Below are positions 1-64,000 of a stretch of DNA of 64,000 bases, piece after piece. A program made the position numbers and the translations under genes. Each line of letters opens with the position of its first letter. Position 1 is the first letter of the stretch. The notes beneath the pieces are model-generated. The model was not told where the DNA came from, did not search any database, and saw nothing but the letters and a program-made list of their open reading frames with translations. Source of the DNA: Tenacibaculum aquimarinum (GTDB lineage Bacteria > Bacteroidota > Bacteroidia > Flavobacteriales > Flavobacteriaceae); assembly GCF_022478115.1 (NCBI RefSeq), contig NZ_JAKGSC010000001.1, positions 744,001 to 808,000 on the forward strand, given 5' to 3'.

Positions 1-65
1 ATTGAATACTTGGGTTTATATTAGAGGTGTAATATGGTGTAAAAACCTTTAAATTTTTTTTGAAT

Positions 66-3000
66 ATGCTGAAGAAGCAAGGACTTTATTTGCCCGAATT
101 TGAACATGAAAATTGCGGTGCTGGGTTTATTTGTAACCTTAAAGGAGAGAAGACAAATCAAATAATACATGATGCATTAGAGATTCTTGTAAAGTTAGAA
201 CACCGTGGAGGTGTAAGCTCTGATGGAAAAACAGGAGATGGAGCAGGATTGTTAATAGATATACCGCATGCGTACTTTAGAAGAGTTTGTGGGTTTAAGG
301 TTCCTGTAAAAGGAAAATATGCTGTTGGAATGGTGTTTTTACCAAAAAACATTAACCAATATAAGTTTTGTAAAGATACTTTTGAAAAAGAAATTATTGC
401 GCAAGGTCTTTCTGTAATTGGATGGAGAGAGGTACCTGTAGATTCTACGCAACTTGGAGAAATAGCGTTAGCATCAGAACCAAATATTGAGCAACTTTTT
501 GTTGGGAAATCTAACGAAGTTTCTGAAAAAGACTTTAATGCAAAATTATATGCTGCACGTAAAATAACGGAACATGCTATTGCGAACTCAAAAATGTCGC
601 AAAGTTCTTACTTCTATGTGTCTAGTTTATCAACCAATACACTTATTTATAAAGGTATTATAATGCCTGAAGACATTGGACCTTATTATAAAGATTTACA
701 AGCAACGGATTTAGTAACGCGTTTAGCATTGGTACACCAACGTTTTTCAACTAACACAATGCCAACTTGGGAGCTAGCGCAACCTTTTAGGTTTATGTGC
801 CAAAATGGTGAAATAAACACATTGCGTGGTAATGTTAGTAGAATGCGAGTGCGAGAAGAAATCATGAAAAGTGATGTCTTTGGACCACAAATAGAAAAAT
901 TATTTCCAATTATATTGCCAGGAAAATCAGATTCAGCTTCAATGGATATGGTTGTTGAATTGTTAACACATACAGGACGTTCTTTACCAGAAGTAATGAT
1001 GATGATGATTCCTGAAGCTTGGGAAAAACACAAAACAATGTCTCCAGAACGTAAAGCATTTTACGAGTACAACTCTTGTATTATGGAACCTTGGGATGGA
1101 CCAGCTTCTGTACCATTTACAGACGGAAATTATATTGGTGCATTATTAGACAGAAACGGATTAAGACCGTCAAGATATACAGTTACTAAAAGTGGAAAAC
1201 TGATTATGTCTTCGGAAATTGGTGTTGTTGATATCGATCCAGAAGATGTAGAAAGTCACGGACGTTTAGAGCCTGGAAAAATGTTTTTAGTAGACATGAA
1301 CCAAGGTAGAATTATAAATGACGAAGAAATAAAGAGTAAAATTGTTAAAGAAAGACCGTATCAAAAGTGGTTAGATAAAACAAGATTACATTTAAAAGAT
1401 TTACCTTATACAGGTGAAACTTGCCCAGTAGAAACTACCGATATTAGAACAAGACAACGTTTATTTAACTATACTTTTGAAGATATACAAGAGGTAATTA
1501 CACCAATGGCTCAAAAATCTAAAGAAGCTTTAGGTTCTATGGGAATTGATACTCCTTTGGCTGTTTTATCTAACAAACCTCAAATAATTTCAAACTATTT
1601 TAAGCAATTATTTGCGCAAGTAACTAATCCGCCTTTAGACGGAATTCGTGAAGAAATAGTAACAGACATTAGTTTATCATTAGGTAAGGATAGAAACATT
1701 TTTAGTATTACTGAAAGACAATGTAGAAAATTAAAAATTCAGAATCCAGTAATTTCAAATGACGATTTAGACAAAATAAGAAACATTTCTGTTGAAAGTT
1801 TTAAAGCAGAAACTGTAAGTATTTTATACCAAAAAGATAAAGGACTTAATGGACTAGAAGACGCTTTAGATAATATTATTGTTCAAATTGAAAAAGCACT
1901 AGATAGAAAAACAAACATTATAATTTTATCAGATAGAGGTGTAAATGAAGAATTTGCTCCAATACCAGCTTTATTAGCATGTTCTTATGTAAACCATCAA
2001 ATGAATCGTTTACGTAAGCGTTCTTATTTCGATATTATTATTGAATCAGCAGAACCACGTGAACCACATCATTTTGCTACTTTATTTGGTTATGGCGCAA
2101 GTGCCGTTAATCCATATATGGTTAATGAAATTATTAGATCGCAAGTAAAAGAAGGTTTTATAACTGGAATGGACGAGCAAAAAGCGGTTGATAATTTTAA
2201 TACTGCTATTGGAAAAGGTATTTTAAAAGTAATGAACAAAATTGGAATCTCAACGTTACACTCGTACCGAGGTTCTCAAATATTCGAAATTGTAGGTTTT
2301 AATTCTCAATTTGTAGAAAAATACTTCCCATATACAGCGTCTAGAATTGAAGGAATTGGATTGTATGAAATTGAAAAAGAAATTAATTTACGTTATAAAC
2401 ACGCATATCCAACAACAGAAGTTAATAAGAGTTTAGGTTTAAATATTGGTGGAGATTATAGATGGAGACGTACAGGAGAAAAGCACTTATTTAATCCAAC
2501 AACAGTTGCAAAATTACAACAAGCTGTAAGGTTAAGCGATCAAGCAAGTTATGATGTGTATGCAAAAACTATCAACGAGCAATCAAAAAATTTAATGACC
2601 ATTCGTGGTTTATTCGAATTTAATAATATTGATCCAATTTCAATTGATGAAGTAGAACCTTGGACAGAAATTGTAAAACGTTTTAAAACGGGAGCAATGT
2701 CTTACGGATCAATTTCTAGAGAAGCACATGAAAATTTAGCAATTGCAATGAACAGAATTGGAGGGAAATCTAATTCTGGAGAAGGAGGAGAAGATAGAAG
2801 ACGTTTTCAACCAGATGTAAATGGAGACAGTAGAAATTCTGCTATAAAACAAGTAGCTTCGGGTCGTTTTGGAGTAACTTCTCATTATTTAGCTAATGCT
2901 AAAGAGATTCAAATTAAAATGGCACAAGGAGCAAAACCTGGAGAAGGTGGTCAATTACCTGGTGAAAAAGTATTACCATGGATTGCATCAGCAAGAAATT

Positions 3001-4580
3001 CAACACCATTTGTTGGATTAATTTCTCCGCCTCCGCATCACGATATTTATTCAATTGAAGATTTAGCACAATTAATTTACGATTTAAAAAATGCAAATCG
3101 TGAAGCAAGAATTAATGTAAAATTAGTATCAGAAGTTGGTGTTGGAACTATTGCTGCAGGTGTTGCAAAAGCAAAAGCAGATGTAGTTTTAATTGCTGGT
3201 TATGATGGTGGAACAGGTGCATCACCTTTAACATCTCTAAAGCATGCAGGTTTACCTTGGGAACTTGGTTTAGCAGAAGCACAACAAACTTTAGTACTTA
3301 ATAATTTAAGAAGTAGAATTGTTGTAGAATGTGATGGTCAATTAAAAACAGGAAGAGATGTAGCAATTGCAGCATTATTAGGAGCAGAAGAATTTGGTTT
3401 TGCAACAGCTCCTTTAGTAGCATCAGGATGTATTATGATGCGTAAATGTCATTTAAACACCTGTCCGGTTGGTATTGCAACACAAGATAAAGAGTTGCGT
3501 AAAAACTTTAAAGGAACACCAGAACACGTTATTAATTTCTTCTATTATATAGCAGAAGAATTAAGAAGTATTATGGCAGAATTAGGGTTTAGATCTATGG
3601 CAGAAATGATTGGTCAAACGCATAAAATAAATGCTAATAAAGCCATCAAACATTATAAAGCTAAAGGTTTAGATTTATCTTCAATCTTACACAGACCAGC
3701 TGCTTACAGAGAAATGCCTGTTAAAAATTCTGAAAAACAAGAACATAACTTAGACAATGTTTTAGACTTTACAATTCTTAAAGATTCGCATCGTGCATTG
3801 TATAGAAAAGAACAAATGGCACTTTCATATCCAATAAAGAACACCAATCGTACAGTTGGAGCTATTGTTAGTAATGAAATTTCAAAAATATATGGTCATT
3901 TAGGATTACCTGAAGATACATTGAATATCAATTTTGAAGGCTCAGCAGGTCAAAGTTTTGGAGCTTTTGGTGCACCTGGTTTAACGTTTAAGCTAGAAGG
4001 AAATACAAACGATTATTTAGGAAAAGGTTTATCTGGAGCTAAACTAATTGTTAAAAAACCAGTCAAAGCAGATTTTATTGCAGAAAATAACATCATTATT
4101 GGTAATGTTTGCTTGTTTGGAGCAGTTAGTGGAGAAGCGTATATAAATGGAATAGCAGGCGAACGTTTTGCTGTTAGAAATTCTGGAGCAATAACAGTTG
4201 TAGAAGGAGTTGGAGATCACTGTTGTGAGTATATGACTGGAGGAAAAGTAGTTGTTCTTGGTAAAACAGGAAGAAACTTTGCTGCGGGAATGAGTGGAGG
4301 AATTGCTTATGTATATGATCCAGAAAACAAGTTTGTAAACGGATTATGTAACATGGAAACAATTGAGTTTGAAAAAATTCTCAAAAAAGATGCAAATGAT
4401 TTAAAAGCCATGATTGAAAAGCATGTAAAATATACAGAAAGTAAATTAGGTGAAAAATTATTAGCTAATTGGGAAACAAGCTTAAAGAATTTTGTTCGCG
4501 TAATGCCAACGGAATACAAGCGTGCTCTAAAACGTTTAGAGACAGAAGTACAAATGGTAGAAGAATTAGAAACAGTATAG
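66..4580 (+). CDS. gltB: Glutamate synthase (NADPH) large subunit
   Basis: Transfers the amide nitrogen of glutamine to 2-oxoglutarate, giving two glutamates, together with GltD. About 1504 residues, the usual size. The N-terminal type-2 glutamine amidotransferase domain starts with NCGAGF, and Cys17 is the expected nucleophile exposed after propeptide removal. A central domain follows, then the FMN-binding synthase domain (about 830-1200), which contains the 3Fe-4S cysteines C1122, C1128 and C1133 in [12 protein letters not shown]. The Gly-rich beta-helix domain lies at the C terminus. The frame is also open from a TTG at 60, but the ATG at 66 gives the usual MLKKQGLY start. gltD follows after 4 bases, so the two are co-transcribed. 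Only 65 bases lie upstream, so its promoter cannot be judged. Confidence 0.97.
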
Positions 4581-4584
4581 GACA

Positions 4585-6048
4585 ATGGGAAAAGTAACAG
4601 GTTTTAAAGAATTCGAAAGAAAAGATGAGTCTTACAAGCCAGTAAAGGATCGTGTAAAGCATTATAATGAGTTTACAGTTCCTTTAAAGGATAAAGACAT
4701 GGCAGAACAAGGTTCTCGTTGTATGGATTGTGGAATTCCATTTTGCCATAGTGGTTGTCCGTTAGGTAATCTAATTCCAGATTTTAATCATATGGTTCAC
4801 CAAGGTGAATGGCAAAAAGCATCTTGGATATTACACTCAACAAATAATTTTCCTGAATTTACAGGACGTTTATGTCCTGCTCCTTGTGAGCAAGCATGTG
4901 TTTTAGGTATTATTGAAGATCCAATTTCAATAGAAAATATTGAAAAAAATATAGTAGAACGTGCTTTTAAAGAAGGTTGGATTAAACCTCAACCACCAAA
5001 AGTAAGAACGGGTAAAACTATTGCAGTTGTAGGTTCTGGACCAGCAGGTTTAGCAACAGCACAACAATTAAATAGAGCTGGACACACCGTTACTGTTTTT
5101 GAAAGAGATGATGCTATTGGTGGATTATTACGTTACGGAATTCCTAATTTTAAAATGGAAAAAGGTATTATAGATCGTCGTTTAGCAATATTAGAAGCTG
5201 AAGGAATTGTCTTTAAAACAAACGTAAATGTTGGTGTTAATTATGATGTTGAAGACTTAAAAAAGTTTGATGCAGTTGTGCTTTGTGGAGGAGCTACTGA
5301 AAGAAGAAGTTTACCAACACCAGGAATTGATGCTGATGGAGTTGTGCAAGCAATGGACTTTTTAACACAGCAAACAAAAGTTGTTTTTGGTCAAAAAGTA
5401 AAAGATCAAGTTTTAGCAACGGATAAAAATGTAATTGTAATTGGTGGTGGAGATACAGGATCAGATTGTATTGGTACATCTAACAGACAAGGAGCAAAAT
5501 CGGTAGTTAACTTTGAAATTATGCCAAAACCTCCAGGACATAGATCACCAGCAACACCTTGGCCTTATTGGCCATTGCAGTTAAAAACTTCGACGTCTCA
5601 TAAAGAAGGTGTTGAAAGAAATTGGTTAATAAATACCAAAGAATTTGTTACCAATGCTAAAGGAAAACTAACTGCTTTAAAAACGGTAAATGTAGAGTGG
5701 GAAATGGTTCCTGGTGAACGTCCAAAACTTATTGAAATTGCAGGTACTGAGAAAACATGGAAATGTGATTTAGCATTATTAGCTTTAGGTTTTACAGGTC
5801 CAGAAAGCACTATTGCAGATAAATTAGGCTTAGATAGAGATGTTCGTTCTAATTATAAAGCAACCTACGGAAAATATCAAACTAATATTCCTAATGTTTT
5901 TACTGCAGGAGATATGCGTAGAGGTCAGTCTTTAATCGTTTGGGCAATATCTGAAGGAAGAGAAGCAGCACGTCAAGTAGATATTTATTTAATGGGAAAA
6001 TCTGATTTGGCAACTAAAAATGAAGAAGGAGATTTAGTAGGTCTTTAA
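4585..6048 (+). CDS. gltD: Glutamate synthase (NADPH) small subunit
   Basis: Supplies electrons from NADPH through FAD and iron-sulfur clusters to GltB. At 487 residues it has the normal length. The N-terminal region carries two cysteine groups, C46/C49/C54/C58 and C97/C101/C105, which ligate 4Fe-4S clusters in this family. The FAD-binding GSGPAG lies at 150-155, and a second Rossmann motif GGGDTGSD near residue 288 binds NADPH. It starts 4 bases after gltB and the unit ends at the hairpin at 6078-6109. The assignment rests on motifs and on the gltB partner. Confidence 0.97.
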   Translation: MGKVTGFKEFERKDESYKPVKDRVKHYNEFTVPLKDKDMAEQGSRCMDCGIPFCHSGCPLGNLIPDFNHMVHQGEWQKASWILHSTNNFPEFTGRLCPAPCEQACVLGIIEDPISIENIEKNIVERAFKEGWIKPQPPKVRTGKTIAVVGSGPAGLATAQQLNRAGHTVTVFERDDAIGGLLRYGIPNFKMEKGIIDRRLAILEAEGIVFKTNVNVGVNYDVEDLKKFDAVVLCGGATERRSLPTPGIDADGVVQAMDFLTQQTKVVFGQKVKDQVLATDKNVIVIGGGDTGSDCIGTSNRQGAKSVVNFEIMPKPPGHRSPATPWPYWPLQLKTSTSHKEGVERNWLINTKEFVTNAKGKLTALKTVNVEWEMVPGERPKLIEIAGTEKTWKCDLALLALGFTGPESTIADKLGLDRDVRSNYKATYGKYQTNIPNVFTAGDMRRGQSLIVWAISEGREAARQVDIYLMGKSDLATKNEEGDLVGL

Positions 6049-6077
6049 ATTGATAGAGAAACTAAATATTTTATAAT

Positions 6078-6109
6078 AAAAAAAGCATCTGATTTTCAGA
6101 TGCTTTTTT
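6078..6109. terminator. Bidirectional intrinsic terminator between gltD and argH
   Basis: Stem gcatctga/tcagatgc with a three-base loop, flanked by seven A on the left and six T on the right. It can stop transcription from gltBD (plus) and from the arg operon (minus), which converge here. Confidence 0.9.
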
Positions 6110-6133
6110 GTGTTTATATTTTTTTAAAAACAA

Positions 6134-7408
6134 TTACTTCGGATATTTCTCAGCAATTTTATCCAAAGATAAATTATGAATGCTACCAACATGAGAATGT
6201 TGTTTTCCTAAATCTGGTTTATAAGTTCCTGCTTGTACTTGTCCGCCAATTTGTTGATACGCTTCTCTAAAAGACATGCCTTTAACTACTAAATTATTGA
6301 TAGAATCTACTGTAAATAAGTATTGGTATTTCTCATCATTCAAATCAATATCTTTTACAATTACTTGCTGAATTGAGTAATTAAAGATGTCTAAAATATC
6401 TTTAACATCTTCAAAAGCAGCAATAATATTTTCTTTTAATAATTGAAAATCTCTGTGATATCCTGTTGGTAAATTATTGGTGATTAATAACATTTCTGAA
6501 TGTAAAGCTTGAATTTTATTGCATTTTCCACGAATCAATTCAAAAACATCAGGGTTTTTCTTGTGTGGCATAATGCTACTTCCTGTTGTTAATTCATCTG
6601 GAAAAGAAATAAACCCAAAATTCTGACTCATATACAAACAAACATCCATTGCAAAACGAGACATTGTATTACACAACCCGCCTAAAGTAGCAGCAATAGA
6701 GCGTTCACTTTTTCCACGACTTAATTGCGCTGCAACTACATTGTATTTTAGTGTTGCAAACTCTAATTCTTTTGTTGTTAATTCTCTATCAATAGGAAAA
6801 GAAGAACCATAACCAGCTGCAGAACCTAAAGGATTTTGGTCTACAACTTTAGAAACTGCATTTAGCATATATACATCATCAATTAACAGTTCTGCGTATG
6901 CAGAAAACCATAATCCAAATGATGACGGCATTGCCACTTGTAAATGCGTGTAACCTGGTAAAAGACTTTCTTTGTGAGTTCCTGCTAAACCTAACAGTGT
7001 ATCAAAAAGTGTTTTTACTTTATCATTAACAATAGCTAAATTCTCTTTATAATACAATTGAAGCGCTACTAAAACTTGATCGTTTCTAGAACGAGCAGTG
7101 TGAATTTTCTTACCAACTTCACCTAGTTTATTCGTTAATTCCCATTCAATTTTAGAGTGTACGTCTTCAAAAGAAGGTTCAATAACAAAGGTTCCGTTTT
7201 CGATATCAACAGCTAATTCTTGCAAACCTTTTTTAAGGTCTTTTAATTCATCAGTAGTAATAATACCAATAGACTCTAGCATTATTGCGTGCGCCAAAGA
7301 AGCCTGAACATCATATTTTGCAATGTGAATATCAATTTCTCTATCATTACCAACTGTAAAGTTTTCTATTTGTTTATCTATTGAAAATCCTTTATCCCAA
7401 AGTTTCAT
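6134..7408 (-). CDS. argH: Argininosuccinate lyase
   Basis: Last step of arginine synthesis: argininosuccinate to arginine and fumarate. 424 residues, somewhat short but normal for this phylum. The fumarase/aspartase superfamily signature GSSIMPHKKNP is at 276-286 with the catalytic serine loop. TARSRND (104-110) and GYTHLQ (152-157, His155) are the other substrate-site regions. It is the last gene of the arginine operon. The 58-base gap to the preceding argE-like gene is the largest spacer near this end, and it holds a repeat-word element (7416-7457) that ends seven bases before the ATG. Confidence 0.96.
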   Translation of the reverse strand: MKLWDKGFSIDKQIENFTVGNDREIDIHIAKYDVQASLAHAIMLESIGIITTDELKDLKKGLQELAVDIENGTFVIEPSFEDVHSKIEWELTNKLGEVGKKIHTARSRNDQVLVALQLYYKENLAIVNDKVKTLFDTLLGLAGTHKESLLPGYTHLQVAMPSSFGLWFSAYAELLIDDVYMLNAVSKVVDQNPLGSAAGYGSSFPIDRELTTKELEFATLKYNVVAAQLSRGKSERSIAATLGGLCNTMSRFAMDVCLYMSQNFGFISFPDELTTGSSIMPHKKNPDVFELIRGKCNKIQALHSEMLLITNNLPTGYHRDFQLLKENIIAAFEDVKDILDIFNYSIQQVIVKDIDLNDEKYQYLFTVDSINNLVVKGMSFREAYQQIGGQVQAGTYKPDLGKQHSHVGSIHNLSLDKIAEKYPK

Positions 7409-7415
7409 AATTCTT

Positions 7416-7457
7416 GATGTTTAATCGTGTAAATGTTTATTTGTGTAATTGTTTTCG
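7416..7457 (-). repeat. Spacer of short AT-rich repeat words upstream of argH
   Basis: Read on the minus strand, the spacer is made of words such as caattacac, aaataaaca and tacacgattaaacatc. The last 16-mer recurs exactly at 29415-29430, at nearly the same distance from the padR start. Confidence 0.6.
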
Positions 7458-7466
7458 CTTTGTCTT

Positions 7467-8534
7467 TTAAGCAATTACTCTATTTAACAACTCAACGTAT
7501 ATTTTAATTCCTTCTTCAATTTCAGCTAAATAAATAAATTCATTCGCAGAATGTGAACGTGTGCTGTCTCCAGGACCTAATTTTAAAGATTGACAGGTTA
7601 ATACTGATTGATCTGATAAGGTTGGAGAACCATAGGTTTCTCTTCCCATTTCAATTCCTGCTTTTACTAAATCGTGTTCTGTAGAAATAGAAGACGAATT
7701 TAATCGTAAACTTCTTGGTGTTATTTTGGTGCAAGGTGATTGTTCTTGTAATAAATCTGCAATTTCTTGATTAGAATATGCATCATTTACACGAACGTCC
7801 ACAACCAAATCTACATGTGCAGGAACAACATTGTGCTGTTTACCAGCGTTAATTTGAGTAACAGTCATTTTTACATCGCCTAAAGCTTCAGAAGTTTTCT
7901 CAAACTTAAAATCTTTAAACCATTGTAAAACTTCAATGGTATTGTAAATTGAATTGTTATTATTTGGATGTGCTGCATGACTTGGAGTTCCTTCTACAAC
8001 AGCATCAAAAACAACTAAACCTTTTTCTGCAACTGCTAAGTTCATTAAAGTGGGTTCTCCAACAATGGCAACATCTACATGCGGAATTATAGAAAGCATA
8101 CTGTTTAATCCATCTGGACCACTACTTTCTTCTTCCGCAGAAGCCACAATTACCAAATTGTATTTTAGGTTTTCTTGCGCGTAAAAATTGGTAAAAGCTG
8201 CAATTAAAGAAACCAAACAACCACCAGCATCATTTGAACCTAAACCATATAATTTACCGTCTTCAACAATCGCTTTTAAAGGATCGTTTGTATAAGCAGA
8301 ATTAGGTTTTACTGTATCGTGATGAGAGTTTAGTAATAATGTTGGTTTGCTTTCATCAAAATATTTATTGGTTGCCCAAACGTTATTTTTAGTTCTTTTA
8401 AACGGAATTTCGTTCTCTATAAACCAAGTTTCAATAAGTTTGGCTGTATTTTCTTCTTCGGAAGAAAATGATTCTGTTTCAATCAAATTCTTTAAAAGTG
8501 AAATTGCGTTTTCTGTTAATTTTTCGATATTCAT
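7467..8534 (-). CDS. M20-family deacylase of the arginine pathway (argE-like; probable N-succinylcitrulline desuccinylase)
   Basis: Zinc amidohydrolase of the M20/DapE/ArgE family, 355 residues. Visible metal and catalytic motifs are SHHDTV (H71, D73), GSNDAGG (D102) and ASAEEE (catalytic Glu134 and metal ligand Glu135). In pathways that carbamoylate an acylated ornithine, the deacylase acts on acylcitrulline, releasing citrulline for ArgG. The position between argB and argH supports that role. The acyl group is inferred to be succinyl from residue 90 of the neighbouring carbamoyltransferase. The gene ends 58 bases before argH and begins one base after argB. The family assignment is firm; the exact substrate is inferred. 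Confidence 0.87.
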   Translation of the reverse strand: MNIEKLTENAISLLKNLIETESFSSEEENTAKLIETWFIENEIPFKRTKNNVWATNKYFDESKPTLLLNSHHDTVKPNSAYTNDPLKAIVEDGKLYGLGSNDAGGCLVSLIAAFTNFYAQENLKYNLVIVASAEEESSGPDGLNSMLSIIPHVDVAIVGEPTLMNLAVAEKGLVVFDAVVEGTPSHAAHPNNNNSIYNTIEVLQWFKDFKFEKTSEALGDVKMTVTQINAGKQHNVVPAHVDLVVDVRVNDAYSNQEIADLLQEQSPCTKITPRSLRLNSSSISTEHDLVKAGIEMGRETYGSPTLSDQSVLTCQSLKLGPGDSTRSHSANEFIYLAEIEEGIKIYVELLNRVIA

Positions 8535-8535
8535 T

Positions 8536-9312
8536 TTATAATGTAATAGTTGTAAAATTGTCGTTCTCTTTTGTTAACATAGCAGTGTTTCCAATATGTA
8601 CTTTAGATACTCCATTGTTTAAAGCATCAAAGCAATTATCTATTTTCGGAATCATTCCGTCAGTAATAATTTCAGTCGCTAATAATTCTTTATAGGTGTT
8701 AGAATTAATAGTTTTTATAACTGAATTTTTATCATTAAAATCTTTTAAAACACCGTTCAATTCAAAACAATAATAAATTGATGTATCATAAATTTTACTC
8801 ATTCCAACACCAATTGTACTTGCAATAGTATCTGCATTTGTGTTTAGTAATTGTCCGATTCCATCGTGCGTAATCGCACAAAAAACAGGCGTAAAATCCG
8901 CTTTAATTAATTTGTCTATTGAGTTAGTAGCAACCTCTTTCACATCACCAACAAAACCAAAGTCAACCTCTTTTACAGGTCTTTTTTCTGATTTTATACT
9001 ATTAATATCTGCACCTGTTAAACCAATAGCATCAATGTTTAAAGCTTGTAATTTAGCCACTACATTTTTATTAACCAAACCACCATAAACCATGGTAATT
9101 ACTTCTAAAGTTTCTGCATCTGTAATGCGTCTACCATTTACCATTTTAGATTCTATGCCCAATTTAGATGCAATGTGAGTTGCACGTTTTCCTCCACCAT
9201 GAACTAGAATTTTATTTCCTTCTAGATTAGAAAACAATTTAAGAAAAGCATTTAAAGAAGTTTCATCTTCAATAATATTTCCCCCAATTTTTATGATTGA
9301 TAGTTTTTCCAT
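8536..9312 (-). CDS. argB: N-acylglutamate kinase
   Basis: Amino-acid kinase family, 258 residues, second step of arginine synthesis (phosphorylation of N-acetyl- or N-succinyl-glutamate). The N-terminal KIGGN loop (8-12) and HGGGKRAT (38-45) are the nucleotide and acyl-substrate glycine motifs; GLTGAD and LNTNAD lie further on. The start MEKLSIIKIGG fits the family. It sits one base upstream of the argE-like gene. The 71-base gap to argF' on its 5' side carries a dispersed inverted repeat. If the pathway is succinylated, this enzyme must accept N-succinylglutamate. Confidence 0.94.
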   Translation of the reverse strand: MEKLSIIKIGGNIIEDETSLNAFLKLFSNLEGNKILVHGGGKRATHIASKLGIESKMVNGRRITDAETLEVITMVYGGLVNKNVVAKLQALNIDAIGLTGADINSIKSEKRPVKEVDFGFVGDVKEVATNSIDKLIKADFTPVFCAITHDGIGQLLNTNADTIASTIGVGMSKIYDTSIYYCFELNGVLKDFNDKNSVIKTINSNTYKELLATEIITDGMIPKIDNCFDALNNGVSKVHIGNTAMLTKENDNFTTITL

Positions 9313-9317
9313 AAGTG

Positions 9318-9370
9318 CTGAACTTGTTTCAGTATCTTTTTTTTATTGTTAGATTCTGAATCAAGTTCAG
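9318..9370. repeat. Dispersed inverted repeat (ctgaacttgtttcag family), copy 1
   Basis: Left arm ctgaacttgtttcag (9318-9332) and right arm ctgaatcaagttcag (9356-9370) are complementary at 14 of 15 positions around a T-rich loop. The same arms occur, perfectly matched, at 49918-49966, and a half copy lies near 57172. This copy interrupts the arg operon between argF' and argB. Confidence 0.8.
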
Positions 9371-9383
9371 AATTACGAAGACT

Positions 9384-10322
9384 TTACAAGTCTTCTAGAA
9401 TTTTTTTCAAAACCAATTGTGCAGCAAAAGTTCTATTATTTGCTTGTTCAATAACCAAAGAAGAATCACTATCTAAAACAGCATCTTCTACAACAACATT
9501 TCTTCTAACAGGCAAGCAATGCATAAATTTAGCTTGACTAATTTTTTCTTTAGTAATTAACCAATCTGAATCGGTTTTTAAAACCTTTCCGTATTCATCA
9601 TAAGAACTCCAATTTTTAGTATACACAAAATCTGCATCTTTAAAAGCTTCTTCTTGATTATGATAAATAGGTATGTCTTTCGTGATTTCTGAATTCAAAT
9701 TATATCCTTCAGGATTCGCAATTACAAAATCAACATCCATTTTTTGCATTACTTGTGTAAAACTATTGGCAACTGCATGTGGTAAAGCTTTAGTGTGTGG
9801 CGCCCAACTTAAAACAACTTTTGGCTTCTTTTTTGTTGAATTTTCAGCAATTGTAAGTGCATCTGTTAAACCTTGTAACGGATGACTTGTTGCGCTTTCC
9901 ATATTTATAATTGGTACAGAAGCATATTTTACAAAAGAATTTAAAACCTGTTCAGATTCGTCTTTCTCTTTGTCTGTTAAACTAGGAAAAGCCCTTACAG
10001 CAATAACATCACAATATTGAGAAACTACAGCTGCAGCTTCTTTAATATGCTCTGCAGTATTTCCATCCATAACGGTTCCATCTCCAAATTCTATTCCCCA
10101 AGCATCACCATAAACATTCATAACAATCGGATCCATTCCTAAATTTAAAGCTGCCTTTTGTGTACTTAAACGTGTACGTAAGCTTGAATTAAAGAATAAT
10201 AAACCTAACGTTTTATTTTCACCTAATTCTTTATCCTTTAAAGGATTTTCTTTTATTTTTTTAGCATCTTCAATCCATGAATTGATGTCGTCAATATCAT
10301 TTATATGTGTGTATTTTTTCAT
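9384..10322 (-). CDS. argF': N-acylornithine carbamoyltransferase, probably N-succinylornithine specific (ArgF')
   Basis: Carbamoylates an N-acylated ornithine, giving N-acylcitrulline. 312 residues. The carbamoyl-phosphate loop is SSLRTR (46-51); HPLQ (147-150) and HCLPVRR (268-274) are the other transcarbamylase signatures. The N-terminal half closely follows, from memory, the Bacteroides fragilis N-succinylornithine transcarbamylase (FFNSSLRTRLSTQKAALNLG). The selectivity residue is Glu92 in the acetylornithine enzyme of Xanthomonas and Pro90 in the B. fragilis enzyme. Here it is Ala90 (codon at 10053-10055, in MDGNTAEH). Replacing that Glu by small residues is reported to favour succinylornithine. 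It overlaps argD by four bases. Family certain; acyl preference inferred. Confidence 0.93.
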   Translation of the reverse strand: MKKYTHINDIDDINSWIEDAKKIKENPLKDKELGENKTLGLLFFNSSLRTRLSTQKAALNLGMDPIVMNVYGDAWGIEFGDGTVMDGNTAEHIKEAAAVVSQYCDVIAVRAFPSLTDKEKDESEQVLNSFVKYASVPIINMESATSHPLQGLTDALTIAENSTKKKPKVVLSWAPHTKALPHAVANSFTQVMQKMDVDFVIANPEGYNLNSEITKDIPIYHNQEEAFKDADFVYTKNWSSYDEYGKVLKTDSDWLITKEKISQAKFMHCLPVRRNVVVEDAVLDSDSSLVIEQANNRTFAAQLVLKKILEDL

Positions 10323-11446
10323 GATAATTCGATTTTCAAAGCTTTAAAAAATTGATCGATATGTTCTTTTTTAATCGTTAACGGTGGAAGAATTCTTAAT
10401 AAATTAGGGTTCTTTGCACTTCCTGTAAATATTTTATGCTGAAAAATTAAGTTTTTACGAAGTTCTGCAACTGGAAAATCAAACTCCAATCCTAACATTA
10501 AACCACGCCCTTTTATATTTTTTATTTCAGAAATTTCTTTAGCTTTTTCAATAAAATAAGTTGAAATTTCTTTAGCATTTTGCATTAAATTTTCTTCCTC
10601 AATTACCTCTAAAACAGTTGAAGAAGCTACACAAGCTAAATGATTTCCACCAAAAGTAGTTCCTAGTAGACCAAAAGAAGCTTTAACATCTGGATGAATT
10701 AAAATTCCGCCAATCGGAAAACCATTTCCCATCCCTTTTGCTATAGAAATAATATCTGGAGTAACATTGTATTTTTGAAAGGCAAAGAAATCTCCAGTTC
10801 TACCAAAACCAGATTGTACTTCATCTGCAATAAAACACGTACTGTATTTTTTACAAAGCGTGTTTATAGCTTCGTAAAACTCTGAGGTGCTTTCATCTAA
10901 ACCACCAACACCTTGTATAAATTCTATAATTACTGCACAAACATCGTTTTTAGCTAAAGAATTTTCCAGAGATTTTAAATCTCCTAGTTCTAAAATTTCA
11001 ACTTCTTGCTGTGCGTTAATTGGTGCAACAATTTTCGGATTATCTGTTGCAGCAACAGCTGCAGATGTTCTACCATGAAATCCGTTTTTAAAAGCAATCA
11101 CCTTTTTCTTTCCGTTATGAAAAGAAGCTAGTTTCAAAGCATTTTCGTTTGCTTCTGCTCCAGAATTACATAAAAATAATTGATAATCTTTACAACCGGA
11201 TAGTTTACCAAGCTTAGCTGCTAATGCTACTTGTAACGGATTCTGAATAGAATTACTATAAAACCCAATTTTAGCAACCTGTTCGCTAATGTTTTTTACA
11301 TATTTTGGATGCGAATGCCCAATAGAAATTACAGCGTGTCCGCCATATAAATCTAAATATTCGGTTTCATTTTCATCAAAAACATACACATCTTCTGCCT
11401 TTACAGGAGTAATGTCGAAAAGTGGATACACGTTAAATAAACTCAT
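10319..11446 (-). CDS. argD: N-acylornithine aminotransferase
   Basis: Class III PLP aminotransferase, 375 residues, converting N-acylglutamate semialdehyde to N-acylornithine with glutamate as donor. Motifs: NSGAEANE (94-101), NGFHGRT (121-127), DEVQSGFGRTG (208-218) and the PLP lysine K237 in SIAKGMGNGFPIGG. Overlaps of four bases with both argF' and proC indicate translational coupling. The operon context makes the arginine role very likely. The acyl group (acetyl or succinyl) cannot be read from this sequence. Confidence 0.95.
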   Translation of the reverse strand: MSLFNVYPLFDITPVKAEDVYVFDENETEYLDLYGGHAVISIGHSHPKYVKNISEQVAKIGFYSNSIQNPLQVALAAKLGKLSGCKDYQLFLCNSGAEANENALKLASFHNGKKKVIAFKNGFHGRTSAAVAATDNPKIVAPINAQQEVEILELGDLKSLENSLAKNDVCAVIIEFIQGVGGLDESTSEFYEAINTLCKKYSTCFIADEVQSGFGRTGDFFAFQKYNVTPDIISIAKGMGNGFPIGGILIHPDVKASFGLLGTTFGGNHLACVASSTVLEVIEEENLMQNAKEISTYFIEKAKEISEIKNIKGRGLMLGLEFDFPVAELRKNLIFQHKIFTGSAKNPNLLRILPPLTIKKEHIDQFFKALKIELS

Positions 11447-12243
11447 ATTTGTTCTTTTTTGATGTTATTAATTTTATTAAATGAAGCAACCATTCCTTGA
11501 ATTAAAGAAGAACTTAACCCTTTATGTTCCATTTCATTTAAACCTTCAATAGTACAACCTTGTGGTGTAGTAACTCTGTCAATTTCTTCTTCAGGATGAT
11601 TTCCATTTGTAATCAACAAATTAGCAGCTCCTTCACTTGTAAACATTGCCAATTCTTGTGCTTCTTTTGCATCAAAACCTAACTGAATTGCAGCTTGTGT
11701 GGTTGCTCTAATTAAGCGCATCCAAAAAGCAATTCCACTTGCACAAACCACGGTTGCTGCTTGCATTTGGCTCTCAGGAATACTCAAAGAATGTCCTAAA
11801 CGATTAAAAATAGCTTCCGCAATCTTAATACGTTTTTTACCTTGCTCATTACTACACAAACACGTCATCGATTTACCAACAGCAATTGCTGTATTTGGCA
11901 TAGCTCTGATAATAAATTTGTCTGCACCAACTATTCCTTCTATTTTAGGAATTAAGAAACCTGTAATTGTAGAAATTAAAACATGTTTTTCGGTTAAAAA
12001 AGACTTTACGTCATTTAAAATTGCTTCAAAATGAACAGGTTGAATTGCAAAAATAATAATGTCAGATTGTTTAACAGCTTCAATATTATCTGTAGTTAAA
12101 CGCACATTTTTATAACCATCAAACTCCTTTACTCCATCCAAATCTCTTTTGGTTAAGTATAAACTTGTAATTGCATTATTGGTAATTAAACCTTTTGCAA
12201 TAGATTTACCTAAATTTCCTGTTCCTATAATGGCTATTTTCAT
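11443..12243 (-). CDS. proC: Pyrroline-5-carboxylate reductase
   Basis: Last step of proline synthesis: NAD(P)H-dependent reduction of pyrroline-5-carboxylate. 266 residues with the N-terminal Rossmann motif IGTGNLGKS (6-14) and the C-terminal dimerisation domain, including TTPQGCTIEGLNEME, the family signature. It lies inside the arginine operon between argC and argD, overlapping argD by four bases, so proline and arginine synthesis are co-regulated here. A role on an acylated intermediate is conceivable from position alone, but nothing in the motifs suggests it. Confidence 0.93.
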   Translation of the reverse strand: MKIAIIGTGNLGKSIAKGLITNNAITSLYLTKRDLDGVKEFDGYKNVRLTTDNIEAVKQSDIIIFAIQPVHFEAILNDVKSFLTEKHVLISTITGFLIPKIEGIVGADKFIIRAMPNTAIAVGKSMTCLCSNEQGKKRIKIAEAIFNRLGHSLSIPESQMQAATVVCASGIAFWMRLIRATTQAAIQLGFDAKEAQELAMFTSEGAANLLITNGNHPEEEIDRVTTPQGCTIEGLNEMEHKGLSSSLIQGMVASFNKINNIKKEQI

Positions 12244-12254
12244 AGTTATATTCT

Positions 12255-13232
12255 TTAAAAATAATTCGCTTTTAATTGCAATCCTTCCGTTTCTTCAAAA
12301 CCATACATTAAATTTAAATTCTGAATTGCTGCTCCAGAAGCTCCTTTTAAAAGATTGTCTATTGTACTTGTTATTAGTAATTTATTGCCGTGCTTTTCTA
12401 ATTGCACCAAACATTTGTTTGTGTTTACAACTTGTTTTAAAAAGATGCTTTCATCAGAAACAATGGTAAAAGCAGCATCTTTATAATATTCTTTATAGAT
12501 TTTTTTAGCGTCTTCAAGAGAACCATCAAATTTTGTGTACGTTGTTGCAAAAATTCCTCTAGAAAAATCTCCTCTATTTGGCATAAAATTAATTTCAGAA
12601 TTAAAATCACTTTGTAACTGATTTACAGTCTGATTAATTTCTCCTAAATGTTGATGATTGAATGCTTTATAGTGAGAAAAATTATTATCTCTCCACGTAA
12701 AATGTGTTGTTGCAGAAAGTGAAGTTCCTGCACCAGTTGCTCCTGTAACTGCATTAATATGAACATCATCTTTTAACAAACCATTTGCTGCTAAAGGTAA
12801 AATTGCCAATTGCAAAGCCGTTGCAAAACAACCAGGATTTGCAATGTATTTAGCCTTTTTTATAGCTTCTTTATCTAGTTCAGGTAAACCATACACAAAT
12901 TCTTTTCCTTCAAAATTCTTATCGGCAAGTAATCTAAAATCGTTACTTAAATCAATGATTTTTGTGTTATCAGAAAAGCTATTTTTTTGTAAAAAAGCAG
13001 TTGAATTTCCGTGTCCTAAACATAAGAATAAAACATCTACATCGGCATTTATTTCACTTGTAAAGCTAATTTCCGTTGAACCTACCAAATCTTGATGAAC
13101 TTTATATAATTTGTTGCCAGCATTAGAAGTACTAAACACAAAATTAATGTTCGTTTCTGGGTGATTTAACAACAATCTAATTAATTCTCCAGCGGTATAA
13201 CCTGCTCCTCCTATAATTCCTACTTGTAACAT
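12255..13232 (-). CDS. argC: N-acyl-gamma-glutamyl-phosphate reductase
   Basis: NADPH-dependent reduction of N-acylglutamyl phosphate to the semialdehyde, third step of arginine synthesis. 325 residues. The N-terminal Rossmann motif is IGGAGYTAGEL (7-17). The catalytic cysteine is C135 in NPGCFATA. LSNDFRL and YGLPEL are also typical of the family. It is two bases from argG on one side and eleven from proC on the other. Confidence 0.96.
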   Translation of the reverse strand: MLQVGIIGGAGYTAGELIRLLLNHPETNINFVFSTSNAGNKLYKVHQDLVGSTEISFTSEINADVDVLFLCLGHGNSTAFLQKNSFSDNTKIIDLSNDFRLLADKNFEGKEFVYGLPELDKEAIKKAKYIANPGCFATALQLAILPLAANGLLKDDVHINAVTGATGAGTSLSATTHFTWRDNNFSHYKAFNHQHLGEINQTVNQLQSDFNSEINFMPNRGDFSRGIFATTYTKFDGSLEDAKKIYKEYYKDAAFTIVSDESIFLKQVVNTNKCLVQLEKHGNKLLITSTIDNLLKGASGAAIQNLNLMYGFEETEGLQLKANYF

Positions 13233-13234
13233 AG

Positions 13235-14413
13235 TTATGAGTTGTTTACTTGTCTATAAATTTTGTTCTGATTTCCTATAATTTTGATAAAACCTTTAGC
13301 ATCATCTGCTGTCCAAGCTTTATTTTCTTCACCATACGTACTAAATGCGCTAGACATTAAATCGTGTTTTGATACAATACCATCTAAAGTAAAGTGATAC
13401 GGTTTTAAAGAAACTATAACATTACCAGAAACCATTTTTTGCGAACTTTGTAAAAAAGCTTCCGTATCTCTCATTACAGGATCTAAATATTGACCTTCGT
13501 GTAAATGCATTCCGTAAAAACTAGATAAATATTCTTTGTGTTGTAATTGCCATTTTGTTAAGGTATGTTTCTCTAATAAATGATGTGCTTTTACTGTAAT
13601 TAAAGCAGCTGCAGCTTCAAAACCAACTCTACCTTTTGTACCAACAATAGTATCTCCAACATGAATATCTCTACCAATTGCAAATTTTGATGCAATATTA
13701 TTTAGGTTTTCTATATTCACTTCTGGTGCATTTTCTTGTCCGTTTAAAGCAACAAACTCACCATTTTTAAATGTCAATGTTACTTTTTCTTCACCTTCTT
13801 TTTCTAATTGAGAAGGATATGCTTCACTTGGTAAAGGCTTTTCAGACTTTAAAGTTTCAACGCCACCAACACTTGTTCCCCAAAGGCCTTTATTTACAGA
13901 ATATTTAGATTTTTCCCAATTCATGTCAATTCCTTCAGATTTTAAGTAATCTATTTCTTCTTGTCTGGCTAGTTTTTGATCTCTAATTGGTGTAATAATT
14001 TTAATATTTGGTGCCAATGTTTGAAAAATCATATCAAATCTTACTTGGTCGTTACCAGCTCCAGTACTTCCATGTGCAATATATTCTGCATCTATACTTT
14101 TTGCATATTCAATAATTTCAATGGCTTGTATAATTCTTTCTGCACTTACAGAAAGCGGATAGGTACTATTTTTTAATACGTTACCAAAAATTAAATACTT
14201 AACTACTTTGTTATAAAATGTTGCAACCGCATCAATATTTTTATAAGTTGTAACACCCATTTTATAAGCGTTACTTTCTATATGTTTAATCTCCTCAGTT
14301 GTAAAACCTCCTGTATTTACACTAACAGCGTGTACATCATATTCTTTTGATAAACTTACTGCACAATAAGAAGTGTCTAAACCACCACTGTAAGCTATTA
14401 CTAATTTTTTCAT
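13235..14413 (-). CDS. argG: Argininosuccinate synthase
   Basis: ATP-dependent condensation of citrulline and aspartate. 392 residues, normal size. The ATP pyrophosphatase P-loop AYSGGLDTSY is at 7-16; HGSTGAGNDQVRFD and the C-terminal FYGMHLHEGQYLDP region follow. Its start overlaps the end of the preceding acyltransferase gene by four bases, and argC starts two bases after its stop. The paralogue type is the somewhat diverged one usual in Bacteroidetes. Confidence 0.96.
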   Translation of the reverse strand: MKKLVIAYSGGLDTSYCAVSLSKEYDVHAVSVNTGGFTTEEIKHIESNAYKMGVTTYKNIDAVATFYNKVVKYLIFGNVLKNSTYPLSVSAERIIQAIEIIEYAKSIDAEYIAHGSTGAGNDQVRFDMIFQTLAPNIKIITPIRDQKLARQEEIDYLKSEGIDMNWEKSKYSVNKGLWGTSVGGVETLKSEKPLPSEAYPSQLEKEGEEKVTLTFKNGEFVALNGQENAPEVNIENLNNIASKFAIGRDIHVGDTIVGTKGRVGFEAAAALITVKAHHLLEKHTLTKWQLQHKEYLSSFYGMHLHEGQYLDPVMRDTEAFLQSSQKMVSGNVIVSLKPYHFTLDGIVSKHDLMSSAFSTYGEENKAWTADDAKGFIKIIGNQNKIYRQVNNS

Positions 14414-15033
14414 TTTTTATCTTTTTTAAGGAACATAGATTGTTTAATGTTTTTTAATCTTGTCCATACTTTTTTATCGTGTTTTTTTGTTTCATTACCT
14501 GCTTTTTCTTTTTTAGCAGGATCGAACAACATTCCTGTACACAAACACATTTTTTGTTCAGTTCTGGTTAATACATCAAAATTTTTGCACGTTTGACAAC
14601 CATTCCAAAAGGATTGATCATCTGTTAGCTCCGAAAAAGTTACAGGTTTGTAACCTAAATCACTATTTAATTTCATTACAGCTAAACCTGTGGTAATACT
14701 AAACACTTTAGCATTGGGGAATTTAGTTCTAGAGTGTTCAAAAATTTTCTTTTTAATTTTTTTAGCTAAGCCAATATTTCTAAAATCTGGATGAACAATT
14801 AAACCAGAATTAGCTACAAATTTTCCATGACTCCATTGTTCTATATAACAAAATCCAGCAAATTTTTCGCCATCTAAAGCAATAACAGCATTACCGTTTT
14901 CTATTTTAGTAATAATGTATTCTGGTTTACGTTTTGCAATACCAGTTCCTCTAACTTTTGCTGCGTTTGCTATAGTGTCGCAAATAATTTCTGCGTAAAT
15001 ACTATGTGATTTATTAGCAATAACAATTTCCAT
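14410..15033 (-). CDS. GNAT-family acyltransferase, candidate N-acylglutamate synthase, first gene of the arg operon
   Basis: 207-residue GNAT fold protein. The acyl-CoA-binding region is VHPDFRNIGLAKKI (about 80-93). The C-terminal extension carries four cysteines, C146 and C149 (CQTC) and C163 and C165 (CLC), spaced like a small metal site, then a Lys-rich tail. No argA or argJ homologue occurs in the operon, so this gene is the natural candidate for acylating glutamate, with acetyl-CoA or, given the ArgF' signature, succinyl-CoA. It is the first structural gene after the two arginine leader ORFs and overlaps argG by four bases. Fold assignment good; catalytic role inferred from context only. 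Confidence 0.75.
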   Translation of the reverse strand: MEIVIANKSHSIYAEIICDTIANAAKVRGTGIAKRKPEYIITKIENGNAVIALDGEKFAGFCYIEQWSHGKFVANSGLIVHPDFRNIGLAKKIKKKIFEHSRTKFPNAKVFSITTGLAVMKLNSDLGYKPVTFSELTDDQSFWNGCQTCKNFDVLTRTEQKMCLCTGMLFDPAKKEKAGNETKKHDKKVWTRLKNIKQSMFLKKDKK

Positions 15034-15115
15034 TGTAATTGATGTTTTAAATTAATTGTAATTGGTTCTTTTGGGTAGTAGAACTGGACTCGCCTAAGCT
15101 CTGTAGATAAAAATA

Positions 15116-15128
15116 CACCCTAAGGGCG
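15116..15128 (-). promoter_or_regulatory. Small hairpin over the end of arginine leader 2, followed by a U-rich stretch
   Basis: On the minus strand, cgccc-tta-gggtg forms five pairs (one G-U) and is followed by tattttta (15115-15108). It overlaps the last Arg codon, the Pro codon and the stop codon of leader 2. It could be a weak terminator or pause that a ribosome finishing the leader would cover. It is too short to call a terminator with confidence. Confidence 0.35.
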
Positions 15129-15215
15129 GCGGCGAAAAATTGGTCGAATACCTTCTCTGTTATTATTTTTAATAACAGTGTTTAATAATAAGAAGAAGTG
15201 TGATGAATTGTTCAT
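15120..15215 (-). CDS. Arginine leader peptide 2 (31 residues, ends FRRRP)
   Basis: Short ORF ATG to TAG, 31 codons, starting MNNSSHFFLLLN and ending REGIRPIFRRRP. Arginine is at positions 20, 24, 28, 29 and 30. The final run uses three consecutive CGC codons, whereas most Arg codons in neighbouring genes are AGA or CGT. It lies 86 bases upstream of the acyltransferase start, on the same strand and in the same transcript as the arg operon. A hairpin (ctgttatt/aataacag, 15157-15178) lies within the ORF and another small one covers its end. Inferred role: translation-dependent sensing of arginyl-tRNA. Expression is not shown by sequence alone. Confidence 0.75.
   Translation of the reverse strand: MNNSSHFFLLLNTVIKNNNREGIRPIFRRRP
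15157..15178 (-). promoter_or_regulatory. Hairpin inside arginine leader 2
   Basis: Eight-base perfect arms (ctgttatt and aataacag) around a six-base loop, just upstream of the arginine codons of leader 2. It may act as a pause hairpin. No T-run follows on either strand. Confidence 0.45.
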
Positions 15216-15269
15216 TGTGAAAAAATAAAAAATAAAAACTATTAACTAAATTGCATGTAAAGTAGTGCA

Positions 15270-15335
15270 TTAGCGGCGTCGTTTACCTGTTGGTAAATAT
15301 GCGGGTATTATGTTTTTATTTAATGATTTAATCAT
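15270..15335 (-). CDS. Arginine leader peptide 1 (21 residues, ends GKRRR-stop)
   Basis: Short ORF ATG to TAA starting MIKSLNKNIIPAY and ending PTGKRRR, the last three codons being CGA CGC CGC directly before the stop. It begins about 30 bases downstream of a perfect -7 element (15366-15373), as expected for the first ORF of a transcript. The codons just before the Arg run contain a perfect hairpin, tttacc-aaca-ggtaaa (15282-15297). GC-rich Arg codons stand out in an AT-rich spacer. Leader 2 starts 54 bases after its stop. Two independent ORFs ending in Arg triplets on one strand make chance unlikely. Confidence 0.75.
   Translation of the reverse strand: MIKSLNKNIIPAYLPTGKRRR
15282..15297 (-). 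promoter_or_regulatory. Hairpin immediately before the Arg codons of leader 1
   Basis: Six-base perfect arms tttacc/ggtaaa with a four-base loop. It sits over the Leu-Pro-Thr-Gly-Lys codons directly upstream of the three Arg codons. Confidence 0.5.
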
Positions 15336-15365
15336 GCTGTAAATCTATAACGTTTTTTTTTCTAA

Positions 15366-15373
15366 CAAAAATA
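15366..15373 (-). promoter_or_regulatory. Promoter -7 element of the arg operon
   Basis: TATTTTTG on the minus strand matches the Bacteroidetes consensus TAnnTTTG exactly. It lies 30 bases upstream of leader 1, giving a 5' leader of about 330 nucleotides before the first structural gene. No clear -33 TTG is seen. Confidence 0.6.
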
Positions 15374-15541
15374 AATCTAATTTATTTTTCATAAAACATT
15401 GATTTTTACGAATATGAAAAAAAATAACCTCTTTTTTAATTAATTTAAAAATAAGAAATGATATTTAATTATTTTTTTGAGAAATTAAAAATAATTCACT
15501 AAAATATTGATATTGGTTAGGATTTTTAAGTTATTTATTTA

Positions 15542-15549
15542 AATATTTG
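15542..15549 (+). promoter_or_regulatory. Likely -7 element of the ilv operon
   Basis: AATATTTG matches TAnnTTTG at all but the first base and ends nine bases before the ilv leader ATG. No convincing -33 element at the standard distance. Confidence 0.4.
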
Positions 15550-15558
15550 CCATATCAA

Positions 15559-15621
15559 ATGAAAAATCGAATAATAAATATCATTTCTATTATTGTCTTT
15601 GTAATTTTTTTGCAAGGATAG
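15559..15621 (+). CDS. ilv operon leader peptide (20 residues, Ile/Val-rich)
   Basis: ATG-to-TAG ORF of 20 codons. The core IINIISIIVFVIFL contains seven Ile, two Val and a Leu. It precedes an intrinsic terminator at 15643-15674 and then the ilvDBNCA genes, the arrangement of a classical branched-chain amino-acid attenuator. When charged Ile or Val tRNA is scarce, a ribosome would stall here. The segment just after the Gly codon (aggaaatgtc, 15620-15629) resembles the 3' arm of the terminator and could pair with its 5' arm as an antiterminator. Confidence 0.8.
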   Translation: MKNRIINIISIIVFVIFLQG

Positions 15622-15642
15622 GAAATGTCGTTTTAAATTATG

Positions 15643-15674
15643 AAAGGCTTCCTGTATTTCAGGAAGTCTTTTTT
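15643..15674 (+). terminator. ilv attenuator terminator
   Basis: Stem ggcttcctg/caggaagtc (nine pairs, one G-U) with loop tattt and six T after it, with additional A/T pairs at the base. It lies 22 bases after the leader stop and about 200 bases before ilvD, so it must be read through for operon expression. Confidence 0.85.
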
Positions 15675-15876
15675 GTTTATTTAAAAGTATTTTTTACAAA
15701 ATTAGCAACCTTTTTGTTGTTTTGAGTATTACAATTTATTGATTTTAAGTCACTGTAATATAGTTGTTTAGGTTTTAAAATCAAATAATAGATATCATTT
15801 AAAAGTATAATAAGACGAGTTAATAATAAGAGAATAAAATAATTTCGAAAAACCAAAGCTATAAAGCTGTTTAAAA

Positions 15877-17553
15877 ATGAACTTAAATAAACACAGTAAA
15901 AGATTAACACAAGATGAGTCTCAACCAGCATCGCAAGCAATGTTGTATGCAGTAGGCTTAACAGATGAAGATATGAGCAAAGCTCAAGTTGGTATTGCAA
16001 GTACTGGTTACGATGGTAATCCTTGTAACATGCACTTAAACAATTTGGCTGCAGAAGTAAAAGTGGAATCTAAAATTGCTGGTTTAGTAGGTTTAGGATT
16101 TAATACAATTGGAGTTTCAGATGGGATTTCTATGGGAACTTCTGGTATGAATTACTCATTAGCATCTAGAGATATTATTGCAGATTCTATAGAAACAGTA
16201 ATGAACGCGCAAAGTTACGATGCATTGGTTTCTATAGTTGGTTGCGATAAAAATATGCCAGGAGCAGTAATTGCAATGTTGCGTTTAAATCGTCCGTCAA
16301 TTATGATGTATGGAGGTACAATTGCATCTGGAAATTACAAAGGAAAAAAATTAAATATTGTTTCTGCTTTTGAAGCTTTAGGCCAAAAAGTAGCAGGAGA
16401 AATAGAAGAAGAAGAATATAGAGAAATTATAAAAAGAGCAATTCCAGGAGCTGGAGCTTGTGGAGGAATGTATACAGCAAATACAATGGCTTCTGCTATT
16501 GAGTGTATGGGTTTTGCGTTGCCTTATAATTCATCTATACCAGCAGAAAATCCTAATAAATTATCTGAAGCAGAAAGAACCGCTTTAGCAATTAAAAACT
16601 TATTAGAATTAGATTTAAAACCTTTAGATATTATTTCTAAAAAATCATTGGAAAATGCAATAGCAATTGTAAATGCTTTAGGAGGATCTACAAATGCAGT
16701 ATTACACTTTTTAGCAATTGCACATGCAGCAGATATTGAGTTTACATTAGAAGATTTTCAAAAAGTAAGTGATAGAACTCCATTAATTGCAGATTTAAAA
16801 CCATCAGGTAAATATTTAATGGAAGATGTTCATGGAGTTGGTGGTACACCAGCAATAATGAAATATTTATTAGATAACGGTTATTTACATGGAGATTGTT
16901 TAACAGTTACCGGTAAAACTTTAGCAGAAAATTTAGCAAATGTTGAAGCTATGGAGTTTGAAGACCAAGATGTAGTTTTTCCAAAAGATAAAGCTTTAAA
17001 ATCATCTGGTAATATTCAAATAATTTATGGAAACCTTGCAGAAGAAGGAGCTGTTGCAAAAATTTCTGGAAATGAAGGTTTACTTTTTGAAGGAAAAGCA
17101 GTTGTTTACGACGGTGAACAAGCAGCAAATACAGGTATTTCTAACGGAGAAGTAGAAAGAGGAGATGTAGTCGTCATTAGATATGTTGGACCTAAAGGAG
17201 GACCAGGAATGCCAGAAATGTTAAAACCAACTTCATTAATTATGGGAGCAGGTTTAGGAAAATCTGTAGCTTTAATTACAGATGGCCGTTTTTCTGGAGG
17301 AACTCATGGTTTTGTGGTCGGACATATTACACCAGAAGCACAATCTGGAGGAACTATCGGTATTCTTAAAACAGGTGATAAAATTAGAATTAGTGCAGAA
17401 GACAATTCCATAAATGTTTTACTTTCTGAAGAAGAAATTGCAGAAAGAAAAGCAAAATGGGTTGCACCAGCTTTAAAGCATAAAAAAGGAATTTTATATA
17501 AATATGCTAAAATGGTAGCATCTGCATCTAAAGGATGTATAACAGACGAATAA
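15877..17553 (+). CDS. ilvD: Dihydroxy-acid dehydratase
   Basis: Iron-sulfur dehydratase producing the 2-keto acids that precede valine and isoleucine. 558 residues, normal. Cluster cysteines are visible at C50 (GYDGNPCN), C123 (VGCDKNMPG) and C195 (GACGGMYT). The C-terminal [13 protein letters not shown] is the other family signature. The start [13 protein letters not shown] is the usual one. It is first in the ilv operon, downstream of the leader and attenuator. The 88-base gap to ilvB holds an imperfect inverted repeat. Confidence 0.97.
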
Positions 17554-17563
17554 TAAAAGAAAC

Positions 17564-17622
17564 AAGAAAATAGAGAAAAGCAGAAGATTGTAAAAGTCTT
17601 TATTCTATTATCTATATTCTTT
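17564..17622 (+). repeat. Purine/pyrimidine imperfect inverted repeat in the ilvD-ilvB spacer
   Basis: A purine-rich run (17564-17589) is followed by a largely complementary pyrimidine-rich run (17595-17622), able to form a long imperfect stem in the mRNA directly before ilvB. The same architecture with different sequence precedes ilvC and atpG. Confidence 0.5.
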
Positions 17623-17641
17623 CATCTCAAAACATAAAAAT

Positions 17642-19375
17642 ATGGAAACACAAACCATAAAAAACAATCAAACGGCAAAAAAAGTTACAGAAAAAATTTC
17701 TGGTAGCGAAGCAATTGTAAGGTGTTTAATTGAAGAGGGAGTTAAGATTTTATACGGTTATCCTGGAGGCGCAATTATGCCTGTATATGATGAGTTGTAT
17801 AAATATCAAGATAAAATTCATCATGTATTAACACGTCATGAGCAAGGTGCAACACATTCTGCACAAGGTTATGCGCGTATTTCTGGTGAAGTAGGAGTTG
17901 CAATGGCAACTTCAGGACCTGGAGCAACCAATTTAATTACGGGTATTGCAGATGCGCAAATAGACTCTACACCAATGGTGTGTATTACAGGTCAAGTATT
18001 TTCTCATTTATTGGGAAGTGATGCATTTCAAGAAACAGATATTGTAGGTATTTCTACACCAGTTACAAAATGGAATTGCCAAGTAACAAAGGCTTCTGAC
18101 ATTCCTGAAGCTATTGCAAAAGCATTTTACATTGCAAAAAGTGGAAGACCAGGACCCGTTTTAATTGATGTTACTAAAGATGCACAGTTAGAAGAGTTCG
18201 ATTTTTCTTATGAAAAGTGTACGAAAGTAAGAAGCTATAATCCAATACCAAAGACAGCTATTTCTTCTGTAGAAGAAGCTGCAAAATTAATTAATTCTGC
18301 TAAAAAACCATTAGTAGTTTGGGGGCAAGGAGTAATTTTAAGTGAAGCTGAAGAAGCATTTAAAGCAGTAATTGAAAAAGCAGGAATCCCTGCTGCATGG
18401 ACAATTTTAGGAGCTTCTGCAATACCAACTTCGCATCCATTAAATGTTGGTATGGTTGGTATGCATGGTAATTATGCGCCAAATGTTTTAACAAACCAAT
18501 GTGATGTTTTAATAGCAATTGGTATGCGTTTTGACGATCGTGTTACAGGAAAGTTAGATACGTATGCTACGCAAGCCAAAGTAATTCACTTTGAAATTGA
18601 TCCTGCAGAAATAGATAAAAACGTAAAAACAGATGTTGCAGTTTTAGGTGATGCAAAAGCAAGTTTAGAGTTGTTATTACCATTATTAAATGAAAATAAA
18701 CATCCAGAATGGCGTAAAGAATTTGCAGATTTATACGCTATTGAGTATGAAAAAGTAATTAAAGGCGATATTCATCCAACGAAAGAAGGATTAACAATGG
18801 GTGAAGTTCTTCATCAAATTAACGTTCAAAGTAAAGGTAACGCTGCAATTGTAAGTGATGTTGGTCAGCACCAAATGATTGCTTGTAGATATGCAGAATT
18901 CAACAAAACCAAAAGTAATATTACTTCTGGTGGATTAGGTACAATGGGCTTTGGATTGCCAGCAGCAATTGGTGCAAAAATGGCAGCTCCAGAACGTGAA
19001 GTTGTTTCTATTTCTGGCGATGGTGGTTATCAAATGACAATTCAAGAATTAGGAACTATTTTTCAGCAAAAAGCAGCTGTAAAAGTGGTGGTTTTAAATA
19101 ACGATTTTTTAGGAATGGTACGTCAATGGCAACAATTGTTTTTTGACAAACGTTATGCGTCAACAGAAATGGTAAACCCTAATTTTGTTGCAATTGCAGA
19201 AGGTTATTACATCAAAGCAAAGAAAGTTACTAAAAGAGAAGAATTAGCAGATGCTGTTAAAGAGATGATGGAAAGTAAAGAGGCTTACTTTTTAGAAGTT
19301 TGTGTAGAAAAAGAAGGAAATGTTTTTCCAATGATTCCTACAGGAGCAAGTGTTTCAGATATAAGACTAGAATAA
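17642..19375 (+). CDS. ilvB: Acetolactate synthase large (catalytic) subunit
   Basis: Thiamine-diphosphate enzyme making acetolactate or acetohydroxybutyrate. 577 residues. Domain order is PYR (about 20-185), central FAD-binding, then PP (about 375-560). Catalytic Glu67 lies in RHEQGATHSAQGYAR. The ThDP motif starts GDGGYQM and ends LNND. It works with IlvN, whose start is one base beyond this stop. The N-terminal about 18 residues (polar, Lys/Thr-rich) precede the conserved fold. Confidence 0.97.
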   Translation: METQTIKNNQTAKKVTEKISGSEAIVRCLIEEGVKILYGYPGGAIMPVYDELYKYQDKIHHVLTRHEQGATHSAQGYARISGEVGVAMATSGPGATNLITGIADAQIDSTPMVCITGQVFSHLLGSDAFQETDIVGISTPVTKWNCQVTKASDIPEAIAKAFYIAKSGRPGPVLIDVTKDAQLEEFDFSYEKCTKVRSYNPIPKTAISSVEEAAKLINSAKKPLVVWGQGVILSEAEEAFKAVIEKAGIPAAWTILGASAIPTSHPLNVGMVGMHGNYAPNVLTNQCDVLIAIGMRFDDRVTGKLDTYATQAKVIHFEIDPAEIDKNVKTDVAVLGDAKASLELLLPLLNENKHPEWRKEFADLYAIEYEKVIKGDIHPTKEGLTMGEVLHQINVQSKGNAAIVSDVGQHQMIACRYAEFNKTKSNITSGGLGTMGFGLPAAIGAKMAAPEREVVSISGDGGYQMTIQELGTIFQQKAAVKVVVLNNDFLGMVRQWQQLFFDKRYASTEMVNPNFVAIAEGYYIKAKKVTKREELADAVKEMMESKEAYFLEVCVEKEGNVFPMIPTGASVSDIRLE

Positions 19376-19376
19376 G

Positions 19377-19907
19377 ATGAATACAGAAAAACAACTTTAT
19401 ACAATATCAGTTTATACTGAAAATAATATTGGATTGTTGAATAGGATTTCAGCAATTTTTCAAAGAAGACACATTAATATAGAGAGTTTAAATATTTCTC
19501 CTTCAGAAATAGATAATGTGTCTAGATTTACCATTGTGGTAAACATGATTGAGGTTAATGTTAAGAAAATTATCGGGCAAATAGAAAAACAAGTAGAAGT
19601 AATAAAAGCTTATTATCATACACTAGATCAAGTTATTTATCAAATATCTGGTTTGTTTAAGGTAAAGTCTGAATTGTTATTTGAAGAACCTCAAATTCAA
19701 AATATTATTAAAAATAGTCACGCAAGAATTGTAACTGTTAATACAGAATTTTTTGTGTTAGAAAAATCAGGAAAGAAAGAAGAAATAGCAGAATTACATG
19801 AGCAATTAAGTGTTTATGGCATTATGCAATATACACGTTCTGGTCTTATCGCAGTAACTAAAGATGAGATGAGAATATCAGAATTATTAGAATCATACAA
19901 CAACTAA
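19377..19907 (+). CDS. ilvN: Acetolactate synthase small (regulatory) subunit
   Basis: 176-residue regulatory partner of IlvB. The N-terminal ACT domain runs roughly 6-80 (TISVYTENNIGLLNRISAIF), where valine binds for feedback inhibition in this family, and a C-terminal domain follows. It starts one base after the ilvB stop, as expected for equal synthesis of the two subunits. The ilvC gene follows after 119 bases that contain an inverted repeat. Confidence 0.95.
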   Translation: MNTEKQLYTISVYTENNIGLLNRISAIFQRRHINIESLNISPSEIDNVSRFTIVVNMIEVNVKKIIGQIEKQVEVIKAYYHTLDQVIYQISGLFKVKSELLFEEPQIQNIIKNSHARIVTVNTEFFVLEKSGKKEEIAELHEQLSVYGIMQYTRSGLIAVTKDEMRISELLESYNN

Positions 19908-19922
19908 AATAAAATATAGAGC

Positions 19923-19998
19923 AAAGAAAATAGAGCAAAGAAAAAAGACATATTATCGAACAGAATTAGTCTTTACTCTCTACTCTTTTTTCTCTTTT
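19923..19998 (+). repeat. Purine/pyrimidine imperfect inverted repeat in the ilvN-ilvC spacer
   Basis: Purine-rich left arm (19923-19949, ending aaaaaagac) and pyrimidine-rich right arm (19969-19998, starting gtctttactc) are largely complementary. It lies 28 bases before ilvC. Confidence 0.5.
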
Positions 19999-20026
19999 CG
20001 AATTATACACAACTAAATAAAAAAAA

Positions 20027-21505
20027 ATGTCAAATTATTTTAACACATTAACATTAAGAGAAAAATTAGAGCAATTAGGAAAATGCCGTTTTATGGACGC
20101 TTCAGAATTTGAAGACGGAGTAGAAGCATTAAAAGGGAAGAAAATTGTTATTGTAGGTTGTGGTGCACAGGGTTTAAACCAAGGATTAAATATGAGAGAT
20201 TCTGGATTAGATATCTCTTATACATTAAGACAAGCAGCAATAAATGAAAAAAGACAGTCTTATATTAACGCAACGTCTAATAATTTTACAGTTGGTACTT
20301 ATGAAGAGTTATTGCCAACAGCAGATGTTGTAATTAATTTAGCGCCAGATAAGCAGCATACAAATGTTGTAAATGCTGTAATGCCTTTAATGAAAAAAGG
20401 AGCTACTTTATCGTATTCTCACGGTTTTAATATTGTTGAAGAAGGAATGCAAATTCGTGAAGACTTAACAGTAATTATGGTCGCACCAAAGTGTCCTGGT
20501 TCTGAAGTTAGAGAAGAATATAAAAGAGGATTTGGAGTACCAACATTAACGGCAGTTCACCCAGAAAATGACCCAGAAGGAAAAGGTTGGGCACAAGCAA
20601 AAGCATATGCAGTGGCAACTGGAGGTAACAGAGCAGGAGTTTTAGAATCTTCTTTTGTTGCTGAAGTAAAGTCAGATTTAATGGGAGAACAAACTATTTT
20701 ATGTGGTTTGTTACAAACAGGAGCAATTTTATCTTTTGATAAAATGGTAGAAGAAGGAATTGAACCAGGTTATGCTGCAAAATTAATTCAGTATGGTTGG
20801 GAAACTGTAACGGAAGCTTTAAAGCATGGTGGAATTACAAACATGATGGACAGATTGTCTAATCCTGCAAAAGTAGAAGCGTTTCGTTTATCAGAAGAAT
20901 TAAAAGACATTATGCGTCCGTTGTTCCAGAAACATATGGATGATATTATGACAGGTCATTTCTCAAAAACCATGATGGAAGATTGGGCTAATGATGACAT
21001 AAATTTATTAACTTGGAGAGCTGCAACAGGAGAAACTGCTTTTGAAAAACAAGTAATTACTACAGATGAAATTCCTGAACAAGAATATTTCGATCATGGA
21101 ACTTTATTAGTTGCTTTTGTAAGAGCTGGTGTAGAGTTAGCTTTTGAAGCAATGACAGATTCTGGAATTATAGATGCATCTGCATACTATGAATCTTTAC
21201 ACGAAACTCCGTTAATTGCAAATACAATTGCAAGAATGAAATTAGCAGAAATGAACCGTGTAATTTCTGATACTGCAGAATATGGTTGTTATTTATTTGA
21301 CCATGCTTGTAAGCCTTTATTAACAGACTTTATGAAGGATGTAAAAACTAATATTATTGGTAAATCATTTAGCTCAGAAAATGGAGTTGATAACCAAGAA
21401 TTAATTAGAATTAATGCTATTATTAGAAATCATCCAGTAGAAATTGTAGGAGCAAAATTAAGAGCTTCTATGACAGCAATGAAAGTAATAAAAACCGAAG
21501 CATAA
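20027..21505 (+). CDS. ilvC: Ketol-acid reductoisomerase (class II)
   Basis: Mg- and NADPH-dependent isomerisation and reduction of acetolactate. At 492 residues it is the long, class II form with a duplicated C-terminal helical domain, as in E. coli. The Rossmann motif GCGAQG is at 44-49. R68, R76 and S78 match in position the NADPH-selecting residues of the E. coli enzyme, so NADPH preference is expected. It lies between ilvN and ilvA (8 bases from the chosen ilvA ATG). Confidence 0.97.
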
Positions 21506-21513
21506 TTCCATTG

Positions 21514-22776
21514 ATGGAAACCAAAACCACTTTTTTTCCGAGTATAAAAAATATAGAAGCTGCTTCTTTAAAATTAAAAGACGTAGCTTCTATTACTCCA
21601 TTAACTCAAAATTTACAGAATTCAAAAAAGTTTGATTCAAATATTTTGTTTAAAAGAGAAGATTTACAAGTTGTACGTTCTTATAAAATTAGGGGTGCTT
21701 ACAATAAAATTTCTTCTTTAACTGCTGAAGAAAAAGCAAATGGAATTGTTTGTGCAAGTGCAGGAAACCACGCGCAAGGTGTAGCTTTATCATGTAAATT
21801 ACTCCAAATAAAAGGTACAATTTACATGCCTTTACCTACTCCAAATCAAAAGATAGAACAAGTAAAAATGTTTGGTGAAGAGTTTGTAAATGTTGTTATT
21901 GAAGGAGATACTTTTGATGATGCTTACAATGCTTCAATTATAGAATGCGAAGCAAAAAGTAAAACATTTATTCATCCGTTTAACGATGAAAAAGTAATTG
22001 AAGGTCAGGCAACAGTTGGTTTAGAAATACTAAATCAAACTGATAAAAAAATAGATTATGTCTTTGTTCCAGTTGGAGGTGGAGGTTTATCATCTGGTTT
22101 ATCATCTGTTTTTAAACATTTATCACCAGAAACAAAAATAATTGGTGTAGAACCAGAAGGAGCACCTTCTATGTTAACATCATTAAGAAATAAAAAAAAT
22201 ACTGCCTTAGAAAAAATTAATGCTTTTGTAGATGGAGCAGCGGTTAAGAAAGTGGGCGATTTAAATTTTGCAATTTGTCAACAGAATTTGCATGATATGA
22301 TTACTGTTCCAGAAGGAAAAATCTGTCAAACAATTTTAGATTTGTATAATAAAGATGCAATTGTTGTAGAACCTGCAGGAGCTTTAAGTATAGCTGCTTT
22401 AGATTTTTTTGCTGATGAAATTAAAGGTAAAAACGTAGTTTGTATTGTTAGTGGAAGCAATAATGATATAACAAGAACTGCTGATATAAAAGAGCGAGCA
22501 CTTTTGTATGCAAACCTAAAACATTACTTTATTATAAAATTCCCTCAAAGAGCAGGTGCTCTTAGAGATTTTGTGGTAAATATTTTAAACCCAACAGATG
22601 ACATTACACATTTTGAATATACAAAAAAAGTAAATCGAGAAAATGATGTTGCGGTAGTTGGTTTACAACTTAAGTCTCCTGAAGATTTAGATCCTTTAAT
22701 TTTAAAAATGAAAAAGCACAATTTCTTCGGTGAATATCTAAATGATAAGCCAAATTTATTTGAATTTTTAGTTTAA
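21514..22776 (+). CDS. ilvA: Threonine ammonia-lyase (biosynthetic threonine deaminase)
   Basis: PLP enzyme deaminating threonine to 2-oxobutyrate, the entry to isoleucine. 420 residues from the ATG at 21514; the frame is also open from a TTG three bases earlier. The PLP lysine is K58 in SYKIRGAYNK, and the cofactor glycine loop is PVGGGGLSSGL. A single C-terminal ACT-like domain (about 325-420, HYFIIKFPQRAGALRDF) marks the shorter regulated form, where E. coli has two. It is the last gene of the ilv operon, followed by a strong terminator. Confidence 0.95.
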   Translation: METKTTFFPSIKNIEAASLKLKDVASITPLTQNLQNSKKFDSNILFKREDLQVVRSYKIRGAYNKISSLTAEEKANGIVCASAGNHAQGVALSCKLLQIKGTIYMPLPTPNQKIEQVKMFGEEFVNVVIEGDTFDDAYNASIIECEAKSKTFIHPFNDEKVIEGQATVGLEILNQTDKKIDYVFVPVGGGGLSSGLSSVFKHLSPETKIIGVEPEGAPSMLTSLRNKKNTALEKINAFVDGAAVKKVGDLNFAICQQNLHDMITVPEGKICQTILDLYNKDAIVVEPAGALSIAALDFFADEIKGKNVVCIVSGSNNDITRTADIKERALLYANLKHYFIIKFPQRAGALRDFVVNILNPTDDITHFEYTKKVNRENDVAVVGLQLKSPEDLDPLILKMKKHNFFGEYLNDKPNLFEFLV

Positions 22777-22806
22777 AAAAAGCAACTCAATCGAGTTGCT
22801 TTTTTG
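22774..22806 (+). terminator. Terminator of the ilv operon
   Basis: Stem agcaactc/gagttgct with loop aatc, A-run before and T-run after, immediately downstream of the ilvA stop. Confidence 0.92.
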
Positions 22807-22839
22807 TTTTTCTTAACAAAACTTTAAGTTTAAATTTCG

Positions 22840-22847
22840 CATATTTG
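22840..22847 (+). promoter_or_regulatory. Likely -7 element of the metallo-hydrolase gene
   Basis: CATATTTG (seven of eight matches to TAnnTTTG) ends six bases before the ATG at 22854, implying a very short or absent 5' UTR. Confidence 0.4.
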
Positions 22848-22853
22848 TAAACG

Positions 22854-23699
22854 ATGAAAATTTATCCAATAGAAACAGGTAATTTTAAGTTAGATGGAGG
22901 TGCAATGTTTGGCGTTGTTCCAAAATCTATTTGGCAAAGAACAAACCCTTCAGACGCTAATAACATGATAGATATGAGTATGCGTTGCATGCTTATTGAA
23001 GATGGAGATAGACTTACATTAGTTGATACTGGAATGGGAAATAAACAATCTGAAAAGTTTTTTGGATATTACTATATGTTTGGAGATTTTTCTTTAGATG
23101 CTTCTTTGGCAAAACACGGTTTCCATAGAGATGACGTTACTGATGTTTTCTTAACACACTTACATTTTGATCATTGTGGAGGTTCAATACAATTTAATAA
23201 AGACAAAACCGGTTACCAACCTGCATTTAAAAACGCAAAATTTTGGTCTAATGATCGTCATTGGAACTGGGCAATTGAGCCAAATCCACGCGAAAAAGCC
23301 TCATTTTTAAAGGAAAATATTTTACCTATTGAAGAAAGTGGTCAATTAAACTTTGTACATAGAAATACAAAAGATCAAGTAGGTTTTGATGTGCTTTTTA
23401 TGGATGGACACACCGAAAAACAAATGCTTCCGAAGATTCAATATCAAGGAAAAACTATTGTTTTTATGGCAGATTTGTTACCAACTGTTGGTCATATTCC
23501 TTTACCATATGTAATGGGTTACGATACACGCCCGTTATTAACAATTAAAGAAAAAGCAGATTTTCTAAATGAAGCTGCAGATAGAGACTACTTTCTGTTT
23601 TTAGAACACGATGCTTACAATGAAATTTGTACAGTACAACATACAGAAAAAGGAGTTCGACTAAAAGATAGCCATAAATTTACAGATGTTTTCAATTAA
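22854..23699 (+). CDS. Metallo-beta-lactamase-fold hydrolase
   Basis: 281-residue MBL-fold metal hydrolase. The zinc motif THLHFDH (H102, H104, D106, H107) is intact. Further fold residues are VDTG (58-60) and the later histidines in GHTEK, FMADLLPT and FLEHD. There is no signal peptide, so it is cytoplasmic. It is a single gene between the ilv terminator and the S8 protease, apparently with its own promoter. The substrate cannot be inferred: the family includes lactonases and other ester or thioester hydrolases. Confidence 0.85.
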   Translation: MKIYPIETGNFKLDGGAMFGVVPKSIWQRTNPSDANNMIDMSMRCMLIEDGDRLTLVDTGMGNKQSEKFFGYYYMFGDFSLDASLAKHGFHRDDVTDVFLTHLHFDHCGGSIQFNKDKTGYQPAFKNAKFWSNDRHWNWAIEPNPREKASFLKENILPIEESGQLNFVHRNTKDQVGFDVLFMDGHTEKQMLPKIQYQGKTIVFMADLLPTVGHIPLPYVMGYDTRPLLTIKEKADFLNEAADRDYFLFLEHDAYNEICTVQHTEKGVRLKDSHKFTDVFN

Positions 23700-23739
23700 A
23701 AAATTATATAAATACATAGATTAAATTAAGAATATAAAT

Positions 23740-25386
23740 ATGAGAGTTTTAAAACCAATTTTTTATACAGCTATTGCTGCTGTTGCTTTTACTAGTTGTA
23801 AATCAGTTAGTAATTTAACTAATGTTGCAGTTCCTGCAGGAATGGAAAATGCAGTATTAATTTCAGCAAAAAAGGCAAAATTAACAGATGCCGAAAAAGA
23901 CAATTGGCAACATTTAGATTTAGCTACAGATACTATTCCTGGTATGAGTGTAGATAAAGCTTATAAGTTTTTAGCAGGTAAACAAGGAGTTGAAGTTGTA
24001 GTTGGAGTTGTCGATTCTGGTACAGATTTAAAGCATGAAGATTTAAAAGATGTTGCTTGGGTAAACAAAGGAGAAATTGCAGGTAACGGTAAAGATGATG
24101 ACAATAATGGTTATGTAGATGACATTAACGGTTGGAATTTTTTAGGAGATACGTATAAAGAACATTTAGAGTACGAACGTATTTTAATGAATCCTTCTAT
24201 TGCAGATGCGGCTACACTTGCTGAGGTTAAAGCATATCAAGAAACTAAAGTTGTTGCAGCTAAAGGAGATAAACAACGTTACGGCGGTATGTTAGATAAT
24301 GTTAATTCTGCAACAGCAGTTTTAACAAAACACTTTGGGAAAGAAGATTTTACTCCTAAAGAAATTGAAGCAATAAATACTACAGATGAAGAATTAAAAG
24401 GAGCCATTGGTATTGCAGCATTTGCAAAAAGAAATGGACTTACTTTACAGAGTATTTCAAAAGAATTAAACAAATTAGTTAGTAGTGCAGATGCAACTAT
24501 CAATGGAGATAATCTAAAAACAGATTATAGAACTCCAGTTGGCGATAATGCGTATGATATTAAAGATAAACCAGGATATGGAAACGGAAATTCTGGTCAT
24601 TCTATAAAAGATGAAGCACATGGTTCTCACGTATCAGGAATTATTGGAGCTACGCGTAACAATGGTGTTGGAATGAATGGTGTTGCTAATAATGTAAAAA
24701 TAATGGCAGTTCGTTCAGTTTCTGATGGAGATGAGTATGATAAAGATGTTGCTTTAGGAATTAGATATGCAGTAGATAACGGAGCAAAAGTTATCAATAC
24801 AAGTTTTGGTAAAGCATTTTCACCAAACAAAGAATGGGTTTACGATGCAATTAAATATGCAGCTTCTAAAGATGTATTAATTGTAAATGCAGCTGGTAAT
24901 GACGGTAAAAATATAGATGTTGAAAAAACATTTCCTAATGATGCACCAGATTTATTAACTGAAGTTTCTGATAACTTTTTAACAGTAGGTGCAATGAGCG
25001 CTAATTATGATGAAAATTTACCAGCAAGTTTTTCTAACTATGGTAAAATAAATGTAGATGTTTTTGCACCAGGAGTTCAAGTACATTCTACAACGCCAGA
25101 AGGTGAGTATAAAAAATTCAGTGGAACTTCAATGGCTTCTCCAGCTACAGCAGGTGTTGCAGCATTAGTACGTTCTTACTACCCACAATTATCGGCTAGT
25201 CAAGTTAAACGTATCTTAATGAATTCTGGAACTAAAATTGATTTAGAAGTTTTACAACCAGGTTCTAGAAGTAGAGAAACTCCAAAAGGAAAATTAGTTC
25301 CTTTTTCTACATTATCTGTTTCTGGACGTGTTGTAAATGCATACAATGCTTTAAAAATGGCAGACCAAATGGTTAACGGTAAATAA
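23740..25386 (+). CDS. Subtilisin-like (S8) serine protease lipoprotein
   Basis: 548-residue secreted protease anchored as a lipoprotein (signal peptide ending FTSC, Cys20). The catalytic triad is visible: D92 (VVDSGTD), H294 (AHGSHVSG) and S464 (GTSMASP). The Asp and His are about 200 residues apart because of a long insertion, which starts with an Asp-rich stretch (GNGKDDDNNGYVDD) that may bind calcium. Such insertions occur in Bacteroidetes S8 proteins. No C-terminal type IX sorting domain is present, consistent with lipid anchoring. It is followed by two hairpins and by another lipoprotein peptidase. Confidence 0.92.
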   Translation: MRVLKPIFYTAIAAVAFTSCKSVSNLTNVAVPAGMENAVLISAKKAKLTDAEKDNWQHLDLATDTIPGMSVDKAYKFLAGKQGVEVVVGVVDSGTDLKHEDLKDVAWVNKGEIAGNGKDDDNNGYVDDINGWNFLGDTYKEHLEYERILMNPSIADAATLAEVKAYQETKVVAAKGDKQRYGGMLDNVNSATAVLTKHFGKEDFTPKEIEAINTTDEELKGAIGIAAFAKRNGLTLQSISKELNKLVSSADATINGDNLKTDYRTPVGDNAYDIKDKPGYGNGNSGHSIKDEAHGSHVSGIIGATRNNGVGMNGVANNVKIMAVRSVSDGDEYDKDVALGIRYAVDNGAKVINTSFGKAFSPNKEWVYDAIKYAASKDVLIVNAAGNDGKNIDVEKTFPNDAPDLLTEVSDNFLTVGAMSANYDENLPASFSNYGKINVDVFAPGVQVHSTTPEGEYKKFSGTSMASPATAGVAALVRSYYPQLSASQVKRILMNSGTKIDLEVLQPGSRSRETPKGKLVPFSTLSVSGRVVNAYNALKMADQMVNGK

Positions 25387-25392
25387 TAAAAA

Positions 25393-25413
25393 CAGTCCGC
25401 AGACTGATTTTTT
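25393..25413 (+). terminator. Small hairpin after the S8 protease gene
   Basis: cagtc-cgca-gactg followed by a T-rich run, just after the stop codon. A stronger terminator follows at 25418. Confidence 0.5.
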
Positions 25414-25417
25414 AAAT

Positions 25418-25465
25418 AAAACGTCATTGTGCACTGAAAACATTCAGCAAACAATGACGTTTTTT
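25418..25465 (+). terminator. Terminator between the S8 and M1 peptidase genes
   Basis: Arms acgtcattgt/acaatgacgt (10 pairs) extended by A/T pairs, with an inner ctgaa/ttcag stem and a T-run. It ends only 20 bases before the M1 gene. Confidence 0.85.
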
Positions 25466-25484
25466 ATAATAAAAATTTTTAAAA

Positions 25485-27347
25485 ATGAAAAAAACACTTT
25501 TCTTCGGATTGTCTTTATTGACAATGCTATCTTGTGCAACTACTACTAAAAATGTAGACAATAGCATACAACAATCTACAGAGCCAAGCTCAACAAATAA
25601 AACTGCATCAAGTTATTGGCAACAACACGTAGCTTATAAAATGGATATTGATATGAATGTAAATAACTATCAATATAAAGGAAAACAAGAGTTGGTTTAC
25701 ACCAATAATTCTCCAGATGCATTAAATAAAGTATATTATCATTTATATTTTAATGCGTTTCAGCCAGATTCTCAAATGGATGTTCGTTCTAGAAACATTA
25801 AAGATCCAAGTAAAAAAATTGGAGACAGAATTAGTAAATTAAGTCCATCAGAAATTGGATATATTAAAGTAAATACACTTTCTCAAAACGGAACTTCAGT
25901 ACAACATGAAACTGTAGGAACAATTTTAGAAGTAACATTAAATACGCCAATTCAGCCAGGAGAAAGTGCAACTTTTTCTATGAACTTTGATGCGCAAGTA
26001 CCTGTTCAAATTCGACGTTCTGGGCGTAATAGTAGCGAAGGTGTTGCTTTATCTATGAGTCAATGGTATCCTAAAATGGCAGAATACGATTTTGAAGGTT
26101 GGCATACACCACCTTATATAGCGCGTGAGTTTCACGGAGTTTGGGGAGATTTTGACGTAACACTTCATATTGATAAAAATTATGTAGTTGGAGGAAGTGG
26201 ATATTTACAAAATCCGCAAGAAGTTGGTCATGGTTATGAAGATAAAAGTAAACCATTAAACCTTCCTTCAGGAGAAAAATTAACATGGAATTTTAAAGCA
26301 CCAAATGTGCACGATTTTACATGGGCAGCAGATCCAGAATATATTCATGATACTTTTAAAATGGATAATGGTATAGATTTACATTTTTTATACAAGAAAA
26401 CTTTAGAAGCTAAGTATTTAGAAAACTGGAAAAACTTACAGCCTAAAACAGCTGAATTAATGACTTATTTTAGTGAGCATGTTGGTCAATATCCATATAA
26501 GCAATATTCAGTTATACAAGGTGGAGATGGTGGAATGGAATATGCAATGTCTACATTAATTACAGGGGAACGTTCTTTTGGAAGTTTATTGGGAGTAACA
26601 TCTCATGAATTGGCGCATACGTGGTTTCAATTTTTGTTAGCTACAAATGAAAGCTTACATCCTTGGATGGATGAAGGTTTTACAACGCATATTTCTAACA
26701 AAGCAATGAATAAAGTTAGTGGTAGAAATGCTGAAAATCCACAAGTAGGTTCTTACAGACATTATTTTGGTATTGTTGCTAATAATATTGAAGAATCTAT
26801 GAGTACTCATGCAGATAGGTATAATACAAATGCTGCTTATAGTATGGCAAGTTACTCTAAAGGAAATCTGTTTTTAAGTCAATTAGAATATGTTATTGGA
26901 AAAGAAAATGTAGCTAAAGGATTAAAAAAATACTTTACAGATTTTAGTTTTAAACACCCAATACCAAATGATATTAAAAGAAGTATGGAAAAAGTTTCTG
27001 GTATTCATTTAGATTGGTATTTAAACGAATGGACGCAAACAACACATACAATAGATTATGGTATTAAAGCTGTAGAAGGAAACAAAGTAACGTTAGAAAG
27101 AATTGGTAAAATGCCAATGCCAATTGATGTTTCTGTAACGTATGCAGATGGTTCTTCGGAAGAATTTAATATTCCATTACGTATTATGAGAGGTCAAAAA
27201 CCAACTACTGCAACTGTTTTAAAAGATTGGACTTGGGCACACCCAACATATACATTTACAACTTCTAAAACAGTAAAATCTGTTGAAATTGACAAATCTA
27301 AATTAATGGCAGACGTTAAAATGGATAACAATACTTTTGGAAAGTAA
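25485..27347 (+). CDS. M1-family zinc metallopeptidase lipoprotein
   Basis: 620-residue lipoprotein (signal peptide ending LSC, Cys17) with an M1 aminopeptidase core. The zinc site is HELAH (H374, E375, H378) plus E397 in MDEGF, the correct 18-residue spacing. The exopeptidase-type motif is GGMEYA, where classical M1 enzymes have GAMEN. Length is shorter than full aminopeptidase N because C-terminal domains are missing, as in many Bacteroidetes M1-like proteins. Probably envelope-bound and active on peptides, possibly alongside the S8 lipoprotein upstream, though a terminator separates the two. Confidence 0.9.
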   Translation: MKKTLFFGLSLLTMLSCATTTKNVDNSIQQSTEPSSTNKTASSYWQQHVAYKMDIDMNVNNYQYKGKQELVYTNNSPDALNKVYYHLYFNAFQPDSQMDVRSRNIKDPSKKIGDRISKLSPSEIGYIKVNTLSQNGTSVQHETVGTILEVTLNTPIQPGESATFSMNFDAQVPVQIRRSGRNSSEGVALSMSQWYPKMAEYDFEGWHTPPYIAREFHGVWGDFDVTLHIDKNYVVGGSGYLQNPQEVGHGYEDKSKPLNLPSGEKLTWNFKAPNVHDFTWAADPEYIHDTFKMDNGIDLHFLYKKTLEAKYLENWKNLQPKTAELMTYFSEHVGQYPYKQYSVIQGGDGGMEYAMSTLITGERSFGSLLGVTSHELAHTWFQFLLATNESLHPWMDEGFTTHISNKAMNKVSGRNAENPQVGSYRHYFGIVANNIEESMSTHADRYNTNAAYSMASYSKGNLFLSQLEYVIGKENVAKGLKKYFTDFSFKHPIPNDIKRSMEKVSGIHLDWYLNEWTQTTHTIDYGIKAVEGNKVTLERIGKMPMPIDVSVTYADGSSEEFNIPLRIMRGQKPTTATVLKDWTWAHPTYTFTTSKTVKSVEIDKSKLMADVKMDNNTFGK

Positions 27348-27369
27348 AAACTAATTTACATTTCAAACA

Positions 27370-27405
27370 AAAAAATAAGCGAAGTGAAAACTTCGCTTAT
27401 TTTTT
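27370..27405. terminator. Bidirectional terminator between the M1 peptidase and LysE genes
   Basis: Stem ataagcgaagt/acttcgcttat with a gaaa loop and A-run/T-run flanks. The right side overlaps the last codons of the converging lysE-family gene. Confidence 0.9.
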
Positions 27406-28074
27406 TATCTCAACTTTGTCAATCAAGTTGTCTATTTTTTCCTTCGGAATAAAGCCTTTTAGCATTAAAATAGCGCCAAAAACAATGAGCATTATTCCCA
27501 TTCCGCGTTTTATTCTATAAATAACTAAAGGTGTCATTTTATCTCTAAGTTGTTTTGCTAGTAGTATTTTACCTAGATCTGTAACTGCATAACCTAAAAT
27601 AACTACAACAAAATACCAAAAAATTGAAACAGGATTCATATCTAAAGTAGGACCAACAATAACCATAATTCCAAGCCAACCTGCTAAAACACCAATATTA
27701 ATAAAGTTTAAGAAAAACCCTTTAATTATCAACTTAAAGTAGTTGTTTTCTTCTGGGACTTTTACTTCGGATTCATCAACTTCCTTCTTGTTACTTTTAT
27801 CTAAGTAGGTTATTAAGCCGTAAACAACCAATACCAAACCGCCAATTAAGAATAATCTTGGATCGTCTTTTATTTTCTCTAATAAGCTTCTGCTTCCAAA
27901 ATATGCAATGGATATAAATGTTATATCACCTAAGATTACTCCTAAATCAAATGCAAAAGCAGCTCTTGCACCTTTTAAAATACTGGTTTTAATCAGCATA
28001 AAAAATACAGGGCCAATCATAAAAGCCATAAAGACTCCTACAAAAAAAGCATTTTTAAAATCGTAAATATCCAT
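27397..28074 (-). CDS. LysE/RhtB-family amino-acid exporter
   Basis: 225-residue integral membrane protein with about six hydrophobic segments. The N-terminal GVFMAFMIGPVFFMLIKTS, with its conserved G-P before a hydrophobic helix, and the GVILGDITF region are typical of the LysE family. A charged cytoplasmic loop (about 90-110, KSNKKEVDESEVKVPEEN) separates the two halves. Substrate unknown; relatives export basic amino acids or homoserine/threonine. It lies downstream of a PaaE-like reductase gene on the same strand, 91 bases apart. Confidence 0.85.
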   Translation of the reverse strand: MDIYDFKNAFFVGVFMAFMIGPVFFMLIKTSILKGARAAFAFDLGVILGDITFISIAYFGSRSLLEKIKDDPRLFLIGGLVLVVYGLITYLDKSNKKEVDESEVKVPEENNYFKLIIKGFFLNFINIGVLAGWLGIMVIVGPTLDMNPVSIFWYFVVVILGYAVTDLGKILLAKQLRDKMTPLVIYRIKRGMGIMLIVFGAILMLKGFIPKEKIDNLIDKVEIKK

Positions 28075-28165
28075 AGAAAATAATCAAAGAGAATCCAAAT
28101 ATACAACTTATAAAACTCAGGTTTTTACTTACATATTAACCGTTTACTGCTAACTGAAAACTGAA

Positions 28166-29212
28166 TTACACATCATCAAAATCTACCACAATTTTTGGAG
28201 TAGTTGGGTGTGCTTGACAAGTAAGTATAAAGCCATCTTCAACTTCATCATCTGTTAAGATTGAGTTCTTAACCATTACAGCTTTTCCTTCAGTAACCTT
28301 TCCTAAACAAGAACTACAAACACCACCTTGACAAGAATAAGGAGCATCAACTTTATTACGTAAACTAGCTGCTAAAATATCGTCAGTTTGTTTCATAGTG
28401 AAGGTTGTTTCTTCATCATCTAACAAAATAGTAACGGTAGTTTCTCCATCTTTAACTTCGGAAGTGTCTCCTTCATCTGAAGAAGCTGTAAATAATTCAA
28501 AATGAATATTTTCTGAAGTAAAGTTGTTTTCCTTTAAAGTTTCGGTAACAGCAGTAATCATTTCTTCTGGACCACATAAATAAGCCGAATCAAAAGAAGT
28601 TTCTTTGTACATATTTTTTACAAAATACTTACAAACACTACTGTCAATTCTACCTTGTAAAGCATTTTTAACTTTATCTCTACTAAAGATTGTATGTAGT
28701 TTAAAGTTGTTTGGATATGCTGCAACAAGATGTTCTAATTCATCATTAAAAATAACGCTATCTGCCATTTTATTTCCGTAAACCAATGTGAATTTAGATG
28801 AAGACTCTTCCTCTAAAACTGTTTTTATCATTGATAAAACAGGTGTAATTCCACTTCCTGCTGCAAACGCAATGTAATTTTTATTTGCTTTTGGTTCTAA
28901 GATAAACTTCCCTTCTGGCGGATGTACTTCTAACTTATCACCAGCTTTTAGTTCTGTAGTTGCGTAGACAGAGAACAACCCGTTTTCTACTGCTTTTACA
29001 GCAACTTTTAAATCGCCACTTTTTGGCGAAGAACAGATAGAATAAGCTCTACGAACTTCTTCTCCTTTAATTACTTTTTTGATTGTTATGTATTGTCCAG
29101 CCTTAAATGAAAAAGTTTCTTTTAATTCCGATGGAACTGAAAATAATATAGAAACCGCATCTTTAGTTTCTTGTATTAGTTCTTTTATTTTTAGTTTGTA
29201 AAATGTATTCAT
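28166..29212 (-). CDS. PaaE-like ferredoxin-NADP oxidoreductase
   Basis: 348-residue fused electron-transfer protein. Order: FAD-binding barrel (about 1-100, with RAYSICSSP at 54-62), NAD(P)H-binding domain (about 105-230, AAGSGITPVLS) and a C-terminal plant-type 2Fe-2S ferredoxin domain. Its four cysteines are C294, C299, C302 and C332 (CX4CX2CX29C). This is the layout of the phenylacetyl-CoA epoxidase reductase, but no other paa gene is in the window, so the electron acceptor is unknown. It has a perfect TAnnTTTG promoter and an inverted repeat upstream. Confidence 0.87.
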   Translation of the reverse strand: MNTFYKLKIKELIQETKDAVSILFSVPSELKETFSFKAGQYITIKKVIKGEEVRRAYSICSSPKSGDLKVAVKAVENGLFSVYATTELKAGDKLEVHPPEGKFILEPKANKNYIAFAAGSGITPVLSMIKTVLEEESSSKFTLVYGNKMADSVIFNDELEHLVAAYPNNFKLHTIFSRDKVKNALQGRIDSSVCKYFVKNMYKETSFDSAYLCGPEEMITAVTETLKENNFTSENIHFELFTASSDEGDTSEVKDGETTVTILLDDEETTFTMKQTDDILAASLRNKVDAPYSCQGGVCSSCLGKVTEGKAVMVKNSILTDDEVEDGFILTCQAHPTTPKIVVDFDDV

Positions 29213-29229
29213 TCTTAAATTTTGAATTG

Positions 29230-29237
29230 CAAAAATA
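29230..29237 (-). promoter_or_regulatory. -7 element of the PaaE-like reductase gene
   Basis: TATTTTTG on the minus strand, 17 bases before the ATG, with a TTGG about 17 bases further upstream that could serve as -33. Confidence 0.6.
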
Positions 29238-29245
29238 ACGAAGTT

Positions 29246-29264
29246 CTAACAAACCAAGTGTTAG
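29246..29264. promoter_or_regulatory. Inverted repeat CTAACA-N7-TGTTAG, possible operator
   Basis: Perfect six-base arms with a seven-base spacer, located between the -7 and -33 regions of the reductase promoter. A dimeric repressor site is plausible; the regulator is unknown. Confidence 0.4.
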
Positions 29265-29293
29265 TGTTTTAATAAATGTATACCTAAGAATTT

Positions 29294-29316
29294 TATACAT
29301 AAGAAAATTATGTATA
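29294..29316. promoter_or_regulatory. Inverted repeat tatacataa-N5-ttatgtata, likely PadR operator
   Basis: Perfect nine-base arms, overlapping the start of the padR -7 element. PadR regulators commonly bind ATAC/GTAT-type dyads and repress their own operons, so autoregulation is the simple reading. Confidence 0.6.
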
Positions 29317-29322
29317 TATTTG
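29315..29322 (+). promoter_or_regulatory. -7 element of the padR operon, followed by a GC-rich hairpin
   Basis: TATATTTG matches the consensus exactly. Directly after it, cggcga-atcg-tcgccg (29324-29339) would form a stable stem-loop at the very 5' end of the transcript. The padR ATG is about 115 bases downstream. Confidence 0.6.
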
Positions 29323-29385
29323 ACGGCGAATCGTCGCCGATATTTTATTTATTAGCAAGTTCTAAATATTACTCAAAGTGACAGA

Positions 29386-29430
29386 ACGATTAAACAAATA
29401 AACAAATAAACAATTACACGATTAAACATC
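29386..29430 (+). repeat. Repeat-word spacer upstream of padR
   Basis: Made of the words acgattaaac, aaataaaca and caattacac, ending with tacacgattaaacatc, eight bases before the ATG. The same 16-mer stands seven bases before the argH ATG on the other strand. Confidence 0.6.
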
Positions 29431-29438
29431 AGAAAAAA

Positions 29439-29777
29439 ATGGGAAATCAGAAATTATACAAAGGTTCTTTACAAACCATCATTTTAAAGCTTTTGGCACA
29501 AAATGATAAAATGTACGGATACGAAATAACACAACACGTAAAAGAATTAACCAAAGGCGAACTAAAAATTACCGAAGGCGCTTTGTATCCTGCATTGCAC
29601 AAATTAGAAGCCGAAGGTTTGTTAGATGTTGAGGTTGCAAAAGTTGGTAATAGATTACGTAAATATTACAAACTAACCGAAAACGGAACCAAAGAAACTG
29701 CCAATAAATTAGCGGAAATGCAAGAGTTTTTAAAAACCATGCAGCATTTAGTAAACCCTAAATTTAGCTTGGAGTAA
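29439..29777 (+). CDS. PadR-family transcriptional regulator
   Basis: 112-residue winged-helix repressor of the short PadR type. The N-terminal half (GSLQTIILKLL, MYGYEITQ, EGALYPALHKLEAEGLL) is the characteristic PadR DNA-binding domain. A C-terminal helix (about 88-105) provides dimerisation. It is first in an operon with two small membrane proteins and an ABC exporter (one base to the next gene). A dyad overlapping its promoter suggests autoregulation. The inducer is unknown. Confidence 0.9.
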   Translation: MGNQKLYKGSLQTIILKLLAQNDKMYGYEITQHVKELTKGELKITEGALYPALHKLEAEGLLDVEVAKVGNRLRKYYKLTENGTKETANKLAEMQEFLKTMQHLVNPKFSLE

Positions 29778-29778
29778 G

Positions 29779-30435
29779 ATGGAGTTAACAAAAGAACAAG
29801 TTTTACAAATTGATAATTATATTTCCGCTTGCGGAATAAAATATTACGATGTAAAAATGGAGATTGTAGACCATTTTGCATCAATCTTAGAGCTCCGTTT
29901 AGAAGAAGAACCAGATTTAGATTTTAAAAAAGCAATTGTAGAAGAGCATAAAAAGTTCAGTAATAATGGATTTAAAAAACTATTAGAAATAAAGACAGAT
30001 TCAGTTCATAAAAGGTTTTTTAAATCATCACTTAAGCATTTGTTTAGTTTTTTTACTCTTCCAAAAGTAATTATAACAATTGCAATATTTTTGGGGTTAC
30101 AATTTATAATGAACTCTATTTCTGACACAGAAATATTCTTTAATATTTTACAAGGATTTGCGCTTCTTTTATCGTTTAGATTATTGTTTAATGTTAATAT
30201 GAGAAACAATAATAAAATATCTTTTTTATCATTAAGTATAACTTTAAGGTTCTTTAATGTGTTTCACTTGTTTACTATTTTATTCCAATTTTTAGATAAT
30301 ATAAATGGAGAAGGTTTTAACAATATTCATCTTTTAGCTTATATGGTATTATTTCTTTTTTATTGGTCTGGAGAATATGTGTATTATCAAAACAAAAAAG
30401 AAGTACAAGAACAATATCCTAACGTAATAGTTTAG
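29779..30435 (+). CDS. Membrane protein with N-terminal helical (HAAS-like) domain, paralogue 1
   Basis: 218 residues, not recognised as a named family. The N-terminal about 75 residues are soluble and helical, with the motif KYYDVKMEIVDHFAS (20-34). After a basic linker come about four hydrophobic segments, the first following the words FTLPKVIITI. The next gene has the same plan and shared motif (YDVQTELVDHLA, then FTFPKVVTTI). The layout, a small helical domain plus membrane helices next to PadR, recalls the HAAS sensor proteins that pair with PadR in Firmicutes. That link is by position and appearance only. Confidence 0.65.
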   Translation: MELTKEQVLQIDNYISACGIKYYDVKMEIVDHFASILELRLEEEPDLDFKKAIVEEHKKFSNNGFKKLLEIKTDSVHKRFFKSSLKHLFSFFTLPKVIITIAIFLGLQFIMNSISDTEIFFNILQGFALLLSFRLLFNVNMRNNNKISFLSLSITLRFFNVFHLFTILFQFLDNINGEGFNNIHLLAYMVLFLFYWSGEYVYYQNKKEVQEQYPNVIV

Positions 30436-30437
30436 CT

Positions 30438-31145
30438 ATGAAACTAACAGAACAAAACATACAAAATCTATATAAATTTACGCGCCAACATTACGTATAT
30501 CATTACGATGTGCAAACGGAATTGGTAGATCATTTAGCAAACGATATAGAACAAATTTGGGAAGAAAATCCAACACTTTCATTTGAAAAAGCAAGAGATA
30601 CATCATTTAAGAAATTCGGTGTTTTTGGTTTTATGGATGTTGTAGAAGCTAAGCAAAAGCAAATGAGTAAAAAGTATTGGAAAATAATTTTACGCTTTGC
30701 TAAAGAATGGTTTACGTTTCCTAAAGTTGTAACTACAATAACTATTTTCTTGTTGTTCTTTTTAGTGCTTCAAATTCCGTATTCAGAATATATCTTTTTA
30801 ACAACTATACTTTCTTTAATTACTGTTGAAATGGTTATTCTGTTTAAATCTAGAAAAGAATATAAAATTAAAGAAAAGAAAAAAGAGAAAATATTTCTGT
30901 TAGAAGAAATGCTTGGTGCTACTAAAAACAGTTATACAGGTTTTACAATGGTAAATCTATTTAATTTTGTAAACCTAACAAGGTTCGATTTTAGTAACTT
31001 AACTATTTATTGGATTTTCTTTCTTTCAATAACGTTAACCTTATTATGTATTCTGTTTTATATAACAAATTATGTTATTCCACAAAAAGCAGAAGAATTA
31101 CTAGAAGAAACCTATCCAGAATATAAAATTGTTAAAAATATGTAA
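30438..31145 (+). CDS. Membrane protein with N-terminal helical (HAAS-like) domain, paralogue 2
   Basis: 235 residues, two bases after paralogue 1 and clearly related to it: YDVQTELVDHLA near 22-33, basic linker, FTFPKVVTTI at the start of the first membrane segment, about four hydrophobic segments, and a short C-terminal cytoplasmic tail (EELLEETYPEYKIV) that mirrors the VQEQYPNVIV end of its neighbour. Probably a tandem duplication. Function unknown; the operon suggests control or assembly of the downstream ABC exporter. Confidence 0.65.
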   Translation: MKLTEQNIQNLYKFTRQHYVYHYDVQTELVDHLANDIEQIWEENPTLSFEKARDTSFKKFGVFGFMDVVEAKQKQMSKKYWKIILRFAKEWFTFPKVVTTITIFLLFFLVLQIPYSEYIFLTTILSLITVEMVILFKSRKEYKIKEKKKEKIFLLEEMLGATKNSYTGFTMVNLFNFVNLTRFDFSNLTIYWIFFLSITLTLLCILFYITNYVIPQKAEELLEETYPEYKIVKNM

Positions 31146-31196
31146 CAAACTGAACTGGTTTGCTACTTATTAGATAATCAAACTAATTTACTACCA

Positions 31197-32663
31197 ATGA
31201 TTTCACACTTTTTAAACTTAGAATGGAAACAGTTTTTTAGATCTGCTTCATTTGGAAAAAATGTAGGAATAAAAATCCTAATGGCTTTTTTTGCTATCAT
31301 TATTTTAATAAACTTTTTATTCTTAGGAGCTGGAGGTTTTTTTATACTAAAAAAAGAATTCCCAGATAAAGATCCATTTGTTTTGGTAAATCAGTTTATG
31401 ATTTTCATGGTTATTTCCGATTTAATTTTCAGGTACTTAATGCAAAAAATTCCAGTAATGGATATTAAGCCAATGTTGGCTTTGCCAATTAAGAAAAACA
31501 AACTGGTAAATTATGTATTAACAAAATCAGTTTTTTCATTTTTTAATTTCGGTTCCTTAGTTTTATACATACCTTTTGCAATTGTATTAATTATGGAAGG
31601 TTATACTGTTGCAGGTGTTGTTAGTTGGACTTTTTTTATGATTATGTTGGCAGTTTGCCTCAACTTCACTAATTTTTTAATCAACAAAAACAACATTGCA
31701 TTAGGTGTTTTAGTTGCTCTTTTAGGTGGTTTGTGGCTCGCTTTTAAATATGAATTAGGAAACGTAACAGGTTTCTTTGGCGATCTGTTTTATGCAGTAT
31801 ATGAAAACCCATTATTATCGATTATAGGAGTAATTTTTGCAGGAATTTTATACTATTTAAATTTTAAACAATTATCTAACGTTATATATTTAGATGGCGC
31901 AGTAAAAACAGAAAACCAAGAAGTTAATACTTCGGATTTATCTTTTGTAGATCGTTTAGGTAGCGTTGCTCCGTTTATTAAAAATGATATGCGATTAATT
32001 TGGAGAAACAAAAGAACAAAAACCGTTTTTCTTATGTCGTTTTTCTTTCTACTCTTCGGATTAATGTTCTTTACAATGGAAGGTTATAAAGACAAAGAAG
32101 TAATGCAATTATACGGAGCTATTTTTGTAACAGCTGGTTTTAGTATGAATTACGGCCAATTTGTTCCCGCTTGGGACAGTGAACATTACAGAATGTTAAT
32201 GACTCAAAATCTTTCGTACAGAAAATTTCTAGAAAGCAAATGGTATTTAATGATTGTAATGACGGTTATTTTATTCGTTTTATGTACGCCTTATTTATAC
32301 TTCGGAATACATAAATACTTATTAATTGTTGCCGGTTTTTTCTTCAATTTAGGTTTTACACCTTTAATAATGCTGTATATGGGCGCATTTAATAAAAAAC
32401 GTATTGAACTTTCTTCAGGAGGATTAACAAATACACAAGGAACAAGTGCAGCACAATTTTTGGTTATGATTCCGGTACTTGTTTTACCAATAATAGTATA
32501 TGCAGTTGTAAATCATTTCTTAGGTTTTAACGCCGCAATTATTGCAATTGCACTTATTGGAGTTGTTTCTTTACTCTTGAAAAACCCAATTATGAGTTTT
32601 ATTGAAAAGAAATATCAAGAAAAGAAATACGCAACCATTCACGGATTTAAACAACAAGACTAA
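31197..32663 (+). CDS. ABC exporter permease, DUF5687 family
   Basis: 488-residue membrane protein with about ten to twelve hydrophobic segments. The start ISHFLNLEWKQFFRSASFGKN and the phrase KPMLALPIKKNKLVNYVLTKS are typical, from memory, of the Bacteroidetes DUF5687 permeases. Its gene lies 23 bases before an ABC ATPase and downstream of padR and the two membrane proteins. Substrate unknown. Confidence 0.82.
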   Translation: MISHFLNLEWKQFFRSASFGKNVGIKILMAFFAIIILINFLFLGAGGFFILKKEFPDKDPFVLVNQFMIFMVISDLIFRYLMQKIPVMDIKPMLALPIKKNKLVNYVLTKSVFSFFNFGSLVLYIPFAIVLIMEGYTVAGVVSWTFFMIMLAVCLNFTNFLINKNNIALGVLVALLGGLWLAFKYELGNVTGFFGDLFYAVYENPLLSIIGVIFAGILYYLNFKQLSNVIYLDGAVKTENQEVNTSDLSFVDRLGSVAPFIKNDMRLIWRNKRTKTVFLMSFFFLLFGLMFFTMEGYKDKEVMQLYGAIFVTAGFSMNYGQFVPAWDSEHYRMLMTQNLSYRKFLESKWYLMIVMTVILFVLCTPYLYFGIHKYLLIVAGFFFNLGFTPLIMLYMGAFNKKRIELSSGGLTNTQGTSAAQFLVMIPVLVLPIIVYAVVNHFLGFNAAIIAIALIGVVSLLLKNPIMSFIEKKYQEKKYATIHGFKQQD

Positions 32664-32686
32664 CCAACTTTAATTCAATATATAAA

Positions 32687-33382
32687 ATGATACAAGCAAA
32701 TAACATCACCAAAAAATACGGAAAAGCACAAGTTTTAAATATAGAATCGTTAGAAATTCCTAAAGGACAATCTTTTGGATTGGTTGGTAACAACGGAGCA
32801 GGAAAAACAACCTTTTTTAATATGTTATTAGATTTAATTAGACCAACATCTGGTGAAATTATTAATAACACAGTTGTTGTAAATAAAAGTGAAGAATGGA
32901 AAACGTTTACAAGTTCTTTTATAGATGAAAGTTTTTTAATTGGATACTTAACTCCAGATGAATATTTCGATTTTATTGGCGATTTACGTGGAATGAACAA
33001 AGCCGATGTAAAATCATTCTTAAGTCAGTTTGATGAATTTTTTAATGATGAAATCATTGGAAAGAAAAAGTATTTAAGAGATTTAAGTAAAGGAAATCAG
33101 AAAAAAGCAGGAATTGTTGGTGCAATGATGGGAAATCCAAAGGTTGTAATTTTAGATGAACCTTTTGCAAATTTAGATCCAACAACGCAAATCCGTTTAA
33201 AAGCTATGATTAAAAAGCTAACGGAAGACAAAGAAATTACCGTTTTAGTTTCTAGTCACGATTTAACACATGTAACCGAAGTTTGCGAACGAATTGTAGT
33301 TTTAGACAAAGGAAATGTGGTAAAAGATATAGCAACTTCTCAAGAAACTTTAACAGAATTAGAAAGCTATTTTTCTGCGTAA
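32687..33382 (+). CDS. ABC transporter ATP-binding protein
   Basis: 231-residue ATPase partner of the DUF5687 permease. Walker A is GNNGAGKTT (about 33-41). The signature motif is LSKGNQKKAGI, a variant of LSGGQ that is usual in this exporter class. Walker B is VVILDEPFANLDP, and the switch His is in SSHDL. Short N and C termini with no extra domains. A long-armed hairpin follows before porW. Confidence 0.92.
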   Translation: MIQANNITKKYGKAQVLNIESLEIPKGQSFGLVGNNGAGKTTFFNMLLDLIRPTSGEIINNTVVVNKSEEWKTFTSSFIDESFLIGYLTPDEYFDFIGDLRGMNKADVKSFLSQFDEFFNDEIIGKKKYLRDLSKGNQKKAGIVGAMMGNPKVVILDEPFANLDPTTQIRLKAMIKKLTEDKEITVLVSSHDLTHVTEVCERIVVLDKGNVVKDIATSQETLTELESYFSA

Positions 33383-33410
33383 GCAAAAAAATCCTTTTTT
33401 ATTCCTATTT

Positions 33411-33471
33411 TTACGCTCTCATTACAATAATAATCATTGATTTTAGTTGTATGTAAGAGCGTAATTTTTTT
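33411..33471 (+). terminator. Possible terminator of the padR-ABC operon, abutting the porW start
   Basis: Arms ttacgctct/agagcgtaa (nine pairs) with a 36-base loop, followed by seven T that run directly into the porW ATG. The long loop makes it weaker than the other terminators in this window. Confidence 0.45.
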
Positions 33472-35679
33472 ATGAAAAACCTTAAGAAAACAGTCTTTTT
33501 AGTAGTGCTTTTAATTGCAACCTTTTCTTGTAGCACAAGAAAAGATACTCTTGTTAGTCGTAATTTTCACGCATTAACAACAAAATACAACGTGCTTTTT
33601 AATGGAGAACAAGCGTTTATTAAAGGCTTGGAAGAAATAAGTAGTAAGCATAAAGATAATTACTGGAAACGCTTACTAATTGAACCAATAACGTTTGAAG
33701 AAAATAAAATTCAAGCGCCAAAATTTAATAACGCTTCAAAAGAAGAAGACGAGAATAAAAACCTTACTTCATTTGAATTAGCTGAGGAAAAAGCTATAAA
33801 AGCGGTTCAGAAACACTCTATGAATATAAAAGGTAGAGAACGCAATCGTCAAATTGATGATGCCTATTTACTTTTAGGAAAATCACGTTATTATACACAG
33901 CGTTTTATTCCGGCTTTAGAAGCCTTAAATTATGTGATAGCAGAATATCCAGATGCTAATTTAATTAACGAGACAAAGATTTGGAGAGCAAAAACTAATA
34001 TTCGTTTAGAAAATGAAAAATTAGCAATAGAATCTTTAAAACTGTTGTTAGATGTTCAAGAAGGAGATGATAAATTAACTGACGAAATTAAAGAGCAAGC
34101 GCACACAGCAATGGCAATGGCGTATGCAAAAACAGATACAATTCAGAAAGTAATAGAGCATTTAACACTAGCAACTAAAACACATGAAAATAGAGAGCAA
34201 ACTGCTCGTAATTTATTCATTTTAGGGCAAGTTTATAGTGAGTTAGATAGAAAAGATTCTGCAATTGCAGTATTTCAGAAATTGGCAGATTTTAAGAAAA
34301 TGCCTTATAAATATCGCATTCATTCTAACATAGAATTGGTTAAAAATACATCGGCGGATTCTTCTTCAGTAGCGTTAATAAAACGTTTTGAAAAATTGAT
34401 TAAGAATAGAGATAATCGTCCTTATTTAGACAAATTGTATTATCACGTAGCGGTTTTACATGAAAATCAAGATAGTATTTCAGATGCAATTTCATATTAT
34501 CAAAAATCGTTAAGAGCAAAAGATGCAGATGATTATCAGAAAACATATACGTTTGAAAAGTTAGGTGATATTCATTTTAAAAATGCTGAATTTATAAAAG
34601 CAAGTGTTTTTTATGACAGTGTTTTACAAGTAGCAACTGAAGATGTTGTAAATGAAAAACGTATTAGAAAAGTAAGAAGAAGGCATAAATCTTTGGCTTC
34701 ATTAGGTAGATATGAAAACGTTTTAAAAATAAACGATAGTATTTTACATATTGCTAATTTACCAGAAGGTGAACAAAAAACATATTTCGAAAACTATATT
34801 GCTAAGATTAAAAAGCAAGATGAAGAAAATGCGCAACAACAATTAAATGCACTTTCTTTTGGAAATTCTTTTGGCGGTGGATCTTCAATAGCAACAACAA
34901 ACAATAGCGGAAAGTGGTATTTTTATAATACACAAGCAAAGGCTTTTGGCGAAGCTGAATTTCAAAGAGTTTGGGGAACAAGACCTTTAGAAGATAATTG
35001 GCGTTGGAGTGATAAAACAACAATTTCATCTGGAGATACTGATGTTGATGCTGATAATCAGATAAATAAACGTTACGAGTTGGCAACATATTTAGAAACA
35101 ATTCCAACAGATAAAGTAGCTATTGATAGTTTAACGTTTCAACGAAATGATGCATTGTATCAATTAGGATTAATTTATAAAGAGCAATTTAAAAATCCAC
35201 AATTAGCAATTAAAAACCTAGAACGTTTGCAAACCGTTAACACAGACGAACGATTGAGTTTGCCAATAAATTATCATTTATATCAAATTTATTCTGAGTT
35301 AAATAGTTCTAAAGCAAATCAATATAAAAACGTTATTCTTACGAAGTATCCAGATACAAAATACGCTCAGATAATAAAATATCCTACCAAAAAATTAGCA
35401 CAAGAAAATGAGGTAGATAAGGTTGAAGAAGCTTATAAAGAAGTTTATTATTTATACAAAGAGAATAAGTTTGATGAGGTTTTTGTTAAGATTGATGCGC
35501 TTTTACCAAGTATACAAGAATCTAACTTATTGCCAAAATTCGATTTATTAAAAGCTTATGCTATTGGTAAAATAAAAGATAAAGAAACCTACAAAACAGC
35601 TATGGAGTTTGTAGCATTAACATATGCAAATACAGAAGAAGGGAAAAAAGCTAAAGAAATAGTAAAACAATTAAATTAA
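33472..35679 (+). CDS. porW: Type IX secretion / gliding motility lipoprotein PorW (SprE)
   Basis: 735-residue lipoprotein (signal peptide ending TFSC, Cys20) made largely of tetratricopeptide-like helical repeats. The N-terminal phrase STRKDTLVSRNFHALTTKYN and the stretch around DDAYLLLGKSRYYTQRF are typical of the SprE/PorW family, which is needed for gliding and type IX secretion in Flavobacterium johnsoniae. It is shorter than the F. johnsoniae protein as I remember it. Its presence implies that the organism has a type IX secretion system, although the other components are not in this window. Bactofilin and ATP-synthase genes follow. Confidence 0.85.
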   Translation: MKNLKKTVFLVVLLIATFSCSTRKDTLVSRNFHALTTKYNVLFNGEQAFIKGLEEISSKHKDNYWKRLLIEPITFEENKIQAPKFNNASKEEDENKNLTSFELAEEKAIKAVQKHSMNIKGRERNRQIDDAYLLLGKSRYYTQRFIPALEALNYVIAEYPDANLINETKIWRAKTNIRLENEKLAIESLKLLLDVQEGDDKLTDEIKEQAHTAMAMAYAKTDTIQKVIEHLTLATKTHENREQTARNLFILGQVYSELDRKDSAIAVFQKLADFKKMPYKYRIHSNIELVKNTSADSSSVALIKRFEKLIKNRDNRPYLDKLYYHVAVLHENQDSISDAISYYQKSLRAKDADDYQKTYTFEKLGDIHFKNAEFIKASVFYDSVLQVATEDVVNEKRIRKVRRRHKSLASLGRYENVLKINDSILHIANLPEGEQKTYFENYIAKIKKQDEENAQQQLNALSFGNSFGGGSSIATTNNSGKWYFYNTQAKAFGEAEFQRVWGTRPLEDNWRWSDKTTISSGDTDVDADNQINKRYELATYLETIPTDKVAIDSLTFQRNDALYQLGLIYKEQFKNPQLAIKNLERLQTVNTDERLSLPINYHLYQIYSELNSSKANQYKNVILTKYPDTKYAQIIKYPTKKLAQENEVDKVEEAYKEVYYLYKENKFDEVFVKIDALLPSIQESNLLPKFDLLKAYAIGKIKDKETYKTAMEFVALTYANTEEGKKAKEIVKQLN

Positions 35680-35697
35680 CCCTTACAATTATTTAAA

Positions 35698-36096
35698 ATG
35701 TTTAAAAAAGACCAAACTACTAACGAACCAAAAAAATCCTCTGAAAGAAATATTTTAGCACAAAACACACAAATTATTGGTAACATAACTTCTGACGGAG
35801 ATTTTAGAATTGACGGTACATTAGAAGGTAATTTAACTACTGATGGACGCGTTGTAATTGGCGCAAAAGGACTTGTGAAAGGAGCTGTAGTTTGTGCCAA
35901 TGCAGATATAGAAGGTAGATTTTCTGGAGATTTAAAAGTATCTAAAACCCTAACAGTAAAAAGTACTGCAACTATTTCTGGAGATGTTATTATAGGTAAA
36001 CTTTCTGTAGAACCAGGAGCAACATTTAATGCAACTTGTAGTATGAAAGGTGCTGTAAAAGAATTAAAAAATGACAAAGAAAAGGCAACCGCTTAA
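35698..36096 (+). CDS. Bactofilin
   Basis: 132-residue polymer-forming cytoskeletal protein. The central DUF583 beta-helix domain (about 24-115) shows the repetitive hydrophobic-glycine pattern (TQIIGNITSDGDFRIDGTLEGN). Polar N- and C-terminal tails flank it. Bactofilins form membrane-associated filaments involved in envelope shape. Its 3' end overlaps the next gene by 26 bases, so it is probably translated in the same transcript as the ATP-synthase accessory proteins. Confidence 0.92.
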   Translation: MFKKDQTTNEPKKSSERNILAQNTQIIGNITSDGDFRIDGTLEGNLTTDGRVVIGAKGLVKGAVVCANADIEGRFSGDLKVSKTLTVKSTATISGDVIIGKLSVEPGATFNATCSMKGAVKELKNDKEKATA

Positions 36097-36295
36097 TAAA
36101 TTTGTTCGCTTTACAGGAATTGCTTTTCAAATGGGATTAACAATTTATTTAGGTAATTTGTTAGGTGAATATTTAGATCAAAAATACCCCAATGAAAATG
36201 ATGCTTACACCAAAGGAGTTACATTACTCGCTGTGTTTGTCTCAATGTTTTCTGTAATTATGCAGGTTTCTAAAATTTCTAAAACTAATGATTAA
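36071..36295 (+). CDS. AtpZ/AtpI-like ATP-synthase accessory membrane protein
   Basis: 74 residues with two hydrophobic segments (about 13-31 and 46-66) separated by a short loop (EYLDQKYPNEND). The first segment, GIAFQMGLTIYLGNLLGEYLD, fits the AtpZ/AtpI group found upstream of atp operons, which assist c-ring assembly or Mg transport in other bacteria. It overlaps bactofilin by 26 bases and the next gene by eight. Small size makes the family call moderate. Confidence 0.75.
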   Translation: MTKKRQPLNKFVRFTGIAFQMGLTIYLGNLLGEYLDQKYPNENDAYTKGVTLLAVFVSMFSVIMQVSKISKTND

Positions 36296-36668
36296 AAAGA
36301 CACTTCCTTTTTTAGCGGCTATTATAATTGTATTTTTAATAAGTTATTTAGGTCATAGTAAGTCACTCGATTTATTTAATTCTCATTTATCATATTCACT
36401 TTTAAAAGTTTATTTATTTCACCTAATTGCATCTGCAATAGTGTTTACTTTAGTGGTTTTAGTGTTTTTTAAAATACCAAATCAAGCAGGTTATGCTTAC
36501 TTAGCATCAGTATTTTTAAAACTAGGTTTCTTTGTTTTAATTTTTAAAGCGTCAGTTTTTACGGAAGTAGACTTAACAAAAGTAGAAAGGGTTTCTTTAG
36601 TGATTCCGTTATTTATCTTTTTAATTAGTGAAGCAATAGGAGTGTCAAAACTATTGAATAGCAAATAG
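36288..36668 (+). CDS. Four-helix membrane protein upstream of atpB (DUF6168-like)
   Basis: 126 residues with four hydrophobic segments (about 6-22, 38-60, 69-88 and 103-120). It occupies the place where AtpI-like or DUF6168 proteins stand in flavobacterial atp loci. No catalytic motif is visible. It overlaps the previous gene by eight bases and is followed by a 137-base gap holding the atpB promoter. A role in ATP-synthase assembly is inferred from position only. Confidence 0.65.
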   Translation: MIKKTLPFLAAIIIVFLISYLGHSKSLDLFNSHLSYSLLKVYLFHLIASAIVFTLVVLVFFKIPNQAGYAYLASVFLKLGFFVLIFKASVFTEVDLTKVERVSLVIPLFIFLISEAIGVSKLLNSK

Positions 36669-36755
36669 TTCGCTGTTTTTCTTAGTAATTGTAGGGTGTA
36701 AAAAAAAACTCTTAAAACTAACTTAAAAAACCTACCGTATTTTTAATTTATTATG

Positions 36756-36763
36756 TACCTTTG
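36756..36763 (+). promoter_or_regulatory. -7 element of the atp operon
   Basis: TACCTTTG matches TAnnTTTG exactly and is followed by gca, as in many flavobacterial promoters. The atpB ATG is 43 bases downstream. Confidence 0.65.
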
Positions 36764-36805
36764 CACCGAATTTTAGGAAGCATAATTCTATATTTAATTT
36801 AAGGT

Positions 36806-37939
36806 ATGGCGATAGCAACAAAATCTATCAAGTTTTTAGTATTATTTACAATAGTGTTTACATCTTTTACAGCTTTTGCTGGAGGGGATTCTCCTTCTTC
36901 TGATAAAGATGGTGAAATTAATACTCCAAAAGGTATTAAAGAGTATATAAAGCACCACCTTAAAGACTCTCACGACTTTTCGTTATTTTCATATTCAAAT
37001 GATGCGGGTGAAAGAAAACATATTGGTTTTCCACTTCCAGTAATTGTTTGGACAAGCAATGGTTTAAAGACGTTTATGTCTTCTGAATTTCATCATAATG
37101 ATGATGGTCATGTATTAGTTGAAAAAGGTGATACAAAATTAACTAAAATTCACGGTAAAATTTACGAATTAGACGCAGGCGCTTCTATCGTTTCTTTTGA
37201 TGCGGAACACCACGCAACAAACGCACATAAAGTATTGGATTTCTCAATTACTAAAAGTGTTTTTGGAATTTTATTAGCGGGCTTATTAATGATTTTAGGT
37301 TTTGGTTCTTTAGCTAAAGGATACAAAAAAGGAGCAATTCCTACAGGAGTTGGTCGTATACTAGAACCATTAGTACTTTATGTTCGTGATGATATTGCAA
37401 AACCAAATATTGGAGAAAAGAAATATAGAAAGTTTATGCCTTATTTATTAACGGTATTTTTCTTTATCTGGATATTAAACTTATTAGGTTTAACTCCGTT
37501 AGGTTTTAACGTAACAGGTCAAATTGCAGTAACAGTTTGTTTAGCTGTAATTACAACTATAATATACATAACTAACGGTAGTAAAGATTTCTGGGCACAT
37601 ACATTATGGATGCCAGGTGTACCAATGTTATTAAGACCAATTTTAGCAGTATTAGAATTAGCAGGTTTCTTGTTAATTAAACCGTTTTCATTATTAGTGC
37701 GTTTATTTGCAAACATTACAGCAGGTCACTCTGTAGTAATGGGTATTGCAGCATTAATGATTTTGTTAAAAGCGCAGTTTGGAACAGTTGGTGCAACAGG
37801 AATATCATTTGTATTAACGTTATTTTTAACAGTAATAGAATTATTAGTAGCTTTCTTACAAGCTTATATCTTCACAATGCTTTCAGCATTATTTATTGGT
37901 ATGGCAGTAGAAGAGCACGATCATGCACATGATCACTAA
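36806..37939 (+). CDS. atpB: ATP synthase F0 subunit a
   Basis: Proton-channel subunit, 377 residues. A signal-like N terminus (about 1-25, ending TAFAGG) and a long periplasmic extension (26-145), common in Bacteroidetes, precede the five to six membrane helices. The essential arginine is R299 in FSLLVRLFANITAGHS. The C terminus is His-rich (EEHDHAHDH). The extension makes it longer than the E. coli subunit (271 residues). It is the first gene of the atpBEFHAG operon. Confidence 0.95.
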   Translation: MAIATKSIKFLVLFTIVFTSFTAFAGGDSPSSDKDGEINTPKGIKEYIKHHLKDSHDFSLFSYSNDAGERKHIGFPLPVIVWTSNGLKTFMSSEFHHNDDGHVLVEKGDTKLTKIHGKIYELDAGASIVSFDAEHHATNAHKVLDFSITKSVFGILLAGLLMILGFGSLAKGYKKGAIPTGVGRILEPLVLYVRDDIAKPNIGEKKYRKFMPYLLTVFFFIWILNLLGLTPLGFNVTGQIAVTVCLAVITTIIYITNGSKDFWAHTLWMPGVPMLLRPILAVLELAGFLLIKPFSLLVRLFANITAGHSVVMGIAALMILLKAQFGTVGATGISFVLTLFLTVIELLVAFLQAYIFTMLSALFIGMAVEEHDHAHDH

Positions 37940-37981
37940 GAAATAAAAGAGTAAGTAAAAAGAGTTTGTTTAATTTAATAA

Positions 37982-38182
<201 letters not shown>

Positions 38183-38202
38183 TTTTTCAATACACAGAAA
38201 CA

Positions 38203-38242
38203 AAAACACACTCTGTAGCGGTTGGTTACAGAGGTGTTTTTT
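38203..38242 (+). terminator. Terminator-like hairpin inside the atp operon, between atpE and atpF
   Basis: Arms cac-a-ctctgta and tacagaggtg (ten pairs with one bulged A), loop gcggttggt, and a run of T after the stem. It could partly terminate transcription or protect the 3' end of an atpBE message, raising subunit c output. Confidence 0.65.
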
Positions 38243-38273
38243 AAAAAATTAAACAGCATAAAAATTTAGTAGT

Positions 38274-38771
38274 ATGGATATTTTTAATGATTTTTCAATA
38301 GGATTATTTGCAATGCAACTTGTAATCTTACTTGTATTATTATTTTTATTAGCAAAATTTGCTTGGAAACCAATTATGAATTCTCTTGAAGAAAGAGAAT
38401 CAGGTATCGAAGATGCATTAGAAGCTGCAGCAAATGCACGTAAAGAAATGCAAAACTTACAAGCAGATAACGAAAAATTAATCAAAGAAGCACGTGCAGA
38501 AAGAGACGCAATGATGAAAGATGCTCGTGAGATTAAAGAAAAAATGATTGCAGATGCAAAAGAAGATGCAAAAGAAGTAACTTCTAAATTAATTGCAAGT
38601 GCACAAGCATCTATAGAACAGGAAAAACAAGCTGCTTTAGCTGAGATAAAGAAGAATGTAGCTGATTTATCTATAGGTATAGCAGAAACAGTAATCAAAA
38701 AAGAATTAGCTTCTAAAGACGAACAAATTAAGTTAGTAGAAGGTATGTTAAAAGAGGTTACTTTAAACTAA
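38274..38771 (+). CDS. atpF: ATP synthase F0 subunit b
   Basis: 165 residues. One N-terminal membrane helix (about 9-27, FAMQLVILLVLLFLLAKFAWKP with the typical aromatic-Lys-Pro end) is followed by a long charged coiled coil that forms the peripheral stalk. The length is standard. It is followed after nine bases by atpH. Confidence 0.95.
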   Translation: MDIFNDFSIGLFAMQLVILLVLLFLLAKFAWKPIMNSLEERESGIEDALEAAANARKEMQNLQADNEKLIKEARAERDAMMKDAREIKEKMIADAKEDAKEVTSKLIASAQASIEQEKQAALAEIKKNVADLSIGIAETVIKKELASKDEQIKLVEGMLKEVTLN

Positions 38772-38780
38772 GAAGCGGTA

Positions 38781-39338
38781 ATGAAACAATCTAGACCAGC
38801 ATTAAGATACGCAAAAGCTATATTAAATATTGCTAAAGATCATTCTAGCGAAGCAGAAGTAAATGATAACATGAAAGTTATTGCTGCAACTATAGATGAA
38901 AGCAAAGATTTAGCAACAATGCTTGCAAGTCCAGTTATTAAAGCTTCAGATAAAAAGAAAGTATTAGACGCATTATTTTCAGAAAACTCTAATAGTGTTA
39001 TAGCAGGTTTGTTTAATTTATTAGAAGAAAACAAACGTTTGTCAATGTTACAGTCAATTGCAAAGCAGTATACTGTAATTTTTGAGCACTTTAGAAGCAC
39101 GCAAGTAGCTAAAGTTACAACAGCAGTTGCTTTAACTCCAGAGATGGAGGCTAAAGTACATGCTAAAATAGAAGAACTTACAGGTAATAAGTCTAGTTTA
39201 GAAAATACTATAGATCCAAATATTTTAGGTGGATTTATACTAAGAGTAGGAGATGTGCAGTATGATGCAAGTATCTCTAATCATTTAAACGAATTAAGAA
39301 AGGAATTTGACAACAGTCATTATATTCCAAAAATTTAA
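38781..39338 (+). CDS. atpH: ATP synthase F1 subunit delta
   Basis: 185 residues, OSCP/delta family. The N-terminal helical domain begins RPALRYAKAILNIA, and the C-terminal signature is IDPNILGGFILRVGDVQYDASI. It links the b stalk to the alpha-beta head. It is 9 bases from atpF and 21 from atpA. Confidence 0.95.
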   Translation: MKQSRPALRYAKAILNIAKDHSSEAEVNDNMKVIAATIDESKDLATMLASPVIKASDKKKVLDALFSENSNSVIAGLFNLLEENKRLSMLQSIAKQYTVIFEHFRSTQVAKVTTAVALTPEMEAKVHAKIEELTGNKSSLENTIDPNILGGFILRVGDVQYDASISNHLNELRKEFDNSHYIPKI

Positions 39339-39359
39339 TTATACATCAAATTATAACAG

Positions 39360-40934
39360 ATGGCGGCAATTAAACCAGCTGAAGTATCAGCAATTTTAAA
39401 ACAACAATTAACAAACTTCGAAGCAAAAGCTACGTTAAATGAAGTTGGAACTGTATTACAAGTAGGTGATGGTATCGCACGTGTATATGGTTTATCTAAT
39501 GTTCAATATGGTGAATTAGTAGATTTCGGAAACGGACTTGAAGGTATCGTATTAAACTTAGAAGAAGACAACGTTGGAGTTGTATTATTAGGTGCTTCTA
39601 CAGGAGTTAGTGAAGGATCAACAGTAAAGCGTACAGAACGTATTGCCTCTTTAAGAGCAGGTGAAGGAATTGTAGGTAGAGTTGTAGATACTTTAGGAAG
39701 TCCAATTGATGGAAAAGGTCCTATTGAAGGAACAACTTACGAAATGCCATTAGAGCGTAGAGCTCCAGGTGTAATTTATCGTGAGCCTGTTACAGAACCA
39801 TTACAAACTGGTATTAAATCTATTGATGCAATGATTCCTGTTGGTCGTGGTCAACGTGAGTTGATTATTGGAGACCGTCAAACTGGTAAATCTACAGTTG
39901 CTATTGATACCATTTTAAATCAAAAAGAATTTTACGATGCTGGTGCGCCAGTATACTGTATATATGTAGCTATTGGTCAAAAAGCTTCTACAGTTGCAGC
40001 AATTGCAAACATGTTAGAAGAAAGAGGAGCCTTAGCATACACAACAATTGTAGCAGCAAATGCATCTGACCCAGCAGCAATGCAAGTTTATGCACCATTT
40101 GCAGGAGCAGCAATTGGAGAGTACTTTAGAGATTCAGGAAGACCAGCTTTAATTATTTATGATGATTTATCTAAACAAGCTGTTGCCTACCGTGAAATTT
40201 CTTTATTATTAAGAAGACCACCGGGACGTGAGGCATATCCTGGAGATGTATTTTACTTACACTCAAGATTATTAGAACGTTCTGCAAAAGTTATTAATGA
40301 TGACAAGATTGCAAGTGAAATGAACGATTTACCAGATTCTTTAAAAGGAATTGTAAAAGGTGGAGGTTCTTTAACTGCATTACCAATTATTGAAACACAA
40401 GCAGGAGACGTTTCAGCATATATCCCAACAAACGTGATTTCTATTACAGATGGGCAAATCTTCTTAGATGGAGATTTATTTAACTCTGGTGTACGTCCAG
40501 CAATTAACGTAGGTATTTCTGTATCTCGTGTTGGTGGTAACGCTCAGATTAAATCAATGAAAAAAGTATCTGGTACTTTAAAATTAGATCAAGCTCAGTT
40601 CCGTGAATTAGAAGCGTTTGCTAAGTTTGGTTCTGATTTAGATGCAGCAACTATGAACGTAATTTCTAAAGGACAGCGTAACGTTGAAATTTTGAAACAA
40701 GCACAAAACGATCCTTTTTCAGTAGAAGATCAAGTTGCAATTATCTATGCAGGTTCTAAAAACTTGTTAAAAGATGTACCAGTAAACAAAGTAAAAGAGT
40801 TTGAAAAAGATTTTATTTCTTACTTAAATGCTAAACATAGAGATGCTTTAGATACTTTAAAATCAGGTAAATTAACTGATGAAGTTACTGATACATTAAC
40901 AGCAGTAGCAAAAGAAATTTCAAGTAAATATTAA
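39360..40934 (+). CDS. atpA: ATP synthase F1 subunit alpha
   Basis: 524 residues. Beta-barrel, nucleotide-binding and C-terminal helical domains are in the usual order. Walker A is GDRQTGKS (171-178), and [20 protein letters not shown] covers Walker B. The phosphate-binding [14 protein letters not shown] region is intact. atpD (beta) is not adjacent; in Bacteroidetes it is typically encoded elsewhere with atpC. The 73-base gap to atpG holds a strong inverted repeat. Confidence 0.97.
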
Positions 40935-40936
40935 AT

Positions 40937-41003
40937 TAGACTTTAGTCGTTAGTCTATAGTTTTCTAGACTATAGACTAACAACTACTAATCACTAAAGA
41001 CTA
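40937..41003 (+). repeat. Inverted repeat in the atpA-atpG spacer
   Basis: Core arms gttagtctatag/ctatagactaac (40949-40960 and 40970-40981) are perfectly complementary. Outer arms tagactttagt and actaaagacta (40937-40947 and 40993-41003) match at 10 of 11. It is built from short words such as agactaac and actaaagac and ends five bases before the atpG ATG. Confidence 0.7.
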
Positions 41004-41007
41004 AACA

Positions 41008-41871
41008 ATGGCAAACTTAAAAGAAATACGTAACAGAATTACTTCTATTGGTTCAACAATGCAAATTACAAGTGCTATGAAAATGGTGTCTGCTGCAAAG
41101 TTGAAAAAAGCCCAAGACGCTATTACGGCAATGCGCCCTTATTCTTCTAAGCTTACCGAATTGTTACAGAACTTAAGCGCAACATTAGACTCTGATGCTA
41201 GTGGGGCTTACTCTGAACAAAGAGAAGTAAATAAAGTGTTATTAGTTGCAATTACCTCTAATAGAGGTTTATGTGGTGGTTTTAATTCTTCTATTGTTAA
41301 GAAAACAGTTAATACGATTAACGAAAAGTATGCAAATACAGCTGTAGATATTTTTACCATTGGTAAAAAAGGAAATGACATTTTATCAAAAGAACACAAT
41401 GTAATCGAAAATAGAAACGATATTTTTGATAACTTAACTTTTGATAATGTTGCTGAAATAGCAGAAAAGTTAATGGCTTTATATGTAGATGGAACCTATG
41501 ATAAAATAGAAATCATTTACAATCAATTTAAAAATGCCGCTACTCAAATTACACAGGTAGAGCAGTTTTTACCTATAAAACCTATTGAAGGAGGAGAAGC
41601 AATTACAAATTCAGATTATATTTTTGAGCCGTCTAAAGAAGAAATAGTATTAGCATTAATACCAAAATCTTTAAAGACTCAATTATACAAAGGAATTAGA
41701 GATAGTTTCGCTTCAGAACACGGTGCTCGTATGACTGCAATGCACAAAGCAACAGACAACGCAACAGATTTACGTGATGAGTTATTATTAACATATAATA
41801 AAGCACGTCAAGCAGCAATTACCAATGAAATTCTTGAAATTGTTGGTGGAGCAGAAGCTTTGAATAACTAA
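41008..41871 (+). CDS. atpG: ATP synthase F1 subunit gamma
   Basis: 287 residues, the central rotor shaft. Conserved N-terminal NLKEIRNRITSI and TSAMKMVSAAKLKKAQ, the SNRGLCGGFN motif, and the C-terminal helix TYNKARQAAITNEILEIVGGAEAL are all present. It is the last gene of the operon, followed by a strong terminator. Confidence 0.96.
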   Translation: MANLKEIRNRITSIGSTMQITSAMKMVSAAKLKKAQDAITAMRPYSSKLTELLQNLSATLDSDASGAYSEQREVNKVLLVAITSNRGLCGGFNSSIVKKTVNTINEKYANTAVDIFTIGKKGNDILSKEHNVIENRNDIFDNLTFDNVAEIAEKLMALYVDGTYDKIEIIYNQFKNAATQITQVEQFLPIKPIEGGEAITNSDYIFEPSKEEIVLALIPKSLKTQLYKGIRDSFASEHGARMTAMHKATDNATDLRDELLLTYNKARQAAITNEILEIVGGAEALNN

Positions 41872-41892
41872 AAAAAATATTTTTATATATAG

Positions 41893-41921
41893 AAAAGCGA
41901 ACCATCTGGTTCGCTTTTTTT
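41893..41921 (+). terminator. Terminator of the atp operon
   Basis: Stem aaaagcgaacc/ggttcgctttt with a short loop and T-run. The run merges into TATTTTTG, a possible -7 element for the small gene that starts at 41932. Confidence 0.9.
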
Positions 41922-41931
41922 ATTTTTGAAT

Positions 41932-42093
41932 ATGTCAATTAACAAAAAACTAAACGAAGATTATTTTAGAACAAAGAAAGTTCATAAAGAAAATAATGAT
42001 AGGGGGAAAACATATAAAAGAATGGTAAAGAGAGATCTTATAGCTTTTATTGTTTTAATTTTAGTCTTGATTGTTATAAATTTATTCAAGTAA
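41932..42093 (+). CDS. Small single-span membrane protein (53 residues)
   Basis: ATG-to-TAA ORF of 53 codons. A basic N-terminal half (MSINKKLNEDYFRTKK through RGKTYKRMVKRD) is followed by one hydrophobic helix (about 37-51, IAFIVLILVLIVIN) and LFK. This looks like a real small membrane protein with the positive-inside pattern. It starts just after the atp terminator, where TATTTTTG (41921-41928) could serve as promoter. Its last 12 bases overlap the 3' end of the converging dxs gene. Function unknown. Confidence 0.6.
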   Translation: MSINKKLNEDYFRTKKVHKENNDRGKTYKRMVKRDLIAFIVLILVLIVINLFK

Positions 42094-43854
42094 ACCTTCT
42101 ATTTCTTCTTGAATAGAATCCACATCCAAACCACAAATTTCTTGTAATTCTTCAACAGTTCCATGTTCAATAAAAATATCAGGAACACCTAATAACTTTA
42201 TTGTGTTTGAATAGTTGTTTTCTGAAGCAAACTCTAAAACTCCAGAACCAAATCCACCTTTTATGGTTCCGTCTTCAACAGTAAGTATAGTTTTGTGTTT
42301 TTTGAAAATAGTATGCAATAATTTCTCATCTAAAGGTTTAATAAAACGCATGTCATAATGTGACACTTCAATTGTGTTATTTAGCTTTAAAATAGCTTTA
42401 GAAACGTTATCAGACATAGTTCCAATAGATAAAACAGCAAGAGAATTCCCTTCTTTTAAACAAACACCTGTTCCGATCTCAATTTTTTGAAAAGGTTGTT
42501 GCCAATTCGCAATATTTCCCTTTCCACGTGGATATCGAATTGCAATTGGTTTTTTTAAACCTAATTGAGCAGTGTACATTATATTACGTAGTTCAACTTC
42601 ATTTCTTGGTGCAAAAACTATTAAATTTGGAATACAACGTAAATAGGTAATATCAAAAACACCATGATGCGTTGCGCCATCTTGCCCAACCAAACCAGCT
42701 CTGTCTAAACAAAATATAACAGGCAAATTTTGCAAGGCAACATCATGTATAATTTGATCGTAAGCACGTTGTAAAAAAGTAGAATACACATTACAAAATG
42801 GAACTAAACCTTGGGTTACCATTCCTGCAGAAAGTGTAACAGCGTGTTGCTCTGCTATACCAACATCAAAAGTTCTATTAGGAAACTCTTGCAACATTAA
42901 TTTTAATGAGCTTCCTGTTAACATTGCTGGTGTAATGCCAACAATTTTATCATTCTCTTTAGCTAATTCAACAATCGTTTTTCCAAATATATCTTGATAC
43001 TTTGTAAATTCACTTGCTGTTTTTGGTAATACATCACCAGAAATTTTATCGAACTTTCCTGGAGCGTGATAGGTGACTTGGTCTTTTTCCGCTTGCGGTA
43101 AACCTTTCCCTTTTGTAGTAATTATATGTAAAAACTTAGGTCCTTTTACCGATTTTAGGCGTGTTAATTCAGCAATTAATTCATCAAAATTATGACCATC
43201 AATTGGGCCAGAATAATCAAAATTTAAAGCTTTTATAATATTATTTTGAACTGCTAACCTTTTATTGGTTTTAACCTTTGTTAAATATTCTTTTAACGCA
43301 CCAACCGAAGGGTCAATTCCAATGGCATTATCATTTAAAATAATTAACAAGTTTGCATCACTAACGCCAGCATGATTTAAGGCTTCAAAAGCCATTCCGC
43401 TTGCAATAGAAGCATCTCCAATAACTGCAATATGTTGTTTTTCCGTTTCACCTTTTAAGGCGGAAGCAATTGCCATTCCTAAAGTTGCAGAAATTGAAGT
43501 TGAAGAATGTCCAACGCCAAAAGCATCGTATTCACTTTCATTTCTGTTAGGAAAACCAGCAATACCGTTTAATTGTCTGTTTGTATGAAAAACTTCTTTT
43601 CTTCCTGTTAAAATTTTATGTCCGTATGCTTGGTGCCCAACATCCCAAACTAATAAATCTTTAGGTGTGTTAAACAAATAATGCAATGCAATAGTCAATT
43701 CTACAACACCTAAACTAGCTCCTAAATGACCTTCTTTTGTGGCAACAATGTCAATAATAAATTCGCGTAATTCTTTTGCCAATTGTGGCAATTGTTCAGG
43801 TTGTAATTGGCGTACATCTGAAGGAAAAGAAATAGTATTTAATAAGTTCTTCAT
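42082..43854 (-). CDS. dxs: 1-deoxy-D-xylulose-5-phosphate synthase
   Basis: First enzyme of the MEP isoprenoid pathway, condensing pyruvate and glyceraldehyde-3-phosphate with thiamine diphosphate. About 590 residues from the ATG at 43854 (MKNLLNTISFPSDVRQL); the frame is open for eight more codons upstream, but that part overlaps the promoter element. The ThDP motif reads GDASIASGMAFEALNHAG through ILNDN, with the transketolase Glu in VGIAEQHAV and PRGKG towards the C terminus. GDAS in place of GDGA is not unusual in this phylum. The divergent neighbour is tadA. Confidence 0.95.
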   Translation of the reverse strand: MKNLLNTISFPSDVRQLQPEQLPQLAKELREFIIDIVATKEGHLGASLGVVELTIALHYLFNTPKDLLVWDVGHQAYGHKILTGRKEVFHTNRQLNGIAGFPNRNESEYDAFGVGHSSTSISATLGMAIASALKGETEKQHIAVIGDASIASGMAFEALNHAGVSDANLLIILNDNAIGIDPSVGALKEYLTKVKTNKRLAVQNNIIKALNFDYSGPIDGHNFDELIAELTRLKSVKGPKFLHIITTKGKGLPQAEKDQVTYHAPGKFDKISGDVLPKTASEFTKYQDIFGKTIVELAKENDKIVGITPAMLTGSSLKLMLQEFPNRTFDVGIAEQHAVTLSAGMVTQGLVPFCNVYSTFLQRAYDQIIHDVALQNLPVIFCLDRAGLVGQDGATHHGVFDITYLRCIPNLIVFAPRNEVELRNIMYTAQLGLKKPIAIRYPRGKGNIANWQQPFQKIEIGTGVCLKEGNSLAVLSIGTMSDNVSKAILKLNNTIEVSHYDMRFIKPLDEKLLHTIFKKHKTILTVEDGTIKGGFGSGVLEFASENNYSNTIKLLGVPDIFIEHGTVEELQEICGLDVDSIQEEIEGLLE

Positions 43855-43861
43855 TCGAAAA

Positions 43862-43869
43862 CAAAAATA
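43862..43869 (-). promoter_or_regulatory. -7 element of dxs
   Basis: TATTTTTG on the minus strand, ending seven bases before the chosen dxs ATG, which implies a leaderless or nearly leaderless message and supports the shorter start. Confidence 0.55.
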
Positions 43870-43884
43870 CAACATCAAATTTTG

Positions 43885-43892
43885 TAATATTG
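43885..43892 (+). promoter_or_regulatory. Likely -7 element of tadA
   Basis: TAATATTG matches TAnnTTTG at seven of eight positions and ends 18 bases before the tadA ATG at 43911. Confidence 0.4.
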
Positions 43893-43910
43893 ATTTTTAT
43901 ATTCAAAAAT

Positions 43911-44360
43911 ATGATACAACCTTTTGACGATACTTATTTTATGAAAAAAGCTTATCAAGAAGCAGAAATTGCTTTTGATAAAGGTGAAGTTCCCGTTGGC
44001 GCAATTGTGGTTTTTAAAGATCAAATTATAGCAAGAGCTCATAATCTTACAGAAACTCTAACTGATGTTACAGCACATGCAGAAATGCAAGCTTTTACTG
44101 CTGCCGCAGATTTTTTAGGCGGAAAATATTTAAAAGATTGCACGTTGTATGTAACGTTAGAGCCTTGCCAAATGTGTGCAGGCGCAAGTTATTGGACTCA
44201 AATTGGTAAAATAGTTTATGGAGCTTCTGAACTAGAACGTGGTTTTAAGAATCTAGGAACAACTCTTCATCCGAAGACAAAAGTTGTTTCTGGTATTTTA
44301 GAGACTGAATGCTCTCAATTATTAAAACGCTTTTTTATAGAAAAACGAAATTTAAATTAA
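43911..44360 (+). CDS. tadA: tRNA-specific adenosine-34 deaminase
   Basis: Zinc deaminase converting A34 to inosine in tRNA-Arg(ACG). 149 residues from the ATG at 43911 (MIQPFDDTYFMKKAYQEAE); an in-frame TTG lies seven codons earlier but is less likely. Catalytic HAE is at 56-58 (His56, Glu58) and the zinc cysteines are C86 and C89 in EPCQMCAGA. The C-terminal helix ends LLKRFFIEKRN, as in the family. It is divergent from dxs and followed by a bidirectional terminator. Confidence 0.92.
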   Translation: MIQPFDDTYFMKKAYQEAEIAFDKGEVPVGAIVVFKDQIIARAHNLTETLTDVTAHAEMQAFTAAADFLGGKYLKDCTLYVTLEPCQMCAGASYWTQIGKIVYGASELERGFKNLGTTLHPKTKVVSGILETECSQLLKRFFIEKRNLN

Positions 44361-44363
44361 TAC

Positions 44364-44391
44364 AAAAAGCCAACTATTTAGTTGGCTTTTT
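44364..44391. terminator. Bidirectional terminator between tadA and the DUF5689 gene
   Basis: Near-perfect palindrome aaaaagccaacta/tagttggcttttt, A-run and T-run on the two sides. Confidence 0.9.
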
Positions 44392-44410
44392 AGTTTCCAA
44401 AAGAAGAATT

Positions 44411-45880
44411 TTAGTGTCCTGTAACGTTTACATTATCAATTTGAAAAGTTGTAGTAACACCACCATCTGCGCCTAAATATTTAAAGGCAACGTGTACGTT
44501 TCCAGACAAGCAAGAAATGTTTAATTCTCCCGAATGTGTATTATTAGCTTGATAATCATTGGAAGGACCATCTGCAAGTTCTGCATCTAATTGAACCCAA
44601 GTTGCTGTGCTAAAATTTCCTGTAAAATCTGAAGAAATCCACACAGACAATGCTGCTCCGTTATTATAACCAGTTCTTGTGTCAAAAGATAATATTTCAT
44701 CTGAAGAAGTATCTAAATTAATAGCTGGTGTTACCAACCAAACTTCCATTGGATCTTCACCAGAATTATAAGCGGATATTTCTACATATTTATTTCCGCT
44801 TCGTGTTCTTACATTATAAGAATTACTTCCACCATTTGTGTTAGTATTTGTCCAACCAGCACTTGATAAAGCCGAAGTAGAAGAAATACCATCAAAATTT
44901 TCATCATAAACAATTAAACTTCCATTAGGGTTTACCATTCCACATTCTAAAACAGGAGGATCACATCTATCAGGATTTGAAAAATCTAAATCTGCAGGAT
45001 TAGCAGCAATTAATACAAACAATTCTGCTCTATAATCTTTTGATAAAATTGCAGTAGCTTTTCCTTTTCCAGACGGAATTGTGTTGGAATTAAAACTAGC
45101 AAATGTGCTTGTTTGTAAAAATATTGTTGCTTGAGATTCACATTCAAAAATGGTTCTAAATCCGTCAAAAGTATCGTTTAGTTCATTAGAAAAAGTTTTT
45201 CCTATTTGGCTTTTTTCAAACTGAGCGTTTTCTAATGTAACCAAGGTATTTATATGTTTTTGCTCAATCTCTTCTAGTTTTATTGAAGTTGGAATGATCG
45301 TTTCAATTATTGGTGATTTAACAACATAATCTCGATAGGTTGTTGAAGGAATACTTTCAACTTGACCTGTATGATCTATTAAACCCAAAGAGAATTTTCC
45401 TGGAACATTAGAACTTCCTGTTGCACCAAATAGATTTGGATCAGCCTCAAATTCGCCATCATCATAACTTACAGATAATCCGTCTAGTTTAATGTATACT
45501 TTTTGCCCAAAAGAGTAAGTTTCGCTTAAGGTATTGCTGCTTATCATAATTTCTATTCCAGCAGTTGGATTTTCAATTTTATCTTGTACAATTAGAGTTT
45601 GATAAAAATTACCTGCTGCAGAATTAGAAACTACGTAACCACTAATAAAAGTTGGTGTATCGTTTTCTCGATAGGTGTAAATAATACTTCCGTTTAAGTT
45701 ATATTCTTGAATTAAATCTGTTTGAATTTTTGAAATGGAACCATTTAAAGCTGCATTTGCTGCAATTTCAGTTGGTTCTGTTATTGTTATTTCTGGATTG
45801 GTAAAATTATCATCTTTAACACAGTTGGTAAAAGTGATTATTAGAATTGAAAGTACGATATATAATTTTTGAGTTTTCAT
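44411..45880 (-). CDS. DUF5689 surface lipoprotein with choice-of-anchor-J-like C-terminal domain
   Basis: 489-residue lipoprotein (signal peptide ending FTNC, Cys20). The N-terminal half (about 40-290, with SGYVVSNSAAGNFYQTLIVQD) resembles DUF5689, an OB-like beta domain. The C-terminal part (about 325-487, from YDENFDGIS to FQIDNVNVTG) resembles the choice-of-anchor J jelly-roll domain found on secreted Bacteroidetes proteins. It lies 32 bases downstream of a TonB-dependent receptor gene, the usual receptor/lipoprotein pairing. Probable role: outer-membrane substrate-binding partner. Substrate unknown. Confidence 0.8.
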   Translation of the reverse strand: MKTQKLYIVLSILIITFTNCVKDDNFTNPEITITEPTEIAANAALNGSISKIQTDLIQEYNLNGSIIYTYRENDTPTFISGYVVSNSAAGNFYQTLIVQDKIENPTAGIEIMISSNTLSETYSFGQKVYIKLDGLSVSYDDGEFEADPNLFGATGSSNVPGKFSLGLIDHTGQVESIPSTTYRDYVVKSPIIETIIPTSIKLEEIEQKHINTLVTLENAQFEKSQIGKTFSNELNDTFDGFRTIFECESQATIFLQTSTFASFNSNTIPSGKGKATAILSKDYRAELFVLIAANPADLDFSNPDRCDPPVLECGMVNPNGSLIVYDENFDGISSTSALSSAGWTNTNTNGGSNSYNVRTRSGNKYVEISAYNSGEDPMEVWLVTPAINLDTSSDEILSFDTRTGYNNGAALSVWISSDFTGNFSTATWVQLDAELADGPSNDYQANNTHSGELNISCLSGNVHVAFKYLGADGGVTTTFQIDNVNVTGH

Positions 45881-45912
45881 GTTGAATTTTTTAAATTGTT
45901 GATGTTGTTTTA

Positions 45913-48699
45913 TTAAAATCGGTAGTTAACATTTAAGAAATAGGTAGTTCCTCTTCCGTACCAGTATTTGTTTCCAAAGACTTGTTTTTCGAGCGCTTTA
46001 TCATCCCTTAGTTGTCTGTAATTCGCATTTCTGCCTTGTTCAAATCCGCCAGACTTGTATTTGGTGTCAAAAATATTACCAATGCTTGCAAAAAAGCCAA
46101 TATACTTTTGGTTACCAACTCTCCAAGATTTCCCTCCAACAGCATTTATTACTGTGTAATCCTCAAACTTTTCTTGTTGCAATAATTGTCTAGCAATTGT
46201 TTCATCATAATCATTAAAAGGAGTTCCGCCATCATCTGCAAAGTTGCTAGTTCTTGTTAGTGGAGCAACATCTACATAGGTATTACTTAATAAATTTGCC
46301 GTTGCGCCAAAGAACCAATAATCTGGATCTCGATAATCAAAACCTATGGAATATGCGCGTTGCGGACCAACGGCTAATTTGTAATCTTTTAAGTTTGCCT
46401 TTCCTAAATCTTTTCTTCCGTTAATAAAACCTGCTGATTTTGAGTCTTCATTATTTTCGGTAGTTAAATATAAATTAGGATTATTATCATACGTATATTG
46501 ACCAAAATTTGCGGCACCTTTTAAGGTAATAGTTGGTGTTATATTTACTTCAATACCTAATTCTGCTCCAAAACGTTTTTTACTAATGTCAGATAATATT
46601 TCTTGTACAAAAGCAGTATTGTCTCCACCAATTCCATCAGCAAAAAAGAAGGAAATTTCAGTTGCATCATCCGTTTTAGCATAAAAACCTGTAAGTTTTG
46701 CTTGTACAATTGGAGTTCTTAAAATATAACTAGCATCTACAGAAATAAGTTTTTCACTTTGTAAATTATCTACAACATTGTTGTTTTCTCTAGAGTTAGA
46801 AAATGTGTTTTGTAAAGTTGGTGCTTTACTAATAAAAGCTGCGTTAAAGTCAATTAAATGGCGACCCGTAATTTTATAGGTTAAACCTCCTTTTACTCCA
46901 AAATTGGTGAAAGATTGTTCTTCAGATTTACCCAAAGAGTTTTTTGAAAATCCGCCGTTTTGGAATAATCCTTCTCGTTGATGTTTGGTTTGAGAAACAT
47001 TTCCTGCAACATAATAATCTATCTTATTGTATTTAAATTGCGCTTGCCCAAAAGCACTTAACACGCTTGAAGTAAGGTTGAAATTGTATTTAAATGTATC
47101 TCCAACTTCAGCAATATGTAATGGATTTAGTAAGTTGTTTTGTTTGCCATCAAATGAATCTGCAAAAGTATCAACATCTAAATATCCATTTCCTCCTAAT
47201 AAATCTAAGACATTTGCAAAGTTTTCAGATTTTAGTTTTTTGTAATTTACAGCACCATTAAACGTAATATTATCGGACAATTCTGTGCTAAATATTGTGT
47301 TTATAGTAATTTGTTTATCATCATTTCTGTCTTCATAAAGCACATAAGCCGAATTACCGTTTGCATTTGCTGCATATAAATCGTTCCAGTTTATTTGTCC
47401 GTTGTTAAGAAATTCCTGTTCCATTTCATAGACATTAGAAAAACTTTCGCGCAAGCCATAACTTGGTAGTTTTTGATAATAGGTTGGATCTGGATTTGCG
47501 CCGCCTAAATCGAGAATATAAGGATCTCCATTTCCATCAACAATATTAGAATCGAAAGTACTTCCGTTATAATCTAGTCGGCTATTTCCTATTTCTCCAA
47601 ACTGATAAGAAATGTTTGTATTTAGTGTGGTTTTATCAGAAATTTTCCAATAATGATTCAACATTAAAATAGGTTCTTCAATTCTTTTTAAACGAGAATT
47701 TCTTTTTTCTCCATTCTGAAAGCCCCAATATGCGTTGTATTTTATACCTCTTAAATCGAAAACTTCTTGTGTATTTGGAGACGATTTTCCTCTTTTGTTT
47801 TGAGCATAAATTCCTGTGAAATTTATACTATGTTTCTCGTTTAGCTTCTTTTCAACTGAAGCAAAAAATGAGTTTGCATTATAAGAAGTAGCGTCTACAA
47901 AACCGTCGTTTCCAAATCTTCTTCCGGCCGAAAATGTAAACGCCCAACCGTTTTTATTTACACCAGAAGCATAAGAAGCCATAATTCTGTTACTGTAACT
48001 TCTGTTGGAAGAAGAATAGGTAATTCTACTTCCTGGCCTTGCTTCTGAAGCTCGAACATTAATGTTGGTTGTACCCAAAACGCCTCCAAATGTATGCGAA
48101 GAAGGCGTTAAGAAATTACTCAATTCTTGGTTACGTAAAACATCGTTTAAACCACCCCAATTACTCCATTGCGGTCTTCCGTTGTAGAGTTTGTTCATTT
48201 CTAAACCGTTTATTAGAAGTTTTCCGTTTTCGGAACCTAAACCACGAACTTTATAAAAGGAGGAAGACCATTCAAAAGCAGCTGTTTTTAAATAGACATC
48301 TCGAGATGATTGTAGTAAACCAGAAATATTATCAGCAGCACTTGCGTCATCATTTAGTTCATCATCAGAAATTGTAATTGTGCTTAAATCTTGTACTTCT
48401 AATACATCTAAATAGAGCATAATTGTACCTAAATCTATTGTTTTACCAGATAATTTTATAGGATATTTTTGAGTTTCGTATCCTTTTTTGGTAATTACTA
48501 GTAAGTGTTCGCCGTTGGGTAAATTTTGAAGTTGAAAAATACCATTTGTAGTTTTTATAGTATTTTCATTAATACGAACAAGAACATCTTGTAGTGGTTT
48601 TTCTGAATTATTATCTAAAATAATTCCTTTAACAGTGTTTTGGGCAGTTGCGCTTAAACATAAGGCACCCAAAAACACTGAGAACATAAATTTTCTCAT
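45913..48699 (-). CDS. TonB-dependent outer-membrane receptor with N-terminal carboxypeptidase-like domain
   Basis: 928 residues. Signal peptide 1-19 (ending ATAQ), a carboxypeptidase-regulatory-like domain (about 22-95, VKGIILDNNSEKPLQDVLVRI), the plug (about 110-215, with VRGLGSENGKLLINGLEMN) and a long beta-barrel ending in NYRF, the C-terminal aromatic of outer-membrane barrels. A TonB-box-like stretch VQDLSTITISDDE lies before the plug. It is transcribed with the DUF5689 lipoprotein and is divergent from a secreted endonuclease/phosphatase-family protein, which suggests uptake of a nucleic-acid or phosphate-containing substrate (inference). Confidence 0.92.
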   Translation of the reverse strand: MRKFMFSVFLGALCLSATAQNTVKGIILDNNSEKPLQDVLVRINENTIKTTNGIFQLQNLPNGEHLLVITKKGYETQKYPIKLSGKTIDLGTIMLYLDVLEVQDLSTITISDDELNDDASAADNISGLLQSSRDVYLKTAAFEWSSSFYKVRGLGSENGKLLINGLEMNKLYNGRPQWSNWGGLNDVLRNQELSNFLTPSSHTFGGVLGTTNINVRASEARPGSRITYSSSNRSYSNRIMASYASGVNKNGWAFTFSAGRRFGNDGFVDATSYNANSFFASVEKKLNEKHSINFTGIYAQNKRGKSSPNTQEVFDLRGIKYNAYWGFQNGEKRNSRLKRIEEPILMLNHYWKISDKTTLNTNISYQFGEIGNSRLDYNGSTFDSNIVDGNGDPYILDLGGANPDPTYYQKLPSYGLRESFSNVYEMEQEFLNNGQINWNDLYAANANGNSAYVLYEDRNDDKQITINTIFSTELSDNITFNGAVNYKKLKSENFANVLDLLGGNGYLDVDTFADSFDGKQNNLLNPLHIAEVGDTFKYNFNLTSSVLSAFGQAQFKYNKIDYYVAGNVSQTKHQREGLFQNGGFSKNSLGKSEEQSFTNFGVKGGLTYKITGRHLIDFNAAFISKAPTLQNTFSNSRENNNVVDNLQSEKLISVDASYILRTPIVQAKLTGFYAKTDDATEISFFFADGIGGDNTAFVQEILSDISKKRFGAELGIEVNITPTITLKGAANFGQYTYDNNPNLYLTTENNEDSKSAGFINGRKDLGKANLKDYKLAVGPQRAYSIGFDYRDPDYWFFGATANLLSNTYVDVAPLTRTSNFADDGGTPFNDYDETIARQLLQQEKFEDYTVINAVGGKSWRVGNQKYIGFFASIGNIFDTKYKSGGFEQGRNANYRQLRDDKALEKQVFGNKYWYGRGTTYFLNVNYRF

Positions 48700-48723
48700 A
48701 GTTTTTTCTTTTTTATAGCACTC

Positions 48724-48731
48724 TAAATATA
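48724..48731 (-). promoter_or_regulatory. Likely -7 element of the TonB receptor operon
   Basis: TATATTTA on the minus strand, seven of eight matches to TAnnTTTG, 24 bases before the ATG. Confidence 0.35.
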
Positions 48732-48800
48732 GTTAAAAAATAATAATGTTTAGTTAATGTGCTTATTATGTGAATTTTAAAAATGGTCTAAAATTTGTTT

Positions 48801-48808
48801 TATCTTTG
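48801..48808 (+). promoter_or_regulatory. -7 element of the endonuclease-family gene
   Basis: TATCTTTG, exact match to TAnnTTTG, 19 bases before the ATG at 48828. It falls inside the longer open frame that begins at 48795, which argues for the downstream start. Confidence 0.6.
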
Positions 48809-48827
48809 TTATCCTATAATTGAAAAA

Positions 48828-49883
48828 ATGAAAAAAATACTTTTATTTTCTATAGCATTTTTAACAGTGTTTACTACTCTTTCTCAAGAAAAGAAAGACA
48901 AAAAATATACTATAAGAACTGTTGGTTTTTATAATCTTGAAAACTTATTTGATACAGTAAATGACACTTTAAAAAATGATGAAGCAAGTCCGATAATGAA
49001 GATTAAAGGAGATAAAACAACTGTTTATAAAGATAAATTAAACAAGTTGGCTTCAGTAATTGAACAATTGGGTAAAGAAAAGGCTAATACAAGTCCTGCT
49101 ATATTAGGTGTTGCTGAAGTTGAAAACAAGCAAGTTTTAGAAGATTTAACAAAGACCGATTTCATAAAGGAAAAAGGATATGAAGTAATTCATTTCGATT
49201 CTCCTGATGAGAGAGGAATTGATGTTGCTTTATTATATCAATCAAAATATTTTAAGCCAATTCATTATGAGGCTTTTAATCCGAATATTTATGCAGATAA
49301 TTTTAAGAAGAACACAAGAGATATTTTATTGGTTACTGGTTATTTAGATGAAGAATTGATACATGTAATTGTAAATCATTGGCCATCTCGTAGAAGCGGA
49401 CAAGCAAAAAGTAATCCGTATCGTGAAAAAGCAGCCTATAAAGTTTCTCAAATAATAGAAAAGATTAAAGAGAAAGAAGAAAACCCGAAGATTATAATAA
49501 TGGGAGATTTTAACGATGATCCAACAAACTCTAGTTTTAAATCGGTTTTAAAAACAAAAACTAAAAAGAGTAATGTAAATGAAGGAGATATTTACAATCC
49601 TTACGAAGACATGCTTCGCAGAGGTTTTGGTACTTTAAGTTTTAGAGATAAAGTTTATTTATTTGATCAAATTATGTTTACTTCTCCGTTATTAGATAAA
49701 GGAGAAAAAGATTTTTCTAGTTATAAAATGTTTAAATCGGGCATTTTTAACAAACAGTTTTTAACCACTAACAGCGGAAAATATAAAGGCTATCCAAAAA
49801 GAAGTTTTTCTTACGGAACTTACACAGGCGGTTATTCAGATCATTATCCTGTTTATATGTATTTAATTAAAGAAGCTAAGTAG
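48828..49883 (+). CDS. Secreted endonuclease/exonuclease/phosphatase-family protein
   Basis: 351 residues from the ATG at 48828. That start gives a clean signal peptide (MKKILLFSIAFLTVFTTLSQ), whereas the frame open from 48795 would add 11 residues in front of it. EEP-fold active-site residues: N37 and nearby E39 (FYNLENLFD), E97 and N100 (VAEVEN), H184 (NHWPSRRSG), D227 and N229 (MGDFNDDP), D338 and H339 (YSDHYPV). The family includes DNase I-like nucleases and phosphatases. Divergent from the TonB receptor/DUF5689 pair, it may release what they import. Exported to the periplasm or beyond. Confidence 0.88.
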   Translation: MKKILLFSIAFLTVFTTLSQEKKDKKYTIRTVGFYNLENLFDTVNDTLKNDEASPIMKIKGDKTTVYKDKLNKLASVIEQLGKEKANTSPAILGVAEVENKQVLEDLTKTDFIKEKGYEVIHFDSPDERGIDVALLYQSKYFKPIHYEAFNPNIYADNFKKNTRDILLVTGYLDEELIHVIVNHWPSRRSGQAKSNPYREKAAYKVSQIIEKIKEKEENPKIIIMGDFNDDPTNSSFKSVLKTKTKKSNVNEGDIYNPYEDMLRRGFGTLSFRDKVYLFDQIMFTSPLLDKGEKDFSSYKMFKSGIFNKQFLTTNSGKYKGYPKRSFSYGTYTGGYSDHYPVYMYLIKEAK

Positions 49884-49917
49884 TTTAAGATTGTATAAAA
49901 TTAAAAAATATATCATT

Positions 49918-49966
49918 CTGAACTTGTTTCAGAATCTAAAATAATGAGAAGCTGAAACAAGTTCAG
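49918..49966. repeat. Dispersed inverted repeat (ctgaacttgtttcag family), copy 2
   Basis: Perfect 15-base arms, ctgaacttgtttcag (49918-49932) and ctgaaacaagttcag (49952-49966), around a 19-base loop. It lies between the converging endonuclease and recJ genes, and a further hairpin (cagtaaataagag/ctcttatttactg, 49972-50006) adjoins it. Confidence 0.85.
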
Positions 49967-49971
49967 CTTGA

Positions 49972-50006
49972 CAGTAAATAAGAGCTTTTTTGACTCTTAT
50001 TTACTG
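49972..50006. terminator. Hairpin spanning the recJ stop codon
   Basis: Thirteen-base perfect arms cagtaaataagag/ctcttatttactg with a T-rich loop. The T-run lies in the loop rather than after the stem, so terminator function for the converging genes is likely by position but not typical in form. Confidence 0.5.
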
Positions 50007-51686
50007 TAAATCTTTTAGCATTAATTGAATAGATTTTCTGCCTTGCCATTCGTTTTCATCTAAGGTATAAACAATATCAAAGTCGTTTTGTACTTCGGAT
50101 ATTTTTTTGCCTAAACCAAAACCAATTGCATTAAAAGTGTGCTTATTATCACCTTGAAAAACATTTAATTTTAAATGACTTTTATCTGCGCCAACTTGTT
50201 TTCCATAACCATTATCTCTTACAGCTGAAGTTTTAAAAACTGGTTTCATATTTTGAGGACCAAAAGGTGCCATTTGACTAACAATGTTAAAAAATTTCTG
50301 ATTTATTTCTGATAAATCGATCTCTGCTGCAATTAAAATTTCTGGAGATAATAATTTTTTATCAATGGTATTGGCAACAACTTCTTCGAACTTATTTTTA
50401 AAATTCTCGTAGTTTTCTGGTAATAATGTTAAACCTGCAGCATATTTATGTCCGCCAAATTGTTCAATAAATTCAGCACATTGTTCTAATGCATTATAAA
50501 CATCAAATCCTTTTACAGAACGTGCAGAAGCGGCTAATTTATCGCCACTTTTAGTAAAAACTAATGTTGGTCTGTAATAGTTTTCTATTAATCTAGAAGC
50601 AACAATTCCAATAACACCTTTGTGCCAGTTTTCATCAAAAACAACACTTGTAAAACCTTCTTGTTCGTTGTTTTCTTCAATTTGAAGCAATGCTTCTTGT
50701 GTTATTTTTTTATCTAAATCTTTTCTGTCTGAATTAAATTTTTCAATATCACCAGCAAATTTTACGGCAGATTCAAAATCTAATTCCGTTAGTAATTCAA
50801 CAGCGTAATTTCCATGTTTCATTCTTCCTGCGGCATTAATCCGCGGAGCGATAATAAAAACCACATCTGTTATGGTTAATTCTTCTTTTTTAACTTGGTT
50901 GATAATGGCTTTTATTCCATTTCTTGGTTCCGAATTTATAACTTCTAATCCAAAATACGTTAAGGTTCTATTTTCACCAGTCATGGGAACAATATCTGCT
51001 GCAATTGCTGTGGCAACCAAATCTAAATACGGAATAAAATCTTCAATAGTTTGGTTTCTTGTTGTACCTAAAGCTTGTATTAATTTAAAACCAACTCCGC
51101 AACCACATAACTCATCATAAGGATAAGAACAATCTGTTCTTTTTGCATTTAAAATTGCCACAGCTTTTGGCAATTCTGCTCCAGGTTTATGGTGATCGCA
51201 AATAATAAAATCTATATTTTTCTCTGTTGCATAGGCAACTTTGTCAATAGCTTTTATACCGCAATCTAAGGCAATAATTAAAGAGAAATCATTGTCTTGA
51301 GCAAAATCAATTCCTGCATAAGAAACACCATAACCTTCTTTGTATCTGTCAGGAATATAGGTTGCAATATTGCCGTAAATAGTTTTTAAATAGGATGAAA
51401 CTAAGGAAACTGCCGTTGTTCCGTCTACATCATAATCGCCATAAATTAAAATATTTTCATTGTTTGCAATTGCCTTTTCAATACGCGCAACCGCAAGATC
51501 CATGTCTTTCATTAAAAACGGATCGTGAATGTTTTCTAAACTTGGGCGAAAGTAGTTTTTAGCTTCAGCAAAAGAAGTAATACCGCGTTGTGCAATTAAT
51601 TTTGCTAACGTTGGGTTTATATTTAATTCTTTAGATAAAAGTGAAACAGTTTCTTTGTTTGGTTCGGGTTTTAAAGTCCATCTCAT
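50001..51686 (-). CDS. recJ: Single-stranded-DNA-specific exonuclease RecJ
   Basis: 561-residue DHH-family 5'-3' exonuclease of recombination and mismatch repair. Phosphoesterase motifs: YGDYDVDG (82-89; D84, D86, D88), ALDCGIK (139-145), CDHHKPG (163-169; D164, H165, H166). The DHHA1 domain contains GRMKHGNYA and FGGHKYAAGLTL, and a C-terminal OB domain follows. Length is normal. The gene starts 14 bases after osmC on the same strand. Confidence 0.95.
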   Translation of the reverse strand: MRWTLKPEPNKETVSLLSKELNINPTLAKLIAQRGITSFAEAKNYFRPSLENIHDPFLMKDMDLAVARIEKAIANNENILIYGDYDVDGTTAVSLVSSYLKTIYGNIATYIPDRYKEGYGVSYAGIDFAQDNDFSLIIALDCGIKAIDKVAYATEKNIDFIICDHHKPGAELPKAVAILNAKRTDCSYPYDELCGCGVGFKLIQALGTTRNQTIEDFIPYLDLVATAIAADIVPMTGENRTLTYFGLEVINSEPRNGIKAIINQVKKEELTITDVVFIIAPRINAAGRMKHGNYAVELLTELDFESAVKFAGDIEKFNSDRKDLDKKITQEALLQIEENNEQEGFTSVVFDENWHKGVIGIVASRLIENYYRPTLVFTKSGDKLAASARSVKGFDVYNALEQCAEFIEQFGGHKYAAGLTLLPENYENFKNKFEEVVANTIDKKLLSPEILIAAEIDLSEINQKFFNIVSQMAPFGPQNMKPVFKTSAVRDNGYGKQVGADKSHLKLNVFQGDNKHTFNAIGFGLGKKISEVQNDFDIVYTLDENEWQGRKSIQLMLKDLQ

Positions 51687-51700
51687 AGCAATTGAGAGTT

Positions 51701-52129
51701 TTATTTTTTGTGTAAATGAATCGCAGTTTTTACATCAGCAAATTGGCGAAACATTTCCATTACACCACAATATTTTTCTACAGACAAATTAACTGCTTTT
51801 TCTATTTTTTCAGCTTGTAAATCGCTTCCTGTAAAATGATAATCAACCTGTACTTTGTTGTAAAATTTAGGATGTTCATCTGTTAATTCTGCGGTAATTT
51901 CAATTTTAAATTCTTCTGCTTCAGCTCGCATTTTTTTCAATAAAGAAACAACGTCTAATCCAGAACAACCTGCAAGAGAAGATAACATTAATGCTTTTGG
52001 CCCAAAACCAACTGTGTTATCATTTTCTTCATCTGAAGTAGAAAACATGGTTAGTTTATGTCCACTTGGATTGTCAGATTCAAATTGTACTTTTTCTGTC
52101 CAAACGGTAGTTACTGTATTTGTATTCAT
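51701..52129 (-). CDS. OsmC/Ohr-family thiol peroxidase-like protein
   Basis: 142 residues with the two redox cysteines of the family, C55 in LAGCSGLDV and C121 in EKYCGVMEM. OsmC-family proteins reduce organic hydroperoxides; this one is of the YhfA-like subgroup by general appearance, so the substrate is open. It is upstream of recJ in an apparent two-gene unit, with a TATTTTTG promoter at 52186-52193. Confidence 0.87.
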   Translation of the reverse strand: MNTNTVTTVWTEKVQFESDNPSGHKLTMFSTSDEENDNTVGFGPKALMLSSLAGCSGLDVVSLLKKMRAEAEEFKIEITAELTDEHPKFYNKVQVDYHFTGSDLQAEKIEKAVNLSVEKYCGVMEMFRQFADVKTAIHLHKK

Positions 52130-52185
52130 AATTGCTGTTAAATTCTCGGTTATTAAAAATTGATGTATTAAATTGTGCTTTCATA

Positions 52186-52193
52186 CAAAAATA
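52186..52193 (-). promoter_or_regulatory. -7 element of the osmC-recJ unit
   Basis: TATTTTTG on the minus strand, 56 bases before the osmC ATG. Confidence 0.5.
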
Positions 52194-52214
52194 AGATAAT
52201 TAAAAATATAAAAT

Positions 52215-52817
52215 ATGGCATTAGTAACACCATTATCAGCAGAACACGATTTAGAAACAAAAGAATTAGCAGAATTTTTTAATGAAACCTTGGGTTTTTG
52301 TCCAAATTCGGTTTTAACTATGCAAAGAAGACCTGCCATTTCTAAAGCTTTTATCAATTTGAATAAAGCCGTTATGGCAAATGAAGGAAAAGTAACTTCG
52401 GCTTTAAAACGTATGATTGCTTGGGTTTCTAGTAACGCAACAGGTTGCAGATATTGCCAAGCACACGCAATTAGAGCAGCCGAACGTTATGGAGCAGAAC
52501 AAGAGCAATTAGATAATATTTGGGAATACAAAACACACGCAGCATTTTCTGATGCAGAGAGAGCTGCTTTAGACTTTTCTTTAGCAGCTTCTATGGTTCC
52601 TAATGCTGTTGATGCAAAAATTAAAGAGGAATTGTATAAATATTGGGATGAAGGAGAGATTGTAGAAATGTTAGGTGTAATTTCTCTTTTCGGATATTTA
52701 AACCGTTGGAATGATTCTATGGGAACAACGATGGAAGAAGGAGCAATTGAAAGTGGAAATCAATATCTAGGAAAGCATGGTTTTGAAGTTGGAAAACACG
52801 ATGGTTCTAAGTATTAA
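52215..52817 (+). CDS. Carboxymuconolactone decarboxylase / AhpD-like protein
   Basis: 200 residues, all-helical AhpD-like fold. The redox motif CRYCQAHAIRAA has C78, C81 and H84, the CxxC-x2-H of the peroxidase-linked members. Divergent from osmC, so the two may belong to an oxidative-stress cluster. Not a true carboxymuconolactone decarboxylase by context, as no aromatic pathway is nearby. Confidence 0.85.
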   Translation: MALVTPLSAEHDLETKELAEFFNETLGFCPNSVLTMQRRPAISKAFINLNKAVMANEGKVTSALKRMIAWVSSNATGCRYCQAHAIRAAERYGAEQEQLDNIWEYKTHAAFSDAERAALDFSLAASMVPNAVDAKIKEELYKYWDEGEIVEMLGVISLFGYLNRWNDSMGTTMEEGAIESGNQYLGKHGFEVGKHDGSKY

Positions 52818-52839
52818 TTTACTTTTTTAAATAACTTAT

Positions 52840-52866
52840 AAGCCTTGCCTTTTGGTGAGGTTTTTA
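52840..52866 (+). terminator. Terminator after the AhpD-like gene
   Basis: aagccttgcc-tttt-ggtgaggttt forms ten pairs, three of them G-U, followed by a T-run that overlaps the stop codon of the converging glycosylase gene. Confidence 0.75.
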
Positions 52867-53436
52867 TTTTAAAACTGAAGCAACTTTTTTTTGTAATTCC
52901 GGAATTACATTTTTCTCAAACCAAGGGTTTTTAGTTAGCCAAAAACGGTTTCTTGGACTTGGATGCGGCAGTGTAAAGTACTTTGGTAAATACTCAGGAT
53001 AATTATCTACAGTTTCTGTAAGTGTTCTTTTTGCGTTGTCTTTTAAATAATAGTTTTGTGCATACATTCCTATTAAAATTATCAATTCTAAATTTGGCAT
53101 GTTGTCGAATAATTGCTTGTGCCACTGTGGAGCACATTCTTTACGTGGCGGTTTATCTCCACTTTTTCCTTTTCCGGGATAACAAAAACCCATTGGTACA
53201 ATGGCAAACTTTTCTACATCGTAAAAATCTTCATTAGAAACATTTAGCCATTTACGTAATTGTTTTCCACTTGCATCATCCCACGGAATTCCAGATTTGT
53301 GAACTTTTGTTCCTGGAGCTTGCCCAATAATTACAATTTTAGAATTTTTATGACCTGTAATAACAGGATTTGCGCCCAAATCTAAATGAGGTTCGCAAAT
53401 GGTACATTGTTTTATTTCTAATAATAGGTTTTGCAT
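52864..53436 (-). CDS. Uracil-DNA glycosylase family protein (iron-sulfur type)
   Basis: 190 residues. Motif A is GQAPGTKVHKSGIPW (38-52) and motif B is HPSPRN (158-163). Four cysteines, C11, C14, C85 and C101, have almost the same positions and spacing as the 4Fe-4S ligands of family-4 uracil-DNA glycosylases. Removes uracil from DNA as the first step of base-excision repair. It starts two bases after the hopJ-like gene on the same strand. Confidence 0.87.
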   Translation of the reverse strand: MQNLLLEIKQCTICEPHLDLGANPVITGHKNSKIVIIGQAPGTKVHKSGIPWDDASGKQLRKWLNVSNEDFYDVEKFAIVPMGFCYPGKGKSGDKPPRKECAPQWHKQLFDNMPNLELIILIGMYAQNYYLKDNAKRTLTETVDNYPEYLPKYFTLPHPSPRNRFWLTKNPWFEKNVIPELQKKVASVLK

Positions 53437-53438
53437 TT

Positions 53439-53780
53439 TTATTTCAACGCCAAAGCTTCACCATTAAAAGATAAACCTTCGAAACCAGACTTCATAAAGT
53501 TTCTAATATTCTGATGAGAATCTCCATTTTTATCTTCTAATACACTTTTATAATGTTCGCCAAAACAAAATAAGGTTTCTTCTTTTTGTAGTTTTTGAAG
53601 CTTTGCAAACGCAAATAATTTACAAGAACCAGAATTTTCTCCAGCGTTGTTTTTAATGTCTCCGTTTGTAAAAGCTGTTGGCGTAAACGTATAGTTGTTT
53701 TCAATTACTTGCATGGTTTCTACAAAATTAATTGATGTTGGATTCGCTTTTAATTTTGTTTTGAATTCTTGGATTATCAT
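53439..53780 (-). CDS. HopJ-family protein
   Basis: 113 residues resembling the HopJ type III effector family (VIENNYTFTPTAFTNG and NEAGENSGSCK-like motifs are the usual signature, here NNAGENSGSCK). In free-living bacteria this conserved protein is not evidence for a type III system, and no secretion genes are nearby. Function unknown. It is co-transcribed with the uracil-DNA glycosylase. Confidence 0.85.
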   Translation of the reverse strand: MIIQEFKTKLKANPTSINFVETMQVIENNYTFTPTAFTNGDIKNNAGENSGSCKLFAFAKLQKLQKEETLFCFGEHYKSVLEDKNGDSHQNIRNFMKSGFEGLSFNGEALALK

Positions 53781-53973
53781 TGTTATTTTTTAAACATTAA
53801 CAAAAATAGTGAATTCACGTTATATAAGTATGAAGAATTAATTATCTAAAGAACAGTTTAAATCTGTAAGCATTGTTTTTAAAGGGAATTAGGTGAAACT
53901 ACAGATTTACGGTTTCAAAAAAAGAATAAATAAGTAAAGTTGAAATTACTTTAGTAAAAAAAAATTATAAATT

Positions 53974-54192
53974 ATGGAATTCTGGCAAATATTGATGATA
54001 CTTTTTATATTATTAGGTTTTTATTTGTACAATAAACAGCTTAATCAAAATCATGAAATTAGTGTAATAGAAGCTTTACAAAAAGAAAAATCTAAAAAAA
54101 CAATTGCAATTTCCCAGTATATGGATAAAACTAAAAGTTATAACGGTTCTTTTTCAAAGTTTATAAAAAAAGTTTTGCCCTTTTTATTTTGA
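53974..54192 (+). CDS. Small membrane protein of unknown function (72 residues)
   Basis: One N-terminal hydrophobic helix (about 4-19, WQILMILFILLGFYLY) followed by a basic, Lys-rich cytoplasmic region (KEKSKKTIAISQYMDKTKSY) and a hydrophobic end (KKVLPFLF). The last nine bases overlap the converging rsmI gene. No family recognised. No clear promoter motif upstream; the 193-base spacer before it (53781-53973) is AT-rich with nothing obvious. Confidence 0.55.
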   Translation: MEFWQILMILFILLGFYLYNKQLNQNHEISVIEALQKEKSKKTIAISQYMDKTKSYNGSFSKFIKKVLPFLF

Positions 54193-54861
54193 AGACTTCC
54201 CTTCAACCACAACAACAATTTCACCTTTTGGTGGTTTGTTTGTGTAATACGCTAAAACCTCAGTTGCAGTTCCTCTAATAGTTTCTTCAAACATTTTTGT
54301 GAGTTCTCTAGAAACAGAAACTTGCCTATCTGCTCCAAAATATTCAATAAAATGCCCTAAAGTTTTTATCAATTTATGTGGAGATTCGTAAAAAATCATG
54401 GTTCTGGTTTCTTCTGCTAACAATAAAAAACGCGTTTGTCTTCCTTTTTTAACGGGTAAAAAACCTTCAAAAACAAATTTATCATTCGGTAAACCAGAGT
54501 TTACCAAAGCTGGCACAAATGCCGTTGCACCAGGTAAACATTCCACTTCAATATTATTTTGAACACAAGCTCTGGTTAGTAAAAAACCAGGGTCAGAAAT
54601 TGCGGGAGTTCCAGCATCAGAAATTAGGGCGCAAGTTTCTCCGTTTTTTAATCGGTTTAAAACACCATCAATAGATTTATGTTCGTTGTGCATATGATGA
54701 CTATGCATTTGCGTAGCAATCTCAAAATGTTTTAAGAGTTTTCCGCTTGTACGTGTGTCTTCAGCTAAAATAAAATCTACTTCTTTTAAAACTCTAATAG
54801 CTCTAAAAGTAATGTCTTCTAAATTACCAATTGGTGTTGGTACTAAATATAATTTACTCAT
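54184..54861 (-). CDS. rsmI: 16S rRNA (cytidine-1402 2'-O)-methyltransferase
   Basis: 225-residue tetrapyrrole-methylase-fold enzyme methylating C1402 of 16S rRNA. The N-terminal LYLVPTPIGNLEDITFRA (3-20), AEDTRTSGKLL and ISDAGTPAISDPG are the RsmI signatures. The length is on the short side because the C-terminal extension of E. coli RsmI is missing. It follows the cupin gene by two bases. Confidence 0.94.
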   Translation of the reverse strand: MSKLYLVPTPIGNLEDITFRAIRVLKEVDFILAEDTRTSGKLLKHFEIATQMHSHHMHNEHKSIDGVLNRLKNGETCALISDAGTPAISDPGFLLTRACVQNNIEVECLPGATAFVPALVNSGLPNDKFVFEGFLPVKKGRQTRFLLLAEETRTMIFYESPHKLIKTLGHFIEYFGADRQVSVSRELTKMFEETIRGTATEVLAYYTNKPPKGEIVVVVEGKSSK

Positions 54862-54863
54862 AA

Positions 54864-55223
54864 TTAAATAGATTCATAAGTTTCCACGGTAATATCAGCA
54901 ATTATATCGCCAGTATGTTTTATGGAAAGTGGTTCAAACAGCATAATATGTACTTCTTCTTTTGCAATAGGTTTGTGTTCTACTCCTTTTGGAACAATAT
55001 AGAACTCACCTTCGTTTAAAGTTACTGTTTTATCGCGCAATTCTATATCTAAAGTACCTTTTATTACCATAAAAAGTTCGTCTTCATTATCGTGTTTATG
55101 AAAAACGAATTCTCCTTTTAGTTTAGCTAATAATATTTGTTGTCCATTTAATTCACCTACTTTTTTAGGCGACCAATGGTCTTGAAACAACTTAAATTTC
55201 TCTTGAAAATTAATTACACTCAT
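54864..55223 (-). CDS. Cupin-domain protein
   Basis: 119 residues, a single cupin barrel. Metal-site residues are H42 and H44 (FHKHDNEDE), Glu49 and the second-motif His in VPKGVEHKP. No other domain, so substrate or ligand is unknown. It forms a two-gene unit with rsmI and has a TAAATTTG element five bases before its ATG. Confidence 0.85.
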   Translation of the reverse strand: MSVINFQEKFKLFQDHWSPKKVGELNGQQILLAKLKGEFVFHKHDNEDELFMVIKGTLDIELRDKTVTLNEGEFYIVPKGVEHKPIAKEEVHIMLFEPLSIKHTGDIIADITVETYESI

Positions 55224-55228
55224 AAAGA

Positions 55229-55236
55229 CAAATTTA
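55229..55236 (-). promoter_or_regulatory. -7 element of the cupin-rsmI unit
   Basis: TAAATTTG on the minus strand, exact match to TAnnTTTG, ending five bases before the ATG (leaderless-like). A second, seven-of-eight match (AATCTTTG) lies just upstream. Confidence 0.5.
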
Positions 55237-55262
55237 CAAAGATTTAGACGGATTTTGCGTTA

Positions 55263-55326
55263 CCGATTGCAGCAATTGTTTGAGCTCTTTTGAGGAACGA
55301 AAAAAGCGAGTGCGAAAAGCGGGACA
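55263..55326 (+). repeat. Dispersed 64-bp element, copy A
   Basis: Contains the core tttgagctcttttgagga followed by an A-run and gcgag. It matches the reverse complement of 61381-61445 at about four fifths of positions. It lies between the cupin and aspS genes. Confidence 0.8.
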
Positions 55327-55377
55327 TTTCTGAGAAGAAATGAACGCCCAAAAAATAATTATTCTACTTAATTTACG

Positions 55378-55385
55378 TAATTTTG
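55378..55385 (+). promoter_or_regulatory. -7 element of aspS
   Basis: TAATTTTG matches the consensus exactly, 18 bases before the aspS ATG at 55404. It overlaps the alternative upstream TTG start, which it makes unlikely. Confidence 0.6.
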
Positions 55386-55403
55386 CACTTCAATTTTTTA
55401 ACA

Positions 55404-57164
55404 ATGTATAGAAGTCATTCTTGTGGCGAATTAAGAGCGTCACACATAAATAACGAAGTTACTTTAGCAGGTTGGGTACAAAAAAGCCGCGATAAAGGTT
55501 TTATGATTTGGGTAGATTTACGTGATAGATACGGAATTACACAATTAATTTTTGATGAAGAACGTACTCCAAAAGAAATGATGGAAAAGGCGAAATCTTT
55601 AGGAAGAGAATTTGTTATTCAGGTAACCGGAACTGTTATTGAGCGCGAATCTAAAAACGCAAAAATGTCTACTGGAGATGTTGAGGTGTTGGTTTCTAAA
55701 TTAGAAATTTTAAACGAAGCAAAATTACCGCCGTTTACTATTGAAGATGAAACGGATGGAGGAGAAGATATTAGGATGAAATACAGGTATTTAGATATTA
55801 GAAGAAATCCTGTTAAAGACAGCTTAATCTTCCGTTCTAAAGTTTCTATGGAGGTTAGAAAATACTTAACTGATAAAGGTTTTATTGATGTGGAAACACC
55901 ATATTTAATTAAATCTACGCCAGAAGGAGCACGAGATTTTGTGGTGCCTTCACGTATGAATTCGGGTCAGTTTTACGCATTACCACAATCGCCACAAACC
56001 TTTAAACAACTCTTAATGGTTGGTGGAATGGATAAATATTTTCAGATTGTAAAATGTTTTAGAGATGAAGATTTAAGAGCAGACAGACAACCAGAATTTA
56101 CACAGATTGACTGTGAAATGGCGTTTGTTGAACAAGAAGATATTTTAGAAATTTTTGAAGGATTAACACGTTACTTATTAAAAGAAGTGAATAATGTTGA
56201 GGTAGAGAAATTTCCAAGAATGTTATACGATGATGCTATGCGTTTGTATGGAAATGACAAACCAGACATCCGTTTTGGAATGGAATTTGGCGAGTTAAAC
56301 GCGGTTACACAACATAAAGATTTTGGCGTTTTTAATAGTGCTGAATTGGTTGTTGGTATTGCTGTTCCTGGCGGAAATGCATACACAAGAAAAGAAATAG
56401 ACAATATTATTAAGTGGGTAAAACGTCCTCAAGTTGGTGCTTTAGGAATGATTTATGCGCGTGTAAACGAAGACGGAACATTCAAATCTTCTGTAGATAA
56501 ATTCTACGATCAAGAGGATTTAGCAAAATGGGCAGAAATTACAGGTGCAAAACCAGGTGATTTAGTATGTGTTTTATCTGGAGACACAAATAAAGTTAGA
56601 GCACAAATGTCTGCTTTACGTATGGAATTGGCAGAACGCTTAGGATTAAGAGATCCTAAAGTATTTGCTCCACTTTGGGTAATAGATTTTCCATTATTAG
56701 AATTAGACGAAGAAACGGGTCATTACCATGCAATGCACCATCCATTTACATCACCAAAACCAGGTCAATTAGAATTGTTAGATACAAATCCTGGAGACGT
56801 AAAAGCAAACGCGTACGATTTAGTTTTAAACGGAAACGAAATTGGTGGAGGTTCTATAAGAATTCACGATAAAGAAACGCAGGCCATAATGTTTAAGCAT
56901 TTAGGTTTTACGGAACAAGAAGCTAAAGAACAATTTGGTTTCTTAATGGATGCTTTTGAATATGGAGCGCCACCTCACGGAGGTTTAGCTTTTGGATTGG
57001 ATAGATTGGTTGCTATTTTGGGAGGTCAGGAAACTATTAGAGACTTTATTGCGTTTCCAAAAAACAACTCAGGACGTGATGTTATGATTGATGCTCCAGC
57101 AGTTTTAGATAACGCACAATTAAAAGAATTGAGTCTTCAGTTAGATATTGAAGATAAAGAGTAA
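55404..57164 (+). CDS. aspS: Aspartyl-tRNA synthetase
   Basis: 586 residues from the ATG at 55404 ([14 protein letters not shown]). N-terminal anticodon-binding OB domain (about 1-110), class II catalytic core with motif 2 [18 protein letters not shown], the bacterial insertion (GAD) domain (about 290-420), and motif 3 [15 protein letters not shown] near the C terminus. Full bacterial-type length. A good terminator follows at 57204. Confidence 0.96.
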
Positions 57165-57170
57165 ACATAA

Positions 57171-57192
57171 AGTTGAGCTTGTTTCAACTTCT
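57171..57192. repeat. Half copy of the ctgaacttgtttcag repeat
   Basis: gttgagcttgtttcaacttct resembles one arm of the dispersed inverted repeat but lacks the partner arm. Confidence 0.4.
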
Positions 57193-57203
57193 TAGTATAT
57201 ATT

Positions 57204-57235
57204 AAAATCCCAATCTTTTTAGGTTGGGATTTTTT
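57204..57235 (+). terminator. Terminator of aspS
   Basis: Ten-base perfect arms aaaatcccaa/ttgggatttt, ten-base loop and T-run. Confidence 0.88.
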
Positions 57236-57249
57236 GTTATTTTTATGGA

Positions 57250-57954
57250 ATGAAAAAATTAATCACAATTTTACTTTTAGCATTTGCTTTTCAAGGGTTT
57301 TCACAAGAATTAACAGGAGAACAATTATTAGAAAAAGCGATTGAATATCACGATCCGAATGGAAACTGGAACACTTTTAATGGCGAACTTTTTGTTACCA
57401 TGAAAACTCCAAAAAGTGATGCGCGAAAAAGCCAAATTAAAATAAATCTTCCGCAGGAATACTTTTATGTAAAAGCATCAAGAGGAGAAAATACTACAGA
57501 ATATACGGTTGAAAAAGAAAACTGTACAATTGGTTTTAATGGAGAAGTTCCTTCTGCAGCACTTAAAAAAGAGCATAAATTAAGTTGCGAACGCGCTAAT
57601 TTGTTTAAGAATTATTATACATATTTGTACGGTTTACCAATGAAGTTAAAAGACAACGGAACTATAATTCACCCAAAAACCGAACGTAAAACCTTTAAAG
57701 GAAAGGAATATTTGGTTTTAAAGGTATCGTATGAAAAGGAAGTAGGTAAAGATACTTGGTACTTTTATTTCAATCCGAAGAATTACGCAATGGAAATCTA
57801 TCAGTTTTTTAAAGACGAATCTAAAAACGATGGAGAATATATTTTATTAACTGAAGAAGAAACTATAAACGGAATAAAATTCCCAAAGAACAGAGCGTGG
57901 TATTATAATAAAGATGATGGTTATTTAGGAACCGATTTTCTGACTAAGAAATAA
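57250..57954 (+). CDS. Exported DUF6503-like protein
   Basis: 234 residues with a signal peptide (about 1-18, ending GFSQ). The remainder is rich in beta structure, with phrases such as WNTFNGELFVTMKTP, YGLPMKLKD and YFNPKNYAMEIYQF that I associate with DUF6503, a LolA/lipoprotein-carrier-like fold. No lipobox, so probably periplasmic. Single gene between two terminators; role unknown. Confidence 0.7.
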   Translation: MKKLITILLLAFAFQGFSQELTGEQLLEKAIEYHDPNGNWNTFNGELFVTMKTPKSDARKSQIKINLPQEYFYVKASRGENTTEYTVEKENCTIGFNGEVPSAALKKEHKLSCERANLFKNYYTYLYGLPMKLKDNGTIIHPKTERKTFKGKEYLVLKVSYEKEVGKDTWYFYFNPKNYAMEIYQFFKDESKNDGEYILLTEEETINGIKFPKNRAWYYNKDDGYLGTDFLTKK

Positions 57955-57972
57955 GAATTCAAAAGAGAAAAT

Positions 57973-58007
57973 AAAAAATCCGTTCTAAGTTTTAGAACGG
58001 ATTTTTT
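57973..58007. terminator. Bidirectional terminator between the DUF6503 and YfcC genes
   Basis: Fifteen-base perfect arms (aaaaaatccgttcta and its complement) with a five-base loop. Confidence 0.92.
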
Positions 58008-58012
58008 ATGTT

Positions 58013-59509
58013 TTATAAATATACTTGAATCGTTAAAACGATCATTGTAAAAATGGTAAGAATTAGCACTAAAGGCAATACAAATTTCAGCCATTTATCA
58101 TAGCCAATTTTAACAATTGCTAAAGAAGCTAATATTAATCCGGTTGGATTTATAAATGCAAATAAACCCATTCCGTATTGATATGCGTTTACAATAACTT
58201 CTCTACCAACGCCAACAGTATCTGCTAATGGAGACATAATTGGCATTGTTAAAACGGCCATTCCTGAAGAACTTGGAATAAAAAACGACAATCCAGAATA
58301 GATAAAAAGCATAACGTTTGCAAAAATTCCTTTTGGCATTCCTTCCGTAATTGTACTTGCGTTGTACAAAAGTGTGTCGCTAATTAATCCGCTTTCCATA
58401 ATTACTGAAACGCCTCTTGCTATACCAATAATAAAGGCAACACTTAATAAGTCTGTAGCTCCTTTTATAAATGTATTTACAAATGCAGTTTCTTTAATTT
58501 TAGCTAAAATTCCAATTATAATTGCACCAACTAAAAAGACAGCGGTCATTTCTTCGAACCACCAACCTAAACTAGAAACTCCGTAAATCATTACTACAAA
58601 GCATAGCGCAAAAATTACTAAGATTAAACGTAAACGTCCGTTTAATTTTTGATTAGCATCTGTTGAGCTTCCAAATAAATTTTCAATCATTTCCTTTTGA
58701 TCAAAAATGATAGATTTCGATGCATCTTTTTGAACCTTATTTGCATATCTAATAATGTAAATTAAGCAAATTATTACGCCACCAATTAACATTAATAATC
58801 TTCCTGTAAAACCAGTTGTCCAATTTATTCCTGCGGAATCAGAAGCTATAATTACACTAAACGGATTTACAGTTGAGCACATTGTACCAATACTAGAACC
58901 AATATAAATACAAGCTAATGCTACAATAGCGTCGTATTTTGCGGCGAGAAAAACGGGAATTAAAATAGGATAAAAAGCAATGGTTTCTTCCGCCAAACCA
59001 AAAGTTGTTCCACCTAAAGCAACCAATGTTGTAACCACAATAATCAACCAATATTCTCGTCCTTTTAAAGAGGAAGCTAAACTTGCAATTCCGGCGTCAA
59101 AAGCTCCTGAAAAGTTCATAATTGCTATCATTCCGCCTAAAATTAAAACAAATAGAATAATGTCAGACGAAGCTATAATTCCTTTAATAGGTGCTTTTAC
59201 CAAATCAATAAAACCTTGTGAATTGGCTTCTAATTGGTTGTATGTTCCAGGAATACTAATGGGTTTGTAAATTCCGCCTGAAACAAATTTGTCTAACGGA
59301 ATTTTAATATTTAAACTTTCCAAGGTTTCTTGCGTTCCGGGTAAGTTTTCGGTTACTTCTAAATGTGTTTTTTCAAACTGTTTAGAAGTTGCGTTGTATT
59401 TTAAAGTATCATACTTACCAGCAGGTACAAACCATGTTAACAGAGTAACAGCAGCAGTAATTATTAGTAGAATTGTATGTGGCGTTGGAAGTGATAATTT
59501 TTTAAGCAT
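58013..59509 (-). CDS. YfcC/DcuC-family carrier
   Basis: 498-residue membrane transporter with about twelve hydrophobic segments. The start LSLPTPHTILLIITAAVTLLTWFVPAGKYD and the segments GGTTFGLAEETIAFYP and GSSIGTMCSTVNPFSV are typical of the YfcC group (C4-dicarboxylate or basic amino-acid carriers). A large extracytoplasmic loop (about 35-105) follows the first helix. Substrate not deducible. Single gene, divergent from clc. Confidence 0.87.
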   Translation of the reverse strand: MLKKLSLPTPHTILLIITAAVTLLTWFVPAGKYDTLKYNATSKQFEKTHLEVTENLPGTQETLESLNIKIPLDKFVSGGIYKPISIPGTYNQLEANSQGFIDLVKAPIKGIIASSDIILFVLILGGMIAIMNFSGAFDAGIASLASSLKGREYWLIIVVTTLVALGGTTFGLAEETIAFYPILIPVFLAAKYDAIVALACIYIGSSIGTMCSTVNPFSVIIASDSAGINWTTGFTGRLLMLIGGVIICLIYIIRYANKVQKDASKSIIFDQKEMIENLFGSSTDANQKLNGRLRLILVIFALCFVVMIYGVSSLGWWFEEMTAVFLVGAIIIGILAKIKETAFVNTFIKGATDLLSVAFIIGIARGVSVIMESGLISDTLLYNASTITEGMPKGIFANVMLFIYSGLSFFIPSSSGMAVLTMPIMSPLADTVGVGREVIVNAYQYGMGLFAFINPTGLILASLAIVKIGYDKWLKFVLPLVLILTIFTMIVLTIQVYL

Positions 59510-59577
59510 AAAAATATTTTATAACCATAAAAGTAAATAAAAGATTTTATAGAATGTTAACTTACCACTTGTAAGTT

Positions 59578-59585
59578 TATATTTG
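59578..59585 (+). promoter_or_regulatory. -7 element of the clc gene
   Basis: TATATTTG, exact consensus, followed by gca. The ATG lies only five bases after it, so the message should be leaderless or nearly so. Confidence 0.55.
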
Positions 59586-59590
59586 CATAG

Positions 59591-61366
59591 ATGTTATCAA
59601 TTAAAAGCATATTTAGAAAAATTTTAGTTTGGAGATATAAACATATTTCTGAACATCAATTTATGTATGTTTTAAGCATTCTGGTAGGTTTTTTAGCGGG
59701 TTTAGGAACTTTGGTTTTAAAGAACTTAACCTTTTTCTTTCAAGATGTTTTAGAAGGAAACTTAATTAAAGAATACCATTACTCTTTGTATTTTATATTT
59801 CCAATTATTGGTTTGTTTCTAGTCTTTTACATCAAAAAATACGTCATCAAAAAAGAAATTGGTCATGGTATTTCTACAACTTTACATTCCATTTCTAAAC
59901 GCAGCGGAATTATAGAAAAGTATAAAATTTACGCATCTTTAATTACTGCGCCAATTACGGTTGGTTTTGGAGGTTCTGCCGGTTTACAAGGTCCAGCAGT
60001 TAGTACAGGAGCCGCTTTAGGTTCTACTGTTGCACAATTGTTTCACATGAATACCAAAACACGTATGTTGTTAATTGGTTGTGCAACTGCAGGCGCAATG
60101 TCTTCTATGTTTAAAGCACCCGTTGCTGCCATTATTTTTGCTGTAGAAATCTTTAGTTTAGACTTAGCTTTTGCAAGTTTGGTTCCGTTATTATTAGCAT
60201 CGGTTTCCGCCGTAGTTACTTCGTATTTTTTCTTAGGAAAGGATGTTTTATTAGGTGTAGATTTACAAGAAGGTTTTGCAATTCAAGACATATTATTTTA
60301 TGTTTTATTGGGTATTGGAACTGGATTTGCATCAGTATATTTTTCTAGAATATATTTTAAAATCACACATTTTTTTGAACGATTTAAAAACCCTTTTCAC
60401 AGATTAGTTTTTGGTGGAATTGTAATTGGATTGTTGTTATTTTTAATTCCGCCTTTATACGGTGAAGGTTACGGTTTAATAAATAATTTACTAGAAGGTA
60501 ATGCAGCCGCCGGATTAGAAGATATTCCGTACAATATAGATTTTTCTAACGTTTGGATGGTTATAATTTTTCTGTTAATAGTTACACTGTTTAAAGCAAT
60601 TGCAATGACAACAACCTTTGCTGCAGGAGGAGTTGGAGGTATTTTTATCCCAACTTTAGTAATGGGAAGTGCGCTTGGAAACGTATTTGCAAAAATTATA
60701 AATCAATTTGGTTTCAATGTTTCCGAAACTAATTTTACCTTAATTGGAATGACTGGTTTAATGGCAGGAGTTTTACACGCGCCCTTAACAGCCATTTTTT
60801 TAATAGCAGAAATTACTGGAGGTTACGATTTATTTGTGCCCTTAATGTTAGTAGCTGCAATATCTTTTGCACTTACAAAATACTTTGTTTCCAACTCAAT
60901 TTATACCGTAGAATTAGCTAAAAAAGGAGAGCTTATAACACATAATAAAGATAAAAACGTGTTAATGATGATGCGTTTAGAAACTTTAATAGAAACCAAT
61001 TTTAAAGTAGTACATCCAGAAATGAAACTTGGTGAAATGCTTAAAAAAGCAGTTGCAAATTCCACTAGAAATATTTTTCCAGTTATAAATAATGAGCAAC
61101 AATTTTTAGGAATCGTCTTGTTAGATGACATTAGACCCGTAATGTTTGAACAAGAAATGTACAATAGTTTAACTGTAGAAACCTTAATGAAAAGCGCACC
61201 AGCAATCATTAACTATAACGATACTCCAGAAAAAGTAATGCAAAAATTTAAGCAAAGTGATGCTTGGAATTTACCTGTTTTAAAAGACAGTAAGTATGTA
61301 GGTTTTATCTCAAAATCAAAGCTATTAACTGCATACAGAAATAAATTAATCGAAGTAACAAGTTAG
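59591..61366 (+). CDS. ClC-family chloride channel with C-terminal CBS pair, gating glutamate replaced by Gln
   Basis: 591 residues: ClC membrane domain (about 20-430) and two CBS domains (about 450-590). The anion-path motifs are GFGGSAGLQGPAVSTG (near 124-139) and GGVGGIFIPTLVMGS. In ClC transporters the motif is GxEGP and its Glu is the external gate and proton site (E148 in E. coli CLC-ec1); here it is Gln133 (codon CAA, 59987-59989). The inner proton-transfer Glu (E203) aligns with Ile in AVEIF. Both replacements predict loss of proton coupling, hence a passive channel. Family certain, mechanism inferred. Confidence 0.92.
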   Translation: MLSIKSIFRKILVWRYKHISEHQFMYVLSILVGFLAGLGTLVLKNLTFFFQDVLEGNLIKEYHYSLYFIFPIIGLFLVFYIKKYVIKKEIGHGISTTLHSISKRSGIIEKYKIYASLITAPITVGFGGSAGLQGPAVSTGAALGSTVAQLFHMNTKTRMLLIGCATAGAMSSMFKAPVAAIIFAVEIFSLDLAFASLVPLLLASVSAVVTSYFFLGKDVLLGVDLQEGFAIQDILFYVLLGIGTGFASVYFSRIYFKITHFFERFKNPFHRLVFGGIVIGLLLFLIPPLYGEGYGLINNLLEGNAAAGLEDIPYNIDFSNVWMVIIFLLIVTLFKAIAMTTTFAAGGVGGIFIPTLVMGSALGNVFAKIINQFGFNVSETNFTLIGMTGLMAGVLHAPLTAIFLIAEITGGYDLFVPLMLVAAISFALTKYFVSNSIYTVELAKKGELITHNKDKNVLMMMRLETLIETNFKVVHPEMKLGEMLKKAVANSTRNIFPVINNEQQFLGIVLLDDIRPVMFEQEMYNSLTVETLMKSAPAIINYNDTPEKVMQKFKQSDAWNLPVLKDSKYVGFISKSKLLTAYRNKLIEVTS

Positions 61367-61380
61367 TTTTTTAGAAGCTA

Positions 61381-61445
61381 TTTCCTGCTTTTGCTACTCG
61401 CTTTTTTTCTTTCCTCAAAAGAGCTCAAACAAGCCGCTCAATCAG
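61381..61445 (-). repeat. Dispersed 64-bp element, copy B
   Basis: Reverse complement resembles 55263-55326, sharing the core tttgagctcttttgagga, the A-run and gcgag. It sits between the converging clc and glycerophosphodiesterase genes. Confidence 0.8.
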
Positions 61446-61492
61446 GGCTAAACCTGTTTGCTAACTAATTGTCTTTTCGAGGCACAAAACAA

Positions 61493-62467
61493 TTACTTAC
61501 TTAAAAATGCAACCATCTTATCAGGGAAATCTGTAAAACCTCCATCAGCATTTGCATCAAAAAGGATTTTTTGCATCATTTCATCAAAAGAAGAAAACTC
61601 GTCTAAACTATCTGCTCTAAACGTATATGGATGCACAACTAAATCCAATTTATGCGCATCAGAAACTAAAGAAGTAAATGTCCATTTATTTTCAACTTTA
61701 TTATTTAATATTTGTTTGTACCAAGGTCCAATTCCATCAGCGTAGGTTGCAAAATGCTTCAATTGTTTTGTTTCTTCAGGAAATTCTATTAATTGCACTA
61801 AGAATAATTCCGAATTATATGTCTTTCTAATTTTCTCTAATTCTTTAGCATCAAAACATTGTAAAATACACTTATCTTTTTTGGTTTTGTAACCATATTC
61901 AGAAAGTATATTTAAAACAATTTTAGAAATATCTTTTCCTTCAGAAAGGTGAAAAGCAGGGTTTTTAATTTCAGGGTATATTCCAATATTTTTTTCAGTA
62001 GCGGAATTTAAACCCTGTATCAATTCAATTTCTTCTTGTAAAGAGTGTAGTTTAAAGTTTCCTTTCCCTTTCGGAAACCGATCTTTATAAACTTGTTCGC
62101 CAGTTTTTGGATTAAAACGCTCACTAACTTGTAGTGTTTTTAGTTCTTCAAACGTAAAATCAATTACATAAAACCGGTTGTCTTTTCTACTTCTATTAGA
62201 AAATTTTAGCGCAACGTCTGTTACGTCATCTAAGTAAATATCATGTATTACAATAGGTACATTATCTTTACTTAATACCAAATCTTGCTCAAGATAATTA
62301 GGATTCATAGCAAAAGCCATCGCTTTAGAAGCTAGTGTATGTTCAGGTAAATAACCGGATGCACCACGATGTGCAATTACAGTTTTTGGTGTCATATCCG
62401 TTTCTTTTTTAGGTTGTTTACAAGCGCAAATTAGCAATAATGTTAAAAGTAATTTTATTTTCATCAT
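61493..62467 (-). CDS. Glycerophosphodiester phosphodiesterase lipoprotein (GlpQ-like)
   Basis: 324 residues, lipoprotein signal peptide ending CAC (Cys16). The catalytic GDPD motifs are AHRGASGYLPEHT (H33, R34, E42), YLEQDLVLSKD and VIHD. Longer than bare GDPD cores because it has the GlpQ-type insertion. Expected to hydrolyse glycerophosphodiesters in the periplasm to glycerol-3-phosphate and an alcohol. Two adjacent ATGs give alternative starts three bases apart. Divergent from the small membrane protein gene. Confidence 0.92.
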   Translation of the reverse strand: MMKIKLLLTLLLICACKQPKKETDMTPKTVIAHRGASGYLPEHTLASKAMAFAMNPNYLEQDLVLSKDNVPIVIHDIYLDDVTDVALKFSNRSRKDNRFYVIDFTFEELKTLQVSERFNPKTGEQVYKDRFPKGKGNFKLHSLQEEIELIQGLNSATEKNIGIYPEIKNPAFHLSEGKDISKIVLNILSEYGYKTKKDKCILQCFDAKELEKIRKTYNSELFLVQLIEFPEETKQLKHFATYADGIGPWYKQILNNKVENKWTFTSLVSDAHKLDLVVHPYTFRADSLDEFSSFDEMMQKILFDANADGGFTDFPDKMVAFLSK

Positions 62468-62470
62468 CTA

Positions 62471-62485
62471 AAAGTATAACTTTTG
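62471..62485. promoter_or_regulatory. Palindrome aaaagt-ata-actttt between divergent genes
   Basis: Perfect six-base arms with three-base spacer, directly upstream of the plus-strand -7 element and four bases from the GDPD start. Possible operator for both genes; weak because of low complexity. Confidence 0.3.
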
Positions 62486-62493
62486 TAGCTTTG
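62486..62493 (+). promoter_or_regulatory. -7 element of the small membrane protein gene
   Basis: TAGCTTTG, exact consensus, followed by gcaat and the ATG at 62498. Only four bases separate them. Confidence 0.5.
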
Positions 62494-62497
62494 CAAT

Positions 62498-62734
62498 ATG
62501 AAGTTACTATTAAAAATTTTATTTGTCATTTTTATTCTTTGGATGTGTACAGGTTTCTATTTAATAAAAACCGAACATGAAAAAGCGCAAATTGTAATGG
62601 GTTTAGGAGTATTCTTTTTATCGTTTATTCTAATGCCTTTGTTTATTTACTATCGTTATAGAGATAATAAATACAAGAAATACATTCTAAACGATCAGAA
62701 AATCAAAGAATGGATTGATAATAGCAATAAATAA
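62498..62734 (+). CDS. Small two-span membrane protein (78 residues)
   Basis: Two hydrophobic segments (about 3-22 and 31-51) separated by a short charged loop (IKTEHEKAQ), then a basic tail (YRYRDNKYKKYI). No family recognised. It has its own -7 promoter element and a strong terminator 10 bases after its stop, so it is a real single-gene unit. Function unknown. Confidence 0.7.
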   Translation: MKLLLKILFVIFILWMCTGFYLIKTEHEKAQIVMGLGVFFLSFILMPLFIYYRYRDNKYKKYILNDQKIKEWIDNSNK

Positions 62735-62743
62735 AATCACAAA

Positions 62744-62776
62744 AAAAAGGCTTCATTTTAAAATGAAGCCTTTTTA
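62744..62776. terminator. Bidirectional terminator between the small membrane gene and the TonB receptor
   Basis: Perfect 32-base palindrome with arms aaaaaggcttcatttt and its complement, A-run and T-run on either side. Confidence 0.93.
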
Positions 62777-62795
62777 GTTTTATAAAAATGTACTC

Positions 62796-64000
62796 TTAGT
62801 TATTAATTGTCCAAGAAACAAAGTATTGAGAACCAATAGCTCCAACACCTGGTGCACTAAAGTATTCTTTACCACCAATATTAGCAGCACCTACTTTTAA
62901 TACAGATTTCCAAGAAGGAATTCTATAGTTAATTTGAGCATCAACTACAGTTCTAGCATCTACAATTCCGTCATAGAAAGCAGATTGCCATAAGAATTCA
63001 TCTTGCCATCTTAAGTTTACATTGAAACCTAAGTTTTCAATTACACTAGTTTTACCAAATTGTAATTTTACCTTGTGCTCTGGAGTGTTAAATCCAGCTT
63101 CAAAATCAGAAGCTTCATCAATATTAAGTTTAGAGTATGTATAGTTTAAACCTAAGTCAAAACCGTTTAATACTTTTGTATTTAAACCAATTGTAGCTCC
63201 GTATGAACTTACATCTTCTTCTGAGTTACTATCTAAAGCTACACCTTTAAAGTCACCATTTTGTAAAGCTACTAAACTAATTGGTGTACCAGCAGCTCCA
63301 CCTAAAGGAGTTAAATCTACTTGATCCGCTAATGTAACACTACCATATAATGGAGCTACAACATTTTGAGAAGCAATAAAGTCTTTGTAGTTGTTATAAT
63401 ACACGTTTAAATCTACAGTAACACCTTCTATAACGCCTCTATAACCAACTTCAAAAGCAGTTACATGTTCTGGTTTTACAAACTCTACGTCAGATTTAAC
63501 TAAGTCAGCAGGATTTCCACTTGCAACAAATGCACCTACAGAAGCTGCTGTCCAAGAATTGTCATAAGCCATTCTACCTGTTAATGTACCAGTTGCTCCA
63601 ATAGAAGAACCAGTTGTTCCATTAATATAACCCGCTAAACCAGCAGGAATTCCTAAATTATAAGGATTAGAAGTATATCTATCAATATTATCTGGAGCAG
63701 TACCTAATAAAATACCACTACCTGCATCTAAACCAATGTATTGATCTTGTGTTGTTGGGTTTCTAAAACCTGTTTGTACAGAAGCTCTAAAGTTATGGTT
63801 TTTGTCCTCACCAGCAGCATAGGCTAAAGATAAACGAGGAGAAATATTTCCATCAAAATTTTGAGCTTTGTCATAACGAGCAGAAGCTGTAATCTTTAAA
63901 CGGTCATCTAATACTTTCTTTTGTAATTGCGTATATACACCATATTCATCATAATCAATAGGACCATCATAATCTGTAAAGATTGTACCATTAGAATTTA
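62796..64000 (-). CDS. TonB-dependent receptor, C-terminal part (5' end beyond the window)
   Basis: About 400 codons of a beta-barrel receptor, open to the right edge of the window. An ATG at 63572 is internal: the frame continues upstream through ATGTLTGRMAYDNSW and barrel phrases such as ITASARYDKAQNFDGNISPR and FRASVQTGFRNPTTQDQYIG. Alternating aromatic and polar strands fill the C-terminal part (VEGVTVDLNVYYNNYKDF, GFDLGLNYTYSKLNID). It ends SWTINN rather than with a terminal aromatic residue. Substrate unknown; the plug domain is not in the window. Confidence 0.88.
   Translation of the reverse strand, partial: NSNGTIFTDYDGPIDYDEYGVYTQLQKKVLDDRLKITASARYDKAQNFDGNISPRLSLAYAAGEDKNHNFRASVQTGFRNPTTQDQYIGLDAGSGILLGTAPDNIDRYTSNPYNLGIPAGLAGYINGTTGSSIGATGTLTGRMAYDNSWTAASVGAFVASGNPADLVKSDVEFVKPEHVTAFEVGYRGVIEGVTVDLNVYYNNYKDFIASQNVVAPLYGSVTLADQVDLTPLGGAAGTPISLVALQNGDFKGVALDSNSEEDVSSYGATIGLNTKVLNGFDLGLNYTYSKLNIDEASDFEAGFNTPEHKVKLQFGKTSVIENLGFNVNLRWQDEFLWQSAFYDGIVDARTVVDAQINYRIPSWKSVLKVGAANIGGKEYFSAPGVGAIGSQYFVSWTINN

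Follow-up and report, generated by a model that had tools for sequence, protein, structure and literature searches.

Repression by ArgR is the textbook mode of control for arginine operons, and the arginine locus of Tenacibaculum aquimarinum raises the question of how such an operon might be controlled in a genome where this repressor is not detected. A search with the ArgR domain (PF01316) recovered no member from the organism's own genome; of 14 named genomes serving as a control, 9 gave a match. Across 299 genomes of the family the search returned two matches, both marginal and lying inside frames of 312 residues. A preliminary description of the window (the entire 64,000-nucleotide stretch of DNA analyzed here) had drawn attention to two short ORFs in front of the operon, each ending in an arginine run, and had read them as tandem leader peptides of an attenuator. 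The comparative analysis presented below suggests that the two Arg-rich frames are probably ribosome-read gauges of arginine set in series, which likely do the job performed elsewhere by ArgR.

The arginine operon and its upstream region

The region in question is the minus-strand stretch between ilvD and a GNAT gene with its start at 15033, with which the operon opens:

14410..15033, minus strand: GNAT acetyltransferase gene (PF00583), first of the arg operon, by domain match
6134..14413, minus strand: argG, argC, proC, argD, an N-acetylornithine carbamoyltransferase gene, argB, an ArgE/DapE-type (argE-like) deacylase gene and argH, by best NCBIfam matches

The scores of argG, argD and the deacylase gene fall under the curated NCBIfam cut-offs. 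On the plus strand, in front of ilvD, is an ilv-type leader, MKNRIINIISIIVFVIFLQG with its stop codon (window 15559-15672), followed by a strong terminator with a 13-pair stem and a U tract (15642-15672); together these form an ordinary branched-chain attenuator positioned back to back with the arg leaders.

The two reported ORFs are indeed found as described in the ilvD-GNAT interval, and a hairpin lies further downstream:

15270..15335, minus strand: leader 1 ORF, MIKSLNKNIIPAYLPTGKRRR, ending GKRRR-stop; counterpart in 56 of 79 related loci
15120..15215, minus strand: leader 2 ORF, MNNSSHFFLLLNTVIKNNNREGIRPIFRRRP, ending IRPIFRRRP-stop; frame open in all 79 loci
15080..15102, minus strand: hairpin HP2, with the bulged-A tip AGGCGAGUCC at 15095-15086, by covariation and covariance model

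Defining an Arg-ended ORF as one with an ATG start, at least eight codons and at least three arginines among its last five residues, none of 5000 dinucleotide shuffles of 15034-15400 contained two or more, and 12 contained at least one. HP2 (15102-15080), situated just outside the segment covered by the preliminary description and overlooked there, emerged as the most conserved part of the region.

Comparative sets of loci

Two sets of loci were examined. The first comprises L001-L018, all matches among 30 relatives; L019-L047, the best new matches among the 299 family genomes; and L048-L087, 40 further entries of the same list, the next 20 in order and then 20 picked by hand. In 79 of the 87 loci, a search of the 200 nt preceding the GNAT gene recovered the HP2 tip, and counts given below out of 79 refer to them. 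The remaining eight are L015-L018, which belong to other families, L041, which has the tip at a contig edge but stays out of the 79, L053, with a weak model match, L061, with a degenerate tip and a model match at 3.1e-6, and L069, which is degenerate and without a model match. As the 79 loci were chosen by the HP2 tip pattern, and leader 2 was anchored on a CGC codon plus CC, AC or CT, the presence of the tip and of the last CGC in this set follows from the selection itself. For the second set, 171 relatives in named genomes were ranked by similarity to the GNAT protein of the window and the best 80 were kept; this set, which partly overlaps the first, includes Lacinutrix, Olleya, Psychroserpens, Winogradskyella, Polaribacter, Tenacibaculum, Kordia, Gelidibacter, Nonlabens, Psychroflexus and other genera. 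These 80 named loci furnish the less biased evidence on the tip, though the covariance model R1, which spans HP1 (see below) and HP2 and was trained on 30 loci out of the 37 whose HP2 loop has one extra base, itself favours that tip.

Leader 1 and the arg promoter

Comparison with relatives, which had been proposed as the check on the two ORFs, bore both of them out: leader 2 retains its frame throughout, leader 1 is found in most loci, and the associated hairpins covary. A raw count of 64 leader 1 calls in the 79 loci was reduced to 56 by dropping eight that were spurious by eye (L064, L068, L071, L073, L078, L080, L081 and L083), and by the same filter leader 1 is absent in 23 loci, although short leader 1-like ORFs with one Arg in L010 and L014 were overlooked by it. 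Among the best 80 of the 171 named relatives, 73 have a counterpart; MNSQKNKIRTFSPGLRLRNRRR is an example from the relatives. Both leaders favour CGC, a rare arginine codon. In the relatives' loci it makes up 160 of the 280 Arg codons of leader 1, and 155 of the 313 in leader 2 tails, 79 of the latter being CGC by construction of the anchor; for comparison, the corresponding counts are 12 of 302 Arg codons for GNAT genes taken from 42 of the loci and 27 of 524 for the long ORFs of the window.

The location of the promoter could be revised on the same comparative grounds:

15340..15347, minus strand: TAGATTTA, probable -7 box of the arg promoter, from the box position in relatives
15366..15373, minus strand: TATTTTTG, the box named by the preliminary description, more likely within the -33 region, from the conserved box

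In 47 of the 56 loci with leader 1, a TAnnTTT box starts 12-14 nt upstream of the leader 1 ATG, and its window counterpart is TAGATTTA at 15347-15340. Hence, the TAnnTTTG string at 15373-15366 exists as reported but was probably the wrong choice of box. The same spacing implies that the RNA would begin with almost no untranslated lead before leader 1.

The secondary structures around leader 1 are as follows:

15312..15321, minus strand: 5' arm of stem P1, inside leader 1, by an arm-exchange test in relatives
15282..15297, minus strand: P2 hairpin, UUUACC-AACA-GGUAAA, just upstream of the Arg codons, by a covarying window in relatives
15246..15273, minus strand: P3 hairpin, its 5' arm starting where leader 1 has its last Arg codon and its stop, by a covarying window in relatives
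15220..15239, minus strand: 3' arm of P1 and U-rich tract, predicted terminator 1, by the closing stem in relatives

A hairpin had been reported ahead of each Arg run, and both are present, namely P2 (15297-15282) in leader 1 and HP0 (15178-15157) in leader 2. The reported set was incomplete in that it missed P1, the stem linking leader 1 with the U-rich tract that precedes leader 2. A stem closing onto this tract can be drawn in all 56 leader 1 loci (as a lowest-energy choice, without a shuffle control), starting at codons 3 to 10 of leader 1 in 41 of them, and at least six T in eight follow in 46. When the arms of P1 were exchanged among 23 lineages, own partners gave a mean of -8.9 kcal/mol as against -6.0 for exchanged ones (p 5e-5), with the own partner being best in just 5 of the 23 lineages and having a median rank of 4. 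A window-pair covariation scan over 33 lineages returned z -6.3 for P1, -5.7 to -7.8 for P2 and -4.2 for P3; 20 of its 243 window pairs, some of them overlapping, pass -4. RNAalifold on an alignment of 30 leader 1 regions (A3, drawn from the 34 loci with a KI or RI motif) yielded no consensus structure; P1 is nearly invariant within this group. In the window P1 is made of A-U pairs except for one G-C pair, and a simple terminator scan of the window did not report it with its U tract. Leader 1 fits a predicted terminator logic, in which the 5' arm of the closing stem lies within coding RNA and would be disturbed by a ribosome halted on the Arg codons, and it may be a member of the class of ribosome-mediated attenuators.

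Leader 2: reading frame and peptide

In all 79 loci the leader 2 frame is open for at least 22 codons upstream of the last Arg codon. Of the last 13 codons, 30 percent encode arginine; at least three arginines are present in 71 of the 79 tails, and the tail of L009 has a single Arg codon. Relative to the anchor codon, Arg occurs at -1 in 66, at -6 in 46 and at -5 in 38 of the 79 loci, and Phe at -3 in 43. The stop codon comes two codons past the anchor in 64 loci, as TAA (53), TAG (10) or TGA (1), and 4-12 codons past it in the other 15. The start is less regular: an in-frame ATG is absent in 34 of the 79 loci, and in 10 more the sole ATG found yields an MRRxFPRRP-type peptide of just 8 to 12 residues.

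The partly conserved tail, V-R-R-x-F-P-R-R-P, with a proline immediately before the stop in 64 of the 79 loci, raises the alternative that leader 2 is an arrest peptide, whose FPRRP-stop ending would stall the ribosome when free arginine is present, as in TnaC or SpeFL, the stalled ribosome then being read by the downstream hairpins or Rho. The lack of an intrinsic terminator after HP2 would suit such a device. However, the stop lies further on in the 15 loci just mentioned, the tail varies widely among loci, and the CGC bias suits the reading of codons rather than the sensing by a peptide, so that we consider this alternative quite unlikely.

A different proposal would make leader 1 the sole regulator, leaving leader 2 and its hairpins to serve another end such as mRNA stability. 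The clearer terminator logic of leader 1 speaks in its favour, but HP1 and HP2 are kept in the 23 loci in which the filter finds no leader 1, and leader 2 must hence act alone there. Further, in L080, L081, L083, L086 and L087, which are without leader 1, a TAnnTTT box is positioned 13-17 nt upstream of the leader 2 ATG. This alternative therefore appears highly improbable, and the interpretation of leader 2 as a codon-reading arginine gauge in its own right is retained below.

Conserved hairpins of leader 2

Besides HP2, two hairpins lie within or at the end of leader 2, and a model of the distal pair matches the window:

15157..15178, minus strand: HP0 hairpin within leader 2, upstream of its Arg codons, by covariation (z -8.1)
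15116..15128, minus strand: HP1 hairpin, CGCCC-UUA-GGGUG, containing the last Arg codon and the stop codon, by covariance model and terminator scan
15074..15153, minus strand: R1 match, E 1.5e-18, the window locus being one of the 30 training sequences

HP1 corresponds to the five-pair hairpin of the preliminary description (15128-15116) and is followed, as had been stated, by the U-rich TATTTTTATC. It holds the last Arg codon of the leader, and the stop codon falls in its loop in 64 of the 79 loci. A covariation scan of the leader 2 region over 46 lineages and 435 window pairs gave HP0 z -8.1 and HP2 z -6.5, with ten pairs passing -4 and none +4. HP1 scored only -3.0, because its sequence is nearly constant. 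Beyond HP0, HP2 and their shifted windows, nothing clear was found among the 435 pairs that could serve as a conserved competing (antiterminator) helix for leader 2; a further pair, formed by the start tract of leader 2 and the 3' arm of HP0 (z -4.2), may reflect composition. Mean folding z against dinucleotide shuffles was -1.6 for HP0, -1.9 for HP1, -1.2 for HP2 and +0.2 for the stretch after HP2. The pairs of HP1 and HP2 are formed in 96.9 percent of cases in an alignment of 30 sequences, with double changes at four pairs, and in 96.4 percent in one of 80 sequences fitted to the model, with double changes at five; further pair types in the latter do not exceed shuffles (68 of 500 reach the count).

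The tip of HP2 reads GG or GA, UGNGU, CC or UC in 80 of 80 named loci, with the bulged A in 79. In three Psychroflexus loci the second pair of the tip has changed from G-C to A-U with UGNGU unaltered, and where HP1 itself is altered (L071, L078, L079) the tip remained AGGUGAGUCC. Additionally, the distance from the last Arg codon to the HP2 loop is 30-36 nt in all 79 loci and 32-35 nt in 73. Given the usual size of a ribosome footprint, a ribosome at the stop codon in the HP1 loop would open HP1 and end just short of HP2.

The near-invariant tip and the nearly fixed distance between HP1 and HP2, along with the loose start codons of leader 2 and the presence of one such hairpin in the organism's own genome, might instead be taken to indicate a ligand- or protein-binding RNA, that is, a riboswitch or operator acting without translation of leader 2, whose frame would be open mainly because HP1 needs CGCCC. 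Against this reading stand the openness of the frame over at least 22 codons, the retention of Arg at -6 and -1 and Phe at -3 in synonymous codons, and the three different spellings of the stop codon within the HP1 loop; the synonymous spellings at -6 and -3 in particular point to selection on the peptide. A binding RNA independent of translation is accordingly an unlikely explanation, and the element is further considered as one in which leader 2 is translated.

Several roles for the hairpins were evaluated and set aside. HP2 is no intrinsic terminator, being followed by at least six T in the next 8 nt in 0 of 79 loci. Nor does HP2 appear to be a generic element, since the organism's own genome contains four matches to AGGYGNGTCC as against three to the reversed control, one of the four being, by eye, in this hairpin context. 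It is not explained as a site for the GNAT product, as two genomes with a dissimilar acetyltransferase still keep the element. No covariation was seen for a possible pseudoknot between GGUG of the HP2 loop and CGCC of the Arg/Pro codons, and the loop base N is independent of the base preceding CGCC. The GNAT start region was likewise discarded as a pairing partner of HP1 or HP2: ACATC between HP2 and the start codon is enriched (15 of 79 as against 5.1 from shuffles) without being conserved. At the gathering score Rfam gave 0 matches in the window, with Bacteroid-trp, Flavo-1, T-box and riboswitch models included, and for the leader at E 10 returned three unrelated matches at chance level. HP1 passed a lenient hairpin-plus-T test in 48 of the 79 loci; hence, the simplest view is that it would be a weak stop or pause held open by a ribosome standing at the final Arg codons or the stop codon. 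HP2 is, from its conservation pattern, a candidate recognition hairpin, probably bound by something specific to the arg operon.

Phyletic distribution of the element

R1 matched 80 of the 80 named loci and, at E 0.01 or better, 190 of the 299 family genomes; setting aside 12 with E 4e-5 to 0.0075 leaves 178 at 5.1e-6 or better. The element goes together with the arg operon: the GNAT gene is present in 176 of these 178 genomes (Fisher p 2.5e-55), and most matches directly precede it, as read from listed coordinates, not all of which were computed. In the remaining two, G113 and G181, the gene of another protein lies between the element and argG. A GNAT domain is present in the G181 protein, to which the G113 protein is 48 percent identical, and neither has detectable similarity to the window's GNAT (the direct comparison being of G113 only). 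In two family genomes (L144 454-1038, L145 555-1148) the arg operon thus opens with a GNAT-type protein lacking detectable similarity to the usual one, a possible replacement of the pathway's first enzyme. Outside the family, the best R1 match in a 395-genome sample of the phylum, searched with strict filters, was 2.1e-4, and nothing convincing was found.

Fourteen family genomes have the GNAT gene and no R1 match. When ten of these and nine more of genus g140 (probably Flavobacterium) were searched again, 18 of the 19 had a GNAT match. By eye, L128, L134, L135 and L137 have leaders of the Arg or RP type together with hairpins resembling HP1 or HP2, and upstream of the GNAT gene in L124, L125 and L136 are Arg-rich leaders of other design (with RRRIRE, RRRRCRE and YTRR endings), without HP1 and HP2, as though Arg leaders had arisen or changed repeatedly. 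Seven of the nine first GNAT matches in g140 (L126, L127 and L129-L133) share a different conserved leader, TCACGGACAA(N)nACTTCTCCCGAAGTACGGA, some 300 nt ahead of the GNAT gene; it has no Rfam match, and these loci are without the Arg leaders described here. In other families of the order (L015, L018, L123), RRP-type leaders are accompanied by an HP1-like hairpin and not by this HP2, and in L015 and L123 a hairpin with the loop UACGU stands at its place.

A model for arginine control

The predicted arginine attenuation is supported on comparative grounds by the retention of the ORFs in many genera, the covarying hairpins, their position between a conserved promoter box and the cognate operon, and the fact that ArgR was not found. 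To this extent the preliminary idea of attenuation by two Arg leaders stands; the part that does not is the picture of two copies of one device. On their predicted structures the leaders differ, leader 1 following a terminator logic and leader 2 ending in HP1 and HP2 with neither a strong terminator nor a conserved competing helix.

Transcription would start just upstream of leader 1, with a ribosome entering at once. With ample Arg-tRNA, the ribosome would reach the leader 1 stop and leave, whereupon P1 could form together with the U-rich tract and RNA polymerase would stop. With scarce Arg-tRNA, the ribosome would halt on the CGN codons and cover or distort the 5' side of P1, allowing the polymerase to continue. 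On leader 2, HP0 may pause the polymerase long enough for a ribosome to draw level. Once positioned on the final Arg codons or at the stop of leader 2, a ribosome would keep HP1 open; otherwise this short GC hairpin, often placed before U-rich RNA, would slow or stop the polymerase. HP2, just past the reach of a ribosome at that stop, would probably be recognized by an operon-specific factor. We tentatively raise the possibility that the leader 2 module represents a cis-regulatory RNA of a new class, in which an Arg-codon leader, a stop codon in a hairpin loop and HP2 at a near-fixed, ribosome-sized distance would read the state of the ribosome through a partner, and which together with leader 1 would replace ArgR across much of the family.

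In the family sample, there is almost no ArgR, and most arg operons have an Arg-codon leader with a structured RNA unmatched in Rfam, often behind a second Arg leader; this identifies how arginine synthesis is likely controlled in many marine bacteria. These bacteria mostly do without Shine-Dalgarno sites, and the locus offers a test bed for the coupling of transcription and translation in them. Further, HP2 is a small RNA hairpin with a near-invariant tip that could be used to fish for its partner.

Comparison with known systems

In the open-access literature searched, no description of these leaders was recognized. The MS2-type coat-protein operator is a hairpin with a stem, a bulged A, two G-C pairs and a small loop. 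HP2 has the same shape, with no relation being claimed, and differs in having the loop UGNGU and not the MS2 tetraloop. In the Salmonella mgtCBR leader region, the two leader ORFs respond to different signals. Its tandem attenuators (PMC3641672) resemble the arg leaders in placing two short ORFs in one leader region, but they do not belong to an amino-acid biosynthetic operon.

Bacteroid-trp RNA (RF01692), a predicted cis-regulatory RNA of Bacteroidetes (PMC2864571) and by name a trp leader, is comparable as a predicted element of the same phylum; it differs in that no Rfam match to it was obtained in the window or, at E 10, in the leader. For Flavobacterium psychrophilum, a member of the same family, clues to leader-peptide attenuation have been noted before amino-acid operons in general (PMC9723704), whereas the part of that account considered here names no arginine leader, and the seven g140 loci are without this element. 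The LEU element of actinobacterial leuA combines a leader ORF of control codons with a conserved RNA structure and no obvious terminator, and a regulatory protein has been suggested for it (PMC1262725). Leader 2 is likewise a codon-run ORF with conserved structure and without a strong terminator; the codon run of the LEU element pairs with the Shine-Dalgarno box, unlike the situation here, where pairing with the start region is not conserved. The trp, his and ilv attenuators share with the arg leaders a short ORF of cognate codons between promoter and operon and hairpins around the control codons, and leader 1, like them, ends at a predicted terminator. The present system differs from them in that its amino acid is arginine, that two leaders stand in series, and that leader 2, in lieu of a conserved terminator/antiterminator pair, has HP2.
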